A stretch of 47,649 bases of DNA from a virus. The notes beneath the pieces are model-generated. The model saw only the letters and a list, made by a program, of their open reading frames with translations, was not told the origin of the DNA and did no database searches. The position numbers and the translations under genes are program-made. This document shows, one piece after another, positions 1 to 47,649 of this stretch (position 1 is its first letter; each line of letters opens with the position of its first letter). Location: positions 1 to 47,649 of the IMG/VR virus record IMGVR_UViG_3300047388_000154. The stretch is one strand, 5' to 3'.

Positions 1-1370
1 ATCGCGGAACCGATCGTGTAGCGCGTGCCAATCGAAAGGCCTGCGATGCTCGATAGAACAAGGCTGTTCGTTCCGGTCGTGATCGTCCCAGTCACAGGAG
101 CGCCGTCCATGAAGAAGTTGACGACGCCCTTCTCGCCTTGAGCACTGAACTGAGTCTGGGTGTCGCGAGAGATGATCTCCCCGACCGTGTTGTAGCTGCC
201 CGCGTCTACGACGTACGCACACCCAACACAGGCGTCCGTGTAGAGCGAGTCGATGTGGTTGCGGTTGTTCGCTCGAGGCCGGTAGCCCTCGCCGATCCTT
301 ACACCCGCCGAGTGGCCTCGTACGTGTACGGAGCCAAAGCGGTTGTATGAGGATCCTGAGACGAGGCTGATTCCGGGGTCGCTGCCGTTGTTGGAGTCGG
401 TCGCGTCGATCGACACGAAACCGAAGCTGTTGTGCGTCGATTCCGCACCCGGAGTGTTGTCCGGGTTGGACGAGAGCGCGACGCCGTACCCTGGGTGTCC
501 GTGCGCGATGATCACCCCGAAGCGGCAGTACCTCGCGCCCTGCAAGAACACCGGACACCCCGAAGGATCTCCCGAGCCTGGGCTGGCGTCGTTGATGCCT
601 GGATAGCCAACGATCACGGTTCCGAAGCGCCAACGCGACCCACCGTCGAGATACACGCCGTAGTGATCTTCGTGGTCGGAGATGATCATCGAGGACGTGC
701 CTCGATCGGAGCGGGCGCCAACGGCCGCGAAGTTGCTGAACGAACGAAGGTCGACGTGGCAGTCGGGGCCAGCGGTGGAGGAGAACAGGACGCCCCGCCC
801 AGTGTTGTTCGCCGCATAGCACGGGCCGAAGAGGCGAGCTACTCCCGCAGTGTCAACCTGCCAGCCGTTGGAGTCATTGCTCTGCGACTTGCATCGGTAG
901 CAGTCGACGACTCCACCGTTGACGTAGAAGCCGACGTTGTTGGTCGTGTTCGTCTCGACGTCAATCGCAAGGCCCCCGCTGCCCGTCCACTTGATTCCTC
1001 CCGACGTAGCTCCACCCGCCTTGTTGCCGTCGACCACCAGGCGACGCAAGGTCACGTTGTTGGCAGTGACCTTTACGGCGTAGTCGGCAACCGCAGACGT
1101 CTTCTTGATCGTCGATCCGCTGAAGTCGACCGTACAGGCGGCGCCTACAACCAGACTCGAGGACACCATGTAGGTCTTGCCTGGAACCGACCAGACGATG
1201 CCGCCGGTCAGGGCTGCGTCTGCGAGGGCGGCTCGAATCGCAACGGTGTCGTCTTGCACGCCGTCTCCGACAGCGAGGTACGAAGCAACGTTGTATACGA
1301 GCAGACCCGCGGAGACGAGGTTCCCGTTGAGCGTAAGCGACCCTGGAACAACCGGCGTCAAGGAAGGCAT
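1..1370 (-). CDS. Tailspike, pectate-lyase-like beta-helix (5' part)
   Basis: This is the N-terminal 456 residues of a receptor-binding tailspike that reads off the window start. The frame opens at an ATG four bases after the upstream gene's stop. Residues about 25-75 (YNVASYLAVGDGVQDDT, then GGIVW and a PGKTY segment) match the start of the Pectate_lyase_3 superfamily, used by many phage spikes to bind or cut surface polysaccharide. The rest is a Gly/Asn/Val-rich run of short strands typical of a right-handed beta-helix, followed by a TGTITTGTNSLVLSS repeat module. A similar module opens the C-terminal part at 47116-47649, and the two parts join in frame if one base is supplied. The substrate cannot be told from sequence. 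Confidence 0.85.
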   Translation of the reverse strand, partial: MPSLTPVVPGSLTLNGNLVSAGLLVYNVASYLAVGDGVQDDTVAIRAALADAALTGGIVWSVPGKTYMVSSSLVVGAACTVDFSGSTIKKTSAVADYAVKVTANNVTLRRLVVDGNKAGGATSGGIKWTGSGGLAIDVETNTTNNVGFYVNGGVVDCYRCKSQSNDSNGWQVDTAGVARLFGPCYAANNTGRGVLFSSTAGPDCHVDLRSFSNFAAVGARSDRGTSSMIISDHEDHYGVYLDGGSRWRFGTVIVGYPGINDASPGSGDPSGCPVFLQGARYCRFGVIIAHGHPGYGVALSSNPDNTPGAESTHNSFGFVSIDATDSNNGSDPGISLVSGSSYNRFGSVHVRGHSAGVRIGEGYRPRANNRNHIDSLYTDACVGCAYVVDAGSYNTVGEIISRDTQTQFSAQGEKGVVNFFMDGAPVTGTITTGTNSLVLSSIAGLSIGTRYTIGSA

Positions 1371-1374
1371 CTAC

Positions 1375-2106
1375 TTAGCTGACTCCCACCCAGTAGGGCA
1401 CGGTGCTAGCCGTCCCTGGCACAGTCAGGGGTGTAGCCAGATCAGACAGGCCAGTCTGCCGAAGGGACGGCCTCGGGTTGGCGCCCTTCGCAAGACCGGC
1501 GTCCGCTGAGATGCCCGTCGCCGAAAGGAACGTCGGAGCCGTGCCGCTGTGCGTCATGACAGCCGATGCGTAGTAGGCGTCATCCGCGGGGACGAGGTAG
1601 GGCGTCGAGAAGGAGCCGGTGACGATCGTGTCCACGATGACGGAGGCCTTGATGTCGGCCGTAGACGCAACGAGTACACCGGCCTTGGTATAGAGGCCGT
1701 ACTTGAAGAGCGTCAGTGACACACCGGTCCCCGTGCAGATCATCGACATTGACGCAACTGTGTCTCCGGCACGAAGGCCTACAAGGAAGGCGTACTGCGC
1801 GCCGGAGGCCGCAAAGATCGTTCCTGTCGAGCCGAGTAGCCGGTTGAAGTTCTGTGACAGGAACCCATCAGCTACAACCGCTATCTGCGAACGGTCGCGC
1901 GTTGAGCACGTCCATGTCCCCGGAGTACCGGCGGCGACACAGACATAGACGTTTCCGTCATTCGATACGACGAAGTCGCCAACCAGGAACGATCCGGTCG
2001 AGGGGGCGCCGGAAACCGTTCCGCCCGCAAACCGCACGGCCGCCGTTGCGCCAGTGAAGCCGCCCGGACTTGCCCTACCACCGATAGTCGGAGCAATCCC
2101 CGTCAT
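1375..2106 (-). CDS. Putative tail appendage protein (beta-rich)
   Basis: A 243-residue protein with a strong ribosome binding site (GAGGAGGTGAGG) just before its ATG, lying directly upstream of the tailspike gene. The N-terminus is Gly/Ala-rich and holds a GDFVVSNDGNVYVCVAAG segment of the kind found in phage fibre attachment domains. The C-terminal half has a beta-sandwich look (AGDTVASMSM, YGLYTKAG, TPYLVPADDAYYASAV) and resembles the product at 2711-3304 in layout: a LSQNF/LSQSW start, a GTRVG-like middle and a TPY...P..D..YY stretch. I infer a paralogous receptor-binding or appendage domain. No enzymatic motif is visible. Confidence 0.7.
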   Translation of the reverse strand: MTGIAPTIGGRASPGGFTGATAAVRFAGGTVSGAPSTGSFLVGDFVVSNDGNVYVCVAAGTPGTWTCSTRDRSQIAVVADGFLSQNFNRLLGSTGTIFAASGAQYAFLVGLRAGDTVASMSMICTGTGVSLTLFKYGLYTKAGVLVASTADIKASVIVDTIVTGSFSTPYLVPADDAYYASAVMTHSGTAPTFLSATGISADAGLAKGANPRPSLRQTGLSDLATPLTVPGTASTVPYWVGVS

Positions 2107-2117
2107 GCCTCACCTCC

Positions 2118-2255
2118 TCAGCGATTCTTGTTGGCGACGTACGCCGCTTTGTCTTTTCTCGATTGGACTTTCTGACCGCGCGTCTTGCGCGCTCGCCGTG
2201 TGCGCTCCTTGAGCGACCCTGCGTGGTAGTGCGATGCTCCTACGTGGTGCGCCAT
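2118..2255 (-). CDS. Small basic protein (45 aa)
   Basis: A short open frame fills the gap between two structural-operon genes. Its ATG overlaps the upstream stop (TGATG) and its stop lies 11 bases before the next start. The product is very rich in Arg and Lys (LKERTRRARKTRGQKVQSRKDK), suggesting nucleic-acid binding or a small virion component. I do not recognise a family. The case rests on the start/stop overlap and the clean fit to the gap. Confidence 0.55.
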   Translation of the reverse strand: MAHHVGASHYHAGSLKERTRRARKTRGQKVQSRKDKAAYVANKNR

Positions 2256-2710
2256 CAGCGACCCACGCCCTTCATGCGCTTGAGTGCCTCGCCGACGCTT
2301 CGGCCTGCGAGCGAGATGCCGCTCTGCTTCGCCCGTGCGGCGAACGCTCGGCGGTCGGCCTTATCCTGCAGCCGGTCAGCCTCGGCCTCCCAGTCAGCGC
2401 TCGTGCGGAGCGTAGAGTCGTAGCCCGCGTACGCTCGAGCGAACTGCTCGGCCTGATGCTTGCCGACCTCGAAGCCGCAGAGGAAGCACCGCTCAGGGAA
2501 CGCTGTCCCTGAGCAGACGCCGCATGGCCCTTCGGCTCCCTCCCTGTCGAGGTTCTCCAGGCAGTTGATGCACTTGAAGCCCAACCGCGTGGCCTCGACG
2601 TCGTCGTCGCTCATGGCGACGTTCAGACCAGGCATCATGCGCCCGTTCTGGTGAAGCTCAACAACGCCGTGATCCTCTTCGACGAGGATCCGCTGCCACT
2701 GTCGCGCCAC
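2255..2710 (-). CDS. Cys-pair (zinc-ribbon-like) protein
   Basis: A 151-residue protein starting at a GTG that directly follows the upstream TAA. Three Cys pairs (CINC, CGVC, CFLC, residues about 48-80) suggest one or two structural zinc sites. They are followed by a charged helical C-terminus (DWEAEADRLQDKADRRAFAARAK). It sits among the appendage genes, so a structural or assembly role is possible, but no family is recognised. Confidence 0.7.
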   Translation of the reverse strand: MARQWQRILVEEDHGVVELHQNGRMMPGLNVAMSDDDVEATRLGFKCINCLENLDREGAEGPCGVCSGTAFPERCFLCGFEVGKHQAEQFARAYAGYDSTLRTSADWEAEADRLQDKADRRAFAARAKQSGISLAGRSVGEALKRMKGVGR

Positions 2711-3304
2711 TTAGTACGCTGCCAGGTAGTAGCAGACGGAGTTGCCGGTCGTGAGCGTGAGCGCAGAGCCAACGGCCGGAAGGTCGGTCTGACCTGCCCA
2801 CTCGAACGAGACGGGGGCCGCGCTCGGGAGCTTCGCATGGCTGGCACCGACGCCGCCCGTTACGCGGATCGGGGTCGGCTGTGTTGAACCCCACGTACCG
2901 TTGACGACGAAGCAGAGGTAGTAGCCGCCGTCGCTGGGGATCGTGTACGGCGTGGTGAAGGGTAGGAGGTTCGGGCCTGCGGCCCAGCTCGCCAGAGCGT
3001 TCAGGTTGCCGCTGATCGCGAGCATGTTGCCCTGAGAGTCTGCGATGCCGACGCGCACGGTGGTCGGGAGCGTCCCGGCCGCCGCAACGACATTCCGTAG
3101 CACGATGCCGGTGATCACCTGTCCGGCGCTAAAGCCGAAGAGGTCGCCGAACACCTTCTGTGTTGCGGGCGCCGTCCCCGCGGTGGCGAGCACCGGATCG
3201 AAGTTCTCGGTCTGGATACCAGAAGCCCTCCAGCTCTGCGACAGAGCGCGGGCAGCGATGATGTCGGCGGCGCTGATGCTTCCGTCTCTGTTCGCGTTGC
3301 TCAC
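2711..3304 (-). CDS. Appendage protein with dockerin-like calcium loop
   Basis: A 197-residue product starting at GTG, overlapping the upstream endonuclease stop by four bases (GTGA). Residues 3-14 (NANRDGSISAAD) fit the dockerin/EF-hand calcium loop: acidic or Asn ligands at loop positions 1, 3, 5 and 12, Gly at 6 and Ile at 8. The helix IIAARALSQSW follows. The rest is a predicted beta-sandwich (VRVGIADSQGNMLA, TPYTIPSDGGYYLCFVV), similar in layout to the gene at 1375-2106. I infer a receptor-binding or decoration protein stabilised by calcium. Only one dockerin half is present, whereas cellulosomal dockerins carry two. Confidence 0.7.
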   Translation of the reverse strand: MSNANRDGSISAADIIAARALSQSWRASGIQTENFDPVLATAGTAPATQKVFGDLFGFSAGQVITGIVLRNVVAAAGTLPTTVRVGIADSQGNMLAISGNLNALASWAAGPNLLPFTTPYTIPSDGGYYLCFVVNGTWGSTQPTPIRVTGGVGASHAKLPSAAPVSFEWAGQTDLPAVGSALTLTTGNSVCYYLAAY

Positions 3305-3831
3305 TTCTCACCTCCTGCGGTGGCGTCTCGCCACCTCTCTAGGTACTCGATTGCCACGAGCATCAAGTCCGGGCTGTCCTTGAGCTTGCCCAAGCCGTGG
3401 TTGCAGTTGTCGCACAGCAGGCCACGAAAAACCCCTGAAGCGTGGCAGTGGTCTGCAGCCAGAGAGCGCTTCTGCTCTGTGCGTGGCTTCTTGCAGATAG
3501 CACAGCATCCGCGCTGAAGCGCAAAGGCTGCGTCGTACTGCTCTTGCGTAACGCCCGTATTGCGGAACCTGTTCCTGGCGTTGTGTTTCTCTCTATTCGC
3601 TCTGTAGTAGCGTTTGCCGCGACCCTTTATGCGGTCTGGATTTCTGTCTCGCCACTCCTGGCTCTTGCTCGCTCTTGCTGATTTTTCTCCTGGCGACAGT
3701 GCTGCGTATATCTCTCGAGTGCGCTTGGAAGAGCAAGAGCGACAACGCCAGCGAAGTCCGTCGTATCTGCTGCGGTCGACTGAGAATGAATCAACTGAAA
3801 GCATGCGCTCGCAACCCGAGCAATACTTCAC
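3301..3831 (-). CDS. Endonuclease VII-type HNH homing endonuclease
   Basis: The start is a GTG overlapping the upstream stop (GTGA), giving 176 residues; a longer frame would run deep into the glycosyltransferase gene. The N-terminus has a zinc pair (CSGC, later CRSC) typical of phage HNH proteins. The C-terminal half is the endonuclease VII/HNH core: GVTQEQYDAAFALQRGC, CAIC, AADHCHASG, GLLCDNCN. Such enzymes nick or cut DNA and spread between phages as free-standing homing genes. Codon use is visibly more AT-rich than in the flanking structural genes, which supports recent acquisition. It interrupts the glycosyltransferase-appendage gene pair. Confidence 0.88.
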   Translation of the reverse strand: MKYCSGCERMLSVDSFSVDRSRYDGLRWRCRSCSSKRTREIYAALSPGEKSARASKSQEWRDRNPDRIKGRGKRYYRANREKHNARNRFRNTGVTQEQYDAAFALQRGCCAICKKPRTEQKRSLAADHCHASGVFRGLLCDNCNHGLGKLKDSPDLMLVAIEYLERWRDATAGGEK

Positions 3832-4847
3832 GTCTGTATCGCTAGGCGCCAGCGCTCTACCTCCGTTCGGAAAGTTCGGTGCTCGAGCACGTATGCGCGC
3901 GCCTCTTGCGCTCGAGCGCGCACCTCGTCGCGGTTGGCGACGGCCCACTTGATCTGCTGCATCCAGTCGCTCTCAGAGCGAACGGTGCGAGCGAACTCCT
4001 TGTCCTCCCAGTTCCAGTACGGCTCGGAGGTCTGCAGGAACGGCATTGCGCCACCCATCGCGTACTCGAGAGCCTTGAGGTCGGAGCGGTACTTCGCTAG
4101 CGGCGACGAGACGAGCGGCGATACGCCAACGTCGAGCCGTCCAAGTTCGTTCCGTAGGCCCAGGAACTTGTCAGTCCATGGAGACTGTCGGCGCGCAAAG
4201 GGCCAGCCGGGGTCGAGTCCGATGTTGACGATCTCGACGTTCGGCTGACGCGATGCCCACGACAGAGCCTTCGCCACCATGGGCGCGTCTCGGTCGTGCG
4301 AGTTGCTTGCGTACCAGCCAATGCGGAACGTCTCATCGCGTGGTGACGGCTTCGGCCAGTCGTCCGGGTCGATGCTGTTCCGACAGACGTGGACGTTGTC
4401 GTTGAGCTTGCGGTACTCCTGCTCGAGCGCACGCGTCGTGACGATGACGCCATACGAATGCTCAACGATCCAGCGATGCCCCTGCACGGACGTTGCGTTC
4501 TCGCCGCGGATGTGCTCACCCCACGACGCACGCTTCATCCACAGCTCGTCGCCGTAGTCGATGTAGTTGTCATCGACCTCAACTAGGAAGCGCTTGCCCT
4601 TGGCCTCCATCGCCATCGCGAAGAGCGCGCTCCCGTCGTCTCCTGGGAACTGCTCGATCGCCACGTCGCCGCGGAGCTGCGGGAACGACAGCTTCTGCGT
4701 CCTGGTGTCGTGCTTCACCAGAACGTCAGAAGCCGCTAGCACCTTGCCCGGCAGGTACTTCGCCGGGAGCGTGACGCGCCAGTAGCGCGTGGCCGCGGTG
4801 CCTTGGTGATAGAAAGTGCAGAGGTCGCGCTTGAGACTCAGCCTCAA
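3828..4847 (-). CDS. GT-B glycosyltransferase
   Basis: A 339-residue protein starting at TTG, overlapping the upstream stop (TTGA). The C-terminal half looks like the nucleotide-sugar-binding lobe of GT1/GT4 enzymes: RIGWYASNSHDRD, then SDLKALEYAMGGAMPFLQTSEPY, the usual Glu-containing donor site. The N-terminal half has VEVDDNY and a link region NSIDPDDWP. Such genes in phage structural operons may glycosylate virion proteins or modify host surface glycans. Its place between capsid and appendage genes suggests action on the particle, but donor and acceptor are unknown. Confidence 0.78.
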   Translation of the reverse strand: MRLSLKRDLCTFYHQGTAATRYWRVTLPAKYLPGKVLAASDVLVKHDTRTQKLSFPQLRGDVAIEQFPGDDGSALFAMAMEAKGKRFLVEVDDNYIDYGDELWMKRASWGEHIRGENATSVQGHRWIVEHSYGVIVTTRALEQEYRKLNDNVHVCRNSIDPDDWPKPSPRDETFRIGWYASNSHDRDAPMVAKALSWASRQPNVEIVNIGLDPGWPFARRQSPWTDKFLGLRNELGRLDVGVSPLVSSPLAKYRSDLKALEYAMGGAMPFLQTSEPYWNWEDKEFARTVRSESDWMQQIKWAVANRDEVRARAQEARAYVLEHRTFRTEVERWRLAIQT

Positions 4848-5398
4848 GCAGAGATCAACCCCACGACGTCCTCGTTGTCGCGCTCGATGAGCGTCTCGAG
4901 GGCGGCCTTGACGTTCTCGCGGTCGAGGTTCTCCTGCTCGTACTGCAGCACTGCCGTAGGCGATGCGCCGATCAAGTCGACGGTGTAGAGGATCTTCTCG
5001 ACAGCGTCGTCACCGACGAACTCGTCGTACTTGTCCCACGGCTTCGCCGACTTGGGCGGGCTGCAGATGACGTACTCGGTGCCGTTGGACGAAGCCTTGA
5101 GGAGCGCCTGCTCGACGAACTCCTTGTCCTCCGGCTCCCAGTTCTGGTTCTTGGCCTCCTCGTCGGTGTCGAGCATGCCGACGCGCGTGAACGGATCCTC
5201 CTCGAGGCCGATGCCCTGTCCCCAGCCTGCGAGACTCTGGACGGCCTCTCTGGCCCAGTCGGGGGCGCCGCCTGCCGGGTGGAACTGCACCGAGAGGGCG
5301 GGCTTGACCCTGATGACGGCGCCGGTCGCCGGGTGGTACTCGGTCTGCGTGTCGCGGAGGGGCATGGTCAGCCCCGGTGAACGGGAGATCAGGTACAA
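4844..5398 (-). CDS. Hypothetical protein downstream of capsid gene
   Basis: A 184-residue product. I chose a TTG start because AAGGAG lies six bases upstream and no better in-frame start follows the hairpin after the capsid gene. The sequence is acidic in its second half (GIGLEEDPF, DTDEEAKNQNWEPEDKEFVEQ) and ends in a helical, charged segment. The middle holds SSNGTEYVICSPPKSAKPWDKYDEFVGDD. No family is recognised. Its place right after the capsid gene would fit a head-completion or decoration protein, which is only an inference. Confidence 0.65.
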   Translation of the reverse strand: MYLISRSPGLTMPLRDTQTEYHPATGAVIRVKPALSVQFHPAGGAPDWAREAVQSLAGWGQGIGLEEDPFTRVGMLDTDEEAKNQNWEPEDKEFVEQALLKASSNGTEYVICSPPKSAKPWDKYDEFVGDDAVEKILYTVDLIGASPTAVLQYEQENLDRENVKAALETLIERDNEDVVGLISA

Positions 5399-5427
5399 GG
5401 GATTCTCCTTGACGTGGGTTGAGGCCA

Positions 5428-5474
5428 ACTCGCTCAGTAGGGGGCCGCTACCAACGGCCCCCCGTTCAGCGAGT
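5428..5474 (-). terminator. Strong two-tier hairpin after capsid gene
   Basis: Outer arms ACTCGCT/AGCGAGT (7 bp) enclose inner arms GGGGGCCG/CGGCCCCC (8 bp) with a 7-base loop. It starts a few bases past the capsid stop codon. There is no T-tract, so it is more likely a partial terminator or an mRNA-stabilising or processing element that raises capsid yield relative to downstream genes. Confidence 0.6.
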
Positions 5475-5478
5475 CGGC

Positions 5479-6696
5479 TTAGGTGCCGCCGCTCGTGACG
5501 TTCTTGAGCAGTGCGTGATGCGACTCCTGGGGGACGACGAGCGTCTCCTCCGAGAGGTACTCCTCCTCGATGCCGTCCAGGTCGTTGGCCTGGCGGTTCG
5601 AGAGGCGCACGGGCGACTGCATCGTCGCCAGCCGTACCGACTGGAGATCGACGAGGAAGCCCAGGGAGCCGTACTGACCGGCGGTGCCGGTTCCGTAGGC
5701 GCCCCACTGCTGCTTGACGATCACCGGGATCGAGGCACCGAAGGCGCCCGAGATCACAGCGTCGACCTTCGCACCGTAGACGCGCTCGTCCGGCTGGGCG
5801 CGAACCCAGTTGCTCGAGAGCAGGTGCGAGATTGCCTGACCGACCTTCGGCGAGACGAAGAACACCTTGTCCTGCGACCCGAACTGCAGGGCCGAGGTGA
5901 TGAAGTTCTCCAGCGCGGTGGTCGAGAGAACGCCCGCGGCACCACTGATGTCCGTGATGTTCGTGGCGATGTACTCGATGAGTCCACCGGCAGTACCGAG
6001 CGGATGCCCGGACGCGTCGCCGTTGGCCGTGTACGAGCGTGCTCCGAAGAACACCGTGTTCTCGCGGTCGGTCTTGAACTCGGAGAGCTTCTTGTCACGC
6101 TCGGAGTCGAGGACGTTCTGCGAGTACCACGAGGACTGGCGGGCCGTGCGGTCGAAGCCCCACGACTTGCGCTGGATCTGCCCGTAGTTGTAGTTCTGCG
6201 TCTGCTGAGTGATCAGCATCGTCGGCAGGGACGAACCCTGCGGCGTTGCGTGACCGATGACCACGAGAGCGCCGACGACGGTGCTCGCTGCGGCGGAAAC
6301 CGCTGCAACTCCACCGACGCCACGCGCCACGGCGATCGTGGTGCTCGTACCGTCCGCCGTTGCGCGGACGCACTCACCAGTCGAGGTGATCCTGATGAGG
6401 TCACCCTTCTTGACGTACAGCCCGAACCCGGCAGTCGTGACCGTTAGGGTCGTGACCGCGCCGTCCGTGAGTCCGGCGGCGAGGTCCATCGTGCGGGGCA
6501 TGAGGCGATCCTCGAGCCACTGCTTGATGTACGAAGAGAGCGTGTCTCCGCGCAGATCCGGGTGGTCGAGGATGGTGCTGAACTGGCTGAGGTTCGTGTC
6601 GAGCATCTGGATCGGCTCGAGCATGTCCACGATCAGCCGGTTGGAAAGAACGGACGCAGTGTCCTGCAGACCGCTCTTGATGGTCGTTGCTGCCAT
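5479..6696 (-). CDS. Major capsid protein, SU10-like (HK97 fold)
   Basis: A 405-residue protein, the usual length for the SU10/DUF5309 capsid group. It begins MAATTIKSGLQDTASVLSNR. It carries the W/Y-rich TQQTQNYNYGQIQRKSWGFDRTA segment and the long helix with ERDKKLSEFKTDRENTVFFG that mark this group, followed by FFVSPKVGQAISHLL and a basic/acidic C-terminus. It forms the icosahedral shell after prohead expansion. Context agrees: scaffold gene upstream, then portal and terminase. The RBS (GGGAGTCAG) lies 11 bases before the ATG. Confidence 0.85.
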   Translation of the reverse strand: MAATTIKSGLQDTASVLSNRLIVDMLEPIQMLDTNLSQFSTILDHPDLRGDTLSSYIKQWLEDRLMPRTMDLAAGLTDGAVTTLTVTTAGFGLYVKKGDLIRITSTGECVRATADGTSTTIAVARGVGGVAAVSAAASTVVGALVVIGHATPQGSSLPTMLITQQTQNYNYGQIQRKSWGFDRTARQSSWYSQNVLDSERDKKLSEFKTDRENTVFFGARSYTANGDASGHPLGTAGGLIEYIATNITDISGAAGVLSTTALENFITSALQFGSQDKVFFVSPKVGQAISHLLSSNWVRAQPDERVYGAKVDAVISGAFGASIPVIVKQQWGAYGTGTAGQYGSLGFLVDLQSVRLATMQSPVRLSNRQANDLDGIEEEYLSEETLVVPQESHHALLKNVTSGGT

Positions 6697-6846
6697 TGCT
6701 TGGCTGACTCCCTATGGGGGTCGATGGGTTTACGTGTCCCACCGCCTCCGGGTGTCCGCGTTACGCGGGCCGAGGTCAGGTGTTGCCGAGCCGGTCAGAG
6801 ATCGACGAAGTCGGGTGTCTCTCCGGGTGGGGCCTTTCGTTGCTGG

Positions 6847-7983
6847 TCAACCGCGGCCAGTCCATCCCTTCGACAGCGAAGGCTTGCTCGCCATGCGACT
6901 GATGGTTGCTTCGGCTTCCAGCTCTGCTTCCGTCTTCAGCTCGCCACCCTGTCCTGCGGTGGTCTGCCCGTTGACGGCACTTGCTCCTGCGCGAGCCGCT
7001 GCGGCTGCTGCCGCCGCCTCTTGCGCGTCCGCCTCGAGCTGCGCCTTGAACGCGTCGGGGTTACCGACCTTGTCCAGTGCGTACAGCGCCGAGATGGCTG
7101 CTGCCTTCGCGTCGGCGTCTCCGGTCTGGAGCATCACCTTGAAGGCCTCATATTCGGGCTTCGTCCCGGCCTCGATGAGCAGACGCTGGACGGTGGTGTT
7201 ACCCGACTCGTCTGCCACGAAGACCTCGGGGAACTTCCCCTTGACCGTGTCGAGGGCTGCTTCCCACTGCAGGCTCTCGGCCTTTGTGGCCGCAGACTCT
7301 GCGACCGGGGCGGCCACTGCGGCGAGCTTCGCTTCCTGCTCTGCGAACTTCGCGTCGAACGCCTTCTGTTGCTGCTCTCGCAGCTTGTCGTCACGCCAGC
7401 TCGCGGCCATGAAGGGATCCATGTCCTTCCACTGCTCCATGACGAACTTCAGCGCGTTCTCGTCACCCTGCACGTAGGCGGCCTCTGCCGCCAGCGCCGG
7501 GTCTGTGTTGACCAGCTCCTGCGTCACGACGGTCGTTGCAGCCACGGACGGCTGCACCGTCGGTGCCTGCTGCTGTGCGTCGAGACGTGCGCTCAACTCA
7601 GCGACCGTCTGTCGCAGTTCACCGACGTCAGTCGACTGCTTCCCGATGAAGGAGTCCTTCTCCTCCAGGCGGGCGGTGGCAACCTCGAGCTGCTGCTGCA
7701 GCTCTTCGACGCTCAGGGGTTCTGCGGGGACTACGGGTGCTACAGCTTCCGGCTCCGGGGTATCCGCCGCGGGCGTGACGGGGTCGGGCGGGAGCGGCTG
7801 ATCGCTGGCCACTACTGGCACAGCCACCACCGGCTCCGATGTCGGCGCGGGTGTCTGTCCGCTGACGATCGCTTCGATGCCGTTCGTTTCGTTGCCCTCT
7901 GCATCACGTTCGATGCCAGAGGCAGCTTCGGCTCGAGCCATCGCCTCGCGGAAGGCCGCGTGGTCGTCGGCAATGTCGGGCAA
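6847..7983 (-). CDS. Capsid scaffold protein
   Basis: A 378-residue protein with a TTG start preceded by GAAAGG; the frame upstream of it overlaps another gene. It is acidic and low-complexity in the N-terminal third (Pro/Val/Ala/Glu). It then has a coiled coil around VEELQQQLEVATARLEEKDS and long helices rich in Ala, Glu and Lys, ending in a short basic tail (SKPSLSKGWTGRG) of the kind scaffolds use to touch the capsid protein. Its position immediately before the capsid gene is the standard one. It would guide prohead assembly and then leave. A 150-base gap to the capsid gene holds a short CCGCG-TAA-CGCGG hairpin. Confidence 0.82.
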   Translation of the reverse strand: MPDIADDHAAFREAMARAEAASGIERDAEGNETNGIEAIVSGQTPAPTSEPVVAVPVVASDQPLPPDPVTPAADTPEPEAVAPVVPAEPLSVEELQQQLEVATARLEEKDSFIGKQSTDVGELRQTVAELSARLDAQQQAPTVQPSVAATTVVTQELVNTDPALAAEAAYVQGDENALKFVMEQWKDMDPFMAASWRDDKLREQQQKAFDAKFAEQEAKLAAVAAPVAESAATKAESLQWEAALDTVKGKFPEVFVADESGNTTVQRLLIEAGTKPEYEAFKVMLQTGDADAKAAAISALYALDKVGNPDAFKAQLEADAQEAAAAAAAARAGASAVNGQTTAGQGGELKTEAELEAEATISRMASKPSLSKGWTGRG

Positions 7984-8002
7984 GGGTGACCTTTCGTTCG
8001 GG

Positions 8003-8362
8003 TTACGCCTGTGCGGCGAGAGAAGCCTCGACGTCCGCAACCGCGGCCTCGAGGTCGGCGTCACCCGCGGTGCGGTGAGCCTTGACGTACACGAGCAGGA
8101 CGCTGACTGCGTCCACGAGCGGAAGCGGCGCCTCTTCGACCTCGGGGGCCGCCTCGGGCTGCTGCGTATCGCTCTGGCTGGACGGTACGACCGTCAGCAC
8201 GGGGGTTACCGGAGGGCTTGAGTCATTCACGAACTCCTCGACGGCGGCCTGGACAGCCTCGGGAACTTCGACGGCCGGTACCTCGGGAGCCACAGGCTCC
8301 GCGGCGACGGCGTCGGCCTCTGCCGGAACCTCGGCCACGACGTCGTTTGTCTCGTCGCTCAC
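8003..8362 (-). CDS. Acidic Ala/Glu/Val-rich protein
   Basis: A 119-residue product from a GTG that overlaps the upstream stop (GTGA) and has AAAGGAG five bases before it. The first two thirds are low-complexity (VVAEVPAEADAVAAEPVAPE). The C-terminus (LVDAVSVLLVYVKAHRTAGDADLEAAVADVEASL) looks helical. It sits between portal and scaffold genes, so an assembly-accessory role is possible. No family is recognised. Confidence 0.65.
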   Translation of the reverse strand: MSDETNDVVAEVPAEADAVAAEPVAPEVPAVEVPEAVQAAVEEFVNDSSPPVTPVLTVVPSSQSDTQQPEAAPEVEEAPLPLVDAVSVLLVYVKAHRTAGDADLEAAVADVEASLAAQA

Positions 8363-8598
8363 TGCGACTCCTTTCGTTGCTCTTCGCGCACTCTCACCGG
8401 CAGCGACAGCACTGCGTCGACTCCGGCGTAGAACGCCTTCTTCCGCTCCCACTCGAGCCGGTCGTGGTGCTCCGGCTGAGCGAACGTCTTGCGCGCGAGG
8501 CGTTGGATCTCTTCCTCGCGAACCTCGTTGAAGTGCTTCTCCAGCTCGGCCCATTCGTGCAGGTCGGCTAGCCGTGCGACGGTCTTCAGGTCAGCCAC
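8359..8598 (-). CDS. Small helical protein (79 aa)
   Basis: An ATG start lies directly after the portal stop codon, and the gene ends in a four-base overlap with the next. The product is highly charged and almost wholly helical (ELEKHFNEVREEEIQRLARKTF, RLEWERKKAFYAGVDAVL). No family is recognised. It is translationally coupled to portal on one side and the acidic protein on the other. Confidence 0.65.
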   Translation of the reverse strand: MADLKTVARLADLHEWAELEKHFNEVREEEIQRLARKTFAQPEHHDRLEWERKKAFYAGVDAVLSLPVRVREEQRKESQ

Positions 8599-10482
8599 TT
8601 ACGAACCACCTACCTGGTTGCCCATCGTTCCGCCGCGAGCCGACATGGAGCGGGCCATTGCCACGCCACCCGCCAGCGAGTCGGTGTGCGACGGTGAGGT
8701 GGCAGGAGCTGTAGCTCCCGGCCCCGTGACTCCTTGGACTGCGCCGCCGGGGCCTTCGCCCTCCGGCGCTGCGGCCTGTCCGGGCACCCCCGGCTGGGGG
8801 CCGCCGGGGATCGGCTGCTTGCTTGAGTAGAACTCCTCGGGGTCGTCCTCGTCGAACGCCTCGAGCACCTTGTTCATGAACGCCTTGCCGTTCAGCGGGG
8901 CGCCCATCATCGCCATCGGCCCTGCGGCCTGGATCGCGAGCGTCATCAGCGACTGCGCCTCTGCGCGCTTCTCGGCGCGGACTGCACTGTCTTGGGACGG
9001 CGTCATTTCGTAGTCGAAGTCGCCCTGGAAGACATGCGGTGGGATCGAGTACGGGATGGGGTTGCCGTCTGGGCCTGACTTGATGAAGTGCTGGGTGTCG
9101 CGGATGTACTGGTGGTTGAGGCGCATGCGCTGATAGCCGATGCGCTGCTCCGCGTACGTGATCTGATCCTTCATCTTCTGGGCGGCGCTTTGGGCGATCT
9201 GCGACAGCGTCGCGATCTCCGTTGCGGTGACGCGACCGGACATCGGGATCGAGAGCGGCTGGCCCATCGCTAAGTTCTGGATGTCGCCCTGGATCTGCTG
9301 CAGGAGCGGCTGCGCCACGGAGGCGAGCTGGAACTCCGGCTTGAACATCTGCACCTGATCCGGGCGGTCGGCGGTGTTGACCGCACCCGGCGCCCACTCC
9401 CACGCGTTCGGGTCGTCGTAGTCGGACGCCATGACGATGATCGCGTTGTTGATCAGCCGGTTGTTGTCGTACGTCTGGTTGAGCAGATCCCAGTACGCGT
9501 CCTGCAGAGGCGCGAGCTTCTCGACGAGCGAGAGGCCCTGGATCGAGAACGGGAAGGGGGCCAGCGACATCGACACGAACGGGAACTGCTGGTGCCAGAA
9601 CGGCCAGTCCTGTTCGAGCAGAAGCGTGCGGCGACCGCCCATGACGTACAGCTTGCGAGTCGTTCGGTCGTAGACCTCGAGCACTTCCCACAGGCCGTTC
9701 TTCCGGCCACGCTTCTCACGCTCCATCTCGATCTCGTGACCGTCGGGGTACATCGAGCGGTCGCCGTTCTCCGACTCACTGATCAGCAAGTCGACAGCGG
9801 CCTGCGCGTAGATGCCGTCCGACGCACGCTGCTTCAGGTCGATGTCGGTCATCCACACGGCGTGCGCGCAATACCGCGCGACGTCGAGCGACACGGCCGC
9901 CTCGGGCCAGTAGAAGTCGCGCAGGTCGACCGCCTCGGTGATGGGGCCGTCAAAGAGCGTCGTCTCCTTCTCCGACTCCTTCATCTTCACCGGGCTGAAG
10001 CGTCCGAGCTTCGGGAACGTCTGCTTCAGCGCCAGGAACTTGACCATGCGCGTCTCGTTCTTCCAGTGCGTCTTCGCGATCGACACGCGGTTGATCGCGG
10101 CCTGCATCACGAATGGCCGGAGGAACTCGTTGTAGCGGTCGCCGCTCGTGCCCATCTGCCGACGGAACAGCACCTCGTTCGCCTCGGCGCCCTTGACCGC
10201 CTCTTGCCAAGTCGCGCCCTTGTACTCCTTCGGGACGGGCTTGATCTTGAACTTGCGGTCGCTGTCGAGCAGCATGGTCATCGCTGTCTCGAGCGCGTGG
10301 TTGAGCAGCGGCGGGTGGAGCTGCGACTCCCACTCGGCAGCAGGCTTGTCGCGCTTGAGGATTCCCTCGTACGCCTCCTGCTGCGCGAGGATCCGCATGT
10401 TCTTCTCGTCGTGGAACGTCGAGTCCTTCTCCATCATGCGGAGGGCAGTCTCGGCGCTCTCGTTCAGTAGTCCGACGGTCAT
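8599..10482 (-). CDS. Portal protein
   Basis: A 627-residue portal, through which DNA enters and leaves the head and to which the tail adaptor docks. Typical segments are the N-terminal wing (QLHPPLLNHALETAMTMLLD), the clip/stem region (LLNQTYDNNRLINNAIIVM) and a long C-terminal helix (QIAQSAAQKMKDQITYAEQR). A Gly/Pro-rich tail follows. The length fits short-tailed phages. The gene follows terminase after one small gene, as expected. Confidence 0.85.
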   Translation of the reverse strand: MTVGLLNESAETALRMMEKDSTFHDEKNMRILAQQEAYEGILKRDKPAAEWESQLHPPLLNHALETAMTMLLDSDRKFKIKPVPKEYKGATWQEAVKGAEANEVLFRRQMGTSGDRYNEFLRPFVMQAAINRVSIAKTHWKNETRMVKFLALKQTFPKLGRFSPVKMKESEKETTLFDGPITEAVDLRDFYWPEAAVSLDVARYCAHAVWMTDIDLKQRASDGIYAQAAVDLLISESENGDRSMYPDGHEIEMEREKRGRKNGLWEVLEVYDRTTRKLYVMGGRRTLLLEQDWPFWHQQFPFVSMSLAPFPFSIQGLSLVEKLAPLQDAYWDLLNQTYDNNRLINNAIIVMASDYDDPNAWEWAPGAVNTADRPDQVQMFKPEFQLASVAQPLLQQIQGDIQNLAMGQPLSIPMSGRVTATEIATLSQIAQSAAQKMKDQITYAEQRIGYQRMRLNHQYIRDTQHFIKSGPDGNPIPYSIPPHVFQGDFDYEMTPSQDSAVRAEKRAEAQSLMTLAIQAAGPMAMMGAPLNGKAFMNKVLEAFDEDDPEEFYSSKQPIPGGPQPGVPGQAAAPEGEGPGGAVQGVTGPGATAPATSPSHTDSLAGGVAMARSMSARGGTMGNQVGGS

Positions 10483-10515
10483 GCGCCCAGCTCGACAGAC
10501 AGGCGCCCCGTGTGG

Positions 10516-10866
10516 TTAGCCATACGCGCGAGACATACTTTTGTGCGCAGGAGTTACGCCGAGCGCCGACTCCGCAGCTCCCTGCCGCTTGGACGTCAGG
10601 CCGGAGAGGGCGGCGATGCACTTGTCGACGATGTTCGCCTCGACGTGATCCTGTGCGTCGCTGGCGAGCGTGCGCAACGCATCGAGCGCGTTACGGAGAT
10701 CCTCTTCCCAGTCGCCGTCGCTCTTGGTGGCGGCTCCCGCGCCAGCGTCGCCGCCGATCTGAATCGGAGCCGGAGGCGGCCCACCTGCGGCGGGGCCGCC
10801 AGGGGCGCCAGGTGAAGCGCCCGCGCCGCTCTGTAGTGCCTGCATCAAACCAGCCGGTACGGACAT
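10516..10866 (-). CDS. Hypothetical protein between terminase and portal
   Basis: A 116-residue product starting at ATG one base after the terminase stop. A Gly/Pro/Ala-rich N-terminal third (GASPGAPGGPAAGGPPPAP) leads into a helical, acidic segment (DWEEDLRNALDALRTLASDAQDHVEANIVDKCIAALSGL). No family is recognised. The position suggests packaging or head assembly. Confidence 0.7.
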   Translation of the reverse strand: MSVPAGLMQALQSGAGASPGAPGGPAAGGPPPAPIQIGGDAGAGAATKSDGDWEEDLRNALDALRTLASDAQDHVEANIVDKCIAALSGLTSKRQGAAESALGVTPAHKSMSRAYG

Positions 10867-10867
10867 G

Positions 10868-12739
10868 TCACCTTCTTTCAGGGGTGTGAGGAACGAGTCG
10901 TCGTATGGATTGCGTGTGTGGGGCGTTCGGGCGGTAGCGCTCTTCGTTGAACCCCGGCGGGGTGTCGCGCTCGCGCTTCTCGACGCTCCTGTCGCGCGGC
11001 GGCTCGTCGGTCTTCCGGTGCGCTCTACCGATCGTGCGGCCGAAGCGACGGAATAGATCGAGCACGCCAGCGCATGCCATCACGCGGTCGTCGTGAGATC
11101 CGTCTCGCGCGCGCGGCGAGGTGCCGTGGTCGTGCTCGACGAACTCCGTCATCTCGTAGTGCAGGTCTTCCGTGACGAACGGGAGCGACCGATCACGCAC
11201 CCACTTCTCGATCTGGTTGACGACGAGGTTGCGGTTCTTCGGATCCATCGGCATGCCGTAGAGCGCGGAGTCGGGGTGGTCACGACTGGCCTCGTTGCGG
11301 TGCCGGTAGAGCTTCTTGTACGGCGGGCGGGCCTCAGCTCCGTCCCTGAGCGAGATCACCGTCGCGGTGCCGTTGCCGCCCTGCGTCTCGACACCGATGA
11401 GCGCCGTCTGGTACCACATGCCGAGGTAGTAAAGATCGCGTGCGAACACGTCCTCGCCGACCTTCGCGTGGTACTCGACGCACAGCTCGGCGGTCTGCAG
11501 GTCGATGACGTACGCAGCGCTCGAGTCGCGGCCGTGACCTGACGCGGGGTCGCCCATTATGGCGTACTTGCGTCCGGCCAACGGCTCGCGGTACATCTTC
11601 ATCCTGCCATCGCGTCTCTTGATTGCCTTCGCGTGGCGGAACTCGTCGAAGCGAAACTCGAAGCGGTACTTCGGCTGCTCGATGTGCTCGGCGTACCACT
11701 GCAGCGACTCCTCGTCGAAGAAGACGCGGTCGGAGAGCGCGAACGCCTCCTGCCACTTGCGTGGGAACTGCTCCATGAGCTTCCAGAGCGGCATGGAGCT
11801 GCGCTTCGCTTCGTCCGAGTTCTCGTACCAGAACTCGTCGCGATCGGGGTGCAGGTTGTACGGGAGGAAGAGGGGGTCGTACGAGCCTCCGCTGCGCGCC
11901 TTCTCCCAGGTCGCGTGGAAGTGGTTGCCCTCACCCGTGTCGGGGTTCGAGCGTCCGTTGGCGGTCGAGATCATCCCGATGTCGCCAAGCTCACCGGCCG
12001 ACGGCTCAATGGCAGCGCAGATGTCCAGCAGCTCGTCGATGTGCGACGCCTCGTCGAGCATGACGTCGCGTGCGCTCGAGCCGTGACCGCTGCTTCCCGT
12101 AGAGGTCATCGGGATGACGTCGCTGTAGCGGCCGTCGGCGAACTTCAGCGAGACGCCATCACGGCCGGGGCGATCGCCGCGCGACGGCCTCGACACTACG
12201 ACCGGCCCGACCTTCTTGCCTGCCGGGACTCGAGCGAGGATCCACGGCGGGATGGACTCAAAGACCGTCCACCACCGCTGCATGTTCTCGATCGCCTCCT
12301 TCTCCGTCTGACGGAAGAGAAGCGAGTCGGTTCCCGGCATGAGGATCGCCTTCACGACGTCGACACCCAGGTTGATCCAGGTGTCGCCGATCTGTCGGCC
12401 CTTCAGGTCGATGCGGCGCTTACATCTCAGGCGGCGGTCGACGATGTACCGCTGCCAGCGCCACGTCTTCTCGCCGCCGCGGCTGTTCGCTGGGCCGTCC
12501 CAGCCCCTGCAGCGGAGCGTGATGCCGTCCGTGTCTAGCCACACCTCGCCTTCCTCGAGCGGCTCCCGCAGATGCTCGAACGAGATCGTGTCTCCCGTTC
12601 GGCTGTCGGTGAAGACGAGGAGCGACATGAAGAACGGGACGGCGTCCTCGTGGGGGTCGAGGAAGATGCGCCTCCATGTCTGCTCTCGCTCGTAGAGGTC
12701 GAGCAACGCCTCCGCAAGGGCGCGCTCGCGTTCGTTCAC
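10868..12739 (-). CDS. terL: Terminase large subunit
   Basis: A 623-residue packaging motor. The N-terminal ATPase has RIDLKGRQIGDTW (the KxRQxGxT form of Walker A, with the basic residue early) and Walker B VMLDEASHID near residue 230. The C-terminal RNase H-like nuclease shows its acidic residues in AIMGDPASGHGRDSS, GVETQGGNG and HDDRVMACAG. It docks on the portal, drives DNA into the prohead and cuts it. No small terminase subunit is recognisable by sequence. The RHH-like protein at 14287-14637 is one weak candidate. Confidence 0.92.
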   Translation of the reverse strand: MNERERALAEALLDLYEREQTWRRIFLDPHEDAVPFFMSLLVFTDSRTGDTISFEHLREPLEEGEVWLDTDGITLRCRGWDGPANSRGGEKTWRWQRYIVDRRLRCKRRIDLKGRQIGDTWINLGVDVVKAILMPGTDSLLFRQTEKEAIENMQRWWTVFESIPPWILARVPAGKKVGPVVVSRPSRGDRPGRDGVSLKFADGRYSDVIPMTSTGSSGHGSSARDVMLDEASHIDELLDICAAIEPSAGELGDIGMISTANGRSNPDTGEGNHFHATWEKARSGGSYDPLFLPYNLHPDRDEFWYENSDEAKRSSMPLWKLMEQFPRKWQEAFALSDRVFFDEESLQWYAEHIEQPKYRFEFRFDEFRHAKAIKRRDGRMKMYREPLAGRKYAIMGDPASGHGRDSSAAYVIDLQTAELCVEYHAKVGEDVFARDLYYLGMWYQTALIGVETQGGNGTATVISLRDGAEARPPYKKLYRHRNEASRDHPDSALYGMPMDPKNRNLVVNQIEKWVRDRSLPFVTEDLHYEMTEFVEHDHGTSPRARDGSHDDRVMACAGVLDLFRRFGRTIGRAHRKTDEPPRDRSVEKRERDTPPGFNEERYRPNAPHTQSIRRLVPHTPERR

Positions 12740-12976
12740 CTACGCGACCGTCGTCTTGACAAACTCATCGGTCGTCTTGGCCGTCGTCTTGTTGGCCGTC
12801 GGGAAGCCGCCCGTCTCGGTTGCACCTGGCGGCAGTGAGCCGTTGCCGGGAGCAGCCTGTGGCTCGTTCTTGGCCGGGAAGATCGGCGTGCCGACAGATG
12901 CGGCCTTGTTCGCGAAGCCCTCGAACTCGGATCCGCTCGGATCCTGCCCAGGGATGTAGCCCGGAACGCTGGTCAT
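12740..12976 (-). CDS. Hypothetical protein (78 aa)
   Basis: The start is an ATG that overlaps the upstream stop (ATGA). The product is Gly/Pro/Thr-rich (PGYIPGQDPSGSEFEGF, GNGSLPPGATETGGFPTANKTT) with no predicted membrane segment and no recognised family. Its stop sits directly before the terminase start, so the two are probably coupled. Confidence 0.6.
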   Translation of the reverse strand: MTSVPGYIPGQDPSGSEFEGFANKAASVGTPIFPAKNEPQAAPGNGSLPPGATETGGFPTANKTTAKTTDEFVKTTVA

Positions 12977-13203
12977 GACTTCTTCCTCGAGTTGGTTGTG
13001 GGGAACTTGCCCTGCGACTTGCTCATGTCGCCGTCGACAGGCGTGCGCGACGTCTCGGAGAACGTGAGGGCGGTACGGTCGGCTACGACCGCGTTGGCGC
13101 CGATGCGAGAGAACTCGCCGTCGGAGCTGGACGGGGTGCCCCTGAACGGGGTGTCCCAATCGCCCGCAGGACGCGAGGCGACACTCTCTGATGGTGCTGA
13201 CAT
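12973..13203 (-). CDS. Hypothetical protein (76 aa)
   Basis: A Ser/Thr/Arg-rich, probably disordered product (SAPSESVASRPAGDWDTPFRGTPSSSDGEF, ending FPTTNSRKKS). AGGAGGTGACCGC before the ATG is a good ribosome binding site. It is the first protein gene after the tRNA cluster. No family is recognised. Confidence 0.6.
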   Translation of the reverse strand: MSAPSESVASRPAGDWDTPFRGTPSSSDGEFSRIGANAVVADRTALTFSETSRTPVDGDMSKSQGKFPTTNSRKKS

Positions 13204-13236
13204 GCGGTCACCTCCTGGGTGATTGGTACGACGACA

Positions 13237-13310
13237 GGGGGCGGAAGGGACTCGAACCCTCTGATGCTGGGATCACAACCCAGGGCCTCGACCACTTCGG
13301 CATCCGTCCC
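13237..13310 (-). tRNA. tRNA-His (GTG)
   Basis: It folds as a cloverleaf. The acceptor is GGGACGG with CCGCCCC (one A-C mismatch), the D stem GCC/GGC, the anticodon arm CTGGG-TTGTGAT-CCCAG with anticodon GTG, a 5-base variable loop, and the T arm GAGGG-TTCGAGT-CCCTT. The discriminator is C, as expected for histidine. The encoded -1 base is C, not G, so the essential G-1 would have to be added or supplied differently. No CCA is encoded. Confidence 0.88.
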
Positions 13311-13426
13311 GCTTGTGCGCCGCGGCCGGCGCTAAGGGTGTTCCCTCGCGCGTCGAAAGGCGCGGTCGTCGGGAACGATGGTGGAGCGCACCACCCGTCG
13401 CGACGGGTAGAGATGATGCGCCCCGA

Positions 13427-13498
13427 TAGCGGAAGCGGGAATCGAACCCGCGACATTCGGCTTATGAGGCCGCTCAGCTACCACTGCTGCATTCCGCT
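13427..13498 (-). tRNA. tRNA with CAT anticodon (Met or Ile2)
   Basis: The acceptor AGCGGAA/TTCCGCT pairs perfectly. The D stem is CAGC/GCTG, the anticodon loop is CTCATAA, the T arm is GCGGG-TTCGATT-CCCGC, and the discriminator is A. The A-U first pair and the absence of three G-C pairs below the anticodon loop argue against an initiator. Elongator Met and lysidine-modified Ile2 cannot be told apart here. CCA is not encoded. Confidence 0.85.
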
Positions 13499-13500
13499 AT

Positions 13501-13579
13501 CTCCCGCACCGGAATCGAACCGGCGTCCTCCGTGGGCTTGCGCCTGACGGAGAGCTGCGCCACTCAGCTCAAGCGGGAG
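13501..13579 (-). ncRNA. tRNA-like element lacking an anticodon loop
   Basis: The acceptor CTCCCGC/GCGGGAG, the D stem GAGC/GCTC and the T arm GCCGG-TTCGATT-CCGGT are all tRNA-like. The anticodon arm is not: stem CTCCGT/ACGGAG encloses 12 to 13 bases that themselves fold as GGC-GCAA-GCC, a GNRA tetraloop hairpin. The element is about six bases longer than a normal tRNA and offers no anticodon. It lies in tandem with two ordinary tRNA genes and two bases from the CAT tRNA. It may be a degenerate tRNA, a processing signal or a tRNA mimic. Confidence 0.7.
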
Positions 13580-13587
13580 CGAACTCG

Positions 13588-13950
13588 TTACTCTTTGCCG
13601 TCTGCTCGACGGCCGGTGTTCGGGATGACCTGCACTGCGCGGTCGTCCCAAAGCTCGATCATGCCGAAGTCCTTCGCGTTCGTGATCTCGAGGACTTGGC
13701 CGAGGTGTCGGAGGCACCAGGCCTCGATCGCGGCGATGACCTCGTCGTACTCGGCGAGCGTCTGTCGGTTGGGCGTCGCTCGGGCGGTCAGAATCTTGAC
13801 GCGCTTTCCTTCGGCCAACCACTCGACGACGCGGATCCGCATGCGCTTCACAGGGCGGCCAATGTGCTTCGGCCCCTTCCACCCGTCGTAGTGCGCGAGC
13901 GTTCCGTCGAGGTCTACGCCGATCCACTGGAACGGCATGTCGTGGCTCAA
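13588..13950 (-). CDS. HAD-superfamily phosphatase
   Basis: A 120-residue compact HAD protein starting at TTG (overlapping TTGA, with GGAG upstream). Motif I is IGVDLDGTLAHYD, motif II ILTARAT, and the terminal acidic motif IELWDDRAVQVI. The segment after motif I is short, so there is no large cap domain. Phage HAD proteins of this size act on nucleotides or on 3'-phosphate ends of nucleic acids. It directly follows the tRNA cluster in the operon, but a role in RNA repair would be speculation. Confidence 0.8.
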   Translation of the reverse strand: MSHDMPFQWIGVDLDGTLAHYDGWKGPKHIGRPVKRMRIRVVEWLAEGKRVKILTARATPNRQTLAEYDEVIAAIEAWCLRHLGQVLEITNAKDFGMIELWDDRAVQVIPNTGRRADGKE

Positions 13951-14294
13951 AGTCCGAACTCCGACTTGTGCTCCGGGCCGTCCGTCTCATCTTCGCGCGG
14001 CAGGAACGGGTTCACGTCCAGGGCGGCTAGGTCGCTCTCGATGCTCGCCCTGAAGTTCTCGCGATCGGCCATGTGCATGATGTACTTCCAGCCGCCGACG
14101 CACAGGGAACGCATCTCCTCGCTCTGCAGCTCCGGCGGCTCGATGCCTCGCTGCCGCGTGAGTTGGATCGCGACATGCGCTATCAACTCGCCGAGCTTGT
14201 CGAGCGACAGGACGACGCGAAGGTCGTCGAGCTTCTCGGGGTCGATGATGATGCTGTCGGGGATCTCCGGCGTGTCGTCCTGCTCGTCAGGCAC
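13947..14294 (-). CDS. Hypothetical protein (115 aa)
   Basis: A GTG start overlaps the upstream gene by eight bases and the stop overlaps the HAD start. The product is acidic at both ends (PDEQDDTPEIPDSIIIDPEKLDD; LPREDETDGPEH) with helices between (LDKLGELIAHVAIQLTRQRG). No family is recognised. Confidence 0.65.
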   Translation of the reverse strand: MPDEQDDTPEIPDSIIIDPEKLDDLRVVLSLDKLGELIAHVAIQLTRQRGIEPPELQSEEMRSLCVGGWKYIMHMADRENFRASIESDLAALDVNPFLPREDETDGPEHKSEFGL

Positions 14295-14637
14295 CGAACG
14301 GCTTCCATCCGGCGGCAGGGACGGCGGCCTGTGGGGGCGGCTGGGACTCCGCGATCTTCTCCGTCTCGGGGAGGGTGCCGAGCAGCGTCTGGAACTGCGA
14401 CAGGTCGGGGTCGAGCATCGTGACTGTCTCTGCCTCGAGGGCGGCGTCGATCAGGACGTTGCCGTTGATTGACAGGTTCTGTTTCGTCCACAGCTCGTGC
14501 TGCAGGATGCTCTCCTCGGTGCAGCGCCGAATGAACTCGGAGAGGCCGTCCCCGATCTCGTCGGCAGCCGCCTGCCAGCGAGCCTTGACCGATGGCTCGA
14601 CGCGGAACTTTATCTCGTCGGTTTTGCGTTCGCTCAT
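14287..14637 (-). CDS. RHH-like DNA-binding protein
   Basis: The ATG overlaps the upstream stop and is preceded by GAGGAG. The first 40 residues (TDEIKFRVEPSVKARWQAAADEIGDGLSEFIRRC) resemble a ribbon-helix-helix domain: a short strand, then two helices, as in Arc, CopG or MobC-type proteins. The C-terminal part is low-complexity and ends PPPQAAVPAAGWKPFGA. It could be a late-operon regulator, or a DNA-binding subunit acting in packaging, since no small terminase is otherwise seen. Neither role is shown. Confidence 0.65.
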   Translation of the reverse strand: MSERKTDEIKFRVEPSVKARWQAAADEIGDGLSEFIRRCTEESILQHELWTKQNLSINGNVLIDAALEAETVTMLDPDLSQFQTLLGTLPETEKIAESQPPPQAAVPAAGWKPFGA

Positions 14638-14825
14638 TCCTGCTCCTCGTTCAGCTTGTCTATCGGCTCCACGGTGACCGTGACGTAGCTCGGGCAGCCC
14701 ATGTCGATGAACGCCTCCTTGGACAACTGCAGCTCCTGTACTGAGGCCGCAGCGTCGGGAGCGAAGTAGATGCCGCGCTTCCAAGTCACGAGGTGCAGAA
14801 TGCACCGCGTCTTCGTCAGGCTCAT
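14634..14825 (-). CDS. Hypothetical protein (63 aa)
   Basis: The ATG overlaps the upstream stop (ATGA). The product begins MSLTKTRCILHLVTWKRGIYF and looks like a small alpha/beta fold, ending in an acidic tail (DKLNEEQE). No family is recognised. It is coupled at both ends. Confidence 0.6.
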   Translation of the reverse strand: MSLTKTRCILHLVTWKRGIYFAPDAAASVQELQLSKEAFIDMGCPSYVTVTVEPIDKLNEEQE

Positions 14826-15019
14826 ACCTCTGTCACCCACTCCATTTCGATGCCGTCGTCGTGAGGGCTTGTGTGGTCGATCAGCGTCGCCGTCACCTTG
14901 CGCGACAGAGGGCCGTGCGCTGCGACCCTTTTCATATGCATCTCGAGCTGCTTTGCCTTCTCGGACTCCAGCAAGGACTCGCTGTACCAGGAGGCCTGGA
15001 GGACGGTAGCGCCGTTCAC
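14822..15019 (-). CDS. Hypothetical protein (65 aa)
   Basis: A GTG start overlaps the stop of the Acb2/Tad1-like gene (GTGA). The product has a helical N-terminus (QASWYSESLLESEKAKQLEMHMKRV) and a strand-rich C-terminus (KVTATLIDHTS). No family is recognised. Its tight coupling to the upstream anti-defence candidate makes co-expression certain if both are real. Confidence 0.6.
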   Translation of the reverse strand: MNGATVLQASWYSESLLESEKAKQLEMHMKRVAAHGPLSRKVTATLIDHTSPHDDGIEMEWVTEV

Positions 15020-15366
15020 ACCAGCTTCAGATTCGACGCCACCAATACCTTGTGCGTCCCCTCGACTCCGCGGGCCTCACGGTCTGCGGTGCGGTGCTGC
15101 AGCCAATGCAGCGCCTCCTCGAGCTTGGTCAGCGCGATAGCGTTCTCGCGGCAGGCGAACCTGCCCGACTGGTAGAAGCGGAGGCGATCGGCCGCCGCCT
15201 CGATGACACCTTCGACGAAGGCGCCGTTCGGCCCTTGACGCTCGGCTCCGGGAACCTGAAGCGGCCCGTTCTGCCAGAAGATGTCGATCCCTATGCCGGT
15301 GGTGACTCCTCCGGCGGGATTGCCATTGAGGTCTGCGAAGTGCTTCGACTCAAGCTGCTGCTGCAT
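15016..15366 (-). CDS. Acb2/Tad1-like anti-defence candidate
   Basis: The C-terminal 70 residues carry the helical hairpin signature I associate with the Acb2/Tad1 family: NGAFVEGVIEAAADRLRFYQ, then FACRENAIALTKLEEALHWL and RTADREARGVEGTHK. Acb2 sequesters CBASS cyclic nucleotides and Tad1 sequesters Thoeris gcADPR; both are phage sponges. The strand-like GIDIFWQNGPLQVPG ahead of the hairpin is closer to the Tad1 layout. The start is uncertain: the given ATG yields 116 residues, but an upstream CTG near 15408 with GGGAG before it is possible. Which ligand it binds cannot be told. Confidence 0.62.
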   Translation of the reverse strand: MQQQLESKHFADLNGNPAGGVTTGIGIDIFWQNGPLQVPGAERQGPNGAFVEGVIEAAADRLRFYQSGRFACRENAIALTKLEEALHWLQHRTADREARGVEGTHKVLVASNLKLV

Positions 15367-15847
15367 GGAACGGATCAACTCCTCTTGTGGGAACAGGTTC
15401 TCTCTCAGGACTTCATCTCCCGTGGCTAGTACCAGCCATGGGACTCCGACGCGGGAGGGCCATCGGGGACGGGAGGGGCGACGGCTCCAGGTGGGGCAAG
15501 GGGCTGCGTGGCAAGGCATCGGAGGGCCAAGGTCGGAGGGTCTATGCCTCTAAGCCGCATGGTTGAGCCATCCAGACCACACACTGGTAGGCCAGTGGGT
15601 GAACCAGGGCCTCAGGCCAGGGATAGAGCGACTCGCGGGCGCGGGCGCATGTTGGGTGGAGGCAGCGACTTGGTGGCGGGGCGTGCGGTGATCACGCTGC
15701 CCCCGGCGGCCGGTAGAGCGGTCACGGCCTGAGGCTGGAGGCTGTTGGTCGTAGGCTGTTGGCCTACGGCTGTTGGTAGTAGGCACTGCCGTCGAGTCGA
15801 TGGCGGCGACCTAAGCCTTACGACAAAAGCCTTAGGTTGTTGCCCCC
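15367..15847. other. Gap of about 480 bases with hairpins and CAACAGCC repeats
   Basis: No convincing gene fits; a 78-codon minus frame is Arg/Pro-rich with no start signal. The minus strand has CAACAGCC three times between 15735 and 15775, one copy forming a perfect hairpin CGTAGGC-CAACA-GCCTACG at 15750-15768. It may be a leader, a small RNA or a relic. Confidence 0.45.
15810..15836 (-). terminator. Hairpin CCTAAG-CTTAGG, possible attenuator
   Basis: Arms CCTAAG/CTTAGG extend past one mismatch to a further CTT/AAG. It lies about 10 bases past the stop of the 79-residue protein gene, with no T-tract. It could attenuate read-through into the late operon. Confidence 0.35.
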
Positions 15848-16087
15848 CTACCCCCCATCGGGCAGGAAGTCAGGGCAAGGCTCGAACGCTATGTCGAGGT
15901 CGCCCTCGGGGGTGAACATCACAAGCTCGGTGGAGAACGTCCCGGCCGGGGTGCGGATGGCGAGCAGCTCGTCCTGCAGGCGTCGCCAGGCCAGCTCTTC
16001 GGTCATGACGTACTGGGACGGCGATGATCCAGACGACCAGGCGCGGTACTCGGCCCAGGCGCGCGCCTCACGCTCGGCAACGGTCAT
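15848..16087 (-). CDS. Hypothetical protein (79 aa)
   Basis: The ATG overlaps the upstream stop (TGATG) and is preceded by GGAGGGGGAG. The product is helical with several Trp (EARAWAEYRAWSSG, EELAWRRLQDELLAI) and ends in an acidic, Pro-rich stretch (FEPCPDFLPDGG). No family is recognised. It is one of the first two genes of the late operon. Confidence 0.6.
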   Translation of the reverse strand: MTVAEREARAWAEYRAWSSGSSPSQYVMTEELAWRRLQDELLAIRTPAGTFSTELVMFTPEGDLDIAFEPCPDFLPDGG

Positions 16088-16266
16088 CACTCCCCCTCCG
16101 GCCAGGGCGCAAACCCCAGCGGTCGCTTGCGGGCCAGCCGCTCCTGCAACTCGTCGTACTCTTCCTGCGCGTCCTCCTCGCTCATCGTCCAGGGGTGATC
16201 CCAGCGGCCTGAGTTGCCCTGCACGAGCAAGTGCGAGGTGTAGTCGATCTCGTCCGTCTCTGGCAC
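16087..16266 (-). CDS. Hypothetical protein (59 aa), first late gene
   Basis: A GTG start with GGAGGG ten bases upstream gives a 59-residue acidic protein (VPETDEIDYTSHLLV, MSEEDAQEEYDELQERLARKRP). An internal ATG would give 34 residues. No family is recognised. It is the most upstream minus gene of the late block, so the late promoter should lie between it and 16707. Confidence 0.5.
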   Translation of the reverse strand: MPETDEIDYTSHLLVQGNSGRWDHPWTMSEEDAQEEYDELQERLARKRPLGFAPWPEGE

Positions 16267-16688
16267 GTCTTAGCAACCCTCCGGGGCGCGTAGGAGTGAG
16301 TCCACGATGTATCGCAAAGTGAAAAGTGCCTGCAAATTGGCTATTGCGCTTTGTGCCTACAGGAGTTACTCTGTGTGGGCACTTCCGACTCACCCCCGAA
16401 CGACGAAGGGTCAGTGATCTCGGGAGCGGCGAACGGTTGAGACGGTCACGGCCGAACCTCCCGGAGTCGCCCTAACGCTCTCTCCATCGGACTTAAGAGA
16501 CGTGGGGGGACAACACCAATCCTCCTCCCGTCCTTGGAGGTTGCTGCATTCGCTCGAACACCCTTCGCAGCCTCCTCCCAAGGGCAAGGGCGACTGGCTC
16601 ACGTCAGTCGTCCCGCCGACTCACTCTCCAGAACCGACGCCACGGCGCACGGCAGAGAGTGGGTCAGCGGGGCGAATCCTCGTCCCTA
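16267..16688. promoter_or_regulatory. Divergent intergenic region, late versus early
   Basis: About 420 bases separate the late minus operon from the early plus genes. On the minus strand TTGCAG at 16330-16335 followed by GATACA is a weak promoter candidate. Arms AAGTGCC/GGCACTT flank about 45 bases near 16325-16382. On the plus side a hairpin GGGGCGA-ATCC-TCGTCCC (one G-U pair) sits at about 16669-16686, next to the ribosome-binding element. No gene is convincing. Confidence 0.45.
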
Positions 16689-16707
16689 CCCGCACCAGGG
16701 AGGAATC
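16689..16707 (+). promoter_or_regulatory. Start-associated RBS element, copy 1
   Basis: CCCGCACCAGGGAGGAA ends two bases before the ATG. The same 17 bases recur before 17390 and 18442, with near copies before 17041, 22140, 31466 and the integrase. The conserved part extends well beyond the Shine-Dalgarno core. Confidence 0.75.
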
Positions 16708-16962
16708 ATGATCCACACCGATGGCACACCGACCATCGCAAACGCGCCCGCGCGTTCACCGTTCGAGGTCGTAGGCTCGACGGTTGTCGACGTACTCGAC
16801 GACGCGCTGCTCGACCGTGAGTCCGGCGGCATCCGCGTCACGCTGCACTACTTCGAGAGCAATCCCGTTCTCCGCATCCACGATGCAGAGGGCGAGCGCA
16901 GCGTGATCGTGCCACGCGACAAGGCGATCGAGGCCTTCGAGCATCCGTACCTGTACCTCTGA
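16708..16962 (+). CDS. Hypothetical early protein (84 aa)
   Basis: The start is fixed by the conserved RBS element. The product has alternating strands and helices (FEVVGSTVVDVLDDALLD, GGIRVTLHYFESNPVLRIHDAEGERSVIVP) and ends FEHPYLYL. No family is recognised. It is the first gene of the early plus block. Confidence 0.7.
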   Translation: MIHTDGTPTIANAPARSPFEVVGSTVVDVLDDALLDRESGGIRVTLHYFESNPVLRIHDAEGERSVIVPRDKAIEAFEHPYLYL

Positions 16963-16970
16963 GTGATCAG

Positions 16971-17036
16971 CGGCTAGGCGCCTCAGGGCGCCCTGCCGGT
17001 GCTCATCCGAACACTGACCCCGCACCAAGGGAGGAA
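16971..17036 (+). promoter_or_regulatory. Hairpin plus start-associated RBS element, copy 2
   Basis: A hairpin with outer arms CGGC/GCCG and inner arms GGCGCC/GGCGCC around TCAG spans 16971-16998. It is followed by CCCGCACCAAGGGAGGAA at 17019-17036, which carries one extra A. The next gene starts four bases later. There is no T-tract, so this is not a standard terminator. Confidence 0.65.
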
Positions 17037-17040
17037 CGAC

Positions 17041-17313
17041 ATGAAGACGTTCGCAGACGTCAAGCGGCGCGCAGTTGTTGGCGCCACCCTCGAGCTGGAG
17101 TACGCCGAGGGATTCGCTGTTCTGAGCAAGAAAGGTAACCCGCCTGCGCGAAAGATCGCGGTCAAGCAGACCAACGCAATCGCGTTCGAGCCGTGCGACT
17201 GGAGCGGCGGCAAAGAGTCGTGGCTCTGGTGGCCGAAAGCCTCAGAGATCCGCATCATCGACGCGGACACGTTCGAGCTTGTCGGTCTAGGTCGCTACCA
17301 CTTCGTCGGCTGA
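17041..17313 (+). CDS. Hypothetical early protein (90 aa)
   Basis: The start is set by the second RBS element. The product is beta-rich and basic in its first half (TFADVKRRAVVGATLELEYAEGFAVLSKKGN), with a Trp cluster (ESWLWWPKASEIRIIDADTFEL). No family is recognised. Confidence 0.7.
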   Translation: MKTFADVKRRAVVGATLELEYAEGFAVLSKKGNPPARKIAVKQTNAIAFEPCDWSGGKESWLWWPKASEIRIIDADTFELVGLGRYHFVG

Positions 17314-17322
17314 GGCATCAGC

Positions 17323-17386
17323 GAGCAGGGCTTTAGGCCTTGCTCGGTGCTGCAACTCCGCAGCGCTAACCCGCACCAGGGAGGAA
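17323..17386 (+). promoter_or_regulatory. Hairpin plus start-associated RBS element, copy 3
   Basis: GAGCAGGGC and GCCTTGCTC pair (one G-U) around a TTTA-type loop at 17323-17345. The exact 17-base RBS element follows at 17370-17386. The hairpin is nearly identical in sequence to the one at 18375-18398. Confidence 0.7.
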
Positions 17387-17389
17387 ACC

Positions 17390-18367
17390 ATGTCTGCACT
17401 CTTCGAGAAGGGCTTCTTCGTACGCGAAGCGGCCTGGCACGGCGAGGGAATCGTCCTCGCGGACTACCCCGGCCGTGAAGAGGCAATGCGGCTAGCCGGT
17501 CATGACTTCCAGGTCATCGAGCGGCCGGTCGAGATCGTCGGCCTGCATTCGAACCGCAAGGCCGAAGGCTGGAAGGGCCTCGTCAAGTCGGGCACGGGTG
17601 AGATCCTGAACGTCACCCGCGACACGTACGAGGTCATCCAGAACAGCGTGGCGTACGACATCGCCGAGCTTCTCTTCGATCAAGGCTTCGAGTACGAGAC
17701 GGGCATCCTGCTTGACGAGGGCCGCATCTGCGCGCTCACGCTTAAGCTCGACAATCCGATCGTGCTACCTGGCGACGACAGCCAGACGCTGCCGTTCGGG
17801 TGCCTGTCGTGGACGCATGACGGAAGCGGGTCGCTCCGGGTACGCTCGGGCGCCATCCGCCAGGTCTGCGCCAACACCGTCAGCGCCAGTGAGGCCGAGG
17901 GCAAGCGCCTCGGCACCGACTTCACGTTCCGCCACACCAAGAACGTGAAGGATCGCATCGCCGATGCTCGTGAGGTCGTCAAGGGCGCTCGCAAGGCGTT
18001 CGACCGCTACCAAGAGGCGATGATCGAGCTGGGCGAGATCAGCGTCACCCCGGCGCAGCGCGACCTCTTCGTCTCCGAGATCATCGGCGACAAGGACGGC
18101 GTTCTGTCGTCGACCGCGGCAACGTCTGCGCGGGTCAAGACGAACCTCGACAACGAGCGGACGAAGATCCTCTCACTGTTCATGGGGCCGACCATCCCGG
18201 AGGCTCACAAGCTGACGGGCTACGGCCTGTTCCTCGCGGGTGGCGAGTACTTCGACCACCTGCGCGCGTACCGCTCCAAGGATTCGTACGTGAAGCGCAC
18301 GCTCCTCACCGACAACCCGGCGAAAGCGTCGCTAAACCGCACGATCCGCGAGCTGGCCGCAGTCTGA
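17390..18367 (+). CDS. DUF932 phage/plasmid protein
   Basis: A 325-residue protein of the DUF932 family (TIGR03299-like), widespread in phages and plasmids and of unknown molecular role. The N-terminal AAWHGEGIVL, the middle RDTYEVIQNSVAYDIAELLF, and SGAIRQVCANTVSASEAEGK with RHTKNVKDRI are the recognisable blocks. The length is typical. It is the largest gene of this early block and is headed by its own hairpin and RBS element, implying strong translation. An early host-takeover or recombination-associated role is only inferred. Confidence 0.85.
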   Translation: MSALFEKGFFVREAAWHGEGIVLADYPGREEAMRLAGHDFQVIERPVEIVGLHSNRKAEGWKGLVKSGTGEILNVTRDTYEVIQNSVAYDIAELLFDQGFEYETGILLDEGRICALTLKLDNPIVLPGDDSQTLPFGCLSWTHDGSGSLRVRSGAIRQVCANTVSASEAEGKRLGTDFTFRHTKNVKDRIADAREVVKGARKAFDRYQEAMIELGEISVTPAQRDLFVSEIIGDKDGVLSSTAATSARVKTNLDNERTKILSLFMGPTIPEAHKLTGYGLFLAGGEYFDHLRAYRSKDSYVKRTLLTDNPAKASLNRTIRELAAV

Positions 18368-18374
18368 CACCAGC

Positions 18375-18439
18375 GAGCAGGGCCTACGGGCCTTGCTCGG
18401 TGCTGTCGACCGACGCACCACACCCGCACCAGGGAGGAA
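18375..18439 (+). promoter_or_regulatory. Hairpin plus start-associated RBS element, copy 4
   Basis: The arms of GAGCAGGGCC and GGCCTTGCTC pair over ten positions around a UACG tetraloop (18375-18398), a very stable UNCG-type loop. The exact RBS element lies at 18423-18439, two bases before the next ATG. Confidence 0.7.
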
Positions 18440-18441
18440 TC

Positions 18442-18600
18442 ATGAACAAGCTCATCGCGCTAGCCCTTTGGGCCTGTGCCGACGCGCTCGAGATCGTACG
18501 CGGCGGGCTGTTGGCAGCCGCCGTGTCGCTGATCGACCGCACCTACGACGATGCGGAGCAGTACGCCTACGTGTACCCGCATCTTCGGAAAAAGACGTGA
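18442..18600 (+). CDS. Small hydrophobic protein (52 aa)
   Basis: The start is defined by the conserved RBS element. The N-terminal 35 residues are hydrophobic to amphipathic (KLIALALWACADALEIVRGGLLAAAVSLID), and the C-terminus is polar (YAYVYPHLRKKT). It may associate with the membrane. No family is recognised. Confidence 0.6.
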   Translation: MNKLIALALWACADALEIVRGGLLAAAVSLIDRTYDDAEQYAYVYPHLRKKT

Positions 18601-18686
18601 AAGTCGTCGCATGGGTCGCCTACGCGACGCTGCTCGTCGTTGGCTTCATCGCGTGGATCTACGCGCTCGTCAGGTGGCTCGCATGA
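18597..18686 (+). CDS. Single-span membrane peptide (29 aa)
   Basis: A GTG overlaps the upstream stop (GTGA), and the frame ends in an ATGA overlap with the next gene. The peptide is almost entirely one transmembrane helix (VVAWVAYATLLVVGFIAWIY). The overlaps on both sides are the main reason to accept so short a gene. Confidence 0.5.
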   Translation: MKVVAWVAYATLLVVGFIAWIYALVRWLA

Positions 18687-18865
18687 CGCCACCCGTACGC
18701 ATCTACCGCTGCGGTCGCTGCAACCGGGCGTTCAAGCCGGACGAGGAACGCGTTCACTCCTCACACTCGCGGCTGTCCTACTGCACCGACCTCGACGCCT
18801 GCGGGCGTCGGGCGAAGAGCTGGATGGATCGGCCTGAGATCCGGTACTACGCGGTCAAGCCGTAG
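18683..18865 (+). CDS. Cys-rich, zinc-ribbon-like protein (60 aa)
   Basis: The ATG overlaps the upstream stop. YRCGRCNRAF and the later YCTDLDACGRR provide two Cys pairs that could hold one zinc. The rest is basic. It is the last gene of this plus block and its 3' end overlaps the convergent minus gene by 11 bases. No family is recognised. Confidence 0.65.
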   Translation: MTPPVRIYRCGRCNRAFKPDEERVHSSHSRLSYCTDLDACGRRAKSWMDRPEIRYYAVKP

Positions 18866-19055
18866 GCTCGTGGGAGGAGGAGAGGGTGTTCGTCCCCCTA
18901 CACTCGAAGCAGGAGCCGTCCGACTCAAGCTCCTTCGTGCATGTCTGGCAGTTCTCTTCGGGGATGCCTGACTCGCCCCACTCACGCGCCTTACCGCGAA
19001 GCAAAGGAAAGAGCGGCAGCCATACGCCTACGAGATCGAAAATCTGTCCTGGCAT
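18855..19055 (-). CDS. Cys-pair protein (66 aa)
   Basis: The ATG start has AAGGAG just upstream. The N-terminus is hydrophobic (MPGQIFDLVGVWLPLFPLL), and the C-terminus has CQTC and CFEC, a likely zinc ribbon. It is the last gene of the minus accessory operon headed by the GIY-YIG/ubiquitin-like fusion. No family is recognised. Confidence 0.6.
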   Translation of the reverse strand: MPGQIFDLVGVWLPLFPLLRGKAREWGESGIPEENCQTCTKELESDGSCFECRGTNTLSSSHEPTA

Positions 19056-19056
19056 C

Positions 19057-19254
19057 TCACTCCTTCGGCTCGGCGAGCTTTTGCGCAAGTAATTGCGCGC
19101 GCTCTTCCTCATTGAGTAGGCCGTCCTTCATGACCAGTACACACAGCTCCAAGAGCGACAGCTTCGCGCCCCTCCCGTGAACAATGGCGCAGGCGCGGGC
19201 GAGGTCGGCGCGCACCGTGTCTTTGCTCAGGCCGTGGTCGGGAAAATCGGGCAT
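19057..19254 (-). CDS. Hypothetical protein (65 aa)
   Basis: A helical product (SKDTVRADLARACAIVHGRG, LSLLELCVLVMKDGLLNEEERAQLLAQKLAE). The stop lies one base from the next ATG. No family is recognised. Upstream is a 240-base gap holding a plus-strand relic, so its expression from the operon promoter crosses that gap. Confidence 0.55.
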   Translation of the reverse strand: MPDFPDHGLSKDTVRADLARACAIVHGRGAKLSLLELCVLVMKDGLLNEEERAQLLAQKLAEPKE

Positions 19255-19276
19255 CTGCGGCGGGTCGTCGGTTTAC

Positions 19277-19324
19277 AGCCTGAGCGATTCAGGACGGCTC
19301 GACTATTTGTAGCCTGAGCGATTC
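19277..19324. repeat. 14-bp direct repeat AGCCTGAGCGATTC, two copies
   Basis: The copies lie at 19277-19290 and 19311-19324, just before a truncated homing-type reading frame. They may mark an insertion or slippage event. Confidence 0.7.
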
Positions 19325-19337
19325 GCGCAAGGCTCCT

Positions 19338-19511
19338 ATGTACCGCTCTAAGATCCTCAGGCAGAAGCACAAGCTCAGCGGTAAGACGTTTGGTCGTTGG
19401 CTCGTTATTGCGGAGGCACCAAAACGAGGAGTTCGTTACTGGTGGTGCCAGTGCGACTGCGGCGAGTTTCGGGATGTCGACCAAGGCGCGCTGCTAACCG
19501 CTGCCATCTAG
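19338..19511 (+). pseudogene. Truncated AP2/HNH-type zinc domain
   Basis: A 57-residue frame on the strand opposite to its neighbours. LSGKTFGRWLVIAEAPKRG followed by RYWWCQCDCGEFRDVDQGALL is the zinc-binding N-terminal module common in phage HNH-AP2 homing proteins. In complete proteins a second Cys pair (SCGC) and the nuclease core follow; here the frame stops right after the DQGALL segment. There is no good ribosome binding site. It is best seen as the remnant of an inserted homing endonuclease. Confidence 0.6.
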
Positions 19512-19856
19512 CTCAGTTCGAAGTTTCACTATGTACTCGGCCAACGCGGCATCAGTCAATTCTGAGCGGTCGCGCAGGATCTTCGTGGCAGCGCCAGACG
19601 TCTCGTCGTCGTCGACCTTGAGCCGACCACTCGCGGCCGACAGCGCCGACAGCGCCTTTACGTAGAGGTCGGCGTCGGCAACCTTGAACGTGACCGTCTC
19701 TTGCGATCCGCATGCGGTGCAGCGATGGCGTACGACCTTCTCGCCGCCGTTCTCGACCATATCCTCCAGCTCGGCAACGATGCGCGGAAGGAGGCGGTCG
19801 ACGGCGTCCTTGGTGGTGCCGAGGTCGGGCGCTTCGTCGGTCACGCTGCCGACCAT
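19494..19856 (-). CDS. Hypothetical protein with Cys pair (120 aa)
   Basis: A mostly helical protein (KDAVDRLLPRIVAELEDMVEN) with HRCTACGSQETVTFKV near residue 45, then LYVKALSALSAASGRLKVDDDE and a helical tail. Only one Cys pair plus a nearby His is seen, so metal binding is uncertain. It overlaps the upstream gene by 16 bases. No family is recognised. Confidence 0.65.
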   Translation of the reverse strand: MVGSVTDEAPDLGTTKDAVDRLLPRIVAELEDMVENGGEKVVRHRCTACGSQETVTFKVADADLYVKALSALSAASGRLKVDDDETSGAATKILRDRSELTDAALAEYIVKLRTELDGSG

Positions 19857-20017
19857 TCAGCGATGCGGAGCAGCGCCACCGCAACGGCGCGCAGCGGCAG
19901 CCAAAACGCAAACCAGAGCGCCCAGTACGGGGTGTCGAGCGCTGCAATGCGCCTCAGTGCGACCCGGTGCTGAGCGTGAGCAAAGAGAAGGGCGGGGTAG
20001 TACGTCGCGCGCCACAT
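19841..20017 (-). CDS. Small membrane-associated protein (58 aa)
   Basis: The ATG overlaps the upstream stop (TGATG). The C-terminal half is hydrophobic with aromatic residues (PYWALWFAFWLPLRAVAVALL), consistent with one membrane segment. The N-terminus is basic. No family is recognised. Confidence 0.5.
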   Translation of the reverse strand: MWRATYYPALLFAHAQHRVALRRIAALDTPYWALWFAFWLPLRAVAVALLRIAEWSAA

Positions 20018-20235
20018 CAGCAGCGAATGACCCACTGGCCGTGACCGCAATACTTCCAGCCGTTCTCTGGAGCAGAGCTACTAGCGGTCGCAGTCGAAGG
20101 CTCTCGGCCGAGGGCCAACTCCGAGGCGGCAGCTCCTACTCCAGACAACGGCGACAGCAACGAGGGCGGAACCATCGACTCGTCCTCGTAGTAGCGGTCT
20201 TCGTCGCGCTCCTTGTCGGGGCCTTCCCAGGACAT
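20017..20235 (-). CDS. Hypothetical protein (72 aa)
   Basis: An acidic N-terminus (WEGPDKERDEDRYYEDESM), a Ser/Ala-rich middle, and a C-terminal NGWKYCGHGQWVIRC that could hold a metal through Cys and His. It overlaps genes on both sides by one base. No family is recognised. Confidence 0.55.
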   Translation of the reverse strand: MSWEGPDKERDEDRYYEDESMVPPSLLSPLSGVGAAASELALGREPSTATASSSAPENGWKYCGHGQWVIRC

Positions 20236-20432
20236 CAGAAGCTGAAGCTCCTACGAACGCGGAGGCTGATTTCCCCGCCCGACTTCGGGTGCTCCCACGC
20301 GTACATGCTCTGCAGCGGTAGGCGATCCCACTCGTACTCGTTCAGCAGCTCATCGAGGCGATCGTGAATCCGCTTGCGTACGTCCTCGGGGATCGGATGC
20401 GAAGGCTTGCCGGTGATCGTTTGGAGCGCCAT
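20235..20432 (-). CDS. Hypothetical protein (65 aa)
   Basis: The N-terminus is helical (IPEDVRKRIHDRLDELLNEYEWDRL), followed by GGEISLRVRRSFSF. No family is recognised. The start and stop each overlap a neighbour by one base, a pattern consistent across this operon. Confidence 0.6.
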   Translation of the reverse strand: MALQTITGKPSHPIPEDVRKRIHDRLDELLNEYEWDRLPLQSMYAWEHPKSGGEISLRVRRSFSF

Positions 20433-20854
20433 CAGCGCACACCCGATCGGCGGAACCTGGCGAGCATGCGCGTCGTGCGGCGCTCCTCGCGCTCAGCGAC
20501 TCTCGGCTCGATGCCAAAGCGGGACTTGAGCTGCAGCTCCATGCGGCGCTCGAGTCGCTGCTGCTTGCGGCGCGCTCGGCAGCTCTCGCAGTAGACGCGC
20601 CGACCGCCTGTCCTTCCGAGCTTCGCGATGAGCTTGCCGCCACAGAGGACGGGCGCTACCTGCTTGCGGCGGAAGCGGCTGGTCTTGACGCGAGTCTCGC
20701 CGACCGCGCGCTCGCACCGAGCGGCGAGCGTCAGGTGACGGCCGGAGACACGGCCGAACGTTGGGGGGTACTTGAACCTGCGCTCGGGCCACGGGACATC
20801 GCCCATTTGGCGCATGGAATTCAGGAACTTTCTCTGTCGCTTTGAGTGCTTCAT
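20432..20854 (-). CDS. Basic Cys-pair protein (140 aa)
   Basis: The chosen ATG (MKHSKRQRKFLNSM) lies four bases past the upstream stop; a longer frame would overlap it. The protein is strongly basic. It has LCGGKLIAKLGRTGGRRVYCESCRARR, a likely zinc ribbon, and an Arg-rich helical C-terminus. Nucleic-acid binding is likely; no family is recognised. Confidence 0.6.
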   Translation of the reverse strand: MKHSKRQRKFLNSMRQMGDVPWPERRFKYPPTFGRVSGRHLTLAARCERAVGETRVKTSRFRRKQVAPVLCGGKLIAKLGRTGGRRVYCESCRARRKQQRLERRMELQLKSRFGIEPRVAEREERRTTRMLARFRRSGVR

Positions 20855-20858
20855 GGCG

Positions 20859-21188
20859 TCATAGGTTGCGATGTGATGGCCGAGGACGCGGTGGGATCGC
20901 ATAGGGGTCAAGGTCGGCGATCGTTGGCAGCTCAATCCCGGCCTTCATCAACGCTTCGAGATCGTCTGTCCTGATGGCGCCCTTTCCCTTGCAGGTCGGG
21001 CAGCCGCTAGCGCGCGTGGTTACGCCGACATCCTCCGATGATCCACGGAGCTGTCCCCCGCTCACGACAATGGCTCCTCCGTCGTTGCGTAGCGCTCCGT
21101 TTGCCTCGCAATCAGGACAGCGGACGTAGTCGATGCGTACGAACCCATGCTTGTGGCGGGGGCCGTTTGCTGGCTTACGTCCCGCCAT
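20859..21188 (-). CDS. Zinc-finger protein, DnaJ-like Cys repeats (109 aa)
   Basis: YVRCPDCEANGAL and GCPTCKGKGAIR form a CxxCxxxG-type pair set like the DnaJ central zinc domain, separated by about 35 residues. No J domain is present. Phages often carry such stand-alone modules. It is the second gene of the operon led by the nuclease/ubiquitin-like fusion. Confidence 0.7.
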   Translation of the reverse strand: MAGRKPANGPRHKHGFVRIDYVRCPDCEANGALRNDGGAIVVSGGQLRGSSEDVGVTTRASGCPTCKGKGAIRTDDLEALMKAGIELPTIADLDPYAIPPRPRPSHRNL

Positions 21189-21233
21189 CGTAGCCCTCGT
21201 CGCGCAGGCGCCTGAGGTCCTGGCTATGACTTA

Positions 21234-21827
21234 TCAGATTGCTTTGACATTGAAGATGGTCCCGCTCTTCTTGACTTCGACGGACTGACCCGCGACGAGC
21301 GTGCCTTCCTTCGGCTCGTGGGCCTTCCGATAGCTCACAGTGAAGAGGGTGTTTGCATAGGGCGGCGTCGGATACGCCAACTTCGTCACTTCGTCGAACG
21401 AGACATCCTTGTCATGGACGATTTTCTCTTCGGCGTTGACGATGATCGTGGGGACGTCACCGTCGCACACGACCTCCGGGCACCACTCGCGTAGCTCCTG
21501 CGTAACCCAAAACCACTCCCCAGAGAGGCGAGATAGAGCGAAGAACTCATGCAGCGCTCGCTCAAGCCACATGCCGCCGCTGTAGGTAGCGCGGACGGTA
21601 AGTCTCTGATGGTTTCCGATTTGGAGGGACTTAAGGCGACTCTGGACGCCTCTGCGCGTGGAGTGACCGATCTTCACAGGGCCTCCATCCAGCGCCTGAA
21701 TCACGTAGACGACTTCCTTGTCGTCCTCCTTCGCGCGAGGCAAACGCAGAAGCAAGTCGGCGACTGACTCAGGCTGGGCTAGTGGCCTAGCGTGGCGTCT
21801 GGGTGGGTTTCGTGAGCCTCGTGGCAT
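21234..21827 (-). CDS. GIY-YIG (T5orf172/Mug113) nuclease fused to ubiquitin-like domain
   Basis: A 197-residue protein with a basic N-terminus. Residues about 40-107 match the Mug113/T5orf172 branch of GIY-YIG nucleases: VVYVIQALDGGPVKIGHS, RLKSLQIGN, MWLERALHEFF with the conserved Glu, and GEWFW. Residues about 126-197 match the bacterial multiubiquitin-type ubiquitin-like domain: PTIIVNAEEKIVHDKDVSF, DEVTKLAYPTPP, TLFTVSYRKA, EGTLVAGQSVEV and a final GTIFNVKAI. In bacteria that domain occurs in E1/E2/JAB conjugation operons; here no such enzyme is encoded and the C-terminus has no di-Gly. It is first in its operon, facing the 22.1 kb early promoter region. Confidence 0.78.
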   Translation of the reverse strand: MPRGSRNPPRRHARPLAQPESVADLLLRLPRAKEDDKEVVYVIQALDGGPVKIGHSTRRGVQSRLKSLQIGNHQRLTVRATYSGGMWLERALHEFFALSRLSGEWFWVTQELREWCPEVVCDGDVPTIIVNAEEKIVHDKDVSFDEVTKLAYPTPPYANTLFTVSYRKAHEPKEGTLVAGQSVEVKKSGTIFNVKAI

Positions 21828-22139
21828 GCAGATAGTGCCCGACCTAGCTCTAGGGCAATGCCCGCGCTAAGAGAGGAGGGTGGTGGGGTTAAGCACCTGA
21901 AGGAGTCAAACGCTCTTTCTCTATAGCAATGTGACGCAAGCCTAAGGCTTCAGTCCTTGCGCCGTCCGTTAAGCATCCCGCGCCCGAGGCGTCACATAGC
22001 TTGTATGACAAGCCCCAATCGCAGAAATCGTTCAAGGGACTGAACGCCCGTCCGATAGAGATGTTACAGTCCCAGAGACGCCTCGGAGTGAGTCCCCTTC
22101 TCCGAGGCAACAATCCCCCCGCACCAGGAGGAACAATCC
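21828..22139. promoter_or_regulatory. Divergent early control region with paired operators
   Basis: GCAATGTGACGC at 21926-21937 and, in opposite orientation, GCTATGTGACGC at 21989-22000 form an inverted pair about 50 bases apart. The palindrome AAGCCT-A-AGGCTT lies between them at 21938-21950. The motif recurs upstream of the integrase. On the minus strand TGCTATAGA, an extended -10-like element, overlaps the first site. A perfect 9-bp hairpin GCCTCGGAG/CTCCGAGGC spans 22080-22108, and the RBS element CCCGCACCAGGAGGAA is at 22118-22133. Confidence 0.6.
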
Positions 22140-22529
22140 ATGTCAGCACTCGCGGAAGCGCCGCTACGGCGACGCGCGCTCGAACGCTCCGGCATGACGC
22201 CTGAGCAGGAGCTGGAGCTGCTCATCCAGGAGCAGGCGGCCGACGACACCTACTTCGTGCGCAAGGCTGCGGGCGAGCGCCAGCTCGACGGCGGCGTCTC
22301 CGAGCTGGTCGGCGTCACGTACGACTTCGACGCCTTCGACCCCGAGGCCCAGGGCGAGGTCATCAGCTACCTGCCCCGCGAGGAGGACAGCCTCTTCTCG
22401 AGCCACGTCAAGCACGGCCTCAGGAGCACCTACACGAACCTCAAGTGCAAGTGCGTCGCCTGCCGAGCCGCCGAGTCCGCGTACCAGCGCGAGCGGCGGG
22501 CGGCGGCGAAGGCGAGGGCTGAGGCGTGA
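22140..22529 (+). CDS. Early protein with C-terminal Cys/Arg module (129 aa)
   Basis: The start is set by the conserved RBS element. The N-terminal part is helical and acidic (GMTPEQELELLIQEQAADD). The C-terminus KHGLRSTYTNLKCKCVACRAAESAYQRERR is a module seen in many actinophage and HNH-associated proteins, with Cys residues for zinc and an Arg-rich helix for nucleic acid. It is the first gene of the replication block. Confidence 0.7.
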   Translation: MSALAEAPLRRRALERSGMTPEQELELLIQEQAADDTYFVRKAAGERQLDGGVSELVGVTYDFDAFDPEAQGEVISYLPREEDSLFSSHVKHGLRSTYTNLKCKCVACRAAESAYQRERRAAAKARAEA

Positions 22530-23107
22530 TCGAGATCAAGAGCATCGGCGGCACCGTGCTGTACGTCGCGCAGGACGCGAATGATGTGCGCTCGGCCGTG
22601 GAAGAGGCCGTCGCCAAGCGGGCGAACCTGGTCGGGGCGAACCTGCGCGGGGCGTACCTGGGCGGGGCGAACCTGCGCGGGGCGTACCTGGACGGGGCGA
22701 ACCTGCGCGGGGCGTACCTGCGCGGGGCGAACCTGCGCGGGGCGTACCTGGGCGGGGCGAACCTGGACGGGGCGAACCTGGACGGGGAGCTGTGGAGTGA
22801 AGTAGCCGTCCTCCTACGTACCGCTATCACGTCCATGAACGACTCCGGCCGCCACTGGATTCAGGGCACGGAGAGGAAAGAGCTGGAGGACGGCAGCATC
22901 GCCTTCTGCTCGATCGGGTCGGTGTACGCCCAGACGTCTCAGGCGGGCACGACTCGGGCAATCGCCATCTGGCTTCTCAACTCCGTGGCCGCCGGGTCGA
23001 TCGTCGACTTCAACGATCACAAGAGCACGACCTGGGAAGACGTCAAAGCCGTCTTCGCTGTCGCCATCAAGCATGCCGAGCGGTTTGCCTCGAAGGCGTC
23101 GGCATGA
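22526..23107 (+). CDS. Pentapeptide-repeat protein fused to DUF6197-like domain
   Basis: A GTG start overlaps the upstream stop. Residues about 33-87 are eleven perfect A(N/Y)LxG pentapeptides, the right-handed quadrilateral helix that in Qnr/MfpA proteins mimics DNA; eleven units make fewer than three turns. The C-terminal 105 residues (DSGRHWIQGTERKEL, IAFCSIGSVYA, AGSIVDFNDHKSTTWEDVKAVFAVAIKHAE) resemble DUF6197, an actinobacterial/phage domain with a CaxGA and W/FND pattern. The combination is unusual. A role against gyrase or in regulation is possible but not shown. Confidence 0.75.
   Translation: MIEIKSIGGTVLYVAQDANDVRSAVEEAVAKRANLVGANLRGAYLGGANLRGAYLDGANLRGAYLRGANLRGAYLGGANLDGANLDGELWSEVAVLLRTAITSMNDSGRHWIQGTERKELEDGSIAFCSIGSVYAQTSQAGTTRAIAIWLLNSVAAGSIVDFNDHKSTTWEDVKAVFAVAIKHAERFASKASA
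22622..22786 (+). repeat. Eleven tandem 15-bp repeats within the pentapeptide gene
   Basis: Each unit is a variant of GCGAACCTGCGCGGG, with changes nearly confined to codons 2 and 4. The high DNA identity points to recent unit expansion rather than old divergence. Confidence 0.85.
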
Positions 23108-23892
23108 AGCGCTGGGACGCAGCGGACGCAGTAGCCCGTGCCGTCGTCGTTACCTGGGCGATCGTTGCAGCGGCCCTGTTAGCCGCCGGGGTGATCTCGG
23201 TGGCCAGCATCAGCCCTAAGTCGAACGTCCAAACGATCTACATTCGAAACGTCTCGACCTATGTCGCCGACTCGGCGGTCAAGAACGCGCTCCCGGCGTT
23301 CAACGCCGCCGCGCACGAGGACTTCGCGCCGAGCTGGCACATCGACGCCAACCTCGTCTTCATCGGCAAGGCAGCCGCCCCCGTAGGCGCAAGCACAATC
23401 ACGATCGTCGACAAGGGGCCGGTGAAGGGTGCCTTGGCCTACCACGAGCTAGTCAACGGCGTCCCCGACTCGATCATCTACGCGGGCACGTCGCGGTACT
23501 ACGGCTACTCGTGGTCGGTCGCACTCACGCACGAGCTGTGGGAGCAGCTTGCGGACGTTCCCGCAGGCGCTGGCGCCGTATCCACGATGCAGGGGTCGGA
23601 CGGGACGATCTGGGCGCAGGAAGTAGCCGACCCAGTCGAGTCTGATGCCGACGCCTACACGCGCCCCGGAGCCGACGGACGTCCGGTGCTCATCTCCGAC
23701 TTCGTTACCCAGAAGTGGTTCGGGGCGCTCACGTCCGGCCCTTACGACTTCGCGAACCACATCCAGCAGCCCCTCCAGATCGACAAGGGCGGTTATGCGC
23801 AGTGGTGGGACGGGGTCACCTGGAACATCGTCGAGAACTTCCGCGGCGCGCGTGACCGCGGCTACCTGCTTGGCGATGGGAGCCTCTCGTGA
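23104..23892 (+). CDS. Membrane-anchored metalloprotease-like protein
   Basis: One N-terminal membrane anchor (VTWAIVAAALLAAGVISVASI) is followed by a secreted domain of about 225 residues. SVALTHELWEQLADV and later AQEVADPVESDAYT-like and VLISDFVTQKWF segments match a family of actinobacterial/phage proteins with an HELxE...DPVE pattern. The second His of a classical HExxH is absent, so activity is uncertain. The ATG overlaps the upstream stop. It may act in the cell envelope, for instance in exclusion or host surface change. Confidence 0.6.
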   Translation: MKRWDAADAVARAVVVTWAIVAAALLAAGVISVASISPKSNVQTIYIRNVSTYVADSAVKNALPAFNAAAHEDFAPSWHIDANLVFIGKAAAPVGASTITIVDKGPVKGALAYHELVNGVPDSIIYAGTSRYYGYSWSVALTHELWEQLADVPAGAGAVSTMQGSDGTIWAQEVADPVESDADAYTRPGADGRPVLISDFVTQKWFGALTSGPYDFANHIQQPLQIDKGGYAQWWDGVTWNIVENFRGARDRGYLLGDGSLS

Positions 23893-24083
23893 GCCTCATA
23901 GAACAGCTTCTCGAGGCGACCGACGGGCACACCTCAGGCTATGCAGGCGCTGCTCGCGATTGCCTGCGTCAGGCGGGAGAGTGCGTGCCTGAGTACGCGG
24001 CGGTATGGGTCGAGCAGGCGCAGGCCTTCGCGATGCTCGGAATCCTCCAGGAGCTGACGACCTGGATGGACGTTTCGCTGTGA
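23889..24083 (+). CDS. Hypothetical protein (64 aa)
   Basis: A GTG start overlaps the upstream stop (GTGA). The product is helical (LIEQLLEATDGHTSGYAGAARDCLRQAG, WVEQAQAFAMLGILQELTTWM). No family is recognised. Confidence 0.6.
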   Translation: MSLIEQLLEATDGHTSGYAGAARDCLRQAGECVPEYAAVWVEQAQAFAMLGILQELTTWMDVSL

Positions 24084-24247
24084 TTTTCGCCTCGGGTGAC
24101 ATCGCACAGGACGCGCTCGAGGCGCTGGCCGCCGAGTCGCCGACCGACACCTCCTCAGTCCTCGGCGAGGGGCACTCAGCGCCCGACCTCGAGTTCAGGG
24201 CCAAGTCCGGCCTGGACACGTTCCCTCCGACCCACCCAGACGCCTGA
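24080..24247 (+). CDS. Hypothetical protein (55 aa)
   Basis: A GTG overlaps the upstream stop (GTGA). The product is acidic (DALEALAAESPTDTSSVLGEGH) and has no recognised family. A 60-base gap without features follows. Confidence 0.5.
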   Translation: MIFASGDIAQDALEALAAESPTDTSSVLGEGHSAPDLEFRAKSGLDTFPPTHPDA

Positions 24248-24308
24248 TCCCCGTGTGGCTACACGCAATCGCGCTGTCCACGCCATCCGCTTGACCCAAA
24301 GGAGCAAC

Positions 24309-24566
24309 GTGCCCACAACACTCAGTTACGACGAAGCGGAGGCCATCGCGCTTGGGGGCGGACTCGCGACCCAAGAGGTATCGCGCCACCGTTGGTACAC
24401 GAAGCGCCTGGTCGTGTTCTCACACGGAGCTGAGCTGTTCGGCTTCTTCTACCTCGACCCCGCGACGGAGATGCAGGAGGACGGAGACGTCTTCGAGGCC
24501 GACCCCGTGCCTGTGTTCTCGGTGGTTGCGCGCGAAGTCACGACGACGATCTACGAGGCCGCATGA
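24309..24566 (+). CDS. Hypothetical protein (85 aa)
   Basis: A GTG start with AAAGGAG four bases upstream. The product is mixed alpha/beta (EAEAIALGGGLATQEVSRHRWYTKRLVVFSHG, FFYLDP) and acidic towards the end. No family is recognised. It overlaps the downstream nuclease start. Confidence 0.6.
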   Translation: MPTTLSYDEAEAIALGGGLATQEVSRHRWYTKRLVVFSHGAELFGFFYLDPATEMQEDGDVFEADPVPVFSVVAREVTTTIYEAA

Positions 24567-25396
24567 CCACACCCAAGCAAGCGAGGAAGAGCAGCGAGGA
24601 CGGGCCTAGAACTTACGCCTGGCCGCCGGTCGCGCCCCACGAGTTCGAGGTCATCTCTGTGACCAGCGCTCTCAAGGCGTTGCCAAAGCCTTTCCTGATC
24701 GGCTGGGCGGCCAAGATGTCGGCCGAGTTCGCCGTCGACAACCTCGACGTTCTCGTCGCGCTGAAGGAGAAAGGCGAGGAGCGCGCGGCCATCGACATGG
24801 TCAAGGGCGCTCGCTTCCGCGACATGAACAAGAAGGCCGACCGCGGAACGATCGTCCACGCGGCCGTCGAGGCGTACATCGCAGGCACGCAGGTCGACAA
24901 GGCCGAGGTCGAGGTGCAGCTCGCGGAGAAGCGCGTCCCCAAGGCGATGTGGAAGAGCGCGCACCTGATGATCTCCGGCGTCTACTCGTACCTGCAGGAC
25001 ACCGAGCCTGAGATCTACAGGAGCGAGTCGACGGTCTACTCCCGCACGCACGGGTACGCAGGAACGGCCGACCTCTTCGCCCGCACGCACGTTGGCTCGA
25101 GCCGGGTGCCTGTCGTCATCGACATCAAGACGTCCAAGAGCATCTACGACGAGGTCGCGCTCCAGCTCATCGGCTACGCACGCGCCGACTTCGTGGGGTT
25201 GGACGACGGCACCGAGGAGCCGCTCATACCGACGGATGAGCCGATCGAGTACGGCGTCGTCGTGCGGCCGACGCCGAGCGGTAAGTACGAAACCGCGACG
25301 TTTGCCTTCAGCGATGCGCTCTACGACCGCTTCCTCGCGGTGCTTGCCGTCGCCAGCTCGGACGGGCTAGAGGCGCAGGCCCGGAGGCCGTCGTGA
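24563..25396 (+). CDS. PD-(D/E)XK nuclease, RecB/Cas4-like
   Basis: A 277-residue exonuclease-type protein. The family motifs appear in order: RGTIVHAAVEAYI (His motif), GYAGTADLFART (motif II Asp), VPVVIDIKTSKS (motif III DxK) and VALQLIGYARADF (the QxxxY motif typical of RecB/Cas4). Four iron-sulfur Cys, as in true Cas4, are not seen. In phages these nucleases process ends for recombination and replication. The next genes, including an OB-like protein and PrimPol, support that setting. Confidence 0.82.
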   Translation: MTTPKQARKSSEDGPRTYAWPPVAPHEFEVISVTSALKALPKPFLIGWAAKMSAEFAVDNLDVLVALKEKGEERAAIDMVKGARFRDMNKKADRGTIVHAAVEAYIAGTQVDKAEVEVQLAEKRVPKAMWKSAHLMISGVYSYLQDTEPEIYRSESTVYSRTHGYAGTADLFARTHVGSSRVPVVIDIKTSKSIYDEVALQLIGYARADFVGLDDGTEEPLIPTDEPIEYGVVVRPTPSGKYETATFAFSDALYDRFLAVLAVASSDGLEAQARRPS

Positions 25397-25605
25397 ACGA
25401 CGGTCAGCGAGAGATGGCGATAAAGGTCGGCGATCTGCTGACACCGCTTCCTCTCATCAACCGCTTGGTCGCTGCACTCACCGAGATCGCGGAGGCCGAC
25501 TACCGCGGCAACCGCTCGCAGGAATCAGAGATCGCGCACAAGGCGCTGGTCGCTGAGGGCCTGAGGCATTCACCAACAACCACAGACAGAAAGGAGTTCC
25601 TTTGA
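25393..25605 (+). CDS. Hypothetical protein (70 aa)
   Basis: A GTG start overlaps the nuclease stop (GTGA). The product is helical (AIKVGDLLTPLPLINRLVAALTEIAEADYRGN), with a polar C-terminus. No family is recognised. It lies between the nuclease and the OB-like gene and may belong to that complex. Confidence 0.6.
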   Translation: MNDGQREMAIKVGDLLTPLPLINRLVAALTEIAEADYRGNRSQESEIAHKALVAEGLRHSPTTTDRKEFL

Positions 25606-26003
25606 GCTTCTGGGACACGCACGACGCCGGTAGCGGCGGGGGCGGCTACTTGTCGCCTGACGAAAAGGACGAGCTGATCGCGAACAAGACACCGTTCGAC
25701 GTCACGGCTGTTCGTCACGAAGCCGAGAACAAGTATGGCCCTCGCTTCGTCGTAACGCTCGTCCTCCCGGATCCGACGACGGGCGACAACGAGACGCGGA
25801 TGGTCGGATTCCCTCAGGGAAGTGGCGTCACTTCTCGTGACGATCTGCTCCAGGCCATGGTGGATGACCACTTCGGCGCAGGAGAGACGGAGCCGATCCC
25901 GTGCATCCTGACGAAGGGCGGTAACAGCTTCCTGCTCAAGCCTGCACCTGAGGTCGAGGCGGCTCCGGCCAAGGCGTCGGCGGCAAAGGCAAAGGCCAAG
26001 TAG
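25602..26003 (+). CDS. Putative ssDNA-binding, OB-like protein (133 aa)
   Basis: A TTG start with AAAGGAG upstream. It opens MSFWDTHDAGSGGGGYLSP and has the strand pattern TPFDVTAVRHEAENKYGPRFVVTLVLPDP, then RDDLLQAMVDDHF and an Ala/Lys-rich tail. Similar actinophage proteins beside Cas4/RecB-like nucleases and primases are taken to be single-strand-binding or recombination mediators. The tail is basic rather than the acidic tip of cellular SSB. Confidence 0.55.
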   Translation: MSFWDTHDAGSGGGGYLSPDEKDELIANKTPFDVTAVRHEAENKYGPRFVVTLVLPDPTTGDNETRMVGFPQGSGVTSRDDLLQAMVDDHFGAGETEPIPCILTKGGNSFLLKPAPEVEAAPAKASAAKAKAK

Positions 26004-26186
26004 ATGGCGACCGCTGCGAAGAAAGAGGTCATAACGTCGGCGGCGGGCGTCGGGCTGAATCTGACGATCGCCGAAGCAGCGACACTCGTCGCTTACCTCG
26101 ACACCTCGTCCGATCCTGGGTCGTTCCGGCGCGACAACCCTGAGCTGTACGACATTCAGAACGTCCTCGAGGGCGCGCTGGCGTGA
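26004..26186 (+). CDS. Hypothetical protein (60 aa)
   Basis: The ATG directly follows the upstream stop and the end overlaps the PrimPol start. The product is mostly helical (NLTIAEAATLVAYLDTSSDPG, LYDIQNVLEGALA). No family is recognised. Confidence 0.6.
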   Translation: MATAAKKEVITSAAGVGLNLTIAEAATLVAYLDTSSDPGSFRRDNPELYDIQNVLEGALA

Positions 26187-26968
26187 CGACGCTGGCCGAA
26201 GCTGCCGTCCTTCTCGCCCAGCGCGGCAACCGGGTGTTCCCGACGGGGGCCGACAAGGCTCCCCGCACGCCGCGGGGCTTCCACGACGGTACCACCGACA
26301 TCGGTGTCGTCGAGGGCTGGGACTGGGAGGGCGGTGGCATCGGCCTGGTGATACCCGACCGCGTCTTCGTGGTCGACGTCGACCCCCGCAACGGCGGTAC
26401 GGGAACGTGGAACGCCGCACAAGCGGGCCACAGCCTGCCAGGTACCAGAACTGTCCGCACGCAGTCGGGGGGGGTTCACCTCTACTACTCCCTGCCCGAC
26501 GACCGTGAGCTGCGTGGCAGCCTCGGGCCGGGGGTCGACATCAAGAAGCCGGGGCGCGGGTACGTGCTTGTGCCGCCGTCGCCAGGGTACTCCTTCCTGC
26601 GCGGCGGTAAGCCGTCCCCGGCCCCCGAGTGGCTGCTCGACGAGCTGACGCTCAACAAGCGGTCGGAGGGCACAGCATCGGCCCCGAAGTATTTCGCGCT
26701 CATGGGTGGCACCGGCTACGGCCTCGCAACTTTGCGTAACGCACTTATGCGTGTTCGCAACCAGGGCGAGGGCGGTAGGCGGGCGCTGCTCAACGCGGAG
26801 GCGTACACGCTCGGTTCGCTCTGTGCTGGCGGCGAGCTGGACGAGGACAAGGCGCTCGAGTCCCTGCTCGAAGCTGCCCTCGAGTCCGGCCTCTCAGAGA
26901 AGGACGCGCTATCCCGCATCCACAGCGGCTGGTGCGCTGGGCTGCTGAACCCGAGGAGTGCCGAGTGA
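26183..26968 (+). CDS. Stand-alone PrimPol-type primase/polymerase
   Basis: A 261-residue protein beginning at GTG. It matches the bifunctional DNA primase/polymerase N-terminal domain (archaeo-eukaryotic primase fold): AVLLAQRGNRVFPTGADKAP, the catalytic acids in VVDVDPRNGG (Asp65/Asp67), and TQSGGVHLYYSLP with the conserved His. The C-terminal 90 residues are helical (RRALLNAEAYTLGSLC) and resemble the linker found before a helicase in larger proteins, but no helicase follows. It would make primers for the family A polymerase encoded 1.1 kb downstream. Confidence 0.85.
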   Translation: MTTLAEAAVLLAQRGNRVFPTGADKAPRTPRGFHDGTTDIGVVEGWDWEGGGIGLVIPDRVFVVDVDPRNGGTGTWNAAQAGHSLPGTRTVRTQSGGVHLYYSLPDDRELRGSLGPGVDIKKPGRGYVLVPPSPGYSFLRGGKPSPAPEWLLDELTLNKRSEGTASAPKYFALMGGTGYGLATLRNALMRVRNQGEGGRRALLNAEAYTLGSLCAGGELDEDKALESLLEAALESGLSEKDALSRIHSGWCAGLLNPRSAE

Positions 26969-27177
26969 CTTGCACCTGTGACCCGCAGGCGTACGACCTA
27001 GGCCCCGAAGGACAGCGGCGCTACTTCGAGGATCGGTATTGCCCGATCCACGGCGAGGAGGCCATGGCCGTCTGCATGTGCGCAGCGGTCGACGCCGACA
27101 CAGGCGAGCGTAGTTGGAGGCCGTGCCCTTCCGCTCTGTGCGAGAGGCCGTCGCACCACCACGAGGCGTCGGCATGA
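26965..27177 (+). CDS. Cys/His-rich small protein (70 aa)
   Basis: A GTG overlaps the upstream stop. CTCDPQAYDLG, YCPIHGEEAMAVCMC and the later CPSALCERPSHHH give many possible metal ligands. No family is recognised. It is coupled to PrimPol. Confidence 0.6.
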   Translation: MTCTCDPQAYDLGPEGQRRYFEDRYCPIHGEEAMAVCMCAAVDADTGERSWRPCPSALCERPSHHHEASA

Positions 27178-27521
27178 CGACGCCCGCCGAGCGCACGGCC
27201 GAGACACGCCTGCTCAGGCTCTACGGCATCACGCTCGAGCAGTACGCGAAGATGCTCGCCTTCCAAGGCGGGTGCTGCGCGATCTGCAAGCGCCCCGCCG
27301 ACTCGATGTCGACGCGCATGAACGTCGACCACGACCACAAGACTCGCCAGGTTCGCGGATTGCTGTGCGCCTGGTGCAACCACAAGCGGCTACCGGCCAT
27401 GCACGACAGCCTCGAGTACGCCGCCAACACGGCCGCGTACCTTGCGCGCCCGCCAGCGGAGCGTGCCATCGGCGTCGTCATCTCGCCCGAGCAGCCGCCG
27501 AAGAAACGGAGGAAGCGATGA
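27174..27521 (+). CDS. Endonuclease VII-like HNH protein
   Basis: The ATG overlaps the upstream stop, giving 115 residues. The core is complete: LYGITLEQYAKMLAFQGGC, CAIC, NVDHDHKTRQVRGLLCAWCN. The N-terminal zinc module seen in the homologue at 3301-3831 is lacking, and the tail is basic (PKKRRKR). It may be a homing nuclease, or a resident resolvase acting on branched DNA, as it lies within the replication genes without visible disruption. Confidence 0.85.
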   Translation: MTTPAERTAETRLLRLYGITLEQYAKMLAFQGGCCAICKRPADSMSTRMNVDHDHKTRQVRGLLCAWCNHKRLPAMHDSLEYAANTAAYLARPPAERAIGVVISPEQPPKKRRKR

Positions 27522-27697
27522 AGTACGTCAGGTTCACGCTCACGCTGCCAAAGCCGCTGACCGGCGTCATGGAGTACGACGACCAGGAGTACGAAGACGC
27601 CGTCTCGAGCGGTGAGCTGTACTACCACGGCCTGAACTTCCTTCAGGCGGATGAGGCTCTTGTCTTGACCCACGAACTTGTGGAGTCGAGCGAGTGA
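27518..27697 (+). CDS. Hypothetical protein (59 aa)
   Basis: The ATG overlaps the upstream stop. A short beta-strand start (MKYVRFTLTLPKPLTGVMEYDD) is followed by an acidic helical part (LNFLQADEALVLTHELVESSE). No family is recognised. Confidence 0.6.
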   Translation: MKYVRFTLTLPKPLTGVMEYDDQEYEDAVSSGELYYHGLNFLQADEALVLTHELVESSE

Positions 27698-27852
27698 ACC
27701 CCGCCACCCGCATCGGCCGCACCGTCATCTTCCAGGGCGGCTGCGTGCATCGGCTCTCAGTGTTCACTTGGGCGCTCTGCGCGCTCGGCTTGAGAAGGCG
27801 TCTGAGGTTTGACGCCAACCACGCGCACCATGATCTCTGGTTGCGGTCGTGA
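27694..27852 (+). CDS. Hypothetical protein (52 aa)
   Basis: A GTG overlaps the upstream stop and the end overlaps the next GTG (both GTGA). The product is basic with a hydrophobic centre (VFTWALCALGLRRRL). It is supported mainly by coupling and by fitting the gap exactly. Confidence 0.5.
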   Translation: MNPATRIGRTVIFQGGCVHRLSVFTWALCALGLRRRLRFDANHAHHDLWLRS

Positions 27853-28094
27853 TACCGAACGACAACACCGACACGCTATACGCGGACTTCACGGTTCGCT
27901 CGCACCTCCTTCCCGCCAAGCGCCCGTGGCGCTACCGCCCCGGCGACCTTGTCCGTGTTGGCGGCGAGGTGGTACAAATCACTGACGGCTTCCTGCATGT
28001 AGTCCGTGCGCTTGGTCGCAGCCCGCAGGGAAGCGCACCGGCCGGAACGACGGTGCTGATAATCCGCTCGGTCGGCACTGGAGCATCGTTCTGA
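27849..28094 (+). CDS. Hypothetical beta-rich protein (81 aa)
   Basis: A GTG start overlaps the upstream stop. YRPGDLVRVGGEVVQITDGFLHVV suggests a small SH3/KOW-like barrel. It ends in a CTGA overlap with the DNA polymerase frame. No family is confirmed. Confidence 0.6.
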   Translation: MIPNDNTDTLYADFTVRSHLLPAKRPWRYRPGDLVRVGGEVVQITDGFLHVVRALGRSPQGSAPAGTTVLIIRSVGTGASF

Positions 28095-30013
28095 GCGCGA
28101 ACGATTACGTCGTCATCGACCTCGAGACAACGGGGAAGAACCCACTCCGCGACGAGCTGTTGTGCGTCGGTATCGGCGAAAAGGTCTACCCCGCTGAGGA
28201 GGGCCGGAAGATGGCCCGCCGTCTGATGGTTCGGCCTGGGACGACGATCGTCTGCGCGACGAACTTCGATCTGCGTTGGCTCATGCTCGAGGGCGCGAAG
28301 CTCGGCAAGAACGTGTCCTTCCACGACACGAAGGTGCTCGGTTGGATGCTTGACGGGACGCAACAACTAGACCTCGAATCACTGACTCAGAGGTACTGCG
28401 GCTACACGCCCGTCAAGGCGCTCAAGCAGCGTGCGGGGCGGGTCATGTTCGACCGCATGGCCAGCTCTCTCGGGGTCGAGGAGCTGGTGCCGATCGAGGA
28501 GGCGCCTTGGGACGAGCTGTCGGCCTACAACCGCTCAGACCTCAAGGCCGAGGCCGACCTCTACGAGGCCCTTCGCGCAGAGCTGAAGAGGACGGGGCAG
28601 TGGTCGCACTTCCTGAAGGAAGAGGCTCCGTTTTCTCGTCTCCTGGTCGAAGTCGAGGCCGCGGGAATGCCATTCGATCGCGAGGCCGCCGTCGAGATGC
28701 TCACCGATACGGACGGCGAGATGTCGCGGCTCAAGCAGCAGCTCGTCGAGATGACCGGCGCCCCGAACTTCAATCCCGGCAGCGGCGAGCAGGTCGCGCG
28801 CTTCCTCTACACCGAAGTGTGGGAACAAGATGTGCGCTTCCCGATTCCCAGGATTCTGGGAATGTCGAAGGAGGACAAGCGCGCGGCCGTCGAGCGCATA
28901 GCGCCGCCGCGTGTGCGCGTGACGAAGGTTGGCCGCGACTACGCGTACGGCGTGCTGCTGCTCGACGGTATGGGCCTGGCGCCGCCGAAGCGTGACAAGA
29001 AGCAGAAGACACCTCGGCCTTCGGTCAGCTCGAAGAAGCTGATGGTGCTCTACGGCAGCAACCCGTGGGTCGCCGGCTACATCGAGTGGCGCAAACACCA
29101 GAAGCTCGCGGGCTACCTGCGCGACTGGATCGAGCGCGTTCACGAGGGCAAGCTGTACGGGCGCTTCGATCAGTCGGGTACGGCCACTGGGCGGCTGGCT
29201 GCGCGAGAGCCGAACCTGCAGCAAGTGGCCAAGGAGAGCGGCGTCCGTGGCCTCTTCCGCGGGCCTCTATTCATCGGCGATTACGGCGGCCTTGAGGTGA
29301 GGATCAGTGCGCACTTCAGCCGCGACCCCGTGATGGTGGAGATCTTCGCTTCAGGCGGCGACCTCTACGGCACGTTGGCGGCCGAGGCATGGGGCGGCGA
29401 GCCGACGAAGGAGAACCCGAACCGCGCGCTGATGAAGGTCGTCATGCTAGGCAGCCAGTACGGCGCTGCGGGCGAGACGCTTTCAATGGTCATGTCCCTC
29501 GCAGGCATTCCGACGACTCCAGCCGAGGCCGACGGCTTCCTGCGCGACCTGAAGAAGACGCTGCCGCGCATGTTCGAGTGGCGGCAGGAGGTCATCGCGC
29601 AGGCCGAGAAGGACGGCTACGTCGAGACGCTCGCTGGTCGGCGACGTCAGCTCGTCGGCATTAAGAGCGCCGATTGGCAGAAGAAGGGGACGGCCGAGCG
29701 GCAAGCCGTCAGCACGAAGGTGCAGGGGTCGGCGGCCGACATCGTGCGGCGCGCGATGCTGGCTGCGCGCCAGGCCGTCGACCCGGTGGTTGCCCGCATG
29801 TGTCTACAAGTTCACGATGAGCTGCTTTGGGTCAGAGGGCCGGAGTGGTGTGAGGAAGCTGCAACAGAGCTGACCCACCTCTGTGAAACGGCTCACGGGT
29901 TCGATCTCACTGTGCCGCTGACGTTCGAGTCCAAGGTTGCAGAGAGCTGGGGCGAGAAGGGCGCAACCCCAGCGCACGCGGGCGCCTACGAGCAGCTCCA
30001 GGAGATCGTGTGA
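28091..30013 (+). CDS. polA: Family A DNA polymerase with 3'-5' exonuclease, CTG start
   Basis: A 640-residue replicative polymerase. The exonuclease motifs are YVVIDLETTG (I), ATNFDLRWL (II) and YNRSDLKAEADLY (III). The polymerase motifs are DYGGLEVRISAHF (A), RALMKVVMLGSQYG (B) and LQVHDELLWV (C). Exo motif I begins within the first ten residues. No ATG, GTG or TTG precedes it in frame; the first such codon, TTG at 28160, would delete it. A CTG that overlaps the upstream stop (CTGA), seven bases after GGAG, is the best start. There is no 5'-nuclease domain. Confidence 0.9.
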   Translation: MSANDYVVIDLETTGKNPLRDELLCVGIGEKVYPAEEGRKMARRLMVRPGTTIVCATNFDLRWLMLEGAKLGKNVSFHDTKVLGWMLDGTQQLDLESLTQRYCGYTPVKALKQRAGRVMFDRMASSLGVEELVPIEEAPWDELSAYNRSDLKAEADLYEALRAELKRTGQWSHFLKEEAPFSRLLVEVEAAGMPFDREAAVEMLTDTDGEMSRLKQQLVEMTGAPNFNPGSGEQVARFLYTEVWEQDVRFPIPRILGMSKEDKRAAVERIAPPRVRVTKVGRDYAYGVLLLDGMGLAPPKRDKKQKTPRPSVSSKKLMVLYGSNPWVAGYIEWRKHQKLAGYLRDWIERVHEGKLYGRFDQSGTATGRLAAREPNLQQVAKESGVRGLFRGPLFIGDYGGLEVRISAHFSRDPVMVEIFASGGDLYGTLAAEAWGGEPTKENPNRALMKVVMLGSQYGAAGETLSMVMSLAGIPTTPAEADGFLRDLKKTLPRMFEWRQEVIAQAEKDGYVETLAGRRRQLVGIKSADWQKKGTAERQAVSTKVQGSAADIVRRAMLAARQAVDPVVARMCLQVHDELLWVRGPEWCEEAATELTHLCETAHGFDLTVPLTFESKVAESWGEKGATPAHAGAYEQLQEIV

Positions 30014-30405
30014 GCGGCGAAGTGATGTGGGCCGCTGGGCTTTTCGAGGGTGAGGGGTGCTTCTCAATGCAGAGGCGCAACAGAAACTGCCGCGGCTCTC
30101 TGCGCCACGTCCTTCTCTCAGCGACTCTGTCCACGACTGACGAAGACGTACTCCGGCGCTTTGTGGCAGCCGTGGGTATGGGACGTGTGTCCGGGCCTCG
30201 CTTACTCGTCAACAAGAGGTGTAAGCCAGTCTGGTACTGGTCGGTGAGTGGGCAGAAGGTGGAGCACCTCTACGCCTTGCTGGAGGCAGGGCTAGGTGCA
30301 AGGCGACGCGCTCGCTACGCGGAGCTGCTGGAAGAGCGTCGTGCGTATGAGGCTGCGACCCACCGCAACGGACGGATTCGACATACAACAGGAGGAACCA
30401 CTTGA
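30010..30405 (+). CDS. LAGLIDADG homing endonuclease
   Basis: A GTG overlaps the polymerase stop (GTGA). VMWAAGLFEGEGCF is a single LAGLIDADG motif, followed by the beta-sheet pattern LSATLSTTDEDVLRRFVAAVGMG and KPVWYWSVSG. One motif per chain means it works as a homodimer. The length (131 residues) is usual. It sits immediately behind the polymerase gene, a common target of such elements. Confidence 0.85.
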   Translation: MSGEVMWAAGLFEGEGCFSMQRRNRNCRGSLRHVLLSATLSTTDEDVLRRFVAAVGMGRVSGPRLLVNKRCKPVWYWSVSGQKVEHLYALLEAGLGARRRARYAELLEERRAYEAATHRNGRIRHTTGGTT

Positions 30406-30980
30406 GCACAGACTTCAAGGTCGGCGCCCGCGTTCGCGTTACCAACCACGCGGAGATCGAGGGCCGCTTGGGTTACATCGTCCCGGCAGGTCAGCATCAG
30501 TTTGAGGATGAGGTGACGATCGAGCTTTCGGACGGTGACGTCTATTACCTCCGGCCTGTCAACCTCGAACTGGTGCCTGAGGGCGTCGGCACCGCAGACA
30601 CAGATCCTGCCAAGGCACTCGACGACTCGTCGAGCTTTCACTTCTTCGAGATCCTGCTCGACTGCGAGGACGGGCACAACTCAAGTAAGCAGTTCTACAG
30701 CCACCTCATCGAGGCGGGGCTGCTCCACGCGTCCAAGCAGCAGGACTACGGTCGGCTGTCTGACCCCTTCGCGAACGTGCGCTCGAGTGAGGAGTGGGGC
30801 GTGAAGCCTTGGATCGGAGCGCTGATCCGCCTGAACGACAAGGTGCGCCGCCTGCAGTCGCTCGCCACCAACGGTTCGTTGGCGAACGAGGCCGCGGTCG
30901 ACAGCTTCATGGACATTGCGGTGTACGCGCTCATAGCTCGCGTGTTGTACGAGCAGGAGCTTGCAGAGGTGGAGGCATGA
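30402..30980 (+). CDS. SH3-like plus DUF1599-like nucleotide-modification protein
   Basis: A TTG start preceded by AGGAGG. Residues 1-65 (VGARVRVTNHAEIEGRLGYIVPAG, YYLRPVNLELV) look like a small SH3/KOW barrel. The rest (QQDYGRLSDPFANVRSSEEWG, ALIRLNDKVRRLQSL, VDSFMDIAVYALIARVLYE) matches the MazG-related DUF1599/nucleotide-modification-associated family, all-alpha NTP-binding proteins. Substrate is unknown. It is followed by a second MazG-like gene. Confidence 0.7.
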   Translation: MSTDFKVGARVRVTNHAEIEGRLGYIVPAGQHQFEDEVTIELSDGDVYYLRPVNLELVPEGVGTADTDPAKALDDSSSFHFFEILLDCEDGHNSSKQFYSHLIEAGLLHASKQQDYGRLSDPFANVRSSEEWGVKPWIGALIRLNDKVRRLQSLATNGSLANEAAVDSFMDIAVYALIARVLYEQELAEVEA

Positions 30981-31294
30981 GTGCCGAGGTGGGGTTGGCA
31001 ACGAGGTCGGTGCTCGGGGACATCGCGGCAGAGCGTCGTCGCCAAGACGAGAAGTGGGGCGTGCAGACACACCCCAACGGAACCGGAGGGGCACGATTTG
31101 AGCGGCTGGCCGGCCACTATCGCGAGGAATGCAAAGAGCGTCATGCGGATGGCGTAGGTACCTGGGCGGACATTCTGGCCGAGGAGTACTTCGAGGCGCT
31201 GGCCGAGAGCGACCCAGTGAAGCTGCGCGGGGAGCTTGTACAGGTCGCCGCCGTAGCTGCCGGATGGATCGAGAATCTCGACCGGGATGCCTGA
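30977..31294 (+). CDS. MazG-like nucleotide pyrophosphohydrolase
   Basis: The ATG overlaps the upstream stop. The all-alpha MazG-like pattern is clear: DIAAERRRQDEKWGVQTHP, TWADILAEEYFEALAE (the EExxE metal site) and ELVQVAAVAAGWIENLDR. Such phage enzymes hydrolyse (d)NTPs or lower ppGpp. The length (105 residues) is usual. Confidence 0.75.
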   Translation: MSAEVGLATRSVLGDIAAERRRQDEKWGVQTHPNGTGGARFERLAGHYREECKERHADGVGTWADILAEEYFEALAESDPVKLRGELVQVAAVAAGWIENLDRDA

Positions 31295-31469
31295 TGCGCG
31301 CTACGGCACGCCGAAGTACCGCGCGTGGAACCGCGAGCGCATGCGCAGCCGTCGCGAGAACGCCGTCCTTCACAGGCGGGAGCTGAACCTGCTGAGCATC
31401 CGCCGCGTCGACAGGACGATCGTCAAGTACGCAGCACGACTCAAACCCCCGCACCAGGAGGCCACATGA
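31287..31469 (+). CDS. Small basic protein (60 aa)
   Basis: The ATG lies within the end of the MazG-like gene. The product is Arg-rich (YGTPKYRAWNRERMRSRREN, SIRRVDRTIVKYAARLK). Its 3' end covers the RBS element of the next gene. The N-terminus resembles the basic linker found before HNH or Cys modules. No full family match is seen. Confidence 0.55.
   Translation: MPDARYGTPKYRAWNRERMRSRRENAVLHRRELNLLSIRRVDRTIVKYAARLKPPHQEAT
31448..31461 (+). promoter_or_regulatory. Start-associated RBS element, coding-embedded copy
   Basis: CCCGCACCAGGAGG lies inside the end of the upstream gene, four bases before the next ATG. It lacks an adjacent hairpin. Its conservation despite lying in coding sequence argues for function. 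Confidence 0.65.
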
Positions 31470-31669
31470 CAGACACCATGGACGACGACACGCTCCGCGA
31501 GGTTCGCAGGGCCAAGCTCAAGACGGCCGCGTCGCTGCGGGCGAAGCTGATGTTCGAGCAGAACCTCGCGCGTATCGACCACCGCATCGACGTCATCGAG
31601 CCTGCGGTGAAGGCGATCGAGGAGCGGGCAGCCCAGGGCGAGCTGCCTGTGACGACGGAGAAGAGCTAG
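31466..31669 (+). CDS. Hypothetical coiled protein (67 aa)
   Basis: The start is set by the conserved RBS element. The product is a long charged helix (LREVRRAKLKTAASLRAKLMFEQNLARIDHRIDVIEPAVKAIEER). No family is recognised. It directly precedes the DnaQ-like exonuclease. Confidence 0.65.
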   Translation: MTDTMDDDTLREVRRAKLKTAASLRAKLMFEQNLARIDHRIDVIEPAVKAIEERAAQGELPVTTEKS

Positions 31670-32257
31670 GTGTTCGACCTCAAGCTTACCTGGAAGCGGC
31701 TGCCGGATCCGCCGGAGCCGCGCCTCCTCAACCTCGACGTCGAGAACGGGCCTAAATGGGGCTGGGGGCCGGGAGGCTACACGTACTCCGGCGTCTTCTG
31801 CATCGCACGCAAGTGGGTAGGAGCACCGGAGAAGACGGTCACCTCGGTGCTAATCGACTGGCGACAGGACGACGAGTCCGTGCGCCAGCTCCTCGCGCCC
31901 GTGTACGCCGACATCGCGGAGGCTGACGGCTTCTTGGGCCACAACTTCAGCCACGACACGGGGCTGCTCGTCGGCCTCGCGAAGGACTTCGGCATTAAGC
32001 TCCCGGACATGGACAAGCAGCTCGTAGACACAATGCGTTCCGTGCCGCCCTCATCGGGCGCCATGCGTTCGCTCGAGGCCCTGTGCGAGCAGTTCGGGCT
32101 TGGCGACAAGCCGCACATCAACAACTACACCTGGGTCGACGCCTGGATCCGGTGGAAGCCCGAGGCGCTCGCGATCGTGCGTAACCGCTGCGAGATGGAC
32201 GTCATCCTTACGGAGCGGCTGTACCGCAAAGAGCAAGAGCTGGGGTGGCTGGCGTGA
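31670..32257 (+). CDS. DnaQ-like (DEDD) exonuclease
   Basis: A GTG start directly follows the upstream stop and gives 195 residues. The RNase H-fold exonuclease motifs are LLNLDVENGP (I), FLGHNFSHDTGLL (II) and RNRCEMDVILTERLY (III). The active acids Asp/Glu, Asp and Asp are all present. It has no polymerase domain. Since the family A polymerase already has a proofreading domain, this may serve recombination, RNA-primer removal or turnover. Confidence 0.8.
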   Translation: MFDLKLTWKRLPDPPEPRLLNLDVENGPKWGWGPGGYTYSGVFCIARKWVGAPEKTVTSVLIDWRQDDESVRQLLAPVYADIAEADGFLGHNFSHDTGLLVGLAKDFGIKLPDMDKQLVDTMRSVPPSSGAMRSLEALCEQFGLGDKPHINNYTWVDAWIRWKPEALAIVRNRCEMDVILTERLYRKEQELGWLA

Positions 32258-32631
32258 GCGACACAGGCGTGAGCCAGGAGAAGGCGAGTATCACCGCCAC
32301 GACGTACGACGCAATGGTACGCCAGCGTGACGAAGTGAAGCGTCGCGCGGAGGCGGCTGAGGAGCGTGTTCGGAGCCTCACCGAAGCGCTGAGAAAGCTG
32401 CGAACAGGGCGAGTATTCCCGTCAGTCGAAGCGGCGGCCTATCGCGAGTACCCGACACGACGCCGCGAGTGGGAGTTGTTAATCATCGACGCCGCCCTTG
32501 CCGGTTCTGTGGTCTCCGAACGAGAGGAAGCGTATCCACTTGAGCCGGAGCATGGGACGTGGCCCCGGCTTGGAGAATCTCCCCCTTCTCCGGGAACACC
32601 CAGCGAGGAGAAAACAGGGCTGGACCTTTGA
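32254..32631 (+). CDS. Hypothetical coiled-coil protein (125 aa)
   Basis: A GTG overlaps the upstream stop (GTGA). A coiled coil (VRQRDEVKRRAEAAEERVRSLTEALRKL) is followed by a small mixed region and a Pro/Glu-rich tail (EPEHGTWPRLGESPPSPGTPSEE). No family is recognised. Confidence 0.6.
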   Translation: MSDTGVSQEKASITATTYDAMVRQRDEVKRRAEAAEERVRSLTEALRKLRTGRVFPSVEAAAYREYPTRRREWELLIIDAALAGSVVSEREEAYPLEPEHGTWPRLGESPPSPGTPSEEKTGLDL

Positions 32632-32647
32632 ACCTTGCCGCGGTACG

Positions 32648-33121
32648 ATGGCAAGCATGCTTGCATCGCTGATCGCAGTCCTCGCGCTCGCAGGTGCCCC
32701 CGCCTCGACGCATGTGTACTGCGACCCAGCGATCCCGGCCGTCGAGCTTGGTGCCGCCTACCCCTCGAGCATCCAGGTCATAGACGGTCGGGTCATACTC
32801 GGAACGCTCGACAACATCGAGTTGGGGACAGGGGCGTGCGGCGCGCTCTTGTACACGTCCGCCAGTCCGGCCGAGCGTTCCGAGTTCAGGCGTCTAAACT
32901 CTTCGGTCAACTTCGACCAGCTCGTAGGCGTAGGGCTGCAGGTCGTCCTGCACGAGGCGAACCACGTCGCGCTCAACTCAACGGACGAGTGCCTGGTCGA
33001 GAAGACGACGCGCCTCGAGGTCGGCTCCCTGCTCGAGAGGTACGCCGACCACGCGTCGGCAGCCGAGGCCGCTGCGACTGCCTCTGACGCCTCGCTGCCT
33101 GCCGCGTACCGCGGCTGCTAG
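32648..33121 (+). CDS. Secreted HExxH putative metallopeptidase
   Basis: A signal peptide (MLASLIAVLALAGAPAST) is followed by about 135 residues. LQVVLHEANHVALNSTDE contains HExxH, the zinc and catalytic motif of gluzincin or metzincin peptidases, and a downstream Glu-rich helix (CLVEKTTRLEVGSLLERYAD) could give the third ligand. Several Cys suggest disulfides, in line with export. Two nearby ATGs are possible starts. A role in envelope remodelling or superinfection control is inferred only. Confidence 0.68.
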   Translation: MASMLASLIAVLALAGAPASTHVYCDPAIPAVELGAAYPSSIQVIDGRVILGTLDNIELGTGACGALLYTSASPAERSEFRRLNSSVNFDQLVGVGLQVVLHEANHVALNSTDECLVEKTTRLEVGSLLERYADHASAAEAAATASDASLPAAYRGC

Positions 33122-33125
33122 TCCG

Positions 33126-33167
33126 TACCCCTTATGGGGTATTGCCTTTAGGCATCCCTAAGGCAAT
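33126..33167 (+). terminator. Two tandem hairpins after the metallopeptidase gene
   Basis: TACCCC-TTAT-GGGGTA is at 33126-33141. ATTGCCTT/AAGGCAAT follows at 33141-33167 with three further pairs past a bulged T. There is no T-tract. They end the coupled run of plus genes and may be a terminator or regulatory sites; this is also a possible attachment-site area next to the integrase. Confidence 0.5.
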
Positions 33168-33208
33168 GCTTGTTGTCCGTCAGTTCGGAATCAAGTGGGG
33201 GAGCGACC

Positions 33209-33493
33209 ATGTTGCAAGAAGCTATGGCCGATGAGGCCGAGCTACGCGTCCGTGTTGAGCGTCAGCGAGTCGTGATCACAACGCAGGCCGAGATCCTGGA
33301 GTCACTCGGTTTCGATATTAGCGACATCGCTGACTGCCCAGAACGAGTACAGGCGCCCCCAAGAAGGGAGCGCCTGCGTTTAGTGCTGATCGGTTGGCTG
33401 GTGCCGTCACCAATCATGATGGCCTGGGTGGGCTGGGACTTCGCGCACCCCGTCCATGGCGCCTACGAGGCGGCGATCACTTTCCTGATGTGA
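33209..33493 (+). CDS. Small membrane protein (94 aa)
   Basis: The ATG has GGGGGAG six bases upstream. An N-terminal charged helix (ADEAELRVRVERQRVVITTQAEILESLGF) is followed by a hydrophobic segment (LRLVLIGWLVPSPIMMAWVGW) and a second weaker one at the end. The 3' end overlaps the convergent integrase by 17 bases. No family is recognised. Confidence 0.6.
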   Translation: MLQEAMADEAELRVRVERQRVVITTQAEILESLGFDISDIADCPERVQAPPRRERLRLVLIGWLVPSPIMMAWVGWDFAHPVHGAYEAAITFLM

Positions 33494-34304
33494 GCGGCTC
33501 GTCTGCGTAGAGCTTGAGGATCGCCTCTTGCATGCGGCTGTCGGCACGGCGGATGTAGTAGCGTCTGCCGACAGTCCGCGGCGCCCAGCCCATGATCCGG
33601 TCGATGATCCCCTCGGGGACGTCGTTCTCGGCCAGCGAGGTTGCGACCGTGCGGCGGAAGTCGTGGAAGGAGCAGAGGACGTTGCCGCGCACCTTCTCGA
33701 GGATGGCGACCAGCGCGCTCTGAGAGATCGGGCCGCTCTTGCCATACGAGGCCGGAAAGACGTACGGAGACGTTGGCTGCGAGTGCGTGATGATCACCTC
33801 GGCGAGCGCCGGGTGCAGCGGGACGTGCCGGAGCTTGTCTCCCTTGCCGATCACGCGGATCGAGTCCGGCGAGATGTCCTCCCACTTGAGGTGCTGCACC
33901 TCCGCTCGGCGCATGCCCGTATACATGAGGGCATATGCCAGCACCTCCTGCTGCTCCGTGTAGGTGTTGCCGAGGATGTGGAGCAGCTCGTGCGTCTCGA
34001 GGATGCGCGGCTCGCGGTCAGGTTCGCGTGGGAGCCTCACCGTCTCGGTCGGTGCCTGTTGCAGTAGCCGACGATGCACGGCATAGTTGTACGCGGCTGC
34101 AAGGTTCTCGAAGTGAAGCCTCCTGGTGCGGGGTGAAAGCTGGAGGCCTTGCAGCCATTCCTCGATCTGCCAGTCCTCCGCGGTCATCGGGTCGAGCCCT
34201 CCCTCGTCGAAGAGCGCCGAGGTGCGGCGGAAGTTGCGGAGGGTGTTGGGCTTTGCCTCGCGGCGTACGAGGCGTTCGTCGTACTGAGCAAAGAGCAAGT
34301 GCAT
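33477..34304 (-). CDS. int: Tyrosine integrase
   Basis: A 275-residue tyrosine recombinase. The N-terminal SAM-like DNA-binding domain is residues about 1-90. The catalytic set is Arg132 in YTGMRRAEVQ, Lys in GKGDKLRHVPL, His214/Arg217 in HDFRR, Trp in MGWAPRTVGRRY (Trp in place of the second His, as often seen) and Tyr249/250 as nucleophile. It would integrate the genome at a host attachment site. The start is supported by a CCCGCACCGGGAGG element five to six bases upstream. A matching attachment site could not be assigned. Confidence 0.93.
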   Translation of the reverse strand: MHLLFAQYDERLVRREAKPNTLRNFRRTSALFDEGGLDPMTAEDWQIEEWLQGLQLSPRTRRLHFENLAAAYNYAVHRRLLQQAPTETVRLPREPDREPRILETHELLHILGNTYTEQQEVLAYALMYTGMRRAEVQHLKWEDISPDSIRVIGKGDKLRHVPLHPALAEVIITHSQPTSPYVFPASYGKSGPISQSALVAILEKVRGNVLCSFHDFRRTVATSLAENDVPEGIIDRIMGWAPRTVGRRYYIRRADSRMQEAILKLYADEPLTSGK

Positions 34305-34308
34305 GATG

Positions 34309-34381
34309 CCTCCCGGTGCGGGTAAGGGGACGCTCTACTCAGGCAATGTGACGGGGTGTCCCCCGACGGGGTTACATTGCC
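34309..34381 (-). promoter_or_regulatory. Integrase leader: RBS element and operator-like inverted repeat
   Basis: The RBS element CCCGCACCGGGAGG (34309-34322) is preceded by an inverted repeat with arms GGCAATGT/ACATTGCC (34342-34381) enclosing G/C-rich inner arms. The 34342 arm reads GGCAATGTGAC on the plus strand, nearly the same as GCAATGTGACGC in the 21.9 kb control region. It can act as DNA operator, mRNA hairpin or both. Confidence 0.6.
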
Positions 34382-34527
34382 ACGACTGGCGCCCCAGCTA
34401 GTTAACTCCCCCGCATGGTATCAGGGTTAGCCCCGCAGCACCAGTGTTCTCTCATGACTTGACGCGGAGTGATATCCTACTACCCACCCCCGGTTGAAAC
34501 CGACAGCCGGGGAGAGAAGAGGACACC
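34382..34527. promoter_or_regulatory. Intergenic region with putative plus promoter
   Basis: About 145 bases without a gene. On the plus strand TGATATCCT near 34470 resembles an extended -10 element, and TTGACG lies nearby but too close to be its -35. CCCGGT...GCCGGGG near 34489-34514 can pair weakly. A phage attachment core could lie here but cannot be identified without the host site. Confidence 0.3.
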
Positions 34528-34767
34528 ATGCCTACCCAGGAACAGAGCGAGCGAGCCAAGCTAGGGATCAGAGCCAGAAGGGACGCGATCAACACTCTCG
34601 TCGAGCGGCACCAGGATGAGTTCGACGAGCTGCACCGGAGAAACCGTCTAGCTGTCGGATTGCCTCCGCGATCGGCTGGGCCAAGCAAGGCAGAGCTGGA
34701 GGAGAGAATCCGCAAGCAGCGGGAGCGTCTCGCGAAGTGGGAGGCAGACCTGCGGCTGTCGTCGTAA
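34528..34767 (+). CDS. Small charged helical protein (79 aa)
   Basis: An isolated plus gene with its own leader and terminator, opposite in direction to its neighbours on both sides. The product is helical and highly charged (SERAKLGIRARRDAINTLVERHQDEFDELHRRNR, ELEERIRKQRERLAKWEADL). Its position next to the integrase is where a repressor or lysogeny gene would sit, but no helix-turn-helix is evident. It could be expressed from the prophage. Confidence 0.7.
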   Translation: MPTQEQSERAKLGIRARRDAINTLVERHQDEFDELHRRNRLAVGLPPRSAGPSKAELEERIRKQRERLAKWEADLRLSS

Positions 34768-34786
34768 GGTAAGCGGCACCTGAACG

Positions 34787-34818
34787 ACGAAAGGCCTCCA
34801 AACTTGGAGGCCTTTCGT
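34787..34818. terminator. Perfect bidirectional hairpin terminator
   Basis: Arms of 14 bp (ACGAAAGGCCTCCA with its complement) surround the loop AACT. It closes the isolated plus gene on one side and, read in the other direction, the roughly 29-kb late minus operon. T-rich flanks are short on both sides, as is common in GC-rich hosts. Confidence 0.85.
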
Positions 34819-34856
34819 GTCTGTCTCGTTACGCCGACGCGTATTATAGCGAATGC

Positions 34857-35138
34857 TTACGCCGGGGGCGGTGGGGTGGGTGCAGGCGCCGGGGGTTCGG
34901 GCGCTGCCGAGATCGCCTGCCTGAGGGCAACGAGAGCCTGTGCCTCGGCACGCTTCTCGGCGACGGCCTGATCCTCTGACTTCGCGTTAGGGACGGCCCA
35001 GATGACACCAAAGGCCGACAGCGTGACGGTCGCCACCGTGACCCACTCCGGGCCGGTGATGACGTTGTCGGCGTAGGCCACAGCGAACGACCCGAGTCCG
35101 GCCACAGCGGCTCCGTACACGGCCTTCAGGTACTTCAT
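34857..35138 (-). CDS. Putative holin (93 aa)
   Basis: The ATG is preceded by AAAGGAG. The N-terminal half has two hydrophobic segments (LKAVYGAAVAGLGSFAVAYA; WVTVATVTLSAFGVIWAV). The C-terminus is charged then Pro-rich (RAEAQALVALRQAISAAPEPP). It is the last gene of the late operon, next to the endolysin cassette, so a holin role is likely. Confidence 0.62.
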   Translation of the reverse strand: MKYLKAVYGAAVAGLGSFAVAYADNVITGPEWVTVATVTLSAFGVIWAVPNAKSEDQAVAEKRAEAQALVALRQAISAAPEPPAPAPTPPPPA

Positions 35139-35149
35139 ACAGACTCCTT

Positions 35150-35428
35150 TCAGAAGAGGCCCCAGCAAAGCTGCGCGGTGACGGCAATCAGGATGCCGCC
35201 CAGCTCTGCAGGCCCGAACTTCGTCGCGAAGCGGATGTGAACAGCGAGTCCCATCAGGAACCCGAAGATGATCGTCCGCAGGATCGGGTAGTTCTGCTGG
35301 TCGATCCAGCTCGTGTGCGACAGCGTGTACATGGGCGTGAGTCCGAGGGCAGCCAGGACTTCCGGCACCAGGAAGAGGACGAAGATCCAGACACCCCAGT
35401 ACGCCTCCGAGAGGGCAAGGCGGCTCAT
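35150..35428 (-). CDS. Membrane protein of the lysis cassette (92 aa)
   Basis: The ATG overlaps the endolysin stop (ATGA). There are three likely membrane segments (VWIFVLFLVPEVLAALGL; LRTIIFGFLMGLAVHI; GGILIAVTAQLCWGLF). It is a second holin or antiholin candidate. No named family is recognised. Confidence 0.65.
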   Translation of the reverse strand: MSRLALSEAYWGVWIFVLFLVPEVLAALGLTPMYTLSHTSWIDQQNYPILRTIIFGFLMGLAVHIRFATKFGPAELGGILIAVTAQLCWGLF

Positions 35429-36033
35429 GGGATGAGCAGGCTCTTGACGTCCGTCAGAAGGACGCTCGCGTCGTAGCGCCGCCCGTTGATGGCGTAGGCG
35501 TCAGTCCACTGCCACAGGACGACGGTGACCCCGTGCTGTAGGCGGATGCGCAGGTTCGCGAGCCTCGGAAGCCAGCGAGAGAAGCGTCCGGGGTACTGGG
35601 CCTCCCAGACCTTGAGCCGCTTGAGCTTCGGCTCGACCTTGATCAGCTCGAGCCAGATGGACGACGAGGCGTAGAGGATGGGGGCATAGCCCGCCGCCTC
35701 GAGCGCCAGGGCGCAGCGCTGCGTGCGGGCCGCCAGCTTGGCGGTCGTGAGGTTCGTCACCTCGGCGTCGATGATCGGCTGGATGTTGCCGCTCCGGGGA
35801 CGGGCGTACTTCAGGTAGAAGGCCGCCTCACTGTCCGGGCTGTCCGGGTGCAGGAAGAGGTAGGAGCCGAACGGCTTGTGGTTGACGTTGGCGACCGCCC
35901 GGTGCTGGGTGAGCGTCTTGTCCTGGTACGAGCCGCCCTCGGTTGCCTTCGCGATCAGAGCGACGGAGCCGGATGCCTTGAAGGTGACTGAGTCGATGGG
36001 GTTCTGGTTTGAAACGTCGAGAACTAGCTGCAT
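35425..36033 (-). CDS. GH25 muramidase endolysin
   Basis: A 202-residue endolysin. The start was chosen at MQLVLDVSNQNP, since the longer frame runs into the XhlA-like gene. GH25 hallmarks are LVLDVSNQN (first Asp), VALIAKATEG, GSYLFLHPDS and PIIDAEV (the DxE catalytic pair), followed by YAPILYASSSIWLEL and a final VVLWQWTDAYAINGRRYDASVL. It cuts the glycan chain of peptidoglycan. No separate cell-wall-binding domain is present. Confidence 0.88.
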   Translation of the reverse strand: MQLVLDVSNQNPIDSVTFKASGSVALIAKATEGGSYQDKTLTQHRAVANVNHKPFGSYLFLHPDSPDSEAAFYLKYARPRSGNIQPIIDAEVTNLTTAKLAARTQRCALALEAAGYAPILYASSSIWLELIKVEPKLKRLKVWEAQYPGRFSRWLPRLANLRIRLQHGVTVVLWQWTDAYAINGRRYDASVLLTDVKSLLIP

Positions 36034-36047
36034 GCGTGCATGTCTCC

Positions 36048-36407
36048 TTAGTGGAAGATTGAGTGGACGGCGTTGGCGGCGGCGAGTACGAAGGAGCCGA
36101 TCACCAGCAGCCCGATCAGCAGGTTGATCTTGTTGCCGCGGATTCCCCAACGGCTACCGTCGTCTGCCAGAACTCGGCGGCGACGTTCTGTCTCGATGGC
36201 GAGCACCTCTTCCTGTGCTTCGCGCAAGCGGTTCGCTTCCTGAAGGTCACGGATGTCGGACTCGACCTTGAGCATGCGCCCGCTCATGTAGTCCTTGAGC
36301 CGCACTTCCATCTCGAGCAGCTCGAGCCTCAGGGCGGCCCTAGAGACGGTCAGCTTCTCCTCGTGAACTGGAGGCCGCTCGGGCGTGCTCATCTCGGGGT
36401 TGCTCAT
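36048..36407 (-). CDS. XhlA-like holin-associated protein (119 aa)
   Basis: The ATG overlaps the upstream stop (ATGA). A long coiled coil (ALRLELLEMEVRLKDYMSGRMLKVESDIRDLQEANRL, REAQEEVLAIETERRRR) is followed by one C-terminal membrane span (INLLIGLLVIGSFVLAAANAV). This layout is that of hemolysin XhlA-type proteins, which work with holins. It heads the lysis cassette. Confidence 0.65.
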   Translation of the reverse strand: MSNPEMSTPERPPVHEEKLTVSRAALRLELLEMEVRLKDYMSGRMLKVESDIRDLQEANRLREAQEEVLAIETERRRRVLADDGSRWGIRGNKINLLIGLLVIGSFVLAAANAVHSIFH

Positions 36408-39400
36408 CGGCCTGTCCTCTCGCGTTGCGCAAGGCTGTGCCCCGCGTCGGGGTTGACGTGGCGTGGGGCCGCGGGGCTGGCGAACGACCTCACCAGCTCG
36501 CCGAGCCAGTTCTTGTAGAGCGGGTTACGGCCATGGCCGCCAGGGAAGAGCCGGTGGCTCTGATCCTTGTGGTCGGCGGCGGCCCCAGCGATCTGGTACT
36601 CGGGCGTCGAACCGATCAGGTCGCGCAGGTTCGACTCCCACGGGTGCGGGACGTGACTGCCGTGGCTGTCCTGGGAGTGGAGAGACTCGTCGGCGTATCC
36701 GTAGACAGGGTTGAGCATCCCGGCTGCCTCTTCCTCGTGCGAGGGGATCTGCAGCAGGTCAGCCGCGGTGCTGAAGGGGTTGAAGGTGTTCATGTCGGTG
36801 GCGATCGGGTTGGCGCCACCAGTAAAGGAAGTCAGCCCGCCCTCGTAGCTCGGCTCGTCTCCGAAGACCGCGTCCGACCGCTTCTTCTGCTCGGCTCCGA
36901 GAGACGCCAGGTAGGCCGACTTGAACGGGTGCTCGAGGAAGGCGTTGGCGGTGAAGACCGTCGACCCCTTTACCCAGGGGTAGAACCAGATGGCTCGAGA
37001 CAGGTACTTCTTCTCGAACTGGTTGAGCCGGTCGTAGGCGATGGCCTCGCGGTCAGCCCTTCGGAGCACGCCGTCGACCCGAGCGCGACCGTGCGCGTCG
37101 AGGCTGCCGTAGTCATGCACCTCATGCAGGAACTGACGGAAGCCCTCCGTGCCTGCGTACCCGGCCTGGCGGGCCTCGAAGGCGATCGAGTTGAAGCGGA
37201 AGGGAGCGTCGACATGCGTCGCCCAGAACTGGGGGGACATGACCCCGACGCCGCTCTTCGTGCGCCAGGAGACGTCGGTGAACGGGACGTGGATGCCCTT
37301 CTGCATGCCCCGACCGACGATGGTGCCGCCAGTGGCTCCAGGGGCGGCCTCCGAGTAGTGCGTGCCAGCGTACGAGAGCGCCTGCGATGTCTCGGCGTCG
37401 GTCAGGTCATGCCAGAGGCTGACGCTGCGAGCGATCTGCCACGGGGCCGCCGACCCCTGCATGATGTTCGCGCTCGCGTTCGTCAGGTAGCGGGTGAAGA
37501 AGTGGCCCACCTTGAAGTACACGGTGGCCGCGGTGATCGCGCCGTTGACGTTGTCGGCAAAGCGCCCGATCTTGCCGGACTCTCCGCGCGCTAGCGTCGA
37601 CTCGAGATCCTTCAGGCGGACGATGTCCTCTGGCACCCACTTGTATCCGGCGGGAGCCTTGGCGCCACGCTCGGCCTTCGCCTCGTACGCTCCGGCCGTG
37701 GTCTTCGTCCCGTCCTCGAGCGTGATCTCGGTGTGCGGCGCGAAGTGGCCGGGGAAGAGGTTGCCCACCAGCTCCGTCAGCACTGCGCTGACGCCAGCCG
37801 ACAGCCCCTCCTCTTCGGGGGCGGGGAGGCCGGTCTTGTTCTCGAGCAGCCCGAGCGACTCCTTCAGCGCCTCGTCGACACGGCCAGCCGGGAGCTTGAA
37901 CCCAGCCTCCGTGCGCCGGTCTTCACGCACCAGCCGATCGCGCGAGGACATTCGCTCGGTGCTGCCGTGCTTGAGCGACATCTCGCGCGTGTCGAGCGTG
38001 TTGAAGTAGCGGAAGAGCTTCTGGACGTGAGAGGTGACGGCCTCGGCGACGTCGGTGCGGCGCTCGCCCTCGAGCAGGTTCTTGCCGGTGGCGACGTGCG
38101 TGTTCATCGGGTTCTTCGCCTGGCCGACGATCTGGCCTGAGGCTGATGCCATCGGCGAGGACGGCTGCTTCGCGTCCTCCCACTTCGTCATCGGGATGTA
38201 GCCGCGCCCCGGCGTGTACTGGTGCGTCTGCAGGAACAGCCGCTGCACGTTCGGCGGTACAGGCTCTCCGCGCGACGCCTTCATCATGTCGTTGACGTAC
38301 GCCTCCTCGGCATCGCGCGTCCAGCCGTGCGGTGCATAGATGCGTCGGGCCATCTCCAGCGTGGTGGGGGAGAGCGATTGCCGCACGGCGTGGAGCGCCT
38401 CGTGCAACATCGTGTCGGGGACGGCGTGTTCGGTTGACAGCTCAGCGCGACCTTCGCTGGGGTGGTAGGCCCCGCGCACGGCGCCACCGTTTTGCTCGAG
38501 CATGGTGGTAGCCTGTGGAGCGTGCGCTCGCGCCGCCTGCTTGATCGCATCGGCCTCGTCGGCCCCAAGACCGCTCTGCGGGAAGGCGTTCTCCCAGTCC
38601 CCTTGAGCCGCAGCCGCGCGGTCGAAGACCGAGAGCTGACCATGCTCATGTGCGAGCGCCATCGCTTCCTCGCTGGTTGGCGCTACGCGAGAGATGTCGA
38701 GGTAGACGTTCCCGTCCTGCGGGTTGTGCCACCCCCCGATGCGTAGGCTCGAGTCCTGCGACAGCACGCCTTCGTGCTTGCGCGCGTACGCCGCGATGTC
38801 GGAGGCCTTGAAGCTCTCGGCGGGGATGCGCTCCTCGTACGGGGCAAGCGCGACAGCGAAGCCGTCCTTGCCTGCGTCAGCGGTGAGGTCGCGATGCAGC
38901 GTGAAGCCACCATCGGGCGCCCTGGCCGCCAGAGCCGCATGCTCCAGCTCGGGCGAGTGCTCGACGGCCGTCTCGTAGAGCGTGCCGATGTTCTCGGCGT
39001 GCCCGAGCTCGTAGGCGTCAGAGGCCGAGGGCAGGAACCGCTCGTGTCCTGCGTCGATCAGCTTGCCGCTGTTCGTAGCGCGCTCGACAGCAAAGTCGCG
39101 CAAACCCATCGCCTTCCACGGCACCCACGCTGCGGCCTGCACCTCCTTGGCCTTCCAGCCGACCTCCTTCGCGATCTCCTGGAAGACGCGCTCGCCGAGG
39201 GCATACTCGATCGGGGAAGGGGCAGACTTCTCCATGCCGAAGAGCATTCGCACGACGTGCCGGTCGACAGTCACCGGGTCGATGCGGGCGCCGAACTCTT
39301 TCTCGAACGCCTTCGGGTCGATCTCGTGCAGGAAGTTGCCGTAGTAGGAGTTGCGCTTCGCCGATTCGATCGTCTTGCCGCGCATGGCGGCCTCGATCTC

Positions 39401-41578
39401 GGGGAGCTGGCGCTGAGGGAAGCGAACGCGCGACGCGTCCTGCGTCAGCTTGCCCGTCTCCTTGAACTCGCGCGCAGCCCTCGCCGCCATCCGCAGGTTC
39501 ATCGTCGGGTTGGCGCCCTGCGAGGTGATCGCGACCACGTTGAGGAACTTCTTGATCGGGATGCCGAGCCGCTTGGCTACCTCCTGCATTACGGCAGCAG
39601 CACGCGAGTACCAGTCGCGATACGGGGCGCCCTCCTCGACGAGCGGCATGACCCTGTCGATCGCAGCCTGCAGATCATCGGGTGTGAAGCCCTTCGGGAG
39701 CTTGATGCCGCTGTCGACGATCCGCTTCGTCATCGCCTGCGTGTCGACGTGCGGGAACTCCTCATGCGCGAGCGGGGCCGCAGTTTCGTAGAGCGGAGCG
39801 AACTCCTCTGGCAAGTGCGCGATCGTGGCCGGGGTGTCGACCTTGTTGAGGAACTGCGCGTAGAACTCGTGCGGCGTCTTGTCGTTGATGCGCGCCCACT
39901 GCCGCGCGAACGCTTCGATCTGCGCGAGCTGCTGCGGAGCGTGCTCACCGAATAGGTTGTGGGCCGACTCGCTGATCTGCTCGCGAGCGCTAATGCCTCG
40001 AGCCTGCGCCTCACGTCGTTCCGGAGAGCTGAAGCCGTACCTGTCCTGCAGCGCCTGCACGCGCGCCCGTGCGTCCTCGAGCTTCTGCCCGGAGAGCAAC
40101 GTCTTGTCGCGCACGGTGCTCTGGAGCGGGGCGTTCTCCGGTACCTCGACGCCGCCGACCGTCTGCTTCGGCCCCTGCGGTACGCGGTAGCCGTTGACTG
40201 TCTTCGGCCCCTCGCCTGCGTGGAACTTCTCGTCGGCCTGGAGGTTCGCCTCGTGCCGAGCCTGTGCCCGCTCGAGCGCCCGCTCGGCCTCCTGCAGCGG
40301 CTGCGGCTTCTCCTGCAGCGGCTTGCCTCGAGCTACGAGCTGCGCCACGCGGCCACGACGGTCGGCAAGCTCTGCCGGATCCCGCAAGCCGCGGGTGATG
40401 AGCTGGTTCTCGGTGTAGCTGCCGATGCTCTCGAGCGCGTGGTCGACACGAGCGAGCGGGCCGACCAGCGGGTGCTCCGGGTCGATCGTCACGCGGTTGT
40501 CCTCGCCTAGCCGGACGACGTTGAGCTTCGCGGCGTCACTGAACGCCTGCGCCCACGCCCTGTTCTGCTCGGGGTTGACGCCCGCTGCCGCCTGTTGCTC
40601 GTGCGTGATCGCCTGCTCCTCGGGCATCACGTTGTCGTGCAGCGAGTGGAGGATGGCCTGCGCCGTCAGCGCCGGGTTCTCGACGTCTGCCTTGATCGAC
40701 TTCGCGAACTTGGCGACGCCTCGAGCGGCAAGCCGCGTGGTAGCGACCATCGCGTGCTGGTAGCGGATGGCGGTGCGTGCCCTCTCGGCCACCGTCCCGC
40801 GCATGCGAGCGCTACCGTACTTCGCAACCAGCCCCTCATGCCCGAACAGCCCCTTGGCGGTGTCGTTCGCCAGGGCATGGTTCACGGCCTTGTCGATCCC
40901 GGCCTGCACGAGTCGGCGTGCCGCGTTGTGCGACGAGTACAGAGACACAGGCTCACGCCCCGGCTCGTTGATCAGACGCGGCGTCTTGAGCAGCGTGGGC
41001 TTCGAGACGAGGGCCTTCATAGCACCGCCCTCGCCAGAACGGGCGGCCGTCACAGCGTCGTCTGCGGCCAGCGCGACACGACCGGCGCCGTGCGCGAACG
41101 GCATCACCGTTAGCGCGGTCATGAACGGGTCAGCGAGCGGGTGCCTGAGCGTGTGAGCGCCACCCACGAGCATCCCCTTGACCATCGGCATCAAGTGCGG
41201 TGCCGCCGGGTCGTTCCCGAGGCTGATGCCCTTGTCGCCACCGACGTTGATGCCCCCCACCCAGGGAAGGTGCGGGAGCATGTAGTCGTTGGCGCCAGCC
41301 TCAGCCTGCGAGAGGATTCCCCCCGGCATCTGCTTGATGTCGCGCGAGGCGATCGAGGCCTTCGACGCTACCCAGTGCCCAGCCGCGCCGAGGTCGCTGG
41401 CGATCGAGCCGAAGAGGCCCTTGCCACCACCCTTCGCCGACACCACAGCGGCGCCAGGTGCAGGGGGTGCGCCGAAGCCGCCGTCTCCAGTGCCTCCCCT
41501 ACCGCCGCCAGCCGCCGGAGGGGGTGTTACCGCAGCCGGAGGGGGGCCGAAGCCGCCAGTGCCCGTTCCGCCCGCCAC
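36404..41578 (-). CDS. Giant polyvalent internal virion protein with HEALH motif
   Basis: A 1,724-residue protein from a GTG directly after the upstream TAA. The N-terminal 45 residues are Gly/Pro-rich. Residues about 100-420 are helical. A polyvalent-type segment has VDRHVVRMLFGMEKSAPSP and WKAKEVQAAAWVPWK. Near residues 885-985 another resembles large-polyvalent-protein domains (GFTLHRDLTADAGKDGF, LRIGGWHNPQDGNVYLDIS). HEALH at residues 1059-1063 is an HExxH zinc-peptidase motif with AEEAY downstream. The C-terminal third has DLTDAETSQALSYAGTHY and ends Arg-rich. I infer a protein ejected with DNA. Confidence 0.75.
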   Translation of the reverse strand: MAGGTGTGGFGPPPAAVTPPPAAGGGRGGTGDGGFGAPPAPGAAVVSAKGGGKGLFGSIASDLGAAGHWVASKASIASRDIKQMPGGILSQAEAGANDYMLPHLPWVGGINVGGDKGISLGNDPAAPHLMPMVKGMLVGGAHTLRHPLADPFMTALTVMPFAHGAGRVALAADDAVTAARSGEGGAMKALVSKPTLLKTPRLINEPGREPVSLYSSHNAARRLVQAGIDKAVNHALANDTAKGLFGHEGLVAKYGSARMRGTVAERARTAIRYQHAMVATTRLAARGVAKFAKSIKADVENPALTAQAILHSLHDNVMPEEQAITHEQQAAAGVNPEQNRAWAQAFSDAAKLNVVRLGEDNRVTIDPEHPLVGPLARVDHALESIGSYTENQLITRGLRDPAELADRRGRVAQLVARGKPLQEKPQPLQEAERALERAQARHEANLQADEKFHAGEGPKTVNGYRVPQGPKQTVGGVEVPENAPLQSTVRDKTLLSGQKLEDARARVQALQDRYGFSSPERREAQARGISAREQISESAHNLFGEHAPQQLAQIEAFARQWARINDKTPHEFYAQFLNKVDTPATIAHLPEEFAPLYETAAPLAHEEFPHVDTQAMTKRIVDSGIKLPKGFTPDDLQAAIDRVMPLVEEGAPYRDWYSRAAAVMQEVAKRLGIPIKKFLNVVAITSQGANPTMNLRMAARAAREFKETGKLTQDASRVRFPQRQLPEIEAAMRGKTIESAKRNSYYGNFLHEIDPKAFEKEFGARIDPVTVDRHVVRMLFGMEKSAPSPIEYALGERVFQEIAKEVGWKAKEVQAAAWVPWKAMGLRDFAVERATNSGKLIDAGHERFLPSASDAYELGHAENIGTLYETAVEHSPELEHAALAARAPDGGFTLHRDLTADAGKDGFAVALAPYEERIPAESFKASDIAAYARKHEGVLSQDSSLRIGGWHNPQDGNVYLDISRVAPTSEEAMALAHEHGQLSVFDRAAAAQGDWENAFPQSGLGADEADAIKQAARAHAPQATTMLEQNGGAVRGAYHPSEGRAELSTEHAVPDTMLHEALHAVRQSLSPTTLEMARRIYAPHGWTRDAEEAYVNDMMKASRGEPVPPNVQRLFLQTHQYTPGRGYIPMTKWEDAKQPSSPMASASGQIVGQAKNPMNTHVATGKNLLEGERRTDVAEAVTSHVQKLFRYFNTLDTREMSLKHGSTERMSSRDRLVREDRRTEAGFKLPAGRVDEALKESLGLLENKTGLPAPEEEGLSAGVSAVLTELVGNLFPGHFAPHTEITLEDGTKTTAGAYEAKAERGAKAPAGYKWVPEDIVRLKDLESTLARGESGKIGRFADNVNGAITAATVYFKVGHFFTRYLTNASANIMQGSAAPWQIARSVSLWHDLTDAETSQALSYAGTHYSEAAPGATGGTIVGRGMQKGIHVPFTDVSWRTKSGVGVMSPQFWATHVDAPFRFNSIAFEARQAGYAGTEGFRQFLHEVHDYGSLDAHGRARVDGVLRRADREAIAYDRLNQFEKKYLSRAIWFYPWVKGSTVFTANAFLEHPFKSAYLASLGAEQKKRSDAVFGDEPSYEGGLTSFTGGANPIATDMNTFNPFSTAADLLQIPSHEEEAAGMLNPVYGYADESLHSQDSHGSHVPHPWESNLRDLIGSTPEYQIAGAAADHKDQSHRLFPGGHGRNPLYKNWLGELVRSFASPAAPRHVNPDAGHSLAQRERTGR

Positions 41579-43222
41579 TTACGGGAGGATCCTTCGGGCT
41601 GCGACGAAGCCCCCACCGAGGAACGACTTCAGCGGGATGTACTTGTTGACGTCTCCGGTGTGTGGGGACTCCTGGATCTGGCCGTTGCCGACGTACATGC
41701 CGACGTGTGCAGGCCCGGTCTTCCCAGGCTCGGTGAACACGAGGTCACCGGGCTGGAGCTGGTTCAGCGCCACGCCCGTGCCCGCATGCACCATCTGCTG
41801 CGTCGTGCGCGGGAGGCTGATGCCGAGCTGCGCGTACGCCTGGCAGATGAAGCCGGAGCAGTCGAGCGCCTTGCCCGGAGTGTTACCGCCCCACACGTAC
41901 GGCGTTCCGAGCATGCTCTGCGCGGCCTTCACCACCGTCGACTCTCCGTGCGTGAGCTGCGACGTCGGGTCAGCCGTCCAGTTGGCTGCAGCGGCCAGGC
42001 CGACGTTGGTCTGGTACTGCTTGAAGTTGGCGACGGCGACGGCCTTCAGCGCAGCCGGATCGAGCGGGCCTAGTACCTGCGCGAGGATCGCGTCGGACGG
42101 GCGCTGCTCCTTGGGGTAGACGCGGTCGAGCGCGTCGAGTGCGACCTGCACCGGCACGCCCTTCTGCAGGATGTTCTGCAGCGCCTCGGCGTACGTGACG
42201 TTTCCGACGTTCGGCGTCGCCGTAGGCACGCCGCTCTTCGACGTTACCTTCGTGTACCCGTAGTAGGACTTCATCGCGATGGCCTGCGCCTGTGACGTGT
42301 ACTTGCCTAGCGCCGCCGGGGTCAGGCCGCCGTTCGCAGCCGCTACGCTCGCCTTCGTGATCGCGAGCTGCAGCTTCGTCTGTGCGATGCCGAGGTTCTG
42401 AAGCTTGAGCGCGTAGTCGCGGTTCTGGTTGAACTGCTGGTTCGATAGCTTGGCGTACGCGAGCTGCTGCTTCGCGTTGAACTCCTGCACGCTCGTGCTG
42501 TACTTGAGCTGTGCGAGCTTGGCGTCCGCGAGCTTGAAGGCCGCGTCGCTCTTGTCTTTTGCGACCTGCTCCCTGAACTTCGCGTTGTCGAGCGCCAGCG
42601 TCTGGAGGTGCTGGTAGTTCGTCTGAACGTCGCCGGGTAGCTTGCCCGCCATCTCGGCGATCTTGGCCTGGAAGCCCTGGTCGGCAACGATCGCCTTCGC
42701 CTTCAGGCTCGAGACGTCCTGCTGTCCCTTGAGGAGCGCGTCACCCGACTGCAGGTCAGCGGCAACTCCGAAGGCCGCGCCTTGCTTTGAGAATGCGACG
42801 CCGGGGTTGTAGCCCCCACGCGCGTACACGCTGTCCGCAGCTTCGGACGCGTGCGAGTCGAGTGTGGCCGGAGAGCCGAGCTTCTGCAGCATCGCGTTGA
42901 GGTTGTCGGTGTTGCCCTGCAGCGCATCCTGCATGCCGTGCGAGAAGCCGTTCGCCGCCAGCTCCTGGTTCTGCGCCGCCGTCTGGAACTCGCCGTTGAC
43001 GGCAGGCCCGATCGGGGCCAGGAGCTTCGACACGGCCGCCGCTGCACCAGTCGAGTCCGTCTCCTGCTGCTTGAAGGCCGCGTCGCTCGCTGCCTGCTCG
43101 CCCTTGATCGGCGCAGTCTCGGCCGCGAGGGACGCCTTGGCCTGTGCCAGCGCCGCCGCGTACAGCGGGTCGACGCTCGTGGTCGTCTTCGGCGTGGTGG
43201 GGGGCGCTACTGCGGACGCCAC
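41579..43222 (-). CDS. Virion peptidoglycan hydrolase, NlpC/P60
   Basis: A 547-residue protein with a GTG start one base after the upstream stop. The first 420 residues are helical and Ala/Gln/Lys-rich, typical of ejection or internal virion proteins. The C-terminal domain is NlpC/P60: TPYVWGG, catalytic Cys455 in ALDCSGF, QPGDLVF, and His506 in GPAHVGMYVG. It would cleave peptide cross-links locally during DNA entry, separately from the GH25 endolysin used at lysis. Confidence 0.85.
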   Translation of the reverse strand: MASAVAPPTTPKTTTSVDPLYAAALAQAKASLAAETAPIKGEQAASDAAFKQQETDSTGAAAAVSKLLAPIGPAVNGEFQTAAQNQELAANGFSHGMQDALQGNTDNLNAMLQKLGSPATLDSHASEAADSVYARGGYNPGVAFSKQGAAFGVAADLQSGDALLKGQQDVSSLKAKAIVADQGFQAKIAEMAGKLPGDVQTNYQHLQTLALDNAKFREQVAKDKSDAAFKLADAKLAQLKYSTSVQEFNAKQQLAYAKLSNQQFNQNRDYALKLQNLGIAQTKLQLAITKASVAAANGGLTPAALGKYTSQAQAIAMKSYYGYTKVTSKSGVPTATPNVGNVTYAEALQNILQKGVPVQVALDALDRVYPKEQRPSDAILAQVLGPLDPAALKAVAVANFKQYQTNVGLAAAANWTADPTSQLTHGESTVVKAAQSMLGTPYVWGGNTPGKALDCSGFICQAYAQLGISLPRTTQQMVHAGTGVALNQLQPGDLVFTEPGKTGPAHVGMYVGNGQIQESPHTGDVNKYIPLKSFLGGGFVAARRILP

Positions 43223-43223
43223 C

Positions 43224-44183
43224 TCAGACCATCCAAGTGCCGTGCGCCGGAGTGGCCGTCTGCGCTATGCCTGATGCGGGGTTGTAGTAGACGTCGCCAC
43301 CGCCACCAGCCGTGGGCTGAGGCGCGTACGCCGCGTGCGGCGCTGACGGCGCCGAGTACGGCGTCTTGTCGGCGTTGTAGAAGTTGCCGTCCGTCCCCTT
43401 GAAGACCCAGTTGCCTGCGGCGTCCTGGTGATCCGGGTACGCCGTTACGCCTGCGCTGCCCTGGTTCTGCGTCAGCACTCGGTCGGCCGCCGCGCTGTAG
43501 GCGGGCGCCAAAGCCTGCGCTCGAGCGTTCTGTGCTGACAGGTAGCCCTGCTGGTACTGCTGCAGGTAGCTGAGGAACTTGTCGTACGCGTCCGACTGCG
43601 CCTGGCGGTAGCCGGTGTTCTGCTGATCCAGCTCGTAGCCCGCCTGGCCAGAGTGCAGGATCCCCTTCTTGTTCAGGTTGGCCACGATCGACGCCGTCGC
43701 CTTCTTGTTCGCGTCGTCAAGCCTCGACGTCGTCGACAGCCCCGCGTCGGTGTTCTCCTGCGCGAGCTTCTGCACGTCAGGGCCGAGGGCGCCTTGCAGG
43801 TCGGCCTGATTCATGCCTAGCTTCGCCGCGAGCGTCGCGAGGTCGACCGGCTTGCCGAAGCTCTCGAACGCGCTCGCCAGTTCCGCGTTGAGCGCAGCCT
43901 GATCCGCAGCGCCTCCTGCAGCCAGTGCCGCCTGGGAATCCTTCAGCCCTGAGTCACCCTGAATGAGCGCCGCCCAGTCCGGCGTGTACGCGCCAACTCC
44001 CGTGAGTGCGCCGGGAGCAGCTCCTGAAGCCGCCGCACCTGGGATCTTCGGAGCGTTCGGATTCGCGAACGAGGCACCGTTACCGCCGCTGCCGTTAGCG
44101 CCGTAGGCGCCAGCGTTGTTGTCGGTGATCAGTCCCGAGATCGGGCTGTACTTGGCTGCAGTCGCGAGCGTCGATGCGGTGAT
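43224..44183 (-). CDS. Internal virion protein with apparent ATC start
   Basis: The reading frame is open back to an AAGGAG that follows the upstream stop, but the first ATG, GTG or TTG lies 123 codons inside, at 43814. I place the start at ATC, nine bases after AGGAG, giving 319 residues. The N-terminal part is Ala/Gly/Asn-rich. The middle is helical (SDAYDKFLSYLQQYQQGYLSAQNARAQAL). The C-terminal part is Pro/Gly-rich with NWVFKGTDGNFYNADKTP. The conserved-looking composition of the first 123 residues supports the longer form. Confidence 0.6.
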   Translation of the reverse strand: MTASTLATAAKYSPISGLITDNNAGAYGANGSGGNGASFANPNAPKIPGAAASGAAPGALTGVGAYTPDWAALIQGDSGLKDSQAALAAGGAADQAALNAELASAFESFGKPVDLATLAAKLGMNQADLQGALGPDVQKLAQENTDAGLSTTSRLDDANKKATASIVANLNKKGILHSGQAGYELDQQNTGYRQAQSDAYDKFLSYLQQYQQGYLSAQNARAQALAPAYSAAADRVLTQNQGSAGVTAYPDHQDAAGNWVFKGTDGNFYNADKTPYSAPSAPHAAYAPQPTAGGGGDVYYNPASGIAQTATPAHGTWMV

Positions 44184-44196
44184 GTCAACTGACTCC

Positions 44197-44895
44197 TTAG
44201 TAGCTGTAGCGAATGGCGAGTAGCCAGGGCGTTGCGATATCGGTGTTCACCCCGTTGAGGTCGGGATCACACACAAGCGTGGAAGTGATCGACCCTGGAG
44301 AACCCAGTGTCTGCGTCGAAGCCTTAGCGACTGATGCGTAGGTAGGTGGGCCTCCGGTAACAACCATCCCACCGCTCGTTGTCAGAGTGCCTCTTGCGCC
44401 GCCGAAGGAGGAACGCACATCCATCCCGGCCAACACGACATAGCTCCCAGCCGCGACGCTCACAGCGGGGCCAGCAGCAGACGCACCGCTAAGGCCAGAC
44501 ACTCCCGCGCTTGTCCCGAGAGTCGCCGTAACCATCGCGGCTGCAGAAGCGGCTGCTGCTGCCGCTGATGCCGCTGCCGCTGCCGCTGCCGCTGCCGCTG
44601 TCGTGTTCGCCGCCAGTCCAGCCGTAGTGGTATCGAGTTGGTTGCTGAACGCCTTGAACCCGAACACCTGACCTACCGGGATCACCAACTTGTTGATCTG
44701 CAACCAGTCGAGCACGTAGCCCATGAACGACGCTGGGATCAGACTCGGGTTCTGTGCCGCGGCGGCTAGTACGCGCTGCATCAGCGCGACGTCGTCCGTA
44801 CTGGTCTGCGGATCCGCTGTACCGAAGTCCGTTGGCGCCGAGGATCCTCCTGCCCCTCCCGTTGGGTCGAAGCCGTCAGGTAGGAACATGCTCAT
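44197..44895 (-). CDS. Ala-rich tail protein (232 aa)
   Basis: The ATG overlaps the upstream stop. The N-terminus is acidic and Gly-rich. A helical segment (ALMQRVLAAAAQNPSLIPASFMGYVLDWLQ) precedes a poly-Ala stretch of about 25 residues and a beta-rich C-terminus (SVAAGSYVVLAGMDVRSS, ASTQTLGSPGSITSTLV). It may be a tail needle or plug or small fibre. No family is recognised. Confidence 0.65.
   Translation of the reverse strand: MSMFLPDGFDPTGGAGGSSAPTDFGTADPQTSTDDVALMQRVLAAAAQNPSLIPASFMGYVLDWLQINKLVIPVGQVFGFKAFSNQLDTTTAGLAANTTAAAAAAAAAASAAAAAASAAAMVTATLGTSAGVSGLSGASAAGPAVSVAAGSYVVLAGMDVRSSFGGARGTLTTSGGMVVTGGPPTYASVAKASTQTLGSPGSITSTLVCDPDLNGVNTDIATPWLLAIRYSY
44571..44600 (+). repeat. Five tandem CCGCTG units
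   Basis: A hexanucleotide microsatellite encoding part of the poly-Ala stretch of the minus-strand tail protein. Copy number could vary by slippage without shifting the frame. Confidence 0.8.
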
Positions 44896-46382
44896 GCGTC
44901 GAGCCTCGAGCCTTCACGCGAGTACACGGTCGCGCCGAGGCCGTACATGCGCGCGAAAGAGGCAGCGTTCTGCCGCGTAACCTTGAAGCCGAGGCCACGG
45001 TTCTTCATTCGGATTGGAATCCGCGTCGTCGTCCTCTTGGTTGTCTCCCCGGCGACGGGCGATAGCGTCGTGTAGGCGGCGCCTGCCTCAGGGCTGGTGC
45101 AGTACGCGTACGTCATCGTCGGGTCGTCAGAGGCAGCGTCGCGCAGGTCATAGTCCGGGTAGAGGTCGTGCCAACGCTGACTGCCCACCCGCTGGGTGTC
45201 GTAGAAGGGCGACTCCCAGACACCGAGGACGGGCGTTCCGTCCCCGTCGTTCTTGTAGCTCGAGCCTGGAGTCCACATCGTCGAGAGCTGCATCACTCGC
45301 GGCGTGGCCCTTCCGCCCGCGTACAACTCCTGGCCCGCGGATCCAGCGGCGGCGAATGCCTGCGTCTTGAGGTTCGAGAATCGAATGACGCTGCGCTTCA
45401 CCGTGTCGAATGCGATCGTGTCGACGAGCGTCGACCCGTTCATCACGCAGACGAGCACGATGCTGCCGAACCAGCCGCTCGAGATCGTCCAGGTGCTCGC
45501 GCTGTAGCCGTTGGCTGCGCTTACGAGGTCACGCCAGTACTTCGAGATCCCGCACGACTTCGTGAGGTCTTCCGGCGTCGTGGTGCCGTTGGTGAGGAAA
45601 ACGCCGATCGCGTTGGCAAATACCGCCAGGCCACCGTTGACGGCGACGCTGCGCGCGTCGAGCGTCCCGTAGTTGAAGACCGGATCGTCGAGCTGCATGT
45701 CTTCCGCCACGCCCGAGGGAGTCGTGCCGCGGAAGCGAGCGGTGCGCTCGTCACCAAACCAGAGCATCACGTTCGGCAGCGCGGCCATGGCGCGGATCGG
45801 GAACGAAACGTCCAGATAGCTCGCGTCCACGCCCGACTGCACGTACGTCGTCGGGTCACCAACTGCGGAGGCGTACCCGCGCTGAGGTTGTGCGGCGGTG
45901 CCGCCGAGGTAGGAGAAGTTAACGAAGACGCAGCCGTACCGACCTGGGGGTGCGGATCCGCTGAGGCCTGCCAGCGTGGTGCCGTCGTACTTCTGCGACG
46001 CCGTCGAGCCGTCCGGGGACGGGATCACGACGAGCTGCTGGTGCATGAACGGGTTCTGCACCGGCTTGTTCGCGGTGCCGGAGATCAGCGTGTTAACTCC
46101 CGCGACGACCTTGATCAACTTCGCGTTGTCGTCGATCACCAGGAGCTGCGTGCCCGCGTTGAACGGAGCGTTCAGCATCGCCTTGACGTACGTGGCTGAT
46201 GCGTCGACCACCGTGAGGGCCGCGCTCAGGAACGCCCAGCCACCGCGCTCTGTCGCCGGAGCGCCAAGGCCCTCGGGGATGTAGTCGACGAGGTTCCAGC
46301 ACTTCCCCTTCGGCAGGTTGTTGCGCGGGAAGTCCTGCACCATCCCGTCGAACGCGGGAGGCAGAGAGGTCGGCTGCGACAT
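44892..46382 (-). CDS. Tail hub / nozzle protein, P22 gp10-like
   Basis: A 496-residue beta-rich protein. It begins with a segment typical of tail tubular B/gp10-type hubs (MSQPTSLPPAFDGMVQDFPRNNLP, then WNLVDYIPEGLGAPATERGGW). Repeated strands follow that read like beta-propeller blades (LLVIDDNAKLIKVVAG; NVMLWFGDERTARFRGT; GLAVFANAIGVFLTNG). It follows the gp4-like adaptor gene, the usual order, and would close the portal channel after packaging. Confidence 0.72.
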   Translation of the reverse strand: MSQPTSLPPAFDGMVQDFPRNNLPKGKCWNLVDYIPEGLGAPATERGGWAFLSAALTVVDASATYVKAMLNAPFNAGTQLLVIDDNAKLIKVVAGVNTLISGTANKPVQNPFMHQQLVVIPSPDGSTASQKYDGTTLAGLSGSAPPGRYGCVFVNFSYLGGTAAQPQRGYASAVGDPTTYVQSGVDASYLDVSFPIRAMAALPNVMLWFGDERTARFRGTTPSGVAEDMQLDDPVFNYGTLDARSVAVNGGLAVFANAIGVFLTNGTTTPEDLTKSCGISKYWRDLVSAANGYSASTWTISSGWFGSIVLVCVMNGSTLVDTIAFDTVKRSVIRFSNLKTQAFAAAGSAGQELYAGGRATPRVMQLSTMWTPGSSYKNDGDGTPVLGVWESPFYDTQRVGSQRWHDLYPDYDLRDAASDDPTMTYAYCTSPEAGAAYTTLSPVAGETTKRTTTRIPIRMKNRGLGFKVTRQNAASFARMYGLGATVYSREGSRLDA

Positions 46383-46385
46383 GGC

Positions 46386-47087
46386 TTAGTACCGCGGGTA
46401 GACGCTGTTGTCTGAGTACCTACGACCGCTGCGGCGCTTGTCGTTCACGATTGCGCGAGCGTTACGCGAACCCGCACGCTTGCGAATGATCGTCTTGTAC
46501 CGCGTGATTTCCTTGTCGTAATCATCGCGGTACCGCTGCCCTTGAGCTGACGACTGGTCGTCGTCGTAGCTCGCACACTCGGCGCAGGCCCAGTAGAAGA
46601 TGCCGCGGTGCAGGATCTGAGGGACGCCGCCGAACACCACGTTCGAGGGGTCGTCAGTGCTCCCGCTCATGGCCGTAGGCACCGGCACGTAGTAGATGCT
46701 CAGCGTGGCCGAGGATCCGGGGGTCGGGTAGAACATGAGCAGGTTGGCGCCCCCGAGCGCTACGTACGTCGTCGGGGTGCCGCTCGGGTTGGCGACACGA
46801 CGCCGCTCGAGCAGGTCGGGAACCGCCAGCCGCTCGATCGGGTAGGTCGTACCTCCCGAGGTGAACTGCATCTCGACGATCTCGAGGATCGTGGAGTCCA
46901 GCGTGTAGTCGAAGGAGGTGCCGTCGAACCCTGAGATCACCGCGGAGGTCACGTAGCAGTGGGTGTCCTCGAGCACGCGCTGCACCGCGATGTTGAGCGC
47001 ATCGTCGATCGTCGTCTTCTCTGCGGCGAGGCTTGTGCTGAGGCCAGTCTCGTTGGCAACGGCAGTCTCGAACTGGGTGAGGTTCAG
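46386..47087 (-). CDS. Head-tail adaptor, gp4/gp11-like, probable CTG start
   Basis: The first canonical start, GTG at 46985, gives 199 residues. The frame upstream stays open and encodes LNLTQFETAVANETGLSTSLAAEKTTIDDALNIA before VQRVLEDTHC. This has the look of the N-terminal helices expected in such adaptors. A CTG at 47087 lies nine bases after AAGGAG and nothing else can start it, giving 233 residues. The rest is mixed beta (EIVEMQFTSGGTTYPIERL) with a long C-terminal helix (RDDYDKEITRYKTIIRKRAGSRNAR). It would bind below the portal. Confidence 0.68.
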   Translation of the reverse strand: MNLTQFETAVANETGLSTSLAAEKTTIDDALNIAVQRVLEDTHCYVTSAVISGFDGTSFDYTLDSTILEIVEMQFTSGGTTYPIERLAVPDLLERRRVANPSGTPTTYVALGGANLLMFYPTPGSSATLSIYYVPVPTAMSGSTDDPSNVVFGGVPQILHRGIFYWACAECASYDDDQSSAQGQRYRDDYDKEITRYKTIIRKRAGSRNARAIVNDKRRSGRRYSDNSVYPRY

Positions 47088-47115
47088 TGGCGCTGACTCC
47101 TTACTTCACTCGGCG

Positions 47116-47649
47116 TTACCGCAGGCTTCCGGAGGAAGCGAGCGGGGGGCTAACCCTGTTGCCCGTACCGGCCAAAGACACGTCGCCGGTCTGGTAGTCG
47201 CCGTGCGAGATGCCGTCTCGCACGATGTTGTTGCCTGAGGTCGCGTCCGCGTAGACGACGTAGAGCGGCTTCGTCGTACCCGGCGCCGACTGGTGATCGA
47301 CCCACCCTACGATGTTGCCGTAGGCGCCGATCGACTTCACCACGACGCCGGACACAGACGTCCCGGCCGCATCGTGCAGCGTGAACGTTGTCCCTGCGAT
47401 CGACTCGATCGACGTAACGAGATCGGCGCTAGCGACTCCTGCCCCTGCGACGAAGATGCCCATCCCAACCTCGAACCCGTCCGTCCCCGCGGACGAGCCG
47501 ATCGTCAAGGTCTTCGTTCCGGTCGTGATCGACCCCGTCGTCGAGAGCTGCTGCTGCGTTACCGCAGCGCCCACCACTGAGGTCGAGGCGTTGTCGCGAA
47601 GCGTTGCCGTAGAGCCAGAGAGTCCGTCGATGACGGTGATGAGGTCGGC
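47116..47649 (-). CDS. Tailspike (3' part)
   Basis: This is the C-terminal 177 residues of the tailspike whose N-terminal part lies at 1-1370. The frame is open to the window edge (ADLITVIDGLSGSTATLRDN) before an STTGSITTGTKTLTIGSSAG module that parallels the last module of the other part. A beta-rich end follows (GNIVGWVDHQSAPGTTK, LYVVYADATSGNN). The total of both parts plus one base is 1,905 bases, exactly 635 codons. The stop lies 28 bases before the CTG proposed for the adaptor gene. Confidence 0.8.
   Translation of the reverse strand, partial: ADLITVIDGLSGSTATLRDNASTSVVGAAVTQQQLSTTGSITTGTKTLTIGSSAGTDGFEVGMGIFVAGAGVASADLVTSIESIAGTTFTLHDAAGTSVSGVVVKSIGAYGNIVGWVDHQSAPGTTKPLYVVYADATSGNNIVRDGISHGDYQTGDVSLAGTGNRVSPPLASSGSLR

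Follow-up and report, generated by a model that had tools for sequence, protein, structure and literature searches.

The viral DNA considered here (IMG/VR record IMGVR_UViG_3300047388_000154, positions 1–47,649, with this 47,649-nucleotide stretch referred to below as the window) carries on its minus strand, at 21234..21827, a gene for a 197-aa protein, P0001, in which a GIY-YIG nuclease domain is fused to a ubiquitin-like (Ubl) domain of the Multi_ubiq family. From the DNA left at the 3' end of the gene, the Ubl domain can be shown to have been copied from a bacterial Ubl–E1(DUF6791–ThiF)–DUF6527 operon that was truncated after about 21 codons of E1, and this scar both reveals the source of the domain and names the host components concerned, an E1 with DUF6791 and ThiF domains and a DUF6527 protein. 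The Multi_ubiq domain, its operons (type 6e, PMC1779556) and GIY-YIG nucleases are all known already; the GIY-YIG–Ubl combination was not found in 55 loci, in 50,697 phage records searched by tblastn or in our scans of IMG/VR, and P0001 is the one sequence of the fusion that we have.

The open reading frame matched the program-made list and its translation exactly. Its location on the minus strand had been left unstated in the original prediction. Translation would begin at the ATG at 21827 and ends at the TGA at 21236–21234; this start was picked on length, and a simple gene caller favoured a TTG at 21743. Both halves of the gene show the codon-position G+C pattern of coding genes. No match to P0001 was found in NCBIfam, and the surrounding DNA showed neither a sigma-70-like promoter nor a terminator.

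The nuclease domain occupies residues about 38–112 (21492..21716, minus strand) and is of the MUG113/T5orf172 type, with matches to PHROG families in the GIY-YIG region. The expectation that residues about 40–107 are GIY-YIG was borne out by a Pfam MUG113 match at residues 51–110 (E 1.5e-7; 32.3 bits against a curated cut-off of 22.3), and in an alignment of P0001 with four phage and plasmid relatives Y41, K52-I53-G54, R64, E89, H93 and G103-E104-W105-F106 were invariant, so that P0001 has both the family profile and the conserved active-site residues of the GIY-YIG superfamily. As the active-site columns are conserved in every aligned sequence, DNA cleavage by this half of the protein is plausible. 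Its identity rests on sequence, as the AlphaFold2 model of the nuclease half, made with no alignment for it, is mostly at pLDDT 33–48. The short, basic stretch at residues 1–36 was also modelled with low confidence, and no DNA-binding domain was recognised in P0001 by Pfam or PHROGs.

The Ubl domain covers residues 125–197 (21237..21455, minus strand) and ends FNVKAI with no T-D-K-S tail. Residues about 126–197 had been read as multiubiquitin-type from their motif pattern, and this agrees with the match to Pfam Multi_ubiq (PF14452) at residues 127–195 (E 1e-14; 54.9 bits, cut-off 24.5); nothing else in the record matches PF14452. The structure prediction that had been suggested as a check on the fold, made with AlphaFold2 from an alignment of 18 Ubl domains, returned the strand–helix order of a beta-grasp at pLDDT ~95, and the conserved core residues of the family are unbroken in the alignment. 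A profile score above the curated cut-off together with this predicted beta-grasp fold places the domain in the Multi_ubiq family. The closest solved structure is 9cd2 (chain 9cd2_A; Z 13.6, 1.7 Å over 72 residues), with the next entry at Z 8.5. As far as their entries describe them, the solved multi-ubiquitin proteins are 9cd2 from E. coli ZDHYS365, 9d59 and 9d5a from Citrobacter, and 9d5b and 8u38 from Methylobacterium (Gong et al. 2025, cited in PMC13373217). P0001 shares their fold and is closest to the C-terminal domain of 9cd2; however, 9cd2, 9d5a and 9d5b are on the same description multi-domain, bacterial proteins, whereas P0001 has a single such domain on a phage nuclease.

Relatives of the Ubl domain on bacterial plasmids and genomes lie in operons with the order Ubl–E1 (DUF6791 + ThiF)–DUF6527. 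These correspond to the type 6e polyUbl operons of Iyer, Burroughs and Aravind 2006 (PMC1779556), which include a variant where an uncharacterised domain replaces JAB on the E1, and we infer that DUF6791 is the 'domain X' and DUF6527 the metal-binding protein 'Y' of that work. Our first set consisted of 29 operon-type loci (L002–L006, L008 and L025–L047: five from plasmids, 23 from genomes and one, L008, from a viral contig). The E1 gene is directly 3' of the Ubl gene in all 29. In 28 of them its ATG falls within the F-[ND]-V codons, so that the two genes overlap by exactly 26 nt, and 28 of the 29 Ubl proteins end in Ser, mostly as T-[DN]-[KR]-S. The overlap is thus nearly universal in this operon type, so that neither the Ubl tail nor the E1 N-terminus is free to vary independently of the other. 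The Ser endings put in context the remark in the original prediction that the P0001 C-terminus lacks di-Gly, which is true but misleading, since the operon-type relatives we collected have no terminal Gly-Gly either.

Multi_ubiq matches above the cut-off were found in 11 of 396 sampled Actinomycetota genomes (~3%) and in 14 of 400 sampled Chloroflexota genomes. These draws provided 26 further bacterial loci; in the ~1.5 kb inspected at each, 22 have an E1-like gene and none has a GIY-YIG domain. The survey of other genomes that had been proposed therefore had two outcomes: a linked E1 gene was the rule (29/29 and 22/26 loci, respectively), and the GIY-YIG–Ubl fusion was absent from all 55 loci, of which L008 is the only one on a viral contig. 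The L008 contig (IMGVR_UViG_3300021477_000244), which is 20.6 kb long and classified as viral, has a full Ubl–E1–DUF6527 operon at 1740–3812 with an integrase-like gene close by, and the operon is probably part of a mobile element such as a prophage. An anti-phage role for this operon type is not established in the literature we found.

The P0001 locus retains the E1 start overlap of these operons in its DNA. The scar of the E1 gene lies at 21187..21250 (minus strand) with its start ATG at 21250–21248, within the F-N-V codons of the Ubl domain, and can be followed to about codon 21; read in the frame from 21237 it translates as LISHSQDLRRLRDEGYD. Across the Ubl/E1 junction the window has TTCAATGTCAAAGCAATCTGATAAGTCATAGCCAGGACCTCAGGCGCCTGCGCGACGAGGGCTACGAT where the Rhizobium locus L006 has TTCAATGTCTCAGCAACTGATAAGTCTTAGTCCCGACCTCGCGCGCCTGCGCGACGAAGGGTACGAG, and blastn of the two over this junction gave E 4.7e-16. 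We scored the first 16 residues of the scar with a 16-column profile built from 25 E1 leaders and obtained 43.0 bits, compared with 9.3 for the second-best site in the window and 15.2 for the best of 30 shuffled windows; genuine E1 leaders score 31–51 bits by leave-one-out, so the scar, which sits at the very position that the operons predict, falls inside their range. Similarity to E1 ends after codon 21, by which point the next phage gene has already started. This gene (20859..21188, minus strand) has its ATG at the end of the scar and its first ~16 codons are derived from the insert described below.

The end of the Ubl reading frame was changed by one extra base near 21238, outside any homopolymer run, which shifts the frame so that P0001 ends FNVKAI and not in a T-D-K-S-like tail, and leaves the E1 leader 1 nt out of register with its own ATG. 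E1 enzymes adenylate the C-terminal carboxylate of their Ubl, and because of this the tailless Ubl is unlikely to be activated or conjugated; P0001 as read is probably not conjugatable. In locus L079 the E1 gene does not overlap the Ubl gene and the Ubl still ends TKTDKS, which suggests that loss of the tail should matter and that the tail seems to be conserved independently of the overlap. With so little decay visible in the E1 scar, the Ubl frame may be open simply because the capture is recent, and its openness need not reflect selection. The position of the frame shift in the tail is likewise a weak sign of selection, as an indel anywhere else would destroy the gene. We do not claim selection for keeping the E1 leader in the two scars described here, since the 26-nt overlap alone would explain the presence of E1 codons in any Ubl capture.

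Around P0001 the window is phage DNA, encoding a terminase, portal, major head and tail proteins, an integrase, family-A DNA polymerase, exonuclease and primase. Relatives of the exonuclease and of a DUF932 protein are mostly found in actinophages, and an actinobacterial host is likely. A sister phage, L048, is collinear with the window on both sides of the P0001 locus with about 73–94% DNA identity over most aligned blocks, and lacks a ~730-bp block (roughly 21143..21870) at what is an empty site as is typical of homing-endonuclease genes. The G+C content of the insert is 0.598 compared with 0.648 for the whole window, neither PF14452 nor MUG113 was found in the L048 record, and L048 has at 3098–3325 a homologue of the next phage gene without the insert-derived N-terminus. 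P0001 is thus a phage accessory gene in a single inserted block that heads a leftward gene cluster. As originally predicted, conjugation enzymes are missing, with no match to ThiF, Prok-JAB, DUF6527 or DUF6791 in the 47.6-kb record, which may itself be a fragment, and on these grounds we ruled out a stolen system with a functional phage E1. The P0001 locus shares with type 6e operons the Multi_ubiq beta-grasp domain and the E1 start overlap, but has no adjacent E1, no DUF6527 or JAB partner gene and no Ser-ending tail, and its Ubl is nuclease-fused and phage-borne. P0001 also recalls the lambda/T1 tail-assembly protein TAPI, another phage protein that contains a ubiquitin-like domain (PMC1779556), but that domain is ThiS/MoaD-like and found among tail genes with a JAB partner, a context unrelated to that of P0001.

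A second viral case was found in L009 (IMGVR_UViG_3300031885_000005, 4536–5225), a 230-aa protein with a C-terminal Multi_ubiq domain ending TPTNKS and an N-terminal domain of ~150 aa unrelated to that of P0001. The viral contig that encodes it is 77.6 kb long, is unrelated to the window phage and also carries genes for a UvsX-like recombinase and a primase; neither ThiF nor DUF6791 was found in the record. L009 also has an E1 scar: its ATG gives the same 26-nt overlap, the leader reads LINRSSILKKL, and the next gene, which is that of the UvsX-like recombinase, begins within the scar. The P0001 and L009 Ubl domains are placed apart in our tree, albeit with weak support, and these comparisons suggest that capture of the Ubl without its enzymes happened at least twice. 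Other searches of viral sequences added no further cases. Our IMG/VR scans require short exact peptide or DNA matches, which diverged phage Ubl domains may escape; the scan with full P0001 gave 13 pattern matches and zero relatives, and those with other Ubl patterns recovered only L008 and L009, with 12 of the 14 pattern matches in one scan having no Ubl or E1. A tblastn search of 50,697 phage records gave no match to a Ubl domain or to the L009 protein, and matches to P0001 were essentially within the nuclease half. In the literature covered, which was incomplete, we found no report of a phage-borne Multi_ubiq domain or of a phage mimic of Ubl conjugation.

Conjugation of ubiquitin-like proteins is emerging as a branch of bacterial immunity, and the reading of P0001 that we tentatively prefer, at rather less than even confidence, is that it is a dead-end mimic that jams the host Ubl pathway, holds the nuclease there, or does both. 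The Ubl half would still dock on its old partners and, having no tail, would be able to do so without being activated or conjugated; during infection it might then bind a Ubl partner, whether the host E1 or a different one, and jam the pathway, and/or keep the nuclease at assemblies of the pathway, with protection of the phage as the outcome. We favour this because what was captured is the component that interacts with the E1, because L009 shows the same kind of capture in another phage, and because the ICP1 Odn protein is a phage GIY-YIG-type nuclease aimed by an opponent-derived domain (PMC8263062); the presence of Multi_ubiq loci in ~3% of sampled genomes from the likely host phylum also counts in its favour. 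Counted against it are that a decoy needs no nuclease, and that there is a single fusion sequence with a scarcely decayed scar. Odn (Gp88) is a chimeric T5orf172 origin-directed nuclease and, like P0001, joins a phage GIY-YIG-superfamily nuclease domain to one acquired from an opponent, but in Odn the acquired part is an N-terminal, DNA-binding RepA_N domain with a proven target, whereas in P0001 it is a C-terminal Ubl for which a target is only proposed.

The roles originally suggested were hijack, decoy, marking and a simple interaction module. The operon origin and the lost tail together narrow these by disfavouring covalent marking, and leave as the principal competitor to a docking mimic an explanation that we regard as nearly as likely, in which a mobile phage GIY-YIG nuclease has recently recombined with a Ubl–E1 operon and the gene persists through its nuclease, with the Ubl as a stabilising or idle folded tail. 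An E1 scar so little decayed is what a recent and possibly functionless capture would leave, and MUG113/T5orf172 domains occur within other phage proteins such as Mx8 p19, while T5orf172 genes are known to swap partner domains (PMC10448857) and the insertion is absent from the sister phage in the manner of a homing gene. P0001 matches the free-standing, homing-type phage T5orf172/GIY-YIG genes (PMC10448857) in nuclease class and in occupying a site where a sister phage has no insert, but their Zn-finger DNA-binding domains were not found in P0001, which has the Ubl instead. The want of any recognised DNA-binding domain argues against this explanation, as do the intact Ubl core residues, the similar orphan Ubl kept by the L009 phage, and the absence of the fusion from all examined bacterial loci.

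It is also conceivable, though we think it unlikely, that the nuclease attacks the DNA of rival phages or plasmids and that the Ubl is a self-assembly or docking module unrelated to host conjugation. Some solved bacterial multi-ubiquitin proteins form filaments, judging by their PDB titles (9d59 and 9d5b), Odn is a phage GIY-YIG nuclease directed at a competing element (PMC8263062), and PADLOC gives a weak candidate-defence hit (PDC-S57, E 0.001) within the nuclease half; but the filament formers, from the same entries, carry several Ubl domains where P0001 has one, and P0001 has no recognisable DNA-targeting domain. Still less probable is that the host E1 activates the Ubl after all, with the result that the nuclease becomes linked to host proteins or, as a substrate, drains the pathway. 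This requires a real tail obscured by a base error, or +1 frameshifting at ATC-TGA to read ...AI-DKS, and while skipping the T of TGA does restore D-K-S-stop and L009 has an intact TNKS tail, the protein as read ends KAI where 28 of 29 relatives end in Ser, tRNA-Ile would re-pair poorly after a +1 slip, and no homopolymer surrounds the extra base. Finally, a single known copy on a metagenomic contig could reflect a bacterial Ubl operon joined to phage sequence during assembly, but we consider this very improbable given that both flanks are phage sequence in common with L048, the fusion is in frame and in mid-contig, and L009 provides an independent second case.

Were P0001 to bind E1, it would represent a phage counter-measure against bacterial ubiquitin-like signalling and provide a probe for the role of the uncharacterised Ubl–E1 operons. 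The wider proposition that phages repeatedly steal the Ubl modifier without its enzymes and fuse it to effectors of their own, as mimics that jam or redirect a bacterial Ubl immune pathway, is one that we would put forward as possible but doubtful.

Several other features of the window may be recorded here. The family-A DNA polymerase (28211–30013, plus strand) and a separate exonuclease-like protein (31670–32257, plus strand) match different parts of phrog_17, as if one polymerase had been split and the order of its parts swapped. A pentapeptide-repeat protein with a DUF6197 C-terminal part is encoded at 22526–23107 (plus strand), and the L048 version has a longer stretch of repeats. ARAGORN identified tRNA genes for His (GTG) and Met (CAT) at 13237–13499 (minus strand), with only the second above the Rfam gathering score, and a glycosyltransferase-like gene (phrog_7162; 3831–4847, minus strand) is located beside the head gene region.
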